Shown: one piece after another, positions 1-29,270 of the stretch
How positions within the stretch are numbered: position 1 is the stretch's first letter
Layout of the letters: each line of letters starts with the position of its first letter
DNA from: a virus
IMG/VR virus record: IMGVR_UViG_3300043449_002694
Location: 1 to 29,270 of that record
Reading direction: 5' to 3' (one strand)
Length of the DNA: 29,270 nt
Position numbers and translations under genes: made by a program
Notes under the pieces: generated by a model
Told to the model about the DNA's origin: nothing
Databases searched by the model: none
Seen by the model: the letters and a program-made list of their open reading frames with translations, nothing else

Positions 1-96
1 CAGGCAGAAGCACGACGGCTCGCCGTTGCGTTGCCCGAGTTGGTGCACGACGCACGGGTGATGTACCACGAGTGCGTCGCCGCCCTGACCGACTGA
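1..96 (+). CDS. 3' end of an unidentified gene (partial)
   Basis: The window opens inside a reading frame that stays open for 31 codons and ends in TGA at 94-96. The visible tail contains ALPELVHDARVMYHECVAAL, which looks like an alpha-helical C-terminus. It lies on the same strand and has the same base composition as the genes that follow, so it is probably the preceding gene of the left-arm run. A perfect hairpin follows 14 bases after the stop. Too little is visible to assign a function. Confidence 0.5.
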   Translation, partial: QAEARRLAVALPELVHDARVMYHECVAALTD

Positions 97-110
97 CTGA
101 TGTCAGCGCA

Positions 111-136
111 GTGGGCCCAACACACGTTGGGCCCAC
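111..136 (+). terminator. perfect 11-bp inverted repeat after the partial gene
   Basis: GTGGGCCCAAC (111-121) pairs exactly with GTTGGGCCCAC (126-136) around an ACAC loop. It sits between the stop at 96 and the repeated leader at 151, where a terminator or an mRNA-end structure is expected. No T-run follows, so it may be a processing or stabilising hairpin or a protein-binding site rather than a true intrinsic terminator. Confidence 0.45.
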
Positions 137-150
137 GACGGTGTCATCAG

Positions 151-181
151 ACATCAACCCACAAACAAGGAGACCCAAGAC
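151..181 (+). promoter_or_regulatory. repeated start-associated leader, copy 1
   Basis: This is a diverged copy (ACATCAACCCACAAAC then AAGGAGACCCAAGAC) directly before the ATG at 182. AAGGAG is the Shine-Dalgarno sequence. It lacks the TGATC head of most copies because the preceding gene ends further upstream. Confidence 0.7.
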
Positions 182-316
182 ATGCCCAACAACAACACGA
201 TTGATGTAGTGATCGCCTGGGACCGCGACGAGGACGACGTGTGCGAGGCAGGCACGATCGGGTGCGCCGTATGTCACGACGCCGCGCGCGGCGAAGTTGA
301 GTGCCAACCCTGGTGA
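182..316 (+). CDS. small Cys-containing protein (44 aa), unknown
   Basis: A 44-codon frame begins at the ATG behind leader copy 1, which is the main reason to call it. It begins MPNNNTIDVVIAWDRDEDD and has three cysteines and a histidine late in the chain (CAVCHD at about residues 28-33, then C41), a possible small zinc site. It is acidic in the middle. It ends with TGA at 314-316, about 50 bases before the next gene's start, and the next leader copy lies in that gap. I do not recognise a family. Confidence 0.65.
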   Translation: MPNNNTIDVVIAWDRDEDDVCEAGTIGCAVCHDAARGEVECQPW

Positions 317-333
317 TTTGGACCGTCATCGAT

Positions 334-368
334 TGATCAACGAAACACGACTCAAGGAGACCCAAGAC
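334..368 (+). promoter_or_regulatory. repeated start-associated leader, copy 2
   Basis: TGATCAACGAAACACGACTC followed by AAGGAGACCCAAGAC lies before the ATG at 369. It decides that start over an in-frame upstream ATG-less extension beginning at 297. Here the TGA of TGATCAAC is not the stop of the previous gene. Confidence 0.75.
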
Positions 369-827
369 ATGCCCACACGTGACTACACCGACGACGACGT
401 ATTTGTCATCGGGCAAGTGATTGCCGATTCGGTTGCCGATCGCCTCGACATGATGGCGCAGGCCGTGACTTTCGATCCTGACGGCGACAACACACGTGCC
501 GTCCTGGCATCGTTCGAGGACGGGCACTACGAACGGACGCAGTTCGTGTACGCCGGCGTTCGGTTCGTCGTGACTTTCGAGTTTGAGAAACTGCCTGACA
601 CCCACGTCGGGTCTGAGCCCTATGCCGCGTCGATGTTGGCGCAGGGTTGCCGGCGTGCCATTGCACACTTCATCGATTTGCTCGATGACGTATGCGCACT
701 GCACGACGCCGTGGACGTGATGCGCAACGGCGCCAATGGCTACAAGTACTCGCAGTGGATGCAGTTCGGGCCTGACGGGCCCACGCACCGGTTGAACATC
801 GCCGTGTACGAATTCGGCAACGACTGA
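369..827 (+). CDS. hypothetical phage protein (152 aa)
   Basis: The start is the ATG 8 bases after AAGGAGA in leader copy 2. The frame is open further upstream to 297, but that extension runs over the leader and is unlikely to be translated. The protein is acidic with no signal peptide or membrane segment. It has a probable beta-rich middle (QFVYAGVRFVVTFEFEK at about residues 58-74) and a helical segment (CRRAIAHFIDLLDDVCALHD) in the second half. It ends in TGA, which is also the first three bases of the next leader copy. I recognise no family; the context is an early or accessory phage gene. Confidence 0.75.
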   Translation: MPTRDYTDDDVFVIGQVIADSVADRLDMMAQAVTFDPDGDNTRAVLASFEDGHYERTQFVYAGVRFVVTFEFEKLPDTHVGSEPYAASMLAQGCRRAIAHFIDLLDDVCALHDAVDVMRNGANGYKYSQWMQFGPDGPTHRLNIAVYEFGND

Positions 828-858
828 TCAACGACACACGAACAAGGAGACCAACGAC
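825..858 (+). promoter_or_regulatory. repeated start-associated leader, copy 3
   Basis: TGATCAACGACACACGAAC followed by AAGGAGACCAACGAC. The TGA is the stop of the 369-827 gene and the last base touches the ATG at 859, so this copy fills the intergenic space exactly. Confidence 0.8.
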
Positions 859-1728
859 ATGCCCAACGTGCGACCGTGCGCAACGACTGATTGCGCAAAC
901 ACAATCCCTGCCGGTCAACGGGGCCGGCCACGGCTCTACTGCGACACGTGCCGCCCTGCACGACGCACGACGGCGCAGTCCTCGAGACCGCGCACAACGA
1001 CGACACGACGCACAACGACGACACGACGCACGCAGAAACGATGGGTGTGCCCGCAATGCGGCAAGGGGATTCACGCACCCAGCCGGCTTCGCAATGACGA
1101 CGCCCGGCGATACTGCCTCGCATGCACTGCAACGACTGGCCGGCTCGTGCAACGTGTGAGCCCTGCCATCGAACGAACACGTGCAAAGAAGGCAGAACAG
1201 CGACGCACAACTGCCGACGTGAAACGGCAACGTGCGAAGGCAGACCGCGACGCGTACTGGGTCTACGAAGGATGCGACCTTGAACGCGAAGCAAAGGTGC
1301 TGTGGAACTACATGCATCGGAACCGGCGGCGCATCCCGTCCCTCCCGACAATTCGGGTGCGGCGCGGCGACACGTACCGTGGCAGTGGACTGGCCCGTCA
1401 GTCGCAACGGGACATTTCGGTTTGTTTCGATCCGGCGACGACTCCTCTCGCACGAGTGCTCCTCGTGTTGGCGCACGAGTTGGCGCATATCGCCGCAGGG
1501 TGTCACCACCGGCACGATTCGGTCTGGGCGAACACGTACGCCACGGCGATCATCGGTCGATGGGGCCGTGAACATGCGCCGGGATGGGCCCGTCCTGAGA
1601 AGGGTTACGCCGTCGATCGATGGGTGCGTGACTTCATCGACGGCGCGCTGGAGGCTCGAGACCGCGCCGCAATGGCCGCAACGCCGCCCGATGCGGCAGC
1701 AACGACGCACCTGTCCATCACTGTCTGA
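859..1728 (+). CDS. zinc metallopeptidase, SprT-like, with N-terminal zinc fingers
   Basis: A 289-residue protein with a zincin signature, LAHELAHIAAGCHHRHDSVW (about residues 207-226). The HExxH supplies two zinc ligands and the catalytic Glu, and a later His in HHRHDSVW is the likely third ligand, as in SprT/Spartan-type proteases. Two Cys clusters precede it: CATTDC with CDTC (residues 7-35) and CPQCGKG with CLAC (about 64-95). Between them lies a Thr/Arg low-complexity linker encoded by a tandem repeat. SprT-family proteases act on DNA-associated proteins, so a role in clearing protein from phage DNA or against a host factor is plausible, but the substrate is inferred. The start is fixed by leader copy 3. 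Confidence 0.8.
   Translation: MPNVRPCATTDCANTIPAGQRGRPRLYCDTCRPARRTTAQSSRPRTTTTRRTTTTRRTQKRWVCPQCGKGIHAPSRLRNDDARRYCLACTATTGRLVQRVSPAIERTRAKKAEQRRTTADVKRQRAKADRDAYWVYEGCDLEREAKVLWNYMHRNRRRIPSLPTIRVRRGDTYRGSGLARQSQRDISVCFDPATTPLARVLLVLAHELAHIAAGCHHRHDSVWANTYATAIIGRWGREHAPGWARPEKGYAVDRWVRDFIDGALEARDRAAMAATPPDAAATTHLSITV
993..1028 (+). repeat. 18-bp tandem repeat, two perfect copies
   Basis: The unit CACAACGACGACACGACG occurs at 993-1010 and again at 1011-1028 without mismatch. It encodes the Thr4-Arg2 repeats of the linker between the two Cys clusters of the metallopeptidase. The length is a multiple of three, so copy-number change would lengthen or shorten the linker without breaking the frame. 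Confidence 0.85.
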
Positions 1729-1754
1729 TCAACACACGAACCAAGGAGACCAAA
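1726..1754 (+). promoter_or_regulatory. repeated start-associated leader, copy 4
   Basis: TGATCAACACACGAACC followed by AAGGAGACCAAA. Its TGA is the metallopeptidase stop, and it directs a GTG start at 1755. It is the shortest complete copy and shows the core of the repeat most cleanly. Confidence 0.8.
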
Positions 1755-2180
1755 GTGAGTGCAAACAAATTCGCCGGTCGTTGTTCTGGTTGTGGCGCAC
1801 AAGTTGGCGCCGGGGACGGCGTGTACTCCGGCGGCAGCGTGTGGTGCGAATCTCCGAGTAACGGAGGCACGGTCATCATCGACGGCGAGGAGGTGTGGAT
1901 CGCGACCTACACGTGCCCCACGGGCCTGCGTAGCGAGGCACGTGCCATTCTGAGCGGTCGTGCGCAACGCGCCGCCTACCTTGCCAGTCCTGAATATGCG
2001 GCGGACGTGGCGGCGTGGGCAGAGCGCGACCGTCAACGTGCACGCGTGGATGCGCAACGACAACGCCGCGGCATGGTTACCTGCGGCCGTTGCGGCGGCG
2101 CAGGCGGGCACGCATCATGGCCCGGCTGGGCTTGTTTCGACTGCGCAGGCAGCGGCGAACTTCCAATCAACCTCGACTGA
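1755..2180 (+). CDS. DnaJ-type zinc-finger protein (141 aa)
   Basis: The start is GTG, fixed by AAGGAGACC five bases upstream. The N-terminus has a Cys cluster (CSGCG at about residues 10-14) and an SGGSVWCES segment. The middle is a charged Arg-rich helix (RDRQRARVDAQRQRRG). The C-terminus carries CGRCGGAGG and CFDCAGSGE, the CxxCxGxG pattern of DnaJ cysteine-rich domains. No J domain is present, so it is not a co-chaperone in the usual sense. Phage proteins of this design often bind nucleic acid or protein through zinc, but its partner is unknown. It lies between two zinc peptidase-type genes. Confidence 0.75.
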   Translation: MSANKFAGRCSGCGAQVGAGDGVYSGGSVWCESPSNGGTVIIDGEEVWIATYTCPTGLRSEARAILSGRAQRAAYLASPEYAADVAAWAERDRQRARVDAQRQRRGMVTCGRCGGAGGHASWPGWACFDCAGSGELPINLD

Positions 2181-2211
2181 TCATCAACACACGAACCAAG
2201 GAGACCAACCA
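2178..2211 (+). promoter_or_regulatory. repeated start-associated leader, copy 5
   Basis: TGATCATCAACACACGAACC followed by AAGGAGACCAACCA, with a three-base insertion (ATC) near the head compared with copy 4. The TGA is the preceding stop, and the ATG at 2212 follows directly. Confidence 0.8.
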
Positions 2212-3081
2212 ATGTCCGTTTACGAAGACGTAACCAACCGCATCATCGTTGCTCTCGAGACCGGCGCAGCCGATCCGAAAGCCTGGCAACGGCCATGGGC
2301 CGCAATCAGTCAACGACACACGAACGCCGCCGGTCGCCCGTACCGTGGCATCAACACAATGCTGTTGGGTCTGCACGCCGCCGCCAGCGACTACACGTCC
2401 ACGACATGGGGCACCTACAACCAGTGGCAGGGACTCAACTCGCAGGTGCGCAAAGGCGAGAAGGGAGTCCGTGTCGTGTTGTGGAAGTCCACGCAACGGC
2501 ACAACGACGAAGACGGCACTACCCGCAACAGTTTGTTCGCCACAACCTTCTCCGTGTTCAACGCCGCGCAGGTTGACGACGCAACGAACAGTGCGGCGGT
2601 TCGATCCGAACAGGACCGGCCCGTGCACAACAACGACGAACGACTGCCTGACGTTGACGAATGGATCGCAACGACCGGCGCCAACATCAAATGGGGCAGC
2701 GATCAGGCCGCCTACAACCCGATGCTTGACTACATCGTGATGCCGTCGTTCGAACAGTTCGAGGACGCGCCGTCGTTCTACGGCACGACCGCCCACGAAC
2801 TGGTGCACTGGACCGGTCACGAGTCCCGGCTGGCTCGAGACCTCAACAATCGATTCGGCGGCGAGGCCTACGCCGCGGAGGAGTTGATTGCGGAGTTGGG
2901 TTCGGCGTTCGTTGCGGCACGGCTCGGATTCGAAACGACGCCGCGCCTCGACCACGCCCACTACATCAAGCATTGGTTGCAAATTCTGCGCAACGACTCC
3001 CGCGCCGTGTTCACTGCGGCAACGAAGGCGCAGGCTGCTGCCGATCACTTGTGCGGCACTGACACCGCCGGCAACGACTGA
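2212..3081 (+). CDS. ArdC-like anti-restriction protein
   Basis: A 289-residue protein with the ArdC layout. The N-terminal ssDNA-binding-type domain (about residues 1-110) shows PYRGINTMLLGLHA, then TWGTYNQWQGLNSQVRKGEK. The C-terminal zincin-like domain has TAHELVHWTGHESRL (about residues 190-205, HExxH) followed by EAYAAEELIAELGSAFVAA, whose Glu probably completes the zinc site. ArdC of plasmid pSa protects incoming DNA against type I restriction, and ArdC-like domains are frequent in phage and plasmid DNA-injection proteins. Here it is probably an early anti-defence protein; the exact target cannot be read from sequence. A longer frame from 1960 runs through the previous gene and is rejected because the leader sits at 2178-2211. 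Confidence 0.92.
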   Translation: MSVYEDVTNRIIVALETGAADPKAWQRPWAAISQRHTNAAGRPYRGINTMLLGLHAAASDYTSTTWGTYNQWQGLNSQVRKGEKGVRVVLWKSTQRHNDEDGTTRNSLFATTFSVFNAAQVDDATNSAAVRSEQDRPVHNNDERLPDVDEWIATTGANIKWGSDQAAYNPMLDYIVMPSFEQFEDAPSFYGTTAHELVHWTGHESRLARDLNNRFGGEAYAAEELIAELGSAFVAARLGFETTPRLDHAHYIKHWLQILRNDSRAVFTAATKAQAAADHLCGTDTAGND

Positions 3082-3113
3082 CCAACAACACACAACCAAA
3101 GGAGACCAACGAC
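3079..3113 (+). promoter_or_regulatory. repeated start-associated leader, copy 6
   Basis: TGACCAACAACACACAACC followed by AAAGGAGACCAACGAC. TGATC has become TGACC, but the TGA is still the stop of the ArdC-like gene. The ATG at 3114 follows. Confidence 0.78.
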
Positions 3114-3908
3114 ATGGACATGGAACGACACCTCGAACGGCACGGGCCCATCAGTTACACGACACACGACGACGCAAAGGATGCGTGGCGTTGGTTTCGT
3201 GCAACGAACGGACTGTCCGCAACTGACAGACCACTGTTCACGGCGCCGACTGGCAACGTGAAGTTCAACAAGACGGATGCGGCCGTGTACGGACTCGCAC
3301 TCGCTCCCGCAGACAGCAGCGGCGACAACGTGTGCCGGTTCTTCTCGCACGAATGCCGCCGCAACTGCGTCGCATACGCCGGCAAAGGCGGCATGCCGCA
3401 GGTGCAACGTGTGCGAGTCGTGCGAACCAAGTTCCTTGCCACGTACCCCAACGAGTTTGCAACGCTGATCGCTCACGAAATCGCCGGCGCAGTCAACAAA
3501 CACGGCGTGAACCTGCGGATCAGGATGAACACCTTCTCCGACCTTCGGTGGGAACGGCTATGGCCTGAGTTGTTCGAACGGTTCGCCGGAGTCCGTTTCT
3601 ATGACTACACCAAATGGTCGGTAGCGGATCGTCAGAACCTGCCGGCGAACTACCGGCTGACGTACAGCGCCGACGAACGATGGATCAGTAAGAACATCAC
3701 CGGTCACGTTGCGAACGGCCACAACGTGGCCGTTGTGTACAACGTGAAGCCGTCGGCGCCGTTGCCCGCACACGACATGGGTCTCCGTGTCATCGACGGC
3801 GACAAGTCGGATGATCGATTCATCGATCCCGTCGGCGTCATCGTCGGATTGCGAGCGAAAGGAACGCTGCGCAACGGCCAGTGGCGCATGGTGCGGACTG
3901 CATCGTGA
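3114..3908 (+). CDS. GP88-like protein (Cys-cluster phage protein)
   Basis: A 264-residue protein resembling the actinobacteriophage 'gene product 88' family. The family pattern I recognise is a Cys cluster followed by an aromatic Ala-Gly motif, then a strand and an FYxYTK motif. Here these are NVCRFFSHECRRNCVAYAGK (about residues 71-90), LRIRMNTFSDLRWERLW (about 130-146) and GVRFYDYTKWS (about 159-169). Its biochemical role is unknown; the spaced cysteines suggest metal or Fe-S binding. A second ATG two codons in (MDM) is possible, but the leader spacing favours the first. It is the last gene before the terminator at 3914. Confidence 0.72.
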   Translation: MDMERHLERHGPISYTTHDDAKDAWRWFRATNGLSATDRPLFTAPTGNVKFNKTDAAVYGLALAPADSSGDNVCRFFSHECRRNCVAYAGKGGMPQVQRVRVVRTKFLATYPNEFATLIAHEIAGAVNKHGVNLRIRMNTFSDLRWERLWPELFERFAGVRFYDYTKWSVADRQNLPANYRLTYSADERWISKNITGHVANGHNVAVVYNVKPSAPLPAHDMGLRVIDGDKSDDRFIDPVGVIVGLRAKGTLRNGQWRMVRTAS

Positions 3909-3913
3909 AGTAG

Positions 3914-3944
3914 CAGGCCCGGCCGGGATCGCCGGCCGGGCCTG
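3914..3944 (+). terminator. terminator-like hairpin with 13-bp stem
   Basis: CAGGCCCGGCCGG (3914-3926) pairs perfectly with CCGGCCGGGCCTG (3932-3944) around GATCG, six bases after the stop of the GP88-like gene. TTGGCT follows, a poor U-tract, but the stem is very stable. It probably ends or attenuates the upstream transcript. Confidence 0.75.
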
Positions 3945-3950
3945 TTGGCT

Positions 3951-3967
3951 ACCCAAGGAGACCAATC
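3951..3967 (+). promoter_or_regulatory. repeated start-associated leader, orphan copy
   Basis: ACCCAAGGAGACCAATC repeats the core of the leader right after the terminator, but no annotated-size gene starts behind it. The only frame at a usable distance opens with TTG at 3972. It codes for 19 residues and ends in TGA at 4029-4031, overlapping the next gene's ATG. It is either a leader peptide or the remnant of a deleted gene. Confidence 0.5.
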
Positions 3968-3996
3968 CCGGTTGCCGCCCGTGAGCATAGCCAGTC

Positions 3997-4027
3997 GATC
4001 AACAACAACCCAACCAAGGAGCAGAAC
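3997..4027 (+). promoter_or_regulatory. repeated start-associated leader, copy 8
   Basis: GATCAACAACAACCCAACC followed by AAGGAGCAGAAC lies before the ATG at 4028. The GACC after AAGGAG is replaced by CAGAAC, making this one of the more diverged copies. Confidence 0.7.
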
Positions 4028-4303
4028 ATGAAAGACAACAACGAATTCAAATCGTGGCACGACAGGGACACCTGGCCTGCGAATCGTTCCGCAGAACTGA
4101 TGCTGTGGGCAATGCACGGCATCGCCGCATACGGACGTGACATCGACGGCGACAACCCGTTGCTCATCGGCAACGACGCCGTCCCGTTCGTCGCACTGCG
4201 CGACGGCATCGTCAGCACGGACCTCTACTTCGAGGCCCGCCAGTACGTCGTCACCATTCGCCCTGTCTTCACCACAATCAACAAGGAGACCAACGACCAA
4301 TGA
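4028..4303 (+). CDS. hypothetical phage protein (91 aa)
   Basis: The start is the ATG six bases after AAGGAGC. The soluble protein has a Trp-rich beginning (WHDRDTWPANRSAELMLWAM) and a beta-type end (YFEARQYVVTIRPVFTTI). Its last codons are spelled by the next leader copy, so the residues NKETNDQ come from the repeat itself. The stop overlaps the next start in ATGA. I recognise no family. It is the first gene after the terminator at 3914-3944. Confidence 0.7.
   Translation: MKDNNEFKSWHDRDTWPANRSAELMLWAMHGIAAYGRDIDGDNPLLIGNDAVPFVALRDGIVSTDLYFEARQYVVTIRPVFTTINKETNDQ
4274..4299 (+). promoter_or_regulatory. repeated start-associated leader, copy 9 (inside the 4028-4303 gene)
   Basis: CACAATCAAC followed by AAGGAGACCAACGACC lies inside the end of the preceding coding sequence instead of between genes. 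It leads to the ATG at 4300. Translation of the repeat gives Ile-Asn-Lys-Glu-Thr-Asn-Asp at the end of the upstream protein. Confidence 0.75.
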
Positions 4304-4482
4304 CTGACAACGACCGCAACCGGTACAACCGCAACGCCATGATCATCTTGGCGTTCTTCATGTCGCTGGCAACCATTCACGCAGACATCACCGGACTACC
4401 ACGTGTCGATGTCTTCATGTTGTTCGCCGCCGCCGTCGCCTTCATGGTCGCCGCCGTGCGCGCCGACACCCACATCCGATGA
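4300..4482 (+). CDS. small two-helix membrane protein (60 aa)
   Basis: The start shares ATGA with the upstream stop and has AAGGAGACC about 11 bases ahead. After a polar N-terminus (MTDNDRNRYNRN) come two hydrophobic stretches: MIILAFFMSLATIH (about residues 14-27) and VFMLFAAAVAFMVAAV (about 38-53), joined by a short DITGLPRVD loop. It should sit in the host inner membrane as a hairpin. Such peptides in early phage regions may be superinfection-exclusion or host-takeover factors; a holin role is unlikely given the distance from the endolysin. No family is recognised. Confidence 0.7.
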   Translation: MTDNDRNRYNRNAMIILAFFMSLATIHADITGLPRVDVFMLFAAAVAFMVAAVRADTHIR

Positions 4483-4511
4483 CAACCCAACAAACCAAGG
4501 AGACACAAGAC
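4480..4511 (+). promoter_or_regulatory. repeated start-associated leader, copy 10
   Basis: TGACAACCCAACAAACC followed by AAGGAGACACAAGAC. The TGA is the stop of the membrane peptide gene. It points to the ATG at 4512 and argues against an in-frame ATG at 4479, which lies upstream of the Shine-Dalgarno. Confidence 0.75.
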
Positions 4512-4964
4512 ATGCCCGAAGACAACAACAACGAACCGTCGTTGCGATTCACGGCCGCCGTGATCCGCGAAGAACTCGAAAGCAGTTCCGTCCACCAGTT
4601 CCTCGAGCCTGCCATGATCGAATGGGCAATGGGTCTCACCGATGAGGTTTGCGAACGGATCGGTGCCATCGCCTACGAAAGTGACGCACTGCACGACACG
4701 TACAGTGCTGCCATTGCTGATGCCGCACGATCCGTGTTCGCATCGGGCCAGTGGGCAAAGCACCTCAACGGTCGCATCCACTGGATGGACGCGTTGACAG
4801 TCGAACAGTGCGCCGCACTCACCGCTGCGCAGCAACTGGTTGAACGCCTCAACAATGCAGTGAATGTTGATATCTACACTCTCGAGGACATGTACTGGCA
4901 ATGCAGTGGCGCTCTCGAAGACATCCACCGTGTGTTCTTCCGCGACGTGGAGGGAACACGATGA
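4512..4964 (+). CDS. hypothetical phage protein (150 aa)
   Basis: The start is chosen from leader copy 10. The protein is acidic and largely helical, with no membrane segment. Notable stretches are AVIREELESSSVHQFLEPAM near the N-terminus, a His/Trp-rich HLNGRIHWMDAL in the middle and LEDMYWQCSGALEDIHRVFF near the end. It overlaps the next gene by four bases (ATGA), so the two are probably translationally coupled. I recognise no family. Confidence 0.7.
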   Translation: MPEDNNNEPSLRFTAAVIREELESSSVHQFLEPAMIEWAMGLTDEVCERIGAIAYESDALHDTYSAAIADAARSVFASGQWAKHLNGRIHWMDALTVEQCAALTAAQQLVERLNNAVNVDIYTLEDMYWQCSGALEDIHRVFFRDVEGTR

Positions 4965-5272
4965 GTCTTTGGTTCCAGCAGCAGTACGTTGATCCGATCC
5001 TCAACGGGACGAAGACGTGCACGATCCGAACGCACACCCGCAACGTGCCGGCTGTCGGAACGGAGTGCGAATTCTCAGTGGGGCCACGAACGCCGTTCGC
5101 TCGTGCAGTGATTCAGTCGGTCGTGCCGGTGACGGCGCAACAACTAACGGACGACGTTGCACGCGCCGATGGATTCGCGAACGCGGCGGCGATGCGTGAC
5201 GAATTGCGGCGCCTCTACCCGTCCGTTCGTCGGTTCGTTCTGATCCGTTTCGCCGTGATCAACGACGCATGA
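4961..5272 (+). CDS. ASCH-domain protein
   Basis: A 103-residue protein that opens with SLWFQQQYVDPILNGTKTCT, then IRTH. This is the ASCH signature of an aromatic start, 'ILxGxKTxTIR', and a following beta barrel; the end (VRRFVLIRFAVI) supplies the last strand. ASCH domains are PUA-like folds that bind RNA or, in some bacterial members, hydrolyse N4-acetylcytidine. Phage copies are common and their function is mostly unknown. The start overlaps the upstream stop as ATGA and has no leader copy, unlike most genes of this arm. It is the last rightward gene; a strong hairpin follows at 5305. Confidence 0.8.
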   Translation: MSLWFQQQYVDPILNGTKTCTIRTHTRNVPAVGTECEFSVGPRTPFARAVIQSVVPVTAQQLTDDVARADGFANAAAMRDELRRLYPSVRRFVLIRFAVINDA

Positions 5273-5304
5273 CGTAACCCACGACGCGTTCGAGGCTCGA
5301 GACC

Positions 5305-5333
5305 GGGGCCCCCTGCACTGCGCAGGGGGCCCC
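5305..5333 (+). terminator. terminator hairpin ending the rightward operon
   Basis: GGGGCCCCCTGC (5305-5316) pairs perfectly with GCAGGGGGCCCC (5322-5333) around ACTGC and is followed by GTTTC. It lies 32 bases after the last rightward stop and before the convergent leftward genes. Confidence 0.8.
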
Positions 5334-5347
5334 GTTTCAGGACTTCG

Positions 5348-5484
5348 CACCAGCCGCCACAGGATCGCCCCTGCCGCGACCCTGACTCAGGGCGCAGTGC
5401 CAGTGCAGGATCGCAGTTCCCACGCGGGAGGGACGCATAGGTGGCGGCTGGTGAGACATCGACGGCCCGTGTCCCAGCCGCCGC
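5348..5484. other. structured non-coding element with two exclusive pairings
   Basis: CACCAGCCGCCAC (5348-5360) is the exact reverse complement of GTGGCGGCTGGTG (5441-5453), closing an 80-base loop that itself contains the hairpin CCCTG-ACT-CAGGG (5380-5392). The same right arm can instead pair with the downstream CCAGCCGCCGC (5474-5484, one G-T wobble). That second hairpin continues with GACAT/GTGTC (5455-5459 and 5469-5473) after a three-base bulge. The two folds cannot coexist. No convincing coding frame crosses the region. It could be a small RNA, an attenuator-like switch or a protein-binding site; the transcribed strand is unknown. Confidence 0.55.
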
Positions 5485-5487
5485 TGA

Positions 5488-5516
5488 TGACGCCCAGGCT
5501 CGAGCCTGAGTCGTCA
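5488..5516 (-). terminator. palindromic hairpin at the end of the leftward operon
   Basis: The perfect 14-base palindrome CAGGCTCGAGCCTG (5495-5508) is flanked by TGACG (5488-5492) and CGTCA (5512-5516), which also pair, leaving a small internal loop. The stop codon of the last leftward gene lies inside the outer arm. There is no T-run on either strand, so termination is inferred from position alone. Confidence 0.45.
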
Positions 5517-5687
5517 GTCATTGGGGTGCACGTCATCGCCGGGGCCCGTTCTGATGGGCGCCAGCATCAGTCTGCGGTTCTTTGAGTCCCAGCCGGCGAC
5601 ACGAAACTCAAGGTCGCCAACTTTGATGCGGTCGCGCCCGACAACTTCGGATTCTGCCAACAGTTCCAACGACATCGAAATGAGCAT
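5514..5687 (-). CDS. small hypothetical protein (57 aa)
   Basis: The start shares TGATG with the upstream stop, typical of coupled phage genes. The longer frame to 5801 would overlap the upstream gene almost entirely and is rejected. The chain MLISMSLELLAESEVVGR then VGDLEFRVAGWDSKNRRLML reads as a small beta-rich domain with alternating hydrophobic residues. The last codons lie in the palindromic hairpin. No family is recognised; it is the final gene of the leftward operon. Confidence 0.6.
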   Translation of the reverse strand: MLISMSLELLAESEVVGRDRIKVGDLEFRVAGWDSKNRRLMLAPIRTGPGDDVHPND

Positions 5688-5851
5688 CAGTCGGGGCTTT
5701 CCTCGAGAGCGCGTCCTTGCAACAGTGCGGTCAGTCGTGCGAGCACACGTTGACGTTGCGCCTCGTCGGTTGTCGTGAACACCGCGCGGCGACCGGCGCA
5801 CAACTGGTCGTGCAGTTGTCGGGCAACTCGTTCAATCGCAATGTCATTCAT
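5687..5851 (-). CDS. small helical hypothetical protein (54 aa)
   Basis: The gene starts at the ATG at 5851, overlapping the preceding stop by eight bases (a second ATG one codon upstream is also possible). It encodes a compact charged helical peptide, with AIERVARQLHDQLCAGRRAV and then RQRVLARLTALLQGRALEE. The frame is open upstream to 6040, but that part is Ser/Thr/Arg-rich and antisense-like. Overlaps on both sides support it as a real gene. Function unknown. Confidence 0.6.
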   Translation of the reverse strand: MNDIAIERVARQLHDQLCAGRRAVFTTTDEAQRQRVLARLTALLQGRALEESPD

Positions 5852-6053
5852 CATCGTCCCCTTCGTCGTCTTGCGCGGCACCCAACAGGTGGAAGAACGC
5901 GCAGACAAGGAACCCGATCGCTTCGTAGACCGACGTGCCGGAGAATGCGACCTGCGGCAAGTCGTCCAACGGGCCCCACACGACCGATACGGAACGGACA
6001 TCGACGGCGTCGAGCAGTTCCGCGGCCGTGTCGTCGTCATCGTCTTCGTTCAC
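5844..6053 (-). CDS. acidic small membrane-type protein (69 aa)
   Basis: GTG start overlapping the metallophosphoesterase stop as GTGA. Both ends are strongly acidic: MNEDDDDDTAAELLDAVDV at the start and AAQDDEGDDDE at the end. A hydrophobic stretch, AIGFLVCAFFHLLGAA (about residues 45-60), could span or line a membrane once. A segment containing SVVWGPLDDLPQVAFSGTS precedes it. An acidic, single-helix protein after the lysis genes could be a membrane or mimic protein; no family is recognised. Confidence 0.6.
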   Translation of the reverse strand: MNEDDDDDTAAELLDAVDVRSVSVVWGPLDDLPQVAFSGTSVYEAIGFLVCAFFHLLGAAQDDEGDDDE

Positions 6054-7378
6054 AACGTCACTCCTCGGAAAGTGATTGCGCCATCAAAGATTGGCGCAAT
6101 TTCGAGTGCGAATGGTGCATCGTCCGGTTGATACGTGACGACGGCAACGCCTTGCTGCCAATTCTCAACCGCCGGCACGGCGCGCCCATACGGATCGGTT
6201 GATCCTTTCGTTGACGGTACGGCGCCGTCGATTCGACAAAGACAACCAGGGCTAGCGGCCAGACTTGTTCGTGCGCCGGCACGGACGCGTCGTGTCTTGT
6301 ACGCCAACTCGATGCGGTGTGTATGGCCGGCGATGATCGATACTCGTTCGTCATCGACAACAAGCGCGGCAGTGCTGCCTGACGAACGAACTTTGCTGCC
6401 GTGAATGCAAGCGAGGCGATCGTTGATCCAGTAAATGCCGGCTGGGTATCCGCTCACGTACTCGCAATCCAGTTCTGCGAGTCGCAGTAGATACGGAACG
6501 CTCATGACGGGCCACGAATCGGGAGCGTTTGCTTTACGAATCCCGAACGCGGCGAGCGCGTTGCGCATGATGGCGCGTTGCAACCTGCGATCATGGTTGC
6601 CCTCGAGGAGCACCATCTTGGCCTGCGGTGCGGCCGTTCGACATTCAACAAGGAACCGGTGCGCACGATCCAACGCCGGTTGCACTGTCAGCGCAAAGCC
6701 GGCTTCCTGTTCATACGTGCCGAACGATGCGAAATCCAAGAAGTCGCCAAGGTGCACAATCAAATCCGGTTCGACCGTTTGTAGAACCTTCAACGCGGCA
6801 GCCAGCGCGGCTTCATCGTGGAACGGATCGAGGGTCGCCGTGTCGATGTCGCGGCGATACCCGAATTGCACGTCGGGCAGGATGACGGCTCGTTTGGTCT
6901 TGGTGCGACGCGTCGCAATCTTTGGCAACACGACTGGCACGGTCGAGGCCCGCTCGACTGGTTGCCATTGCGGCCCATCGGCCCATTCGGGCGACAGAAT
7001 GATGCTCGCACCTGACAACGGTGTGATGACAGCGTCGCCATCTTCGTTCTTCGTCAAGCCTTCCCATTCGGAAAGCCGTATTGATTGAACGCGACCGATG
7101 TTGTCAGCATCGATACCGGATCGTTCGAGCAGGTCTGCGACTTTGCCAAGTCGTTCGCTAGTGCGACGTTGTATGTCTTCGGGCCGACCTCGTTCGTGAT
7201 GCCCAGACCGGCATGGGCAATATTGAATTTGCGAAAGGTCTAAAGGCTGACCCAGTTCGGCAAGCAACTTGTGGATTGATACGTATGCCTGGCCGCGGCG
7301 CCATGCGGCTAACGCAACGTCGCGCACGTCGTGCGGCAGGTTGCAGAATGCGCAGGAACCGGTGATGCCTTTGGGCAT
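6050..7378 (-). CDS. calcineurin-like metallophosphoesterase with N-terminal Cys/HTH-like domain
   Basis: A 442-residue protein. The C-terminal two thirds hold the metallophosphoesterase motifs in order: LPDVQFG (about 167-173), HLGDFLDF (209-216), LLEGNHDRR (257-265), CIHGSKV (324-330) and IAGHTHR (349-355). The first motif is DxQ instead of the usual DxH, so one metal ligand is changed. The N-terminus has CAFC and CPC (C9, C12, C54, C56) around a helical segment with VALAAWRRGQAYVSIHKLL, which looks like a zinc-stabilised DNA-binding domain. A TTG start at 7498 would overlap the 43-residue gene, so the ATG at 7378 is preferred. The enzyme could act on nucleic acid or nucleotides; the substrate is unknown. 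Confidence 0.88.
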   Translation of the reverse strand: MPKGITGSCAFCNLPHDVRDVALAAWRRGQAYVSIHKLLAELGQPLDLSQIQYCPCRSGHHERGRPEDIQRRTSERLGKVADLLERSGIDADNIGRVQSIRLSEWEGLTKNEDGDAVITPLSGASIILSPEWADGPQWQPVERASTVPVVLPKIATRRTKTKRAVILPDVQFGYRRDIDTATLDPFHDEAALAAALKVLQTVEPDLIVHLGDFLDFASFGTYEQEAGFALTVQPALDRAHRFLVECRTAAPQAKMVLLEGNHDRRLQRAIMRNALAAFGIRKANAPDSWPVMSVPYLLRLAELDCEYVSGYPAGIYWINDRLACIHGSKVRSSGSTAALVVDDERVSIIAGHTHRIELAYKTRRVRAGARTSLAASPGCLCRIDGAVPSTKGSTDPYGRAVPAVENWQQGVAVVTYQPDDAPFALEIAPIFDGAITFRGVTL

Positions 7379-7380
7379 GA

Positions 7381-7512
7381 TCAGGTTTGGATCGGTGAAG
7401 GCATCAGAAGACCAGCAAGTGCCGCTGTTGCCACCATTGCCACGTCCTTCTGGCCCGTTAGTAACGCGACGACGGCAACGACTGCAACGCAGACACAAAG
7501 AATGCCGCTCAT
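7381..7512 (-). CDS. 43-residue holin-like membrane protein
   Basis: A 44-codon frame lies exactly between the upstream membrane protein (TAATG overlap at 7512) and the metallophosphoesterase ATG (two bases after its stop). It encodes two hydrophobic stretches, ILCVCVAVVAVVALL (residues 4-18) and VAMVATAALAGLLM (24-37), separated by a short TGQKD turn. Small two-helix proteins beside an endolysin are often holins, which open the inner membrane at the end of infection. The tight fit, the codon-perfect junctions and the hydrophobic pattern support it. Its start has no strong Shine-Dalgarno and relies on coupling. Confidence 0.7.
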   Translation of the reverse strand: MSGILCVCVAVVAVVALLTGQKDVAMVATAALAGLLMPSPIQT

Positions 7513-7826
7513 TAGTTGGGATTTTCGAGGCATCGGATCACCTCCTCGACCTTTCGCTCAAGTTCTTCATGCTGCAACAGACCTTTGTTTGACATTGCGC
7601 GCACGGCGGATAGTTCGACCTCGATCGCTGTGAGCCGGTCAACTAACGACGACCCATGATTTGGTTTGAACTGTTCTGCAATCGCGGCCAACGTCGTGGC
7701 TGAACGGCCAAATTCGCGTGCTGCGCGCAACATGGGCCTTAACCCTTGGCGCCACAATGCCGACAGTGCTGCAATGACTGCACCGGCGAACACGATGTTG
7801 CGCAACAACTCGTTGTCCGTGAGCAC
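7512..7826 (-). CDS. membrane-anchored coiled-coil protein, lysis-cassette type (104 aa)
   Basis: The GTG at 7826, two bases after the endolysin stop, is preferred to a longer frame from 7898 that lies inside the endolysin gene. One membrane segment, NIVFAGAVIAALSALW (about residues 10-25), is followed by a basic stretch (RQGLRPMLRAAREFGR) and a long charged helix (LVDRLTAIEVELSAVRAMSN, then EELERKVEEVIRCLE). This resembles the DUF2746-type proteins found after lysins in mycobacteriophages. It may be a holin, a holin partner or a spanin-like factor; the direction N-in or N-out cannot be told. Confidence 0.72.
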   Translation of the reverse strand: MLTDNELLRNIVFAGAVIAALSALWRQGLRPMLRAAREFGRSATTLAAIAEQFKPNHGSSLVDRLTAIEVELSAVRAMSNKGLLQHEELERKVEEVIRCLENPN

Positions 7827-7827
7827 G

Positions 7828-8601
7828 TCACCGCACTCCTCGTTTGACCGCCAAACGATCAAGCGTTGCCCATGTCTTCGGGCCAGCAACGCCGTCAACA
7901 GTCAACGGTGTGCCGTGATCGGTCGCCCATTGCTGAAACAGTCGCACAGCACGTGTCGTGTGAGGACCGTAGGTGCCATCGACCGCGAGGTTGCCGTTCA
8001 TCACAACATTCAATTTGCGTTGGAGTTCCATCACAGCGGGCCCACGGTCGCCTTGCCGCAACGTGGGGTGCGCAGCCGGCGGCGGAGCGGGCGGCTGCGG
8101 TACCGGTCGTGTCTGCATTCCTTTGGCAACCCAATTCTCGATTTCGTTGCCTGGGCATGCGGTACGTGAACCCGTTACGTCACGATGACCGATGGCGTTG
8201 CCTCGTGCGCGTGTTGGGCCTTGCTCGTGCACAAGGAACCGAATCGCTCGTTTCGCCTCATCAGTGAATGGCGTTGCAACACCACCCAAGAAACAGACCG
8301 ATAGGAACTGAGCGTTGCCGCCACGTTGTGCTGCACCCTCGACATCGTTACCGCGCCCAACAAATACGTGTCCGTGCCGACATACGGCCCAGTTGTAGGC
8401 AATATCGGCAAATCCCTGCCGTTGATGGAACGCCTGAATGGAACGCACGTTGGCGCTGCAACGATCGTGTGCGCCGCCGGCGCCATCAGCACCTTCCCAA
8501 TGAACGACCCAGCCCGTGGGTTGTCCTGCGGTCCACGATGTGGGCGGTGCAGTCGGGTCGAGAGCGCCCCATGCGGAACGACTGACAATCGGCGGCGTCA
8601 T
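7828..8601 (-). CDS. endolysin: N-acetylmuramoyl-L-alanine amidase with peptidoglycan-binding domain
   Basis: A 257-residue lysin that cuts the amide bond between muramic acid and the stem peptide at lysis. The amidase domain (about residues 5-160) opens with the PGRP-type VSRSAWGA and has zinc ligands H34 (WVVHWEG), H139 (IGHRDVTGS) and C149 (TACPGN). A Pro/Ala linker (about 165-178) leads to a PG_binding_1 domain (about 180-250) with LRQGDRGPAVMELQRKL and VDGTYGPHTTRAVRLFQ. The ATG at 8601 has AAGGAGAACC just upstream, which decides against a longer frame from 8715. No signal peptide is seen, so release depends on a holin, for which two candidates follow. Confidence 0.95.
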   Translation of the reverse strand: MTPPIVSRSAWGALDPTAPPTSWTAGQPTGWVVHWEGADGAGGAHDRCSANVRSIQAFHQRQGFADIAYNWAVCRHGHVFVGRGNDVEGAAQRGGNAQFLSVCFLGGVATPFTDEAKRAIRFLVHEQGPTRARGNAIGHRDVTGSRTACPGNEIENWVAKGMQTRPVPQPPAPPPAAHPTLRQGDRGPAVMELQRKLNVVMNGNLAVDGTYGPHTTRAVRLFQQWATDHGTPLTVDGVAGPKTWATLDRLAVKRGVR

Positions 8602-8614
8602 GGTTCTCCTTAGA

Positions 8615-8968
8615 TCACAATGCTTCGCGGCAATAAATGTCGAACTGATACAAGCGGAATCGTGCGTCGGATGACCGCGTGATCTTGAGTTGGGCCTTGT
8701 ATGTCTCGCCGCCAATCATCGCTGCCAACTCCGATGTTGTGTTTGCCCATTGCACAACCACGTTGGGAGTACCAGTAGGCGGCATCCCAGAGCCGACTTG
8801 GCCGGTGATGCCGGTTGTCTTTGTAAACAACAGCGTGTTGTCATCGGTTGCAACCTTCAATTCGAAAGTGTGGCCCGAATCCAACCCGGTCAACAGCGCC
8901 GTGTTCTCACGTACGAACAGGCCCAAAGATGGCAGGTTCTCGCCGTCAATGACTTCGATGGTGTTCAT
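8615..8968 (-). CDS. small virion/tail-tip protein (117 aa), putative
   Basis: Starts with an ATGA overlap on the previous stop and ends 13 bases before the endolysin start. The sequence is beta-rich: HTFELKVATDDNTLLFTKT in the middle and TYKAQLKITRSSDARFRLY near the end. This resembles the N-terminal immunoglobulin-like domain of baseplate upper proteins (BppU type), which attach receptor-binding modules. A late tail position supports a structural role, but the match is by pattern only. Confidence 0.6.
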   Translation of the reverse strand: MNTIEVIDGENLPSLGLFVRENTALLTGLDSGHTFELKVATDDNTLLFTKTTGITGQVGSGMPPTGTPNVVVQWANTTSELAAMIGGETYKAQLKITRSSDARFRLYQFDIYCREAL

Positions 8969-9351
8969 CGATTCTCCAATGTTGCGAAGGTGGTGGAATC
9001 AAGGATCGCCTGACGGTTTGCATTGACGGTTGCAACCGAAGTCCGATCGAACAATGCTAATTGTGGGGCCGTATCGGGAATGGTCAAGTTGTTGTTGCCA
9101 GGTACAGCCAAATCCGTTTCGTCGGCCCGGTTGCCGAACACGATCCATTGGACGAACGGGTCGCCGAGGAAAGTCCGGTCGGTTTCGTGTGACCGGTTCG
9201 CGGCGATCGTTACGACCGCCCAGGGAGTCCCGCCGTTTGCCGTGTCGGTTTCGGTGGCGCCGGTTCCGGCGACGAGGACCGGTTCGAGGAGCCGGTAGTC
9301 GTCGTTGTTGAGGAGGCGGTCGTCGCCGTTCTCGAGGAGTCGGCGTGCCAT
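8965..9351 (-). CDS. small structural protein with RLLEN repeats (128 aa)
   Basis: The N-terminus holds three imperfect repeats, RRLLENGDD, RLLNNDDY and RLLEP. This 'LLE' motif is common in short phage tail-fibre and virion proteins. A beta-type middle follows (TPWAVVTIAANRSHETDRTF), and the C-terminus includes LALFDRTSVATVNANRQ. It starts six bases after the polyglycine protein stop and overlaps the following gene as ATGA. Codon choice resembles the polyglycine gene. Function unknown; probably a tail-tip or fibre accessory. Confidence 0.6.
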   Translation of the reverse strand: MARRLLENGDDRLLNNDDYRLLEPVLVAGTGATETDTANGGTPWAVVTIAANRSHETDRTFLGDPFVQWIVFGNRADETDLAVPGNNNLTIPDTAPQLALFDRTSVATVNANRQAILDSTTFATLENR

Positions 9352-9357
9352 GGCCGG

Positions 9358-11172
9358 TTACCGGTAGGTGATGACGAGCGCGAAGCCGCGGGCGCCTACG
9401 CCGCCGTTACCGTTCGTGTTGGTGCCGCTTGCTCCGATTCCGTTTCCGCCGCCTCCGCCGCCGCCGCCGGGAATCGCGCCTGCGCCGCCAACGAATCCAT
9501 TCCCGGCGTTCGCGCGGCCGTCGGCGCCGCCTCCTCCGCCGCCGCCCCAGGTGCGGTTGGTTCCGGCGGTCGTTCCTGCGCCGCCTGCCGCGTTGGTTCC
9601 GGCGGCACCTCCGGCTGCGCCTACTCCGGTCGGGCCGGTACCGATGGAGCCGTTGCCGCCTGCGCCTCCGGCCGTCTTCGCGTTGGTGGTTCCGTTCCAG
9701 TAGTTTCCGCCGCCGCCGCCACCACCACCCGCCACGCCGATTACCTGACCGCCGCCGGGATTCCCGGGATAGGTTAGGACTGCTGTTGATCCCTCGCCGC
9801 CGTAGGTTCCTTGCGCGGTGGCGTAGTTCGTCGGCTGACCGCCGGTGCCGCCAGTACCGGTCCCGCTACTGGCTCCGCCGCCGCCTCCGCCGCCGCCGCC
9901 CGCGAACAAGGCAACAGCGCCGGAGATAGTGAACGTAGAGTTCCCGCCGTTGCCGCCGTTCGCTCCGGCTCCGGTCGTGGTGCGGGTACCGGGGGCGGTA
10001 CCGCCCGCGCCGACCGTCACCAGTTCGGTACCGACCGCCGCAGTACCGCCGCCCAGGCCGAGTTGCGCCGCATCGAACCATGCGGCGCTAACGCCACCGC
10101 TGGCTCCGCCGCCGCCGCCGCCGGAGGAGTTGTTGATGAGGTGTTTCTCGCCAGCGCCACCCGCACCGCCACCCCCCATCAGCAGAACAAACACCGCCTT
10201 GGCGTTCGCCGGTTTCGTCCAGACCTGATCAACTCCGGCCGTAGCGAAGTATTGAACGTCCGCGACGGCACCGTAAGCGGGAGCGACTCCGGTGCCGCCG
10301 CTCAAGAGCGCCTGCCCTGCCGTACCGACCGCCGTCGCCGCGACCGGCGAAGTACCCGCCCCGTACAAGACGCCGTTCGCAGTCAGCGACGACGCTCCCG
10401 TACCGCCGTCCGCTACCGCCAAGTCGGTAATCCCGGTGACGGAACCGCCCGTGATGCCGACGTTGTTCGCCGCCTGCGTAGCCATCGTTCCGAGACCGAG
10501 GTTCGTGCGGGACGTAGCGGCGCTTTGTACGTCGCCCAAGTTGTTATCCCTGAGGAGTTCTCCGGCCACGACGAGTTTCGTGAACGCAATGGCGGTCGTG
10601 CCGAGCGTCCCTCCCGTGTTCGACGTACACAGCCAGAGCGTGTCGGCGTTCGTCGTTCCGTCCTGCGCCGCGATAAGCGAGCCGGGATGTTCGTCGTACG
10701 TGTTGAACTCTACGAACCGGGCCGGAGACGCTCCCGCGACGTAGACGCCATTCTCCGCGGGAGCCGTCTGGTCTTTGACAAGAACAAGGTCGCCATCGGC
10801 GAGCGTGACACCATCGATTGTGTCGCCAACATTGAGCGCCGTGGCAATCGTGATGTTCGCAGTTGTTGCAACTCGCGCACGGGCCCGTTTGCCAACATTC
10901 GCCGCCGTTGCGTTTACAAGATTGTCTACCTCAGTCTGCGAGTAGACATTCAAGTTGGAGCGCGCTCCGGCAGCGTCGGACGCGCCGGTGCCTCCGTCCG
11001 CAACGGCCAGGTCAGCCGGAAGATTCTTGAAGAATTCGGAGCGTTTGATTTGCTTGTTAGTGCCGCTCGCCGCCATCGTCGGATCGTCGCGGTCCACAAT
11101 TTCAATGCGGTCGTCGCCGTCCGCCGCTGCGCCGAGCAACTCGCCGAGGTTGGTGATCTTCTCGTCGGCCAT
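9358..11172 (-). CDS. tail fibre-like protein with polyglycine-rich C-terminal domain
   Basis: A 604-residue protein. The N-terminal part holds two copies of the tail-fibre motif DLAVADGGTGAS (about residues 54-66 and again near 250), a TNLGLGTMA stretch and GDLVLVKDQTAPAENGVY. From about residue 330 it is dominated by Gly runs (up to eight in a row) with Asn/Thr/Ala spacers and ends in ARGFALVITYR, the usual end of phage 'glycine-rich domain' proteins. Polyglycine II bundles form the receptor-binding tip of phage S16 gp38, so a host-recognition role is inferred. The last two thirds use more GGT/GGA and GTAC-containing codon pairs than the first third, suggesting exchange. Confidence 0.85.
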   Translation of the reverse strand: MADEKITNLGELLGAAADGDDRIEIVDRDDPTMAASGTNKQIKRSEFFKNLPADLAVADGGTGASDAAGARSNLNVYSQTEVDNLVNATAANVGKRARARVATTANITIATALNVGDTIDGVTLADGDLVLVKDQTAPAENGVYVAGASPARFVEFNTYDEHPGSLIAAQDGTTNADTLWLCTSNTGGTLGTTAIAFTKLVVAGELLRDNNLGDVQSAATSRTNLGLGTMATQAANNVGITGGSVTGITDLAVADGGTGASSLTANGVLYGAGTSPVAATAVGTAGQALLSGGTGVAPAYGAVADVQYFATAGVDQVWTKPANAKAVFVLLMGGGGAGGAGEKHLINNSSGGGGGGASGGVSAAWFDAAQLGLGGGTAAVGTELVTVGAGGTAPGTRTTTGAGANGGNGGNSTFTISGAVALFAGGGGGGGGGASSGTGTGGTGGQPTNYATAQGTYGGEGSTAVLTYPGNPGGGQVIGVAGGGGGGGGNYWNGTTNAKTAGGAGGNGSIGTGPTGVGAAGGAAGTNAAGGAGTTAGTNRTWGGGGGGGADGRANAGNGFVGGAGAIPGGGGGGGGNGIGASGTNTNGNGGVGARGFALVITYR

Positions 11173-11174
11173 GG

Positions 11175-11630
11175 TTACGACGCCCGAAAGAAGCCGCCAG
11201 CGGCGACCTGGTAGGAGAGGATGCCGGTGTCGGGAGTCGTCACGATGAAGTCGTCGCCAATCAGTGGCACGATGTTGGCGTCGGTACCGCTTGTTGTGTC
11301 AGGGTCATAGCAAATAAGGAGTTTCGCGAGTGACTGGCTCGAGGTCGGGTTCCAATCGGGATCGTTTGCGTCAACGTCAACATGGTTTGAGGTGTCATTG
11401 ACGGTCACGGTTACTCCAGTCAGCGTCTTGCGCGAGTAGCCGCCGAACGTCGCCTCGACGTTGCCTGTACCTCCCGCGAGTACAGCGGCGAGCGTGTGGT
11501 GGTCTTGCAGGTTGTTGTTGGATTGCGCTCCGGTTTGGAGGAGCACAACAACGAGCGCGTCGTTGGCGCCGCCGTTCAGCGCGGCGAGTTCAGCGACTCG
11601 TCCTTTCGCGATGTTGAATACGAAGGCCAT
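11175..11630 (-). CDS. hypothetical tail protein (151 aa)
   Basis: Begins with ATG eight bases after the previous stop, behind AGGAACCGCC, and ends two bases before the polyglycine gene. The chain MAFVFNIAKGRVAELAALN is followed by DALVVVLLQTGAQSNNNLQD, then SRKTLTGVTVTVNDTSNHVD. The second half is an Asp-rich beta pattern (VDANDPDWNPTSSQSLAKLL). Proteins of this size and style are frequent among late minor tail genes of phages, but I cannot name the family. No membrane segment. Confidence 0.65.
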   Translation of the reverse strand: MAFVFNIAKGRVAELAALNGGANDALVVVLLQTGAQSNNNLQDHHTLAAVLAGGTGNVEATFGGYSRKTLTGVTVTVNDTSNHVDVDANDPDWNPTSSQSLAKLLICYDPDTTSGTDANIVPLIGDDFIVTTPDTGILSYQVAAGGFFRAS

Positions 11631-11638
11631 GGCGGTTC

Positions 11639-12199
11639 CTATTCTGACAGCCAGACGGCGCCGAATTCGGGCGACTGGTTAGCGGAGGATTGAATGTCGA
11701 GGCCGAGTCCTGAAGCGGAGCCTTGAAAGACGACGACAGTGAAGTAATCGGTAGCGGTTTGGTTCGCGGCAATAGTCACGATGGTTTGCGCCGTGTTGAC
11801 CGCCGCCGTACTGATCGCCGGGTTGGCTACGGACGCGAGCGGCGTCGTACCGTTCCCGAAGATTCGGATACGACGAATCGTAGAATCCGAGAAGGCTCCC
11901 CAAACCACGTGCGCAAACACCAAATACATGCCGGCACCACCAGTCGGCACGGTCAGCCGACCCGTGTTTGTCGTCGTTGAGTGCATGGCGCCAACGTCGT
12001 ACCGTTCGCTATTGAAGGTCAGGGTTTCGTCAGTTGAACCACTGATGTTGATATTTGCGGAGTTGTAAACACGACATTGTGGCGATCCACCCGTTGCATT
12101 GCCCGACAACCATCGACCGTTATCGCGCACGTAGGTGTTCATATCGGCTGCCGTAAGCGTGTCGCCGCTGGCCCAAGTCTTCCAGGCAGTCAACGCCAT
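11639..12199 (-). CDS. minor tail / fibre protein with jelly-roll-like end (186 aa)
   Basis: The start overlaps the zinc-ribbon gene stop (TGATG). The opening, WASGDTLTAADMNTYVRDN, is a common N-terminal attachment segment of phage tail-fibre proteins. The rest is beta-rich with GMYLVFAHVVWGAFSDSTIR and TDYFTVVVFQGSASGLGL, a pattern resembling C1q/TNF-like trimeric heads (inferred). It probably attaches to the tail tip and helps contact the host surface. Confidence 0.72.
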   Translation of the reverse strand: MALTAWKTWASGDTLTAADMNTYVRDNGRWLSGNATGGSPQCRVYNSANINISGSTDETLTFNSERYDVGAMHSTTTNTGRLTVPTGGAGMYLVFAHVVWGAFSDSTIRRIRIFGNGTTPLASVANPAISTAAVNTAQTIVTIAANQTATDYFTVVVFQGSASGLGLDIQSSANQSPEFGAVWLSE

Positions 12200-12750
12200 C
12201 AGGTGATCTCCTTACGGTTGCGTGCCGTTAGCGCCTGAGCAACCAACGGGATAGCGATTTCGTAACGGCTGGCCGGCAACAATGGTGCGCTACTCGAGAG
12301 GCCCAGGGCAATATTCTCAACCTGCAATTGATCGATTGTTTCGTTGGGAAACCAATTGCGGTTTGCGAGCGGTCTACGCAGCAACAGAGTTTCAATTTGA
12401 TGGCGCACGTTGTCGGCGGGCCATACAACCTCGTGATAGCCGGCACCGTGGTTGAAACATCCGCAGCAGAACGCGCGTCGATCGTGTTCGCTGGCAACTT
12501 GTGCTTCATTGCATCGGTTACATTTCCACAACCAACGGCCATGGTTGACGAACGCTTCGACAACGCAACCTGACGGCCACGTTGGGAAGTCAGGGATCGT
12601 GGTTGTGTTTGCCTTTGCGCACCATGCTCGCAGGTAGGCAGGCCCACGCCGGCATGCGTCATTGAGTACATGACGCCATGTCCATTCAGCGGGCGGCACC
12701 TCAACGTCAGCAAACGGCGACTGCCAATCGGTCTCGATTGTGGCGAGCAT
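12199..12750 (-). CDS. zinc-ribbon protein within the tail module (183 aa)
   Basis: The ATG at 12750 overlaps the tail-tip gene stop by one base (TGATG); the frame upstream to 12837 lies in that gene and is ignored. The centre has WKCNRCNEAQ and then FCCGCFNHGAGYHEVVW, four or five cysteines with CxxC spacing, which should form a zinc ribbon. The N-terminal half is Trp-rich (TDWQSPFADVEVPPAEWTWR), and the C-terminus is a hydrophobic helix (SRYEIAIPLVAQALTARNR). Zinc ribbons are unusual among tail structural genes. It could be a structural zinc site or a late regulator carried in the operon; no family is recognised. Confidence 0.68.
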   Translation of the reverse strand: MLATIETDWQSPFADVEVPPAEWTWRHVLNDACRRGPAYLRAWCAKANTTTIPDFPTWPSGCVVEAFVNHGRWLWKCNRCNEAQVASEHDRRAFCCGCFNHGAGYHEVVWPADNVRHQIETLLLRRPLANRNWFPNETIDQLQVENIALGLSSSAPLLPASRYEIAIPLVAQALTARNRKEIT

Positions 12751-13988
12751 CAGTAGGCCACCGCTTCCTGATTCAATTGGCCTTTCGTGGCCGAGTTGAG
12801 CACAAGGAAGTCGGTGGTACCCCATGCGTCGTACCAACGATCCGCGCTCTCAAAGCGGATTGTGGTTCGCCAACCTGACGGATCAATCGCATGATCAATG
12901 CCAGCAACAAACACTTTGTATGTTCGCTGTGCGACACCAACCGGCGTGAACTTCACAACGCAGTAATCGCGCATACTCAAACTGCCCATGGCGTCAATGC
13001 GATCATTGGTGCCGGGGTAGGTCTGCACGAGCACGTCAGCCGGCCATGTCTCCTGCTGTTTGTAAACCGTCAACAACCCGGTTGCGTTACCCAGCGCTTG
13101 TTCATCGATCGCCAATGGCACCGTGTAGGACAACGTGTCTTCAGGAAACGAGGCCGGTATGGACGATGCTCGTTTGACGTTGCCGCTGGTGCCGGTGTAC
13201 TGCACAACATTTCGATAGTCGGTACCAGTCGGCACCAAGGTGAGTGCGCCGCGCAAGTAACGGATTTCGCTGCCAGTTGCGGTATCGGAGAAAGTAAGAA
13301 ACGACGCCGGTGATCGTGTGCGATCCACGAGCGCATAACGATTCTCGAATTGCAGCAATCCGTGGTCGCAATACAGCGCTCCCATTTCTACATCAACGCA
13401 TTCACGCAACAGTTCGAGTGCGTTGCCGACAAGTACGCCGGCCGTGTCTTTATCATTGACAGTTGCGGACGGTTCACTCATCAAGATGGTGCTGCTTTGT
13501 ACAGTGCCGCGAAACCCTGGCGGGATCAGCGCATCATCGAGAATCTTGCCGACACGTGCCGATGTTGTTTCTTGTGGCACGTCGGCGCCGTAAGGCCCGC
13601 CAAGAGCAACTTCTTTGCGTCCCAAGATTGCGAGCAAATCTTCCGCTTCGATGATCGCCACGGCATCGAACGGCGCGTTGCTTTGATCGTGTTGAATTTC
13701 TTGGATGAAGCCGCGGAACAACACGTTGGTTGTTGCGCCGACGCTCTCAACTTTGATTTGCCGCCAGCGATACCAGGCTGTGGCCGCAATGGTGCCGGCA
13801 CGATTGTCAACAACGATTGATGCTCGTGCCGGTTCGTATTGATCGAACGATGCTGACCGCCCGCTGTTGATTGAAATTGACCGGACCTTTGAAGTGATTT
13901 CGGTCCATGTCAGAGCGCCGCCGCTGCCGTCAGCGAGCGGCGCCGTTGAGGGCATCCAGTACACCTTGACGTTGTCGTTGATCGGCAT
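12750..13988 (-). CDS. minor tail / tail-tip hub protein
   Basis: A 412-residue protein directly after the tape measure (TAATG overlap). It begins with NVKVYWMPSTAPLADGSGG and then WTEITSKVRSISINSGRSAS. The region FDQYEPARASIVVDNRAGT followed by WRQIKVESVG and LFRGFIQEIQHDQ resembles the N-terminal beta domain of distal-tail and baseplate hub proteins. The end, GWRTTIRFESADRWYDA, fits a C-terminal beta domain. Position after the tape measure supports a tail-tip role. Whether it is Dit, Tal or a fused form cannot be settled by eye. Confidence 0.8.
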   Translation of the reverse strand: MPINDNVKVYWMPSTAPLADGSGGALTWTEITSKVRSISINSGRSASFDQYEPARASIVVDNRAGTIAATAWYRWRQIKVESVGATTNVLFRGFIQEIQHDQSNAPFDAVAIIEAEDLLAILGRKEVALGGPYGADVPQETTSARVGKILDDALIPPGFRGTVQSSTILMSEPSATVNDKDTAGVLVGNALELLRECVDVEMGALYCDHGLLQFENRYALVDRTRSPASFLTFSDTATGSEIRYLRGALTLVPTGTDYRNVVQYTGTSGNVKRASSIPASFPEDTLSYTVPLAIDEQALGNATGLLTVYKQQETWPADVLVQTYPGTNDRIDAMGSLSMRDYCVVKFTPVGVAQRTYKVFVAGIDHAIDPSGWRTTIRFESADRWYDAWGTTDFLVLNSATKGQLNQEAVAY

Positions 13989-16447
13989 TACGACGCGGGC
14001 CTGATACGGATTGGGAGACCGCCAACACGGCCGGCGTGTTTCACCACCGCTTGCGCAATGACTTTGCTGTCCAGTTCCACAACGATCGGCACTGTCGTTG
14101 TCGCAGTTGCTGAACCATCGACAAGCGCTGGCCGCCTCGCCGGCATGGCTGTATCAAACGCGCCGTTGGGAATGATTGTGCCTGCACTGTCAGGAACAAA
14201 CAGTTCCGGTCCTTGCTCACCAACAACATACGGCGTGCGACCCTTCACGGGCCCGCCGCTCGCTCTGCCGATCACCGGCAAAGCGTTCGGGTTGGTGATC
14301 GTAACGATGCTGCTCACATACCGGTATCCCTCACCGGCCGCTGCTGCATCATCAAACGCCTTCTTGATTTCTCGCAGCCGTTGCGCGTAACGCAACAACG
14401 ACGGGTTCGTTGCGTCCGCAGCGGCAGCAGCCTCGCGCCGTGCTTGTGCGGCATCCCGTTCTGCAAGCGCAATTTCCTTGTTGAGGTCGTTCTGTCGTTT
14501 GAGCGCCTGGTTGTACCTCCGCTGCGCCGCTCGAGCCTGTTCCGAATTGCGACCGTAAACGGCAACGGCATCGGCCAGGCCGCGTTTGGCGTTGCTCAAA
14601 TCGCGAGCAATTTCTGCGGAGTCTTTAGCGGCGCCGGCCTCTGCCTTCAACGCTTTGGTCGCATCGCCAATCCGTTCGGTCGTTTCACCAACCGACTGTT
14701 CAAGGTCCGAGAAGAAGAAGATTTGGTTGGCAATCGTGTCGTTGAACAACCGACGTGCGACTTCACGGAAGTTGCCGCCCGTTCTTGTCCATTCTGCGAT
14801 AACAGCAGTCTGCACTTCTTCGGATTGCCCACCCCAATAAATGGTTGCTTCGCCCGATTCGATAAGTGCCGCTCGAAGTTCGCGTTGTGCTGCAACGCTG
14901 CCTTGCACTGCATCAACGTAAACCTCGAACGGGGCCCGACCCGACGACAACGAACCGGAAAGTTTGCCAAGGTTGTCCAACAAATCGCCGGTCGCCAACT
15001 GATTGCGAACAACTTCCTCCGTGTTGACACCAAACTCGTTGCTGTCAGCACGCAAAGCATCAGTGAACGCCAACGTCTTCTGCCGTGCTTCTTCTTTCTC
15101 CTTTGCCCACTGGCCGATTGCGAACCCTCCAGCCACGAGCGCACCAGCAAGAATGGCGGTGCCGGCTCGTGCAGCGCCGCTCATCGACGTAAAGGTGCCG
15201 ATGCCTTCCTTGCCGGCCGACACCAATTTGGTGATACCGCCAACGGCCAATAGCGACGCACCACCGATGCCGGTGATTGCAAGCACTGTTTCTTGCAATG
15301 CTGGCGGCGCCGCTGCGAAGCCGTTGACCACGCCGGTTGCGGCCTGCGTGAGGCTGCGCAACGCGCCCGTTGCTTTGGAACCGCCTTGAATCAAAGCGGT
15401 TTCCAAAGAACCTTTCAACGCTTCAAGATCACCGCTGAGGTTGTCCAAATACTTGCTTGCTACACGGCTGGCAGCACCTTGATCGGAAACGGCTTTCGTG
15501 TACTCGCGGGCCCCTTCTGCACCACGTGCATACAAGATTCCGGCGGCACGTACTGCATCGGAACCAAAGATGACCGCAAGCGACGCGTTGCGTTGCTCTG
15601 GCGTCATCTTCACCAACGCAGTTCGCAACTTGCCGGCCAGGCTTTCCAACCCGACAAAGTTGCCTTTGGCGTCGTACGCAGACAGACCCAGCCGCTCCAT
15701 TTCTTTCTTCGCTTTGTCGGCAGGGTTGGACAGTCTTTGCAGCATCACCTTCAACGAGGTGCCGGCGTCGCTGCCAACGAGCGCGTTGTCGGCAAACATT
15801 GCAAGCGTCGCAACGGTTTCCTCGAGAGACAAGCCGGTTTGCTTCGCAACCAGTGCGCCTTGGCTCATCGCTTCCGCGAGGCTTTGCACGTCGGCGGCGC
15901 TCTTGTTTGCGCCGGCTGCGAGTACATCAGCGACGCGCGTTACGTCTTTGCCTTCAAGCCCGAAGACATTCATGGTCTGCGCGGCAATGTTTGCCGCGGT
16001 CGCCAAATCGAGTTCGCCGGCGGCCGCCAACGCGAGTGCGCCACGAAGGCCACCACCCAGGATGTCGGCGGTGCTGATGCCCGCTTTCGCCAACTCAGTT
16101 TGGGCCTGCGCCGCTTGCGACGCCGAGAATTTGGTTTCAAATCCTGCTTTGAGTGCCGCTTCAGAAAGTTTGTCTAGTTCTTGACCGGTCGCGCCCGATA
16201 CGGCACCGACCTTTGACATTTCTGCTTCGAATTTGCCGGCGACCATCACAACACCGGCGAACCCTGCAACGAGTGCACCGCCAGCGACAACCGCTGTTGT
16301 GCTCATCTTGTCCATCGCCGCTTGCTGGCGGCGTGCAGCGGCGGCTGCTCGCTTTGCTGTTCGGTCTGCCGTTGCGCCAACCTCGTTGAGCGCCTTGATC
16401 GCTTTGCTGTTGTCGCCGGTAATGGCAAGTTTGACCGGTTTGCTCAT
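13988..16447 (-). CDS. tape measure protein (TP901 type)
   Basis: An 819-residue protein that sets tail length and occupies the tail tube. The N-terminus KPVKLAITGDNSKAIKALNE and the helical stretch after it are typical. The conserved TP901 core is seen in KFEAEMSKVGAVSGATGQEL and onward to NALVGSDAGTSLKVMLQRLS (about residues 70-240). Hydrophobic segments (ALVAGFAGVVMVAG, GIGGASLLAVGGITKLV) may enter the host membrane. A coiled coil (AGAAKDSAEIARDLSNAKRG onward) lies near the C-terminus. From length, the tail is probably about 120 nm, using the usual 0.15 nm per residue. The start overlaps the gp10-like stop (ATGA). Confidence 0.94.
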   Translation of the reverse strand: MSKPVKLAITGDNSKAIKALNEVGATADRTAKRAAAAARRQQAAMDKMSTTAVVAGGALVAGFAGVVMVAGKFEAEMSKVGAVSGATGQELDKLSEAALKAGFETKFSASQAAQAQTELAKAGISTADILGGGLRGALALAAAGELDLATAANIAAQTMNVFGLEGKDVTRVADVLAAGANKSAADVQSLAEAMSQGALVAKQTGLSLEETVATLAMFADNALVGSDAGTSLKVMLQRLSNPADKAKKEMERLGLSAYDAKGNFVGLESLAGKLRTALVKMTPEQRNASLAVIFGSDAVRAAGILYARGAEGAREYTKAVSDQGAASRVASKYLDNLSGDLEALKGSLETALIQGGSKATGALRSLTQAATGVVNGFAAAPPALQETVLAITGIGGASLLAVGGITKLVSAGKEGIGTFTSMSGAARAGTAILAGALVAGGFAIGQWAKEKEEARQKTLAFTDALRADSNEFGVNTEEVVRNQLATGDLLDNLGKLSGSLSSGRAPFEVYVDAVQGSVAAQRELRAALIESGEATIYWGGQSEEVQTAVIAEWTRTGGNFREVARRLFNDTIANQIFFFSDLEQSVGETTERIGDATKALKAEAGAAKDSAEIARDLSNAKRGLADAVAVYGRNSEQARAAQRRYNQALKRQNDLNKEIALAERDAAQARREAAAAADATNPSLLRYAQRLREIKKAFDDAAAAGEGYRYVSSIVTITNPNALPVIGRASGGPVKGRTPYVVGEQGPELFVPDSAGTIIPNGAFDTAMPARRPALVDGSATATTTVPIVVELDSKVIAQAVVKHAGRVGGLPIRIRPAS

Positions 16448-16935
16448 TCGAACACGCTCTTTGTTCGCACGGCCCGTTCGGTGATTTCTGCGAGGAACTC
16501 CATCATGCGTGGCTCGACTCGTTCATAGGCAGGTTGCAAGAACGGACGCGTTGACATTTCGTACCAGTTCTCAATATCGCCAAAGAACGGCCAACGAATC
16601 TTGTTCGGATTGTCTTTGGACCCTCGTTCGAACAAGCCGCCGTGTGGTGCGTCATTTCCGCCGGCAAGCACTTTCACTTTGAGGCCCCGCCGTTGCACCT
16701 TGATTGTTCGCGGGATTCTTGATGCCGACTTTGTGCGCACTGGCGCAATGGACTTTGCCTGCTGTGCAATGTCTTTGCCGAATGCATCCATTGCGTTGAC
16801 AAGTTCCGCCGCGAGGTCGGCAGCCGCTGCGTCGCAGTCGGCCACAACGCGTTGGAAGTCGGACGCGTTGATGACGAACAGGCTTTGGTCGTCAGCGCGA
16901 ACGCGTGACGAATAACTGCGGACTTGTTGTGTCAT
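16444..16935 (-). CDS. HK97 gp10-like tail completion protein
   Basis: A 163-residue protein. Key stretches are MDAFGKDIAQQAKSIAPVRT (about residues 45-64), then IKVQRRGLKVKVLAGGNDAP and the C-terminal RPFLQPAYERVEPRMMEFLA. This is the HK97 gp10 pattern: a helix, 'APV(R/K)TG', a beta sheet, then RPFLxPA. The family normally completes the head-tail joint. Its place after the chaperone and before the tape measure is unusual, since gp10-like genes usually precede the major tail gene. The frame is open upstream to 17526 through the chaperone gene; the ATG at 16935 with an upstream GGAGGA is preferred. Confidence 0.78.
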   Translation of the reverse strand: MTQQVRSYSSRVRADDQSLFVINASDFQRVVADCDAAAADLAAELVNAMDAFGKDIAQQAKSIAPVRTKSASRIPRTIKVQRRGLKVKVLAGGNDAPHGGLFERGSKDNPNKIRWPFFGDIENWYEMSTRPFLQPAYERVEPRMMEFLAEITERAVRTKSVFE

Positions 16936-16966
16936 CGTGGCAACGAGTCCTCCGCGTAGAACAGCG

Positions 16967-17359
16967 TCAGGAGGTCTCCGACGCTTTGTTGTCGTGTGAC
17001 TGTTGGTGTCCATCCGAATCGCCGGGCACACCAAATGATGAGCCATTCTCCGGTGTGACCGGCTCGAGAGGGAAACCATTCTCCATCGGTTGGTCTTCAA
17101 TGTCTGGCGTTTGTTCAAGCCGGTCGAGTAGCGCGAGCGTGTCGGCCAGCGTGGCTGGTTCGTCACCCGTTTCGACGTTGGCAACTTTGCATGCTTCGCT
17201 GTACAGCCGCCATAGCCGTGCAGTTGATGCACCAGGGAATCGATACACGGTGAACCATGATGCGTCCGGTTCCGCTGCTGCGATTTCGTCAAACACGGAC
17301 GGCGGCAAGCGATCGAGGTTGATCTCCTTGCCGCCGTCCAGAACAAACTTCCAGGCCAT
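16967..17359 (-). CDS. tail assembly chaperone-like protein (130 aa)
   Basis: Placed between major tail and tape measure, where chaperones such as lambda gpG lie. It begins AWKFVLDGGKEINLDRLPPS with a helical middle (ARLWRLYSEACKVANVE, then LADTLALLDRLEQTP). The last 35 residues are polar and probably disordered. The ATG has AAGGAGAATCG just upstream, in a leftward copy of the left-arm leader. A small hairpin (16964-16984) covers the stop. No classic slippery heptamer is seen. Confidence 0.72.
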   Translation of the reverse strand: MAWKFVLDGGKEINLDRLPPSVFDEIAAAEPDASWFTVYRFPGASTARLWRLYSEACKVANVETGDEPATLADTLALLDRLEQTPDIEDQPMENGFPLEPVTPENGSSFGVPGDSDGHQQSHDNKASETS

Positions 17360-17386
17360 CGATTCTCCTTGGTTGGTTGGTGATCA
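17360..17386 (-). promoter_or_regulatory. repeated start-associated leader, leftward copy
   Basis: Reading leftward, TGATCACCAACCAACC then AAGGAGAATCG leads to the chaperone ATG. The TGA is the stop of the major tail gene, just as in the left-arm copies, but the repeat is on the opposite strand and in the late operon. Confidence 0.7.
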
Positions 17387-17791
17387 GACCCAACTAGCGA
17401 TGCTGCCGGCTTCCCAGTTGGCGGAGATGGTGCCAACTCCGTCAACGCCGGTCTCGAACGACAGGTCAAAGAACGCCGTGGTGAAGAAGTACTTGGTGGC
17501 GTTGTTGAGCCGGTCGAAGTAGACATACATCTTCCGTGCGACGCTCGATCCGATCAGGTTGGTAATCGTTGTGTCGTCAGCGTCCCAGAACCCTGCGAAT
17601 GAGCCGGAGGCCCCAGGCACGCCGGCAACGCTGATCTTGTTGGTGTCACCGAACGCGGTGGCGTCGTATCGATCCGTGGACTGATCGATCGTCCACCGGT
17701 TCTTCATACTGACGGGCGAAGCCGAACCAGTTCCTGCGGTGGTCATGTCAATGTAAATGGCGGCGTTACGGCCGGCACGTGCGGTGGGCAT
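17384..17791 (-). CDS. major tail protein
   Basis: A 135-residue tube protein. The N-terminus RAGRNAAIYIDMTTAGTG is followed by SMKNRWTIDQSTDRYDATAF, a pattern of siphophage tube subunits. A beta-rich core (GSFAGFWDADDTTITNLIGS, then KMYVYFDRLNNATKYFFTTA) and a C-terminus with GVGTISANWEAGSIASW follow. ATG at 17791 has AAAGGAACAGCA upstream. It sits between the glycosyltransferases and the chaperone, in the expected order. Confidence 0.85.
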   Translation of the reverse strand: MPTARAGRNAAIYIDMTTAGTGSASPVSMKNRWTIDQSTDRYDATAFGDTNKISVAGVPGASGSFAGFWDADDTTITNLIGSSVARKMYVYFDRLNNATKYFFTTAFFDLSFETGVDGVGTISANWEAGSIASWV

Positions 17792-17814
17792 TGCTGTTCC
17801 TTTCGGAATGGTTG

Positions 17815-18843
17815 TTACGGGAGCAACGCGAGGATGCGCCGCGCATGGTTGTTGAATGTTCGGTCGGCAATCGCTGCTCGTGCTTTGTTTGCCGCTTCGG
17901 TTCGTTGGTCATCGTTGTTGATTGCCCAACGGATTATTGATTCCAGTTCCTTGGGTTCGTTGATGATTGGCAACATCGGGAACAACAAGTCGGATTCGCC
18001 GCGCGATTCTCGAGCGAAGAAGGTGCCAGTTGCTGCCAACTCAACTTCTCGAGGGCCCATAGCCCAACCTTCGGCAAGGTGCGGTTTGTTCGCCTCGATC
18101 GTTCCATAACCGCGACCTGCCCTGTAAAGATTTGCTGACACCCGGCTGCGTTGATATATGCGGCTCGCTTGTTCATTGTCCAAACATTCTTCCACGTGAT
18201 GAACAAGAAATGAGCGGAGCCGCGATTCAATATCGAGGTGGGCCCAGTGCCCGCCAAGCGCTACGGACAGTCCGTCCCAATTGACCTGTTCGAAGAATTC
18301 GACGCGTGAAGGATAACCGGTACCCACAAAGGCGAAATCCCACAACGTCGGCGCTTCATTGTCGGGCCGGTGCCGCTCTGGCCTGTAACTATGCGGCACG
18401 TAGAAGGTGCGCAATCCTCGTTGCCGGTACTTGTCGAGGTTGATTGGATCGTTGACCACAACCAAGTCAGGCATCGCCGCTTCAGCAACAGCAAGTTGTT
18501 TGTCGTCTTCGTACGGAGACTCCGTATAAAGAGCAACGATTTGATGCGGCCGGTGTTTCCACAAATCCCACGTGAACTGATTGATGAAGAACCCCGAAAT
18601 GACAATCACAACATCGGGCATGAATTCGTAACACTTAGCCTCCAAATGTTTGTTGACCATTTGGATTGCTTGTTCGGTGTCGTAATGCCGTCCGTCAATT
18701 TCCACGTTGGTGTAGAACGCCAGCCGGTCGTTCAACTCGAAACCACGCACCTCGTGGCCCAATGCGGCAAAGGCTTCCGCATAGCCGGAATACACATCGG
18801 CAACCGAGAATTCAGGGCCGGGGTGCACCAACAAGATTCTCAT
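17815..18843 (-). CDS. CgeB-like glycosyltransferase (GT-B fold)
   Basis: A 342-residue protein with a Rossmann-like start, MRILLVHPGPEFSVADVYSG, then EAFAALGHEVRGFELND. The pattern continues with PDVVIVISGFFINQFTWDLW and PDLVVVNDPINLDKYRQRGL. The C-terminal part, EGWAMGPREVELAATGTFFA followed by RESRGESDLLFP, matches the donor-binding region of CgeB-type glycosyltransferases. It should transfer a sugar from a nucleotide-sugar; acceptor unknown. The ATG overlaps the preceding GT2 stop (ATGA), so the two are coupled. An in-frame extension to 18900 lies inside that gene and is rejected. It lies directly before the major tail gene. Confidence 0.88.
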   Translation of the reverse strand: MRILLVHPGPEFSVADVYSGYAEAFAALGHEVRGFELNDRLAFYTNVEIDGRHYDTEQAIQMVNKHLEAKCYEFMPDVVIVISGFFINQFTWDLWKHRPHQIVALYTESPYEDDKQLAVAEAAMPDLVVVNDPINLDKYRQRGLRTFYVPHSYRPERHRPDNEAPTLWDFAFVGTGYPSRVEFFEQVNWDGLSVALGGHWAHLDIESRLRSFLVHHVEECLDNEQASRIYQRSRVSANLYRAGRGYGTIEANKPHLAEGWAMGPREVELAATGTFFARESRGESDLLFPMLPIINEPKELESIIRWAINNDDQRTEAANKARAAIADRTFNNHARRILALLP

Positions 18844-19391
18844 ACTGAACGATGCTGCCAATCGCCCATGCGATATGTCCACGTTGCAATCGGTATGCAC
18901 AAGAACCTAGCGCCGCTCTCGAGAGCACGCAGCCAGAAATCCCAATCCTCATGCCGTGTGGTGTCTAGATGGTCGTCGTGTTTGTAGCCGCCAAGTTCGT
19001 GGAACAAGGTGGTACGGATTGCTGCACACGACGGAATGAAGTTGTCGGTCTGCAACCGAGTTGCATCGAATGGGACAGCAAAGCGATTGCGTGCCATTCG
19101 ACCCTCGACTGCGCACCACGTGTACACGATGTCCGCCGTGTTGTTCTTCAAGAACGGTTTGATTACTTCGAAATGATCCGCTTCGAGCAGGTCGTCATCG
19201 TCCAATCGGAACAACCATTCCGTTTGCACACGTTGTGCCAGACCGTTCAAGACTTTCGCCGGGCCTTGCCGGTCGTGATCAAACCCAACGTGCCAGCCAG
19301 CCGGCGCAAGCGTTTGTGCCGCTATCGATTGCGCACAATCGGCAAACAGCGCTCGTCGTTCCGGCAACGTAGCCGTAATCACTTCAATCAT
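18840..19391 (-). CDS. GT2-type glycosyltransferase (GT-A fold)
   Basis: A 183-residue short family-2 transferase. It opens with IEVITATLPERRALFADCAQ and continues to the metal-binding EWLFRLDDDDLLEADHF (DDDD at about 64-67). The acceptor-side motif THEDWDFWLRALE-like region occurs as RHEDWDFWLRALESG (about residues 146-160), with ED as likely catalytic pair. It is shorter than most GT2 enzymes, ending soon after this motif. The ATG at 19391 overlaps the tail terminator stop (ATGA); a TTG at 19400 is the alternative. It is coupled to the CgeB-like gene, which suggests successive sugar additions. Confidence 0.9.
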   Translation of the reverse strand: MIEVITATLPERRALFADCAQSIAAQTLAPAGWHVGFDHDRQGPAKVLNGLAQRVQTEWLFRLDDDDLLEADHFEVIKPFLKNNTADIVYTWCAVEGRMARNRFAVPFDATRLQTDNFIPSCAAIRTTLFHELGGYKHDDHLDTTRHEDWDFWLRALESGARFLCIPIATWTYRMGDWQHRSV

Positions 19392-19786
19392 TGGGCCCAA
19401 ACATCAACGGACAACTCCGCTGAGTAGTACCGCGTCGTGTCACCCATGACTCCATAGGACCGCATTTCAACAACTTGTGCGTACTGGCACTGTCCGCCCA
19501 AGGTCGGATCGTCCTCGATTGCCTTTGCAATTGACTGGTTGCCTTCGTCCGCTACGTACTCGTCAAGCAGCCGCTGGCCGCCTTCTGCGTTGATCGACGC
19601 TGCCAGAACATGAATCGTGACGCGCACGTTGGCGGCGCCGTCGAAAGTTTGGCCGTACCGTATTGATTCGGGCACGAGGATTGCGCATGGAACTTGTGGC
19701 GACTCAGGCACCGTGGGATAAATGCGCAGGTTGGGGATTGCATGCAGCGCATTAGCCAACCCGGTGCGCACCTCTTGAAGATTCAT
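19388..19786 (-). CDS. tail terminator / head-tail completion-like protein (132 aa)
   Basis: Starts with an ATGA overlap on the connector stop. The N-terminal helix (LQEVRTGLANALHAIPNLRI) and the later strands (RVTIHVLAASINAEGGQRLL, then the end SAELSVDVWAQ) fit tail-terminator-type proteins that cap the tail tube and meet the head connector. The gene stands between the connector and the glycosyltransferase pair. The assignment rests on position and fold-like pattern. Confidence 0.68.
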   Translation of the reverse strand: MNLQEVRTGLANALHAIPNLRIYPTVPESPQVPCAILVPESIRYGQTFDGAANVRVTIHVLAASINAEGGQRLLDEYVADEGNQSIAKAIEDDPTLGGQCQYAQVVEMRSYGVMGDTTRYYSAELSVDVWAQ

Positions 19787-20400
19787 GCGACAAAGAACCT
19801 TGTGGATGCAACGTATGGCCTCAACATTTGCATGACGGCCGGGTCTTCACGAATGCGTGCCGGTCCCCATCCGTCCAGGCCTACATAGCCGCCGGTCAGA
19901 CTTTCGGGACGCTTGAACAAATCTTTGGCAATCAACAGCGTTGCCATTTGAATTGCGTCGGGCACGGATGCCCATCCCCATTTCGCGGTGACTTTGATGG
20001 TGCCACGCAACCCGTCTGGCGGCCACGTCTTGTTGCCGACGGCTGCCAGTTCGACATACGGCCATGGCAATCCGTCCATGATTCCGTTGATCGGGCCCGC
20101 TACAAAGTCGGTGGTGATTGTCCAACTTTCTTCCCATGTTCCATCATCGCCGGGGTCGGCCGCCACAACGAGGCCGGTCGTAGTCCAGAAGTCGTCAATA
20201 CGAACAACGGCCGCTGTGTCCCGGTTGTAATAACGATCCGTTGCCGCGGTGTCTTTGTAGAACCGACGCCCGCAATGCGCATCGACTTGCCGCGAGGCTG
20301 TCTCAATCGATCGTTCAATGGTTGCCTGTTGAACGGTGCTTGTGTCGCCAATGGCATCACGAAATGTTCGCTCGCTGATGTAACCATTAGTGATTGCCAC
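19783..20400 (-). CDS. head-tail connector (HK97 gp6-like) protein
   Basis: A 205-residue protein. The N-terminal helices (AIGDTSTVQQATIERSIETA, then SRQVDAHCGRRFY) and the later segment IKVTAKWGWASVPDAIQMAT followed by LLIAKDLFKR are typical of gp6-like connectors, which form a ring below the portal. A GTG at 20400 is used, with AAAGGAGAGCATT just upstream. The 113 bases before it (20401-20513) hold no gene; they contain a short CCCGC/GCGGG hairpin (20446-20458) and a direct repeat TTGATC. Confidence 0.87.
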   Translation of the reverse strand: MAITNGYISERTFRDAIGDTSTVQQATIERSIETASRQVDAHCGRRFYKDTAATDRYYNRDTAAVVRIDDFWTTTGLVVAADPGDDGTWEESWTITTDFVAGPINGIMDGLPWPYVELAAVGNKTWPPDGLRGTIKVTAKWGWASVPDAIQMATLLIAKDLFKRPESLTGGYVGLDGWGPARIREDPAVMQMLRPYVASTRFFVA

Positions 20401-20513
20401 AATGCTCTCCTTTCAACTTGAACATGATGAGCCCCTCCCACCATCCCCGCCATGCGGGATCAAGCGATCAATGATGCGCTAATCCGCAAAGCATGGCTCA
20501 CCAGTTCATGCGC

Positions 20514-21281
20514 TTATGCGTCGATTTCGCCTCGCACTCGAGCAAGTTCCTGTTGTGCATCCCAAGTTTCCTCAGTCAGGAAGATGCCGCCTTTGTCGTG
20601 TGATGTCTTGACCGCCGTGTTGACGTAGGCGGGACAATCAATGCCGGCAACACGAACGAAGAAGGAGAAATCTTCTCCGAATGGATCGTTTCGTTTCGGG
20701 TGAGTGACCTGGCTGAACCAATGCGGCCCGTACTGCTCTCGAATCTTCTCCAACACGCGTCGGTGAACAACAAAGAAAGCGGCACCACTGGCCGCAACTT
20801 TGACCATTGCGTTGCGCGGATAGTCAGTAATGACTTGGAAGCCGGCTTCGTCATCATTCTCGACCCATCGATAAATCGTTGGGCAGTGCCGATAGATTTC
20901 CGCTTGAGTTTCCCAGTCGGTCTCGCCGCCTTTCTTCAACGCAAAGGCAAGACCTCCAACAATGGGCCGCTCGTTCGCATCAGCGGAAAGAAGCAGGCTT
21001 GCTACTGCATCATGAGCGAAACCCATATCGGCGTCGCAGAACGCCAACCATTCGCTGTTGTCCTCGAGAAAGTTTGCAACAACGTCGTTGCGGCCTCGAA
21101 CTATTTGGCCTGATCCAACACGTTGCGCGAGCACCTTCGGTGCCCGCCCTGTTCGCCCAATTTCGTACGCCATCATCCGCGCAAATGAGAATGCGAACGA
21201 GGCGCTCACTACACCGGGGTGGATGTAGGCAAAGGTGATCGACGGGTGCCGAAGCCTTGCCGGCTTGGTCCGTTTGCTCAC
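20514..21281 (-). CDS. GT-A type glycosyltransferase
   Basis: A 255-residue protein with a GTG start overlapping the preceding stop (GTGA). After PSITFAYIHPGVVSASFAFS comes GSGQIVRGRNDVVANFLED and the metal-binding DxD in WLAFCDADMGF (DAD at about 83-85), which identifies a GT-A nucleotide-sugar fold. A later acceptor-side region contains GAAFFVVHRRVLEKI and DPFGEDFSFFVRVAG, with ED as the probable base. This enzyme is close in type to transferases placed among structural genes of some actinobacteriophages. Sugar and acceptor are unknown; a virion protein is a reasonable acceptor because the gene lies next to capsid and connector genes. Confidence 0.9.
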   Translation of the reverse strand: MSKRTKPARLRHPSITFAYIHPGVVSASFAFSFARMMAYEIGRTGRAPKVLAQRVGSGQIVRGRNDVVANFLEDNSEWLAFCDADMGFAHDAVASLLLSADANERPIVGGLAFALKKGGETDWETQAEIYRHCPTIYRWVENDDEAGFQVITDYPRNAMVKVAASGAAFFVVHRRVLEKIREQYGPHWFSQVTHPKRNDPFGEDFSFFVRVAGIDCPAYVNTAVKTSHDKGGIFLTEETWDAQQELARVRGEIDA

Positions 21282-21508
21282 GAGTCCGTCCGTGTTGCCT
21301 TACCGGCGTTGAGTCGCACGTTGCGACGCTCGCCTGGCATTGCCGTTGCGTCTTCGATGTCAGACTCGAACGCCCATTTGTAAGCCCGCACCAACGGATC
21401 GTTGGCGTCGTAGGCGTCGTTTGCTTTGAGAATGACGTGCGCCCCGAATGCTTCGGGGTGCTGCACCGATACGGCGACGATGTCTGCTTTCACACGAACG
21501 ATTGCCAT
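21278..21508 (-). CDS. small hypothetical protein after the capsid gene (76 aa)
   Basis: The ATG at 21508 has the excellent AAGGAGAAGAA just upstream, so a longer frame to 21562, which crosses the hairpin, is rejected. It begins AIVRVKADIVAVSVQHPEAF, then GAHVILKANDAYDANDPLVR. A helical AYKWAFESDIEDA follows. Small proteins here may be head decoration or completion factors; no family is recognised. It overlaps the glycosyltransferase as GTGA. Confidence 0.68.
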   Translation of the reverse strand: MAIVRVKADIVAVSVQHPEAFGAHVILKANDAYDANDPLVRAYKWAFESDIEDATAMPGERRNVRLNAGKATRTDS

Positions 21509-21529
21509 TTCTTCTCCTTGGTAGAGCGA

Positions 21530-21566
21530 GAGGGTGACGACTGCCAAGGAATCAGCCGTCACCCTC
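21530..21566 (-). terminator. hairpin after the major capsid gene
   Basis: GAGGGTGACG (21530-21539) and CGTCACCCTC (21557-21566) form a perfect 10-bp stem; the 17-base loop can add a CTG/CAG pair. It sits between the double TAG stop of the capsid gene and the Shine-Dalgarno of the next gene. No U-tract follows, so partial termination or protection of the capsid message is more likely than complete termination. Confidence 0.65.
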
Positions 21567-21587
21567 CCGCGATTTCAGACCTCGCTA

Positions 21588-22949
21588 CTAGGCGGAAGTC
21601 TTGTCCACGAGCAGTCGGAAGGCTGCATCAACGAGCGAGTCAGACCCGCCGCGCCAGTGCATCAGCCAGCCCGAACGACCGTCGGGAAGGTTGTTCGCCG
21701 TGTTGAGCAGGAACGGGATCGGCTGAATCACCGTCGAACCCGGCTTGTCAACGATCAGGAAGTTCGAGAAATCACCGAACATGATTTCCGAATCCTTGAC
21801 GGTCGTGGTCTGCGTGGACGGCGCCTCGTCCGACTCGACAACGGGCCGGCCCAGCAGCGTGCCACTGGTGCCCTGCGTCAGGTCGGTAGTGAACGACGCC
21901 GACACGGCCGTGCCCAAGTCCTTGATGGCGAGGGCGTACCGCGGGTGCATGACCCACGTGGCGTTGGTCCGGAACCTGACGGGCAGGTTGTAATAGATCG
22001 TATCCAAGTCAACAAGCCCGATTGCGGCGGCAGTCGTGGAAACAATCTGCTGGGATGCACCGATGGCGGTGAAGATGCCGGTCGGCTGCGACGAACCCGA
22101 ACCGGTGGCGTGCGCCGCCGCCTCGAGCCGGTCACGAGCGTCGGTGAACATGCGCAGCACGTCGCTCTCGAGACCGGCGATGTCCTCGAACGCCTCCGTC
22201 GAAGCCTGCACGAACGCCTGCGCCTTGTACACGGGAACGCTGACCGCCGAGAAGGTCGGGCTGTCGTCCGAAACCTCAGCAAGTTCGGCGTCCCACGATG
22301 CCGTAACGCCGGCCGACGTGACACCGTTCCACACGTTGCCGCTGGTCAGCGTGACAACGCGAGCGATGCGACGCATCACGTTGCTCGAACCGTTGTTGGT
22401 GATGATCACCGTCGGGTCGAGGAAGGTGGGGACGAGCACGCCGCCCTGCGACGCCGTGCCGACTGCAACCGCGGCCCGCTCCTCGTTGTCGAGGTAGGCG
22501 CCAGCGCCCACCATCAACTTCTGGAAGGCAGACCGGTATGCGTCGGATGAACGGACAACGAGTTGCCGAACCCACGCCTGGTCGGACGCGTGGCGCTTGG
22601 CAAGAACGCGAACCTGCTCGATATTGTCTTCGCCAACCTGGGCCTCGACGGCGGCGGTGAGCGCATCGGCAAGTTGCGTGCGGGTGCTGGTGCGGTCCTC
22701 GACCACCTCGAGCGGATCGCTCTTACGGATCACCTGGAGGCTGGGCGCCGGCGTCGTCGCAACCGTCAGGTGCGGGAACTGCGCGTTGCGTTCGATTGCG
22801 GCGTGCCGATCCGCGAGCGCAACGAGGCGCTCACGCTCTGCAATGCCGGCGTCGAACGCGTCCTGCTCCTCAGACTGGCCGCGCTCCGCAATATCGCGAA
22901 GGCACGCATCGAGGTATTCGACCTCGCTGCGCAACTGGTCAAGATTCAT
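21588..22949 (-). CDS. HK97-fold major capsid protein
   Basis: A 453-residue protein. The N-terminal third (to about residue 130) is charged and coiled-coil-like (LDQLRSEVEYLDACLRDIAE and similar), the delta/scaffold part that the protease removes. The mature part begins near the SDAYRSAFQKLMVGAGAYL region, with typical capsid stretches GGVLVPTFLDPTVIITNNGS, GSGSSQPTGIFTAIG and TWVMHPRYALAIKDL. It ends with TAG TAG. The start overlaps the protease gene by 11 bases. Confidence 0.95.
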   Translation of the reverse strand: MNLDQLRSEVEYLDACLRDIAERGQSEEQDAFDAGIAERERLVALADRHAAIERNAQFPHLTVATTPAPSLQVIRKSDPLEVVEDRTSTRTQLADALTAAVEAQVGEDNIEQVRVLAKRHASDQAWVRQLVVRSSDAYRSAFQKLMVGAGAYLDNEERAAVAVGTASQGGVLVPTFLDPTVIITNNGSSNVMRRIARVVTLTSGNVWNGVTSAGVTASWDAELAEVSDDSPTFSAVSVPVYKAQAFVQASTEAFEDIAGLESDVLRMFTDARDRLEAAAHATGSGSSQPTGIFTAIGASQQIVSTTAAAIGLVDLDTIYYNLPVRFRTNATWVMHPRYALAIKDLGTAVSASFTTDLTQGTSGTLLGRPVVESDEAPSTQTTTVKDSEIMFGDFSNFLIVDKPGSTVIQPIPFLLNTANNLPDGRSGWLMHWRGGSDSLVDAAFRLLVDKTSA

Positions 22950-23967
22950 GGCGAATGCCTTTCATGGAAAGAGCCAACCTACGTTGGCGGACAATGATGA
23001 GTTGATTGTCGGAGTGCTCGCGCGGCTCCGCATCGGGGACGGCGTCAATGGTTGCGGCGACCCCATCGGTCGTATCGTCCTCCGCACCCATCGAGGTGTC
23101 ATCATCGGTTGCGTCACGCACACCAACAGTCGTGGCGGCGTACGCCGGGAATACTACGGGCCCCAGTTCGTAAAGTTTGACCTCGTTGATGGTTCGAGTT
23201 GGCATGGTCTTGCCATCGGTCCATTCGTCACGAACGACGGCAAACCTGAAACTCATTCCATCAATTGCACCGCTGGCAATTGCTTCGCGTACCGGCTCAA
23301 ACAACTCCGACGTGTGAAGTCGAGCACGAACATGCAGACCATGCTCATCTTCACGCAGTCGTTCAATCTTTCCGATTGGCAGGCTGCCGATCATCGGGTG
23401 TTTGCCGTGGTCAAACTGCAACACCGGCCGCTGTTCCCGTAGCGTCTTTCTGAAGGCGCCGCGAGTAATCACTTCGCGAAAGTTGCCTTCGTAGTTATTG
23501 ATTTCCGTGGCCTGGTTGAAGACAGCGGCATAACCCTCCAACGTGAGGCCGTCGCCGCCGCCGTCGGCCCTATCGATGAAGTATTCGAACGGTACCGACC
23601 GGGTTAGGCCGTCACGAACAGCGAAGAACCCTTCGTTGTCGTTCTGCTCCATGTCAATCTTCTCCATCATGCGATTTGCCCAACTGCGTCCAGGGTCGCC
23701 TCCCCAAAGCGCCCATGCGATACGACCGGCTGACGGGTACCCGTCTTCGCCTGGCGACCAACCTTGGCCTTGTTTATCGACCTCGTGGCGAGCGAAGTAG
23801 GACACCATCCGCCCGATTGTTTCTCGAGAAATGGCGACGCCATTCTTCAAATCGCGTGCTCTTGCCACGCCGACTGCTGTCCCACCCCGGCCGTATTGTT
23901 CTCGCCAATCAAGACCACGAGCGGCTTCTACACGAACGGCTCGAGGCGGTCGTGTGTCAACTGCCAT
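22939..23967 (-). CDS. HK97 prohead protease (S78) with extra N-terminal domain
   Basis: A 342-residue protein that trims the capsid scaffold. The S78 domain (about residues 115-285) has VLQFDHGKHPMIGSLPIGK with the catalytic His (H187), AIDGMSFRF with the catalytic Ser (S239) and ELGPVVFPAY with E267 as likely third member. Before it is an additional domain (about 10-105): a GLDWREQYGRGGTAVGVARA stretch, then WSPGEDGYPSAGRIAWALW with GGDPGRSW. This block is seen in several phage head proteins and may be a scaffold or portal contact. Overlaps of 11 bases with portal and capsid genes are present on both sides. Confidence 0.92.
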   Translation of the reverse strand: MAVDTRPPRAVRVEAARGLDWREQYGRGGTAVGVARARDLKNGVAISRETIGRMVSYFARHEVDKQGQGWSPGEDGYPSAGRIAWALWGGDPGRSWANRMMEKIDMEQNDNEGFFAVRDGLTRSVPFEYFIDRADGGGDGLTLEGYAAVFNQATEINNYEGNFREVITRGAFRKTLREQRPVLQFDHGKHPMIGSLPIGKIERLREDEHGLHVRARLHTSELFEPVREAIASGAIDGMSFRFAVVRDEWTDGKTMPTRTINEVKLYELGPVVFPAYAATTVGVRDATDDDTSMGAEDDTTDGVAATIDAVPDAEPREHSDNQLIIVRQRRLALSMKGIRHES

Positions 23968-25318
23968 TGCTGTCGCCGTTTGTGTCGTTCATGCCATTGT
24001 GGTCGCTGCCAGCCGGTTGCAATTGCACGGAGAACAAGCCGGTGTGTTGCAGTGCCGCCAGGTCTTCGTTATTGACTGCGTCCTGCACTGTTGCCGGTTC
24101 GTATCCCGCTCTGACCAACGACTCAATTGTCAGCGCTTTCCGATAGAAGATTTCCGCTGAGTCAGAGCGGTCCTCGCGGAAGAATGCAACATCGGAGTCG
24201 TCGTACCACAACACGGAGTTTGGCGACGGCGGCGCAACAATTGTTTGGAGTGCTGCGGCAGCGCTGCGAAACAACGGCCGCATAGTGCCGTCGGCAAAGC
24301 GGCGGCGGGCCTGGCCGTAGTTGCCAGCATTCAGGCTCGAGCCTTGCATTGATTCTTTGAGCCCGACGATTACAGCCGGCACTCCCGCAGCGGCAGCAAT
24401 CCTTGTTTCGTCACGGCCTTGGGTGTTGCTGAAGTCGAGTTGCTGGAAGTCTTTGCCCACAACGGTGACATCGGCACCGGGCGCCAAGTACAGCGTCTTA
24501 TATCGTTTCCCCTTGCCGGTGTGGTCGCGGTCCATCTTTGCTTTGAACTGATCGAATTGATCTTGGGTCATTATTTCGGCGGGTGTCTGCACCACCAATT
24601 GAGGGACCGCTCCGTTATTGAAGAAATCCATCTTGTGATCGGTTGCAGCACCATCAGAAGCGATTTCTCGCAGCACCGGTGTCAGCCAACTCATTCCCTT
24701 GTAATGAGCCGTCGGGTCGGGATAAGGCGACCAATGGCACACCTGGGCTGCTTCGTAAGTGAAGTGCTTTGCACCTGGCAGAAATCCGTCGGGCCAGTAC
24801 GTGTAGCCAAGGATTTCCATATATTCGCCATCGTCGTTCACGTCGTTCAACACGATTTGAACTTTGTCTGGATCGCGGCGGTACAACTGGTTGTTGTTGA
24901 CAACCCAATAGGTGTTGCCGCACAAGTCCACGTCCTGCAACATGCGCGCGGCAAGTTCGCCGGTAGTGCCGTTGGGCCACGGCTTTGCGAGCAGGTCGAG
25001 CGCCGCGGTGCCGTAAAGTCTGCCGATTTGGCCATTGTCGAGGTTGGCGAACCGAAACCGAATTTCTGCAAAGATTGCCTGCCTCACCGCCATGCAGGCA
25101 TACACAATCCCGTTGCGCTTGTAGACCTGACTGGCGTATTCGGCAAGCGAATTGGCGTTGACTTCGATGTTCTTGTTTAGTAGTTGCTGGCCCCATCCGT
25201 AGGGGAACATTCCGCCGCCGTTGGAAATGTTGGCCCATTCGACAACGTCGGTGAGACTGAGTCGTTCCTCGTTAGCGCCATCCGTTGCGGCGCGGCGCAG
25301 CGTTCTTAGTGTCGCCAT
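23957..25318 (-). CDS. portal protein (HK97 type)
   Basis: A 453-residue protein forming the dodecameric DNA gate and packaging-motor dock. The wing begins with EYASQVYKRNGIVYACMAVR, and the crown region has GNTYWVVNNNQLYRRDPDKV. The signature YKGMSWLTPVLREIASD lies near the middle, and MQGSSLNAGNYGQARRRF follows in the stem region. The ATG at 25318 with GGAG upstream is chosen over a frame to 25426 that would cover the small membrane protein. C-terminus is Asn/Asp/Gly-rich. Confidence 0.93.
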   Translation of the reverse strand: MATLRTLRRAATDGANEERLSLTDVVEWANISNGGGMFPYGWGQQLLNKNIEVNANSLAEYASQVYKRNGIVYACMAVRQAIFAEIRFRFANLDNGQIGRLYGTAALDLLAKPWPNGTTGELAARMLQDVDLCGNTYWVVNNNQLYRRDPDKVQIVLNDVNDDGEYMEILGYTYWPDGFLPGAKHFTYEAAQVCHWSPYPDPTAHYKGMSWLTPVLREIASDGAATDHKMDFFNNGAVPQLVVQTPAEIMTQDQFDQFKAKMDRDHTGKGKRYKTLYLAPGADVTVVGKDFQQLDFSNTQGRDETRIAAAAGVPAVIVGLKESMQGSSLNAGNYGQARRRFADGTMRPLFRSAAAALQTIVAPPSPNSVLWYDDSDVAFFREDRSDSAEIFYRKALTIESLVRAGYEPATVQDAVNNEDLAALQHTGLFSVQLQPAGSDHNGMNDTNGDSNGS

Positions 25319-25469
25319 CAGTCTTGATCTCCACAAGGTCGTAAGCGGCCCAAATCGCACCGGCTGCAATGACAAAGAATCCGGTGAACGGCCAAGGTGA
25401 AACGAACCCACCGGTTGCGCCCGCAATAATACCGACGCAATAGCAACTCGCTGCTTTGATCATGCCCAT
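25272..25469 (-). CDS. small membrane protein between TerL and portal (65 aa)
   Basis: Two hydrophobic stretches, SCYCVGIIAGATGGFV and PFTGFFVIAAGAIWAAY (about residues 8-23 and 27-43), separated by SPW, are followed by a charged C-terminus. It overlaps the TerL stop and extends 47 bases into the portal gene. An ATG two codons later (25463) would give the common ATGA overlap with the TerL stop and may be the true start. The role is unknown; small membrane proteins in packaging modules are sometimes lysis or head-maturation helpers. Confidence 0.6.
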   Translation of the reverse strand: MGMIKAASCYCVGIIAGATGGFVSPWPFTGFFVIAAGAIWAAYDLVEIKTDGDTKNAAPRRNGWR

Positions 25470-26962
25470 GCACCGAAGAATTCGCGCGCCGGCACCGGCG
25501 GCTTTGTTAGTTCACTGACGGCGAGCGCCGCTGCAATGCAGGCGTCGATATGCCGACGAGACTTGCCTTTAGACAATGTCCAGCCGCGGTCGCTTTCGCG
25601 GCGCACCGCAGCAAGAACATGATTGGTCAAAGTCGGATCGTCTTCGTGTGCGATTTCGCCGCCAATGATTGCTTCGTAGAAGCGGCCGCAAATCGGGATC
25701 ATTCGTTCGATTGACTGCGGCATTTCCAACATCGGGAATCCTTCGTCGGCAAGCATTTGCGCAGGCACTTCAAAGAATCGTGGGTCGTAACTGATGGTCT
25801 GCACCCGATAGGTATTCGATAATTGTCTGACGTATTGCATCACTTCTAGGTGATCAATTCTTCCGCCGTCCGGTTCCCAAACCCGTGATCGGATCACAAT
25901 GCGGTCATCGACTTTGCCGGCGACGACGACGGCTGTCGCGTCATATTTGAGCGACACGTCGATGCCAATGGTGACGTGTTGGCCGTCTTGCAATTTCAGG
26001 TCCGATTGGCAGCGAGACCACGCACCGGGCCTATCCGACAACCAATTAGATTCGACGGCATCAACCCAAAGATTTGTTCGTTTGGTACGAAACTCATTCT
26101 CAGGAATCTTGGGCGGCAAATTGGCTAGGAAATCATCGCCGGCAACGATGTCGTTGAACCCAGGGTTCGATTCGGCCCATGTTGTTTCTGCGGTCCAATC
26201 CGCTTCGAAACTTGCTGCTGGTTCCCACCATGCAAAGAAGAACCGGTCGTCTTTGATTTCGCCGCGGACAACCTTCTGCCCATATTCGTAGAGGCGATAC
26301 CCCAAGGTTGGTTGGCCGTTACTTCGCACCTTTGCGCCGGCAGTAGTGATCCCAACAACCATTGCTTCACGTCGTGCACCTGATCCCAGGTTCATGACGG
26401 ACCACAAATCGTCGTCGTTCTGTACATGCACCTCGTCAAAGATGACGGTTGTGGGACTCAACCCTTCTTTCAGCGGCGCATCAGAAGAAAGCACCCGATA
26501 CACGGAACCGGTCTCGAGAAACTCGATGGCGTCGCGGTACGTCTTCGTGATTCGTCCCAACTCAGGATCAAGTTCCACCATTCGCCTTGCCATACCAAAG
26601 CAAATGCGGGCTTGTTCACGATCGCCGGCTACGGAGTAAACCTCGCCGCCGGCTGGCCCAAGAAACAGGCCGTGCAATCCGATGCCTGCACCGAGTGCGG
26701 TCTTCCCGTTCTTCCGCGGCATGCCAATCAAACCTTGCCGATACAACAGGGTGCCATCGGCCCGTTCGGTGAACAATGCTTTGATCAACTTGGTTTGCCA
26801 GTCTCGCAACCAAAGCAGTTGGCCGGCTGGTGCAGCAATCGTGTCCTTGGTGGCGCGGCAATAGGTTTCGATGAATTTAATGACTTCGTCGCCGCGTGTC
26901 TTTCTGCGCCTCGTCGTTGTCAACCAACGAGGCGGCCATGAGCCGTTAGAGGTTTCGCTCAC
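25460..26962 (-). CDS. terL: terminase large subunit
   Basis: A 500-residue packaging motor. The ATPase has Walker A GMPRKNGKT (about residues 80-88) and Walker B TTVIFDEVH (about 171-179). The nuclease domain that cuts concatemers has acidic residues in TIGIDVSLKYDATA (D335), SYDPRFF (D393) and RHIDACIAAALA (D473). This is the Terminase_1 design of HK97-like phages. It uses a GTG start that overlaps the TerS gene by 17 bases, so translation is probably coupled. Confidence 0.96.
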   Translation of the reverse strand: MSETSNGSWPPRWLTTTRRRKTRGDEVIKFIETYCRATKDTIAAPAGQLLWLRDWQTKLIKALFTERADGTLLYRQGLIGMPRKNGKTALGAGIGLHGLFLGPAGGEVYSVAGDREQARICFGMARRMVELDPELGRITKTYRDAIEFLETGSVYRVLSSDAPLKEGLSPTTVIFDEVHVQNDDDLWSVMNLGSGARREAMVVGITTAGAKVRSNGQPTLGYRLYEYGQKVVRGEIKDDRFFFAWWEPAASFEADWTAETTWAESNPGFNDIVAGDDFLANLPPKIPENEFRTKRTNLWVDAVESNWLSDRPGAWSRCQSDLKLQDGQHVTIGIDVSLKYDATAVVVAGKVDDRIVIRSRVWEPDGGRIDHLEVMQYVRQLSNTYRVQTISYDPRFFEVPAQMLADEGFPMLEMPQSIERMIPICGRFYEAIIGGEIAHEDDPTLTNHVLAAVRRESDRGWTLSKGKSRRHIDACIAAALAVSELTKPPVPAREFFGAWA

Positions 26963-27377
26963 GGCGCAGGCGTTCTAGTTGTGAGGCTGCGGAGACTTCT
27001 GCAAGGCCCAATCGTGCACGATCGGTTGGTGTCATACCCAACGCCGAAAGATTCTTTGCAATTGAGTCCTCGAGCGCTCTGAGTGCTGACCTGTCTCGCC
27101 AATGGTTCTCCGTGAAGACACGATGGCGCAACACGGATCGCTCATCGACTTGTTCGCAAACAAGCAGTGCCAAATCGATGTCGGTTCGATCCGAAACCCA
27201 GCCGTGCGCGCCAGACCAAATCCGTTCCCACAAATCCCGACCGTGAGTAGACAGCGGACGCGGCGGCGCCGGTACTTGAATGGGTGCCGGCAATAGCGCG
27301 AGAGGCGCCGGCAAAGGCCGTCCGCCGGGGTTACCCGTTGCTCGTTTCCGTTCGGTGGGTTTCGGTGGTCTTCCCAT
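26946..27377 (-). CDS. terS: terminase small subunit (P27 type)
   Basis: The N-terminus MGRPPKPTERKRATGNPGGR is the hallmark of P27-type small terminase subunits. A Pro-rich stretch follows and then helices: GRDLWERIWSGAHGWVSDRT and EDSIAKNLSALGMTPTDRAR near the end. It recognises packaging sites and loads TerL. The length (143 residues) is usual. ATG at 27377 lacks a strong Shine-Dalgarno; it lies three bases after the upstream TAA. Confidence 0.92.
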   Translation of the reverse strand: MGRPPKPTERKRATGNPGGRPLPAPLALLPAPIQVPAPPRPLSTHGRDLWERIWSGAHGWVSDRTDIDLALLVCEQVDERSVLRHRVFTENHWRDRSALRALEDSIAKNLSALGMTPTDRARLGLAEVSAASQLERLRRERNL

Positions 27378-27380
27378 TGT

Positions 27381-28595
27381 TTACGTCGGAATCATTGATC
27401 GTCCATGCGCTTCTGCAAGCAGTTGCAACGCTGCGGTTCGGTCTTCGTATGCGGGCCCGCAGTACTCGAACACGGCGCATGGTCTCGAGCCGTGCCGCCA
27501 GTTATCGACAAGTTGCGCATTGGGCCCGTGGACTATGCCTTTGGCGTTGCCTGCCTTCTGCTGTCGCAACGTGGTGTTCTTGACTGCGCTTGCCGTGTAG
27601 CCGGCACCATAACCGGGTCGTTGTTTCAACGACCAACGCCGTGATCGATCGAACGCATGAATCAAAGGCGGATGGGCGGGGTACGTGCGCAACCGTTTGT
27701 TTGCATGCCGGTATGAAGCACCCAATCCGTCCAACAATACAAATGCCAACCCAAGCCCTTGCCAGTCCGGCAACGTCACCACCCGCGACACACCCATGAT
27801 GTTCTTTGTCTTTGGGTGCGGACGATGCAACAAGCCGGCAAAGGCGACTGGTTGATCATCCACAAACGCCGCATAGCAACGAGCCGCTCGATGAAGGTGA
27901 GCAGTCAAATAGTGAAACGGAGCGAACAACTGCCACGTGGAATACGGGACCGTTCGGATTTCAACGTCGAGCCTGGGGCGGGGTTGAACCGACCTCCAGG
28001 CAAAGGTTCGTTGTGCCACGTCAATCACCCAATCGGGTTGCAACCATTCGAGTACGTCGTAATGGCACGTGACAGCAACAAACTGGCGGTTGTTCTTCCT
28101 GATCCATTTCTGGATTGCATTGGCGCCAATCTTGGCAACCTGTCGATCAACAACACTTGTGAATTCGTCAACAACAATTGGTTTGTCTGCCGGCGTGTCG
28201 AGTAGCAGCCGTGCCAACGTCACCCGAAACTGTTCGCCGGTTGAGAGCACGTGGTACGGCCGCAACCATGCGGGAATCGTGTTGAACCCAACGGCGCTGC
28301 ACGCCTGCGCCACGTCGTTGACCGAATGGGCAGCATCGAAATCATCGATGACGCTGGCGTCAGTCCATTCGCATGTTGCCGGTTCGCCAAAGGCCGCGCG
28401 GGCAATTGTTGATTTGCCTGCACCTGATGGCCCGACGATCAAACCGACATTCCACGGTTTCGTTTCCCACGCGGCGTCGATGCGCCATTCCAACTTGTGG
28501 CGTTCTTCGGGCGGCACGTCAAACATTGACGACAACTGGCGTGCCCTCGCCGTGTTTGATACCGGCGTATCAACGGAAACTTCGATCAACGGCAC
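27381..28595 (-). CDS. ABC-type ATPase fused to a GNAT-like acyltransferase domain
   Basis: A 404-residue fusion. The N-terminal half is a soluble ABC ATPase: Walker A GPSGAGKST (55-63), signature LSTGEQ (117-122), Walker B PIVVDEF (139-145) and H-loop TCHYD (H178). There are no membrane helices. The second half has a GNAT-like acyl-CoA site, VSRVVTLPDWQGLGLAFVLL (269-288), with QGLGLA as the pyrophosphate loop. It continues with YPAHPPLIHAFDRSRRWSLK and a basic C-terminal region. ABC-acetyltransferase fusions are known as a predicted class (COG2401-like). The Mu Mom enzyme, a GNAT-fold DNA modifier, suggests a base-modification role, but this is inferred. It lies seven bases after the ParB-like gene. 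Confidence 0.85.
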   Translation of the reverse strand: MPLIEVSVDTPVSNTARARQLSSMFDVPPEERHKLEWRIDAAWETKPWNVGLIVGPSGAGKSTIARAAFGEPATCEWTDASVIDDFDAAHSVNDVAQACSAVGFNTIPAWLRPYHVLSTGEQFRVTLARLLLDTPADKPIVVDEFTSVVDRQVAKIGANAIQKWIRKNNRQFVAVTCHYDVLEWLQPDWVIDVAQRTFAWRSVQPRPRLDVEIRTVPYSTWQLFAPFHYLTAHLHRAARCYAAFVDDQPVAFAGLLHRPHPKTKNIMGVSRVVTLPDWQGLGLAFVLLDGLGASYRHANKRLRTYPAHPPLIHAFDRSRRWSLKQRPGYGAGYTASAVKNTTLRQQKAGNAKGIVHGPNAQLVDNWRHGSRPCAVFEYCGPAYEDRTAALQLLAEAHGRSMIPT

Positions 28596-28602
28596 GATTG
28601 CC

Positions 28603-29190
28603 TCACATCATCAACGGTCGAACGGCAAAGCCCTCTTCGCCAAAGCGTTCAAGCAATTCCAGTTGTTGGTGTTCATCGACGCAGTCGATGACGATGGCGT
28701 ACGCGGCGCCACCCAGCACTGGGCCTTCTTCGACCGTTTCTGGCGGCTCGAGTTGAGCGATTAGATCATCCAAATCGTCGGCATCGAACCCGGTGCCGAC
28801 AAGGCCGGCTGCACTGATTGCCAATTCGGAGAGCACGCTGACGAGTGCGGAGTCGTCATATGACGCCTGATCGTTCAACCGATTATCGACCAGCAGAATG
28901 CGTAGTGCTTCGTCTTCATCGACTTCCACCAACGTGGCAGCGATGGTCTTCCAGCCGAGTGCCCGTGCTGCCTGCCACGTGTGATTGCCGGCAAGAATTT
29001 CCATCGTGGTCTTATTGACAACGATTGGTCGATACTGGCCGTGGATGCGCAACGACTCGCTGATTTGCCCAACGTCGCCTTGTCGAGCGTTGCGCGGATG
29101 CGGCTTTATTTCGTCAATATCGAGCGGAATTGTCTCCGTGATCGGAGAGTTGGGCGGCGGCGGCGCCTTCGTCTTCCTTGCAGTCGTCAC
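28603..29190 (-). CDS. ParB-like (Srx-fold) domain protein
   Basis: A 195-residue protein at the head of the packaging operon. After a Pro/Lys-rich start, the ParB N-terminal fold (about residues 20-105) is clear: IDEIKPHPRNARQGDVGQIS, then SLRIHGQYRPIVVNK with EILAGNHTWQAARALGWK and LRILLVDNRLND. No HTH DNA-binding domain like that of full ParB follows; the C-terminus is acidic (FDADDLDDLIAQLEPPETV). This single-domain type occurs in phages next to terminases and methyltransferases, and some act as CTP/ATP-dependent or nuclease-like factors. The GTG at 29190 has AAGGAGAGCAC upstream. Confidence 0.9.
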   Translation of the reverse strand: MTTARKTKAPPPPNSPITETIPLDIDEIKPHPRNARQGDVGQISESLRIHGQYRPIVVNKTTMEILAGNHTWQAARALGWKTIAATLVEVDEDEALRILLVDNRLNDQASYDDSALVSVLSELAISAAGLVGTGFDADDLDDLIAQLEPPETVEEGPVLGGAAYAIVIDCVDEHQQLELLERFGEEGFAVRPLMM

Positions 29191-29270
29191 GTGCTCTCCT
29201 TGGTGTGCGGTTGTTAAGTCCTAGGCCAGGCCTGACTTTCCCGTCAGTTTCGCGTCCGTGCGCGCTTGGG
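29191..29270 (-). other. upstream edge of the packaging operon
   Basis: The 80 bases hold the Shine-Dalgarno of the ParB-like gene and a small inverted repeat, CTGAC/GTCAG (29233-29248). A leftward frame with the last codons AAG CGC GCA CGG ACG CGA AAC TGA enters from outside and could be the end of another gene. I see no convincing promoter. The edge of the window prevents a firm call. Confidence 0.25.

What the first reader, a model, noticed from the sequence alone, without database searches (positions are those of the whole stretch)
17815..21281. Three different glycosyltransferases embedded among head and tail genes
Seen: a GT-A enzyme (20514-21281) next to the capsid gene, and a coupled GT2/CgeB-like pair (18840-19391, 17815-18843) just before the major tail gene. 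All are in the late operon with tight overlaps. Known: some mycobacteriophages glycosylate capsid or tail proteins with enzymes encoded among structural genes. Inference: a stepwise glycan is built on the capsid or the tail tube, with the GT-A enzyme perhaps starting it and the pair extending it.
Basis: partly seen in the sequence, partly recalled or inferred. Interest (0 to 1): 0.72.

Follow-up and report, generated by a model that had tools for sequence, protein, structure and literature searches.

The report
Capsid- and tail-linked phage sugar-adding enzymes
This phage fragment carries three sugar-transferring enzymes among its head and tail genes; in hundreds of uncultured relatives one enzyme travels with the capsid gene and another with the tail-tube gene, so these phages probably coat head and tail with sugars by two separate routes.

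Summary
The three glycosyltransferase (GT) genes are real, at the stated coordinates, intact, under purifying selection and coupled by 4-nt overlaps. One small gene separates the GT-A enzyme (GTA) from the capsid gene (MCP). Comparative evidence splits the trio into two modules. GTA follows the MCP in 16/16 MCP-anchored contigs and in about 90 of 101 GTA loci; GTA and MCP distances correlate (r 0.73-0.80) but GTA and flanking genes do not. The CgeB-like enzyme lies upstream of one tail-tube (MTP) clade in 78/80 MTP-anchored loci (51/53 not seen before), and correlates with MTP (0.49) more than with the tail terminator (0.14). GTA and CgeB do not correlate (-0.23). The GT2 gene was found only where CgeB is (10/18 vs 0/22). 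GTA's modelled fold best matches STIV A197, an essential GT of a virus with a glycosylated capsid. CgeB and its MTP clade have no match in 50,697 GenBank phage records. Best explanation: two separate virion-glycosylation modules, GTA on the head and GT2/CgeB on the tail tube, not one chain. Acceptors, sugars and linkage are unproven. Virion glycosylation is known in mycobacteriophages; these enzymes and pairings appear new.

The parts
21588..22949 (-). Major capsid protein (HK97 fold), C-terminus ...LLVDKTSA
   Evidence: Pfam Phage_capsid 1.9e-38; TIGR01554 2.6e-47
21278..21562 (-). Small conserved gene p21278 between capsid and GT-A gene; weak match to head-tail connector phrog_9538
   Evidence: phrog_9538 5.6e-4; kept between MCP and GT-A in most relatives
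20514..21281 (-). GT-A glycosyltransferase, capsid module; D83xD85, E203-D204, H228 invariant
   Evidence: phrog_34859 8.4e-16; alignment of 15; AF2 model pLDDT 88.9; best structural match STIV A197, Z 19.8
20401..20513 (-). Short non-coding gap that appears to be the remnant of a polytopic membrane-protein gene present here in relatives
   Evidence: two in-order matches to the L002 gene, best E 1e-4 against a 3-kb test set; global score 3.3 SD above shuffles for L002 only
19783..20400 (-). Head-tail adaptor
   Evidence: phrog_442 5.3e-11
19388..19786 (-). Tail terminator
   Evidence: phrog_17840 4.5e-29
18840..19391 (-). Short GT2-family glycosyltransferase, accessory member of the tail module; DDDD and ED motifs kept
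   Evidence: Pfam 2.1e-6, phrog_14775 6.2e-14; alignment; found only with CgeB in GT-A-anchored loci
17815..18843 (-). CgeB-like GT-B glycosyltransferase, partner of the tail-tube gene; P264-R265-E266-x-E268 and R281-x-E283 nearly invariant
   Evidence: PF13524 2e-9; 116-sequence alignment; next to MTP in 84 of 88 evaluable CgeB loci
17384..17791 (-). Major tail (tube) protein, proposed acceptor for CgeB/GT2
   Evidence: phrog_10528 1.3e-6; profile matches solved major tail protein 8GTB at 9.3e-4

Best explanation
The window carries two separate virion-glycosylation modules. Module 1: the GT-A enzyme (20514-21281) transfers a sugar from a nucleotide-sugar donor to the capsid shell, most likely to the major capsid protein encoded two genes upstream. 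Module 2: the CgeB-like GT-B enzyme (17815-18843), with the short GT2 enzyme (18840-19391) as an optional partner, glycosylates the major tail-tube protein encoded 23 nt downstream; the two probably act in sequence. Both work in the cytoplasm during late expression and assembly. Shown here: intact genes, catalytic motifs, purifying selection, near-fixed linkage and co-variation with MCP and MTP respectively. Inferred: that the acceptors are these proteins, the order of action, the sugar, the residues modified and the purpose.
For: Linkage: MCP-anchored search gave GTA downstream in 16 of 16 contigs long enough to tell; GTA has MCP or p21278 directly upstream in about 90 of 101 first copies, and 9 more have the capsid protease at a fitting distance; the same order occurs in genome contigs of Nonomuraea, Acrocarpospora, Amycolatopsis and Streptomyces. 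MTP-anchored search: CgeB upstream in 78 of 80, 71 directly adjacent; among the 53 loci whose MTP had not been seen before, 51. Co-variation: GTA-MCP 0.73-0.80 vs GTA-HTC 0.09-0.18 and GTA-protease 0.22; CgeB-MTP 0.49 vs CgeB-terminator 0.14, bootstrap 95% interval of the difference 0.10-0.58; GTA-CgeB -0.23. GT2 present in 10 of 18 CgeB+ and 0 of 22 CgeB- GT-A loci. Fold: best structural match is A197 of STIV (Z 19.8, 2.1 A over 174 residues), then the protein-glycosylating enzyme LH3, mimivirus R699 and COLGALT1; A197 is an essential glycosyltransferase and the STIV coat protein is glycosylated (PMC10551542). Relatives fill the same intervals with further GTs, nucleotide-sugar epimerase, UDP-sugar dehydrogenase and methyltransferases. 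Precedent: capsid and tail-tube glycosylation in mycobacteriophages, as reported in PMC12363180.
Against: No glycan, mass shift or enzyme activity has been seen for any member. Linkage and co-variation also arise when neighbouring genes are inherited together: with only tightly spaced loci the contrasts shrink and their intervals include zero (GTA 0.52 vs 0.11, n=15; CgeB 0.24 vs 0.09, n=20). Sequences are related, so counts are not independent events. The conserved capsid tail [DN]KTSA is absent from 13 of 78 GTA-linked capsids, e.g. L066, so it cannot be the only acceptor. GTA co-variation with p21278 could not be judged (n=7). The CgeB model was too poor (pLDDT 53.8) for a fold search.
Confidence: 0.62

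Rival explanations
1. One reading: one stepwise glycan on a single virion protein, GT-A adding the first sugar and GT2/CgeB extending it.
For: All three are in one late operon with overlapping genes and co-occur in the close relatives L002-L006.
Against: GTA and CgeB distances do not correlate (-0.23) while each correlates with a different structural protein; in GT-A-anchored loci GTA occurs without CgeB in 22 of 40, and several CgeB loci lack GTA.
Confidence: 0.13
2. The enzymes modify a host surface polymer to alter the receptor or block superinfection, as GtrB/GtrC-type conversion enzymes do.
For: Many phage GTs are annotated this way; the GT2 weakly matches a GtrB-like family (0.051); this role is proposed for freshwater actinophage GTs (PMC10202952).
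Against: Near-fixed placement and co-variation with MCP and MTP are not expected for host-directed enzymes; no flippase-type gene was recognised beside them in the window.
Confidence: 0.1
3. The enzymes glycosylate phage DNA to protect it from nucleases.
For: Proposed for GTs of Nanopelagicales phages (PMC10202952).
Against: The genes track capsid and tail-tube proteins, and the fold matches are to protein- and polysaccharide-acting GT-A enzymes. The window is a fragment, so base-modifying genes elsewhere cannot be excluded.
Confidence: 0.05
4. CgeB, and perhaps GTA, serve mainly as assembly chaperones or structural partners of MTP and MCP, and transfer no sugar.
For: The near-obligate pairing with one MTP clade resembles a dedicated assembly factor.
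Against: Motifs expected for donor binding and catalysis are nearly invariant in all three families, and sugar-metabolism genes sit alongside in relatives.
Confidence: 0.1

Closest known systems
Virion glycosylation of mycobacteriophages Che8, Corndog and Myrna (Freeman et al. 2023, read through PMC12363180 and PMC11256854)
   Same: Phage-encoded glycosyltransferases thought to modify capsid and tail-tube proteins of tailed phages of actinobacteria.
   Different: Che8 GTs gp108-110 lie at the right genome end and none was detectably related to the window's families in the five profile comparisons run (gp108 was tested only against CgeB). Here the enzymes sit beside, and co-vary with, the structural genes.
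A197 of Sulfolobus turreted icosahedral virus
   Same: Best structural match of the GT-A enzyme (Z 19.8, 20% identity); a viral GT-A enzyme in a virus with a glycosylated coat protein (PMC10551542).
   Different: Archaeal non-tailed virus; its acceptor is also unproven; no evidence here of common descent beyond the fold.
CgeB-type / Glyco_trans_1_2 (PF13524) GT-B enzymes
   Same: C-terminal GT-B domain matches PF13524 at 2e-9, conserved glutamates.
   Different: A distinct phage family tied to one tail-tube clade; no tblastn match in 50,697 phage records.
Mimivirus R699 and collagen glycosyltransferases LH3/COLGALT1
   Same: High-ranking fold matches, protein acceptors.
   Different: About 10% sequence identity; hydroxylysine acceptors, not expected here.

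Membership tests
GT-A glycosyltransferases | GT-A fold | tested here: met
   Model pLDDT 88.9; Z 14-20 to many GT-A enzymes
GT-A glycosyltransferases | DxD metal/nucleotide-sugar motif and downstream catalytic ED and metal-binding H | tested here: met
   D83, D85, E203, D204, H228 invariant in 15 sequences; their roles assigned from knowledge of GT-A enzymes
PF13524 CgeB-like GT-B enzymes | Match above the curated Pfam cut-off | tested here: met
   38 bits vs cut-off 25
PF13524 CgeB-like GT-B enzymes | Two-domain GT-B fold | tested here: inconclusive
   Model too poor, pLDDT 53.8; no solved relative by sequence
GT2 family | Match above the curated Pfam cut-off, DDD and ED motifs | tested here: met
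   28.2 bits vs cut-off 23.3 for 18840-19391; motifs invariant
Virion glycosylation systems of mycobacteriophages | Phage-encoded GT related to the Che8 enzymes | tested here: not met
   No significant profile match in five comparisons with Che8 gp108, gp109, gp110
Virion glycosylation systems of mycobacteriophages | Sugar attached to capsid and/or tail-tube protein | not testable with these tools
   Needs mass spectrometry of virions
Gtr-type host seroconversion | GT works with a lipid carrier and flippase on host envelope glycans | tested here: inconclusive
   No flippase recognised near the genes in the window; window is a fragment

The most novel reading that the evidence does not exclude
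A large group of uncultured actinobacterial phages carries a tail-tube protein clade that cannot be made, or cannot work, without its own dedicated glycosyltransferase: an obligate CgeB-MTP enzyme-substrate pair, with a second independent pair (GTA-MCP) for the head. The nearly invariant tyrosines 13, 89, 91 and 101 of these tail-tube proteins are candidate acceptors.
Probability: 0.25. Interest if true: 0.8.

Novelty: new variant of a known kind. Interest (0 to 1): 0.62.

Why it matters
Glycosylated tailed-phage virions are known from a few mycobacteriophages. This locus points to the same kind of modification in hundreds of uncultured phage contigs (at least 469 GTA relatives and 142 CgeB relatives in IMG/VR), with each enzyme genetically tied to the protein it probably modifies. 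That makes head and tail modification separately testable and gives a simple genomic marker for virion glycosylation in environmental phages.

Tried and rejected
Single-sequence search for GT2 relatives in IMG/VR found none by tblastn; they were found only through neighbouring genes. CgeB profile against genome contigs found nothing, although a later search of genomes of the class of the Ilumatobacter MAG found one close relative. Capsid C-terminal tail as the sole acceptor: KTSA-like in 65 of 78 GTA+ and 0 of 16 GTA- capsids, but the GTA- capsids are distant, S/T content of the last five residues is similar in both groups (1.81 vs 1.63), and some GTA+ capsids lack the tail; kept only as a lead. 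MTP tyrosines as acceptors: the five MTPs without CgeB are too divergent for a fair contrast. PDB sequence searches for GTA and CgeB gave nothing significant. Freeman et al. 2023 is not in the paper library; it is cited only through papers that describe it. The Corndog record was not held under the accessions tried.

Full report
Observation. The window is a 29.3-kb virus record. Its late genes run on the - strand: ParB-like, ABC-GNAT fusion, terminases, portal, protease, capsid, small gene, GT-A enzyme, head-tail adaptor, tail terminator, GT2, CgeB-like, major tail protein, then tape measure and other tail genes. GT2 and CgeB start with ATG inside ATGA overlaps and the GT-A gene with GTG inside GTGA. 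The one correction is that a small gene (21278-21562) lies between capsid and GT-A gene.

Are they functional enzymes? The GT-A family keeps DxD, ED and H, GT2 keeps DDDD and ED, and CgeB keeps PRExE and RxE over 116 sequences. Between the two close relatives L003 and L004, dN/dS is 0.10, 0.12 and 0.09 for GT-A, GT2 and CgeB, like the tail-tube gene at 0.10. The GT-A model (pLDDT 88.9) is a GT-A fold whose best match among the chains compared is STIV A197 (Z 19.8, rmsd 2.1 over 174 residues), followed by LH3, mimivirus R699 and COLGALT1.

Where do relatives sit? I took relatives by several anchors. By capsid: 19 contigs, all 16 that run far enough have capsid, small gene and GT-A gene in that order, at 39-71% GT-A identity. 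By GT-A profile: at least 469 relatives in IMG/VR, of which 80 were fetched. By CgeB profile: at least 142, 80 fetched. Profile annotation gave 80 GT-A genes directly after the small gene, 10 more after the capsid or with an insert, and 9 with the capsid not detected but the protease at a fitting distance. CgeB lies within 150 nt of MTP in 84 loci, at a larger distance in 3, and without a detected MTP in 1. The converse test used an MTP profile: 71 of 80 loci have CgeB directly upstream and 7 more further upstream; of 53 loci whose MTP sequence was new, 51 have CgeB. The exceptions are L225, where MTP follows the capsid gene, and L228.

Co-variation. In 16 loci with all genes, capsid-GTA 0.71 and CgeB-MTP 0.66 stand out, while GTA-CgeB is -0.23, GTA-MTP -0.14 and CgeB-MCP -0.19. 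Larger sets: GTA-MCP 0.73 (n=45) and 0.80 (n=44), against 0.18 and 0.09 with the head-tail adaptor and 0.22 with the protease; CgeB-MTP 0.49 against 0.14 with the terminator (n=47, interval of the difference 0.10-0.58). Restricting to tightly packed loci weakens both contrasts, so shared inheritance of neighbours is not fully excluded. GT2 follows CgeB: 10 of 18 CgeB+ and 0 of 22 CgeB- loci, and it changes place, lying before the head-tail adaptor in L056 and others.

Neighbouring gene content. The intervals between capsid and MTP in relatives hold a methyltransferase (33 loci), a polytopic membrane protein (28), a nucleotide-sugar epimerase (10), GT4-, DXD sugar-binding-, GT2- and TOD1-type transferases, UDP-sugar dehydrogenases and an FkbM-type methyltransferase. 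This is what a glycan-building island would contain. L022 and L013 have the GT-A enzyme fused to a second, GT2-like domain (for L013 by reading the sequence only).

Hosts. GT-A relatives occur in genome contigs of Nonomuraea, Acrocarpospora, Lentzea, Amycolatopsis, Streptomyces and an Ilumatobacter MAG, mostly with the capsid context. A genome of the same class as the Ilumatobacter MAG carries both modules on one contig. Actinomycetota hosts are therefore likely; the window's own host is not known.

Comparison with the known. Capsid and tail-tube glycosylation by phage enzymes is reported for mycobacteriophages (PMC12363180, PMC11256854). The Che8 enzymes are encoded elsewhere in its genome and show no detectable relation in five profile comparisons. 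CgeB and its MTP clade have no match in 50,697 phage records, and the GT-A family only two weak ones. A paper search on CgeB in phages returned nothing relevant. I therefore file the locus as a new variant of virion glycosylation by analogy of function, not as a member of the Che8 enzyme family.

What remains inferred: that MCP and MTP are the acceptors, which sugar is used, the order of GT2 and CgeB, and the benefit to the phage. Candidate sites are the capsid C-terminal [DN]KTSA tail and MTP tyrosines 13, 89, 91 and 101; neither passed a fair control.

Noticed in passing
20401-20513: Non-coding gap with two in-order matches to a polytopic membrane-protein gene found here in relatives; looks like the scar of a deleted gene, lost separately in L006.
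   Followed up: partly
27381-28595: Fusion of an ABC-type ATPase with a GNAT acetyltransferase domain, matching a phage family of unknown function (phrog_11143, 2e-99).
   Followed up: no
L003:1437-2222 and 27 other loci: Polytopic membrane protein between GT-A gene and head-tail adaptor, no Pfam, PHROG or NCBIfam match; could be a lipid-carrier sugar transferase, but this is a guess.
   Followed up: partly
L022:5734-7314 and L022:7311-8537: GT-A enzyme fused to a second GT2 domain, followed by a UDP-glucose/GDP-mannose dehydrogenase gene.
   Followed up: partly
L225:2733-4381: Tail-tube gene placed directly after the capsid gene, one of two MTP loci without CgeB nearby.
   Followed up: no
21588-21608 (capsid C-terminus): C-terminal KTSA-like tail in 65 of 78 GTA-linked capsids and 0 of 16 others.
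   Followed up: partly
L267 (G019:C107): A genome of the class of the Ilumatobacter MAG carries portal-protease-capsid-GTA and CgeB-MTP on one contig.
   Followed up: partly

Follow-up and report, generated by a model that had tools for sequence, protein, structure and literature searches.

A ParB-like gene and an ABC-ATPase/GNAT fusion ahead of phage terminase genes form a predicted DNA-base acylation cassette

We found that a ParB-like gene and an ABC-ATPase/GNAT fusion, placed directly ahead of the terminase genes of a virus, form a cassette that we judge with some confidence to acylate DNA bases. Slightly less firmly, we hold it probable that this is a phage system in which an ASCH-domain protein from the opposite operon also takes part. 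The window, meaning the whole stretch of DNA that was analysed, is 29,270 nucleotides long (IMG/VR record IMGVR_UViG_3300043449_002694), and its features are collected in Table 1. An earlier note on this DNA had proposed that the gene pair performs ATP-driven, DNA-directed acylation. The proposal gained support from genomic context, namely a methylase slot, acyl-CoA supply genes in relatives, and a YqfB-like ASCH protein, but it is not new, as acyl base modification was already predicted for ABC-GNAT proteins in a passage of PMC7824862 that cites Iyer 2013. Since Tenacibaculum phage pT24, the example phage in that passage, carries a homologue of the window fusion (34% identity), the central idea of the note is the published prediction. 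As far as the passage describes it, the predicted class of DNA acyl-modification proteins is the same family (PHROG 11143) with the same predicted activity. The passage makes no mention of ParB, PanD, CoA-transferase, formyltransferase, or a YqfB-like ASCH, and none of the papers returned by our literature searches connects ABC-GNAT with PanD, CoA-transferase, or formyltransferase; Iyer 2013 may discuss some of these and may contain part of the neighbourhood evidence.

Table 1. Coordinates of the features in the window and in related loci (L numbers)
Feature	Location	Strand	Evidence or remark
ParB-like ORF, 195 aa	window 29190-28603	-	GTG start, AAGGAG ahead; Pfam ParB_N
ABC-ATPase/GNAT fusion ORF, 404 aa	window 28595-27381	-	Pfam ABC_tran and Acetyltransf_1; PHROG 11143
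GNAT domain of the fusion, residues 196-404	window 27381..28010	-	AlphaFold2, PDB folds, conservation
TerS, operon gene after the fusion	window 26946..27377	-	Pfam Terminase_7 8e-8; PHROG 83
TerL	window 25460..26962	-	Pfam TerL_nuclease 5e-20, TerL_ATPase 6e-17
ASCH protein	window 4961-5272	+	opposite operon; Pfam ASCH 3.6e-12
ArdC N-terminal domain and MPTase-PolyVal metallopeptidase	window 2167-3081	+	anti-restriction type protein
GP88 protein	window 3114-3908	+	PHROG 1617; no assigned function
Three glycosyltransferase-like genes	window 17815-18900, 18840-19400, 20514-21281	-	inside head-tail operon
ParB > ABC-GNAT > PanD > CoA-transferase	L027 6101-7212; L080 1796-2826; L084 1916-2967; L086 1975-2990; L092 6319-7507; L202-L232
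Tandem ABC-GNAT genes flanking PanD and CoA-transferase	L086/L207 878-4138		one phage lineage
Formyltransferase behind ABC-GNAT	L026 1823-2473; L030 6077-6694; L195 5125-5598; L233-L238
AdoMet decarboxylase directly behind ABC-GNAT	L106 4840-5214		Pfam 4e-17; one contig
ParB and ABC-GNAT in a planctomycete genome	L112 5310-7101		Aeoliella straminimaris

The gene order described in the earlier note held at every coordinate. A gap of 7 bases separates the ParB-like ORF from the fusion ORF, whose stop lies 3 bases ahead of the TerS start, with TerL next; this order and the Pfam matches of TerS and TerL confirm that the cassette sits directly before the packaging genes. Plausible ribosome-binding sites precede both cassette start codons, and a scan for promoters and terminators around the cassette gave signals not above chance.

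The note had also read four ABC ATPase motifs and a C-terminal GNAT loop in one protein, a description borne out by motifs, Pfam, and conservation. The fusion carries a Walker A motif (GPSGAGKST, residues 54-62), an ABC signature (LSTGE, residues 117-121), a Walker B motif (PIVVDEF) and D-loop (SVVD) within residues 138-150, an H-loop at H178, and the GNAT motif-A loop QGLGLA at residues 279-284. Both Pfam matches, to ABC_tran (3.4e-6) and Acetyltransf_1 (2.5e-6), exceed the curated cut-offs, and PHROG 11143, a widespread phage family without assigned function, aligns over almost the full length (E 2e-99). Among 87 diverged full-length homologues, conservation is 91-100% for the ABC motifs and for H228-Y229, R271, P276-D277, Q279-G280-x-G282, H308-P309, W321, and R371 of the GNAT domain, and at least 92% for the key residues of the ABC motifs and the motif-A loop; chance motif matches were ruled out on account of this conservation. 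AlphaFold2 modelled the C-terminal 209 residues as a GNAT fold (mean pLDDT 84, core 92-98), and the top PDB matches listed by Foldseek for this part were GNATs (E about 1e-5). With all ABC motifs and a C-terminal GNAT domain present, the protein fits the ABC-ATPase/GNAT family; the modelled fold and motif A (Q/RxxGxG/A, for CoA) place the domain in the GNAT superfamily, and CoA binding is predicted. The earlier note would have given up its idea for a C-terminal fold lacking an acyl-CoA site; the prediction returned a GNAT fold with a conserved CoA loop.

Identity as an ABC transporter was rejected, as no transmembrane domain or permease partner was found and the neighbours are ParB and TerS. 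The comparison with Mu Mom that the note had drawn extends to shared membership of the GNAT superfamily, but not to a sequence match. Mom is a phage DNA modifier of this superfamily that is expressed late, as proposed here, whereas it stands alone, acts on adenine N6, and has no ABC domain; membership was rejected since no Mom family appeared among the Pfam, PHROG, or PDB profile matches of the fusion. The RNA cytidine acetyltransferases TmcA/NAT10/Kre33 work alike, using an ATPase and a GNAT to make N4-acetylcytosine, although their ATPase is of helicase type and their substrate is RNA. The fusion motif A matches NAT10 weakly (E 0.24), and membership of this group was rejected because the fusion has an ABC ATPase and no TmcA Pfam domain.

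Matches to the fusion at 26-48% identity occur in 58 phage records (Gordonia, Streptococcus, Lactococcus P335, Oenococcus, Porphyromonas, Pseudomonas, Pasteurella, Aeromonas, Leptospira, Tenacibaculum, and others), and at least 585 viral-contig stretches in IMG/VR encode a relative. A scan of genome contigs returned only two bacterial loci. One ParB and ABC-GNAT pair was seen in a planctomycete genome, perhaps within a prophage. ABC-acetyltransferase fusions are also present in archaea. A PHROG search of 14 control genomes was uninformative because the generic ABC domain matches everywhere. Several phages of the Gram-positive hosts Streptococcus, Lactococcus, and Oenococcus, and also pT24, have separate ORFs annotated for the ABC and GNAT parts (L028, L029, L031, L199, L025), and the ABC part in such split-ORF phages often bears the misleading label 'iron siderophore transporter'. 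The PADLOC model mad3, from the MADS defence system, also matched the window fusion, mainly its ABC part (5.6e-12).

The ParB-like partner links the cassette to DNA methylases. ParB_N (2.6e-10) is its sole domain, and the protein matches PHROG ParB-like and ParB-methylase families as well as the PADLOC type II methyltransferase model, MTase_II (5e-15). It also has a conserved C-terminal element of ~30 aa (y.V.V.C..E..Q..ll..l..eG..Cr.L) that is common to ParBs next to ABC-GNAT. Such a gene lies directly upstream of ABC-GNAT, ending at its start, in 76 of 88 lineages; members without ParB, in Pseudomonas Komp_PAO1_1 and Porphyromonas phages, count against our preferred explanation. For the closest TerS/TerL relatives, the slot before TerS holds one gene, in which ParB is fused to N6_N4_Mtase (E 4e-24, 8e-18, and 2e-26 in three examples) and the ParB part is ~40% identical to that of the window (AGNHTWQAAK.LGW). 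Upstream sequence sufficed for this comparison in 34 control terminase loci; ParB occupies the slot in 21 of these, with a DPPY-type methylase fused in 21/21. Because the same ParB-type domain is fused to a methylase there in the TerS/TerL relatives, the ABC-GNAT gene occupies a DNA-methylase slot. The window therefore resembles phage ParB-DNA methyltransferase fusions in its kind of ParB and in the slot before TerS, but a separate ABC-GNAT gene replaces the methylase. According to a 2025 survey (PMC12704722), phage ParB folds are frequently fused to DNA methylases, and ParB-fold proteins bind NTP; among the latter, a ParB-acetyltransferase fusion binds GTP.

Further genes accompany the cassette in relatives of the window. 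One subclass has an operon of ParB, ABC-GNAT, aspartate decarboxylase (PanD), and class III CoA-transferase, in that order and often closed by a convergent ASCH gene, with Pfam E-values of 1e-28 to 1e-33 for PanD and 5e-8 to 1e-10 for CoA_transf_3, the latter above cut-off. The cultured example is Rhodococcus/Gordonia phage Jace (gp85-gp88), which was the only one of 50,697 phage records with this CoA-transferase. When viral contigs were scanned with the CoA-transferase alone, 32 loci in 19 clusters were recovered, and ABC-GNAT lay directly upstream in 31 of them, while the remaining contig begins inside PanD; the phage enzyme was thus seen only with ABC-GNAT. PanD is present in 27 of the 32 loci, or in 15 of the 19 distinct lineages defined by the CoA-transferase. 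The phage CoA-transferase is shorter than typical class III members and has an invariant GDT..G motif. The phage PanDs keep K9, Y22, the self-cleaving G24-S25, R54, Y58, and N72 (E. coli numbering), and a PDB search matched them to aspartate decarboxylases at 4e-23. In one phage lineage, a tandem pair of ABC-GNAT genes flanks PanD and the CoA-transferase.

Ten Gordonia phages and Pseudomonas phage Komp_PAO1_1 have a formyltransferase directly behind ABC-GNAT, and a viral-contig scan with the formyltransferase alone found ABC-GNAT in 6/6 loci. Several records label this gene as a tRNA-methyltransferase or GAR formyltransferase. Among relatives of solved structure, the 10-formyl-THF dehydrogenase N-domains are nearest to it (E 7e-36), and HoxX is matched as well (7e-9). 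By alignment, the Asn of ordinary formyltransferases is absent from both the phage enzyme and the dehydrogenase domain. In the N-domains of 10-formyl-THF dehydrogenase and HypX/HoxX, the formyl group is thought to be passed to a phosphopantetheine thiol (PMC8748788, PMC6802093). The phage enzyme differs from these relatives in being a stand-alone gene behind ABC-GNAT, where it may form formyl-CoA. The simplest reading is that these partners are dedicated acyl-CoA suppliers for the GNAT domain, with cassettes that carry PanD and class III CoA-transferase probably using beta-alanyl-CoA and those with the formyltransferase probably using formyl-CoA. An AdoMet decarboxylase directly behind ABC-GNAT on one contig may supply another donor.

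ASCH-domain genes are a recurrent neighbour. Counted over 99 non-redundant ABC-GNAT clusters, an ASCH gene lies directly downstream of ABC-GNAT in 35, and 6 lie elsewhere in the loci, which is a 48-fold difference in density (p 3e-28) between 78 kb with 35 genes and 649 kb with 6; 30 of the 35 adjacent genes are convergent with ABC-GNAT (p 2e-5). No ASCH gene was seen in the 80 control terminase loci (673 kb), but the mutual relatedness of these controls makes the comparison within loci the stronger test. The variety of ASCH subfamilies adjoining ABC-GNAT suggests repeated recruitment. Most adjacent ASCHs are of a GxKxxExR type, with Glu in place of YqfB's catalytic Thr; judged from their sequences, they are as likely to be readers or to have another activity as to remove the mark, and a general deacylase role for ASCH was rejected for lack of this Thr in most of them. 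When ten adjacent ASCHs were scanned with the NCBIfam YqfB model, only the four with KxxTxR matched, three clearly and L074 only at E 0.053.

The window ASCH gene can be read as a longer ORF from 4901, but GGAGG precedes the ATG at 4961. Its distance of 22 kb from the cassette in this record counts against our preferred explanation. A PDB sequence search returned YqfB entries as the sole matches, with marginal E-values, and the NCBIfam N(4)-acetylcytidine aminohydrolase model matched over the full length at E 1.3e-6, scoring 28.7 bits, which is below its cut-off of 93; tblastn against the phage records gave no matches. The AlphaFold2 model (pLDDT 91.5) superposes on E. coli YqfB (9kyf/9kyh) with TM 0.83-0.85 and rmsd 1.7 A, and YqfB crystals took ranks 1-3 of the structure search (E 4e-8 to 6e-8; next ASCH 2e-5). 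The two proteins share the fold, the catalytic residues Lys21, Thr24, and Arg26, and Tyr89, but differ in overall sequence (24% identity), in the catalytic Glu74 and in His70, which align with Asp and Val, and in the sub-cut-off NCBIfam score; these two substitutions and the low score count against our preferred explanation. The abstract of Iyer 2013 reportedly predicts that ASCH and EVE domains read modified bases in DNA. Known substrates for hydrolysis by E. coli YqfB are N4-acetylcytidine, N4-acetyl-deoxycytidine, and the triphosphate of the latter, and its K21A, T24A, and R26A mutants are dead (PMC6972931). The window ASCH is a predicted N4-acylcytosine amidohydrolase, or else a modified-base reader.

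Taken as a DNA-base acylation system, the cassette could work as follows. ParB would be the DNA-targeting subunit that brings the complex to DNA, and the ABC dimer would spend ATP on binding DNA, opening it, or moving along it, or on gating the complex. The GNAT domain, by its predicted fold and CoA loop, would move an acyl group from CoA onto the exocyclic amino group of a base. Marking would take place late, alongside expression of the packaging genes, and would probably shield progeny DNA from restriction; the gene position makes marking before packaging or against restriction, as raised in the earlier note, plausible. The YqfB-like ASCH, from the opposite and probably early operon, may be an eraser, a salvage enzyme, or a reader, whose targets could be, for example, incoming DNA or released nucleotides. 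The acyl group would differ between phages according to their supply genes. No acyl-CoA supply gene was found in the window, a 29-kb record that may be a fragment with such a gene lying outside it, and acetyl-CoA is for this reason the likely donor here. Given DNA-base acylation, we hold an acetyl group in this phage to be fairly probable, and given acetyl, cytosine N4 is marginally favoured as the target. N4-acetylcytosine is the most specific prediction, because the window has no supply gene and has a YqfB-like ASCH, and overall its chance is well below even.

We also considered that the product is instead N6-acyl adenine, as with Mom, and that the ASCH reads modified bases without hydrolysis, which we find somewhat unlikely. 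Mom is, to our knowledge, the only characterised GNAT acting on DNA. ASCH domains are predicted readers of modified DNA bases, with 6mA cited (PMC11037411), the majority of adjacent ASCHs are without YqfB's threonine, and the ParB-linked N6_N4_Mtase fusions may target adenine or cytosine. Set against these points are the missing sequence match to Mom and a window ASCH of YqfB type, for which the substrates tested so far are N4-acylcytosines. Acylation of a protein (host RNA polymerase, a ribosomal protein, or terminase), as by phage Rac, with ParB and ABC as scaffolds, appears quite improbable to us. Phage GNATs modifying host proteins are known (PMC7824862), and the Foldseek top matches include protein N-terminal and ribosomal-protein acetyltransferases such as NatE subunits and RimI; yet in this slot the same ParB also occurs as a fusion with DNA methylases, the partner ASCH is PUA-like, the window ASCH is closest to an N4-acylcytosine hydrolase, and a dedicated supply of unusual acyl-CoA would not be expected.

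It is unlikely that PanD and CoA-transferase only raise host CoA pools, outside the cassette chemistry. PanD does make beta-alanine, a CoA precursor, but a class III CoA-transferase shifts CoA between acids and does not make CoA, and the confinement of the phage enzyme to ABC-GNAT loci (31/32; other contig incomplete) also speaks against this explanation. Very improbable, we consider, is a partition or DNA-condensation pair of ParB and ABC serving packaging, with a regulatory or degenerate GNAT. The ParB_N domain and the position directly before TerS/TerL would suit it, whereas the GNAT motif is nearly invariant and some members lie away from terminase (Tenacibaculum pT24, Nonlabens P12024S). 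The window ParB lacks an HTH or dimerisation domain and no ParA was found among the neighbouring genes, and identity as a ParB partition protein was rejected on these grounds.

The preferred reading, DNA-base acylation, can be extended more tentatively to a modular and reversible system, with a common ParB/ABC-GNAT writer, dedicated acyl-CoA makers, and ASCH readers or erasers. The routes might then run from aspartate through beta-alanine to beta-alanyl-CoA, from formyl-THF to formyl-CoA, or from plain acetyl-CoA, and if so, the new bases would be N-beta-alanyl-, N-formyl-, and N4-acetyl-cytosine, or their adenine equivalents. A decade-old prediction of an unspecified acyl base is in this way narrowed to named candidate products, a named candidate removal enzyme, and cultured phages that can be named for each kind of cassette: Gordonia/Rhodococcus phage Jace for PanD and CoA-transferase, Gordonia phage Yago84 for the formyltransferase, and Lactococcus phage P335 for the bare cassette. 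If true, acylated bases would join the known phage DNA modifications through a natural route from amino acid to amino-acyl DNA bases, hundreds of genes labelled 'ABC transporter' or 'hypothetical' would be explained, and ASCH domains, which are common and mostly uncharacterised, would gain a DNA-modification context.

Other genes of the window were also noted. The plus strand encodes the anti-restriction type protein and the GP88 protein listed in Table 1. For the three glycosyltransferase-like genes, candidate roles are the decoration of virion proteins or of a modified base.
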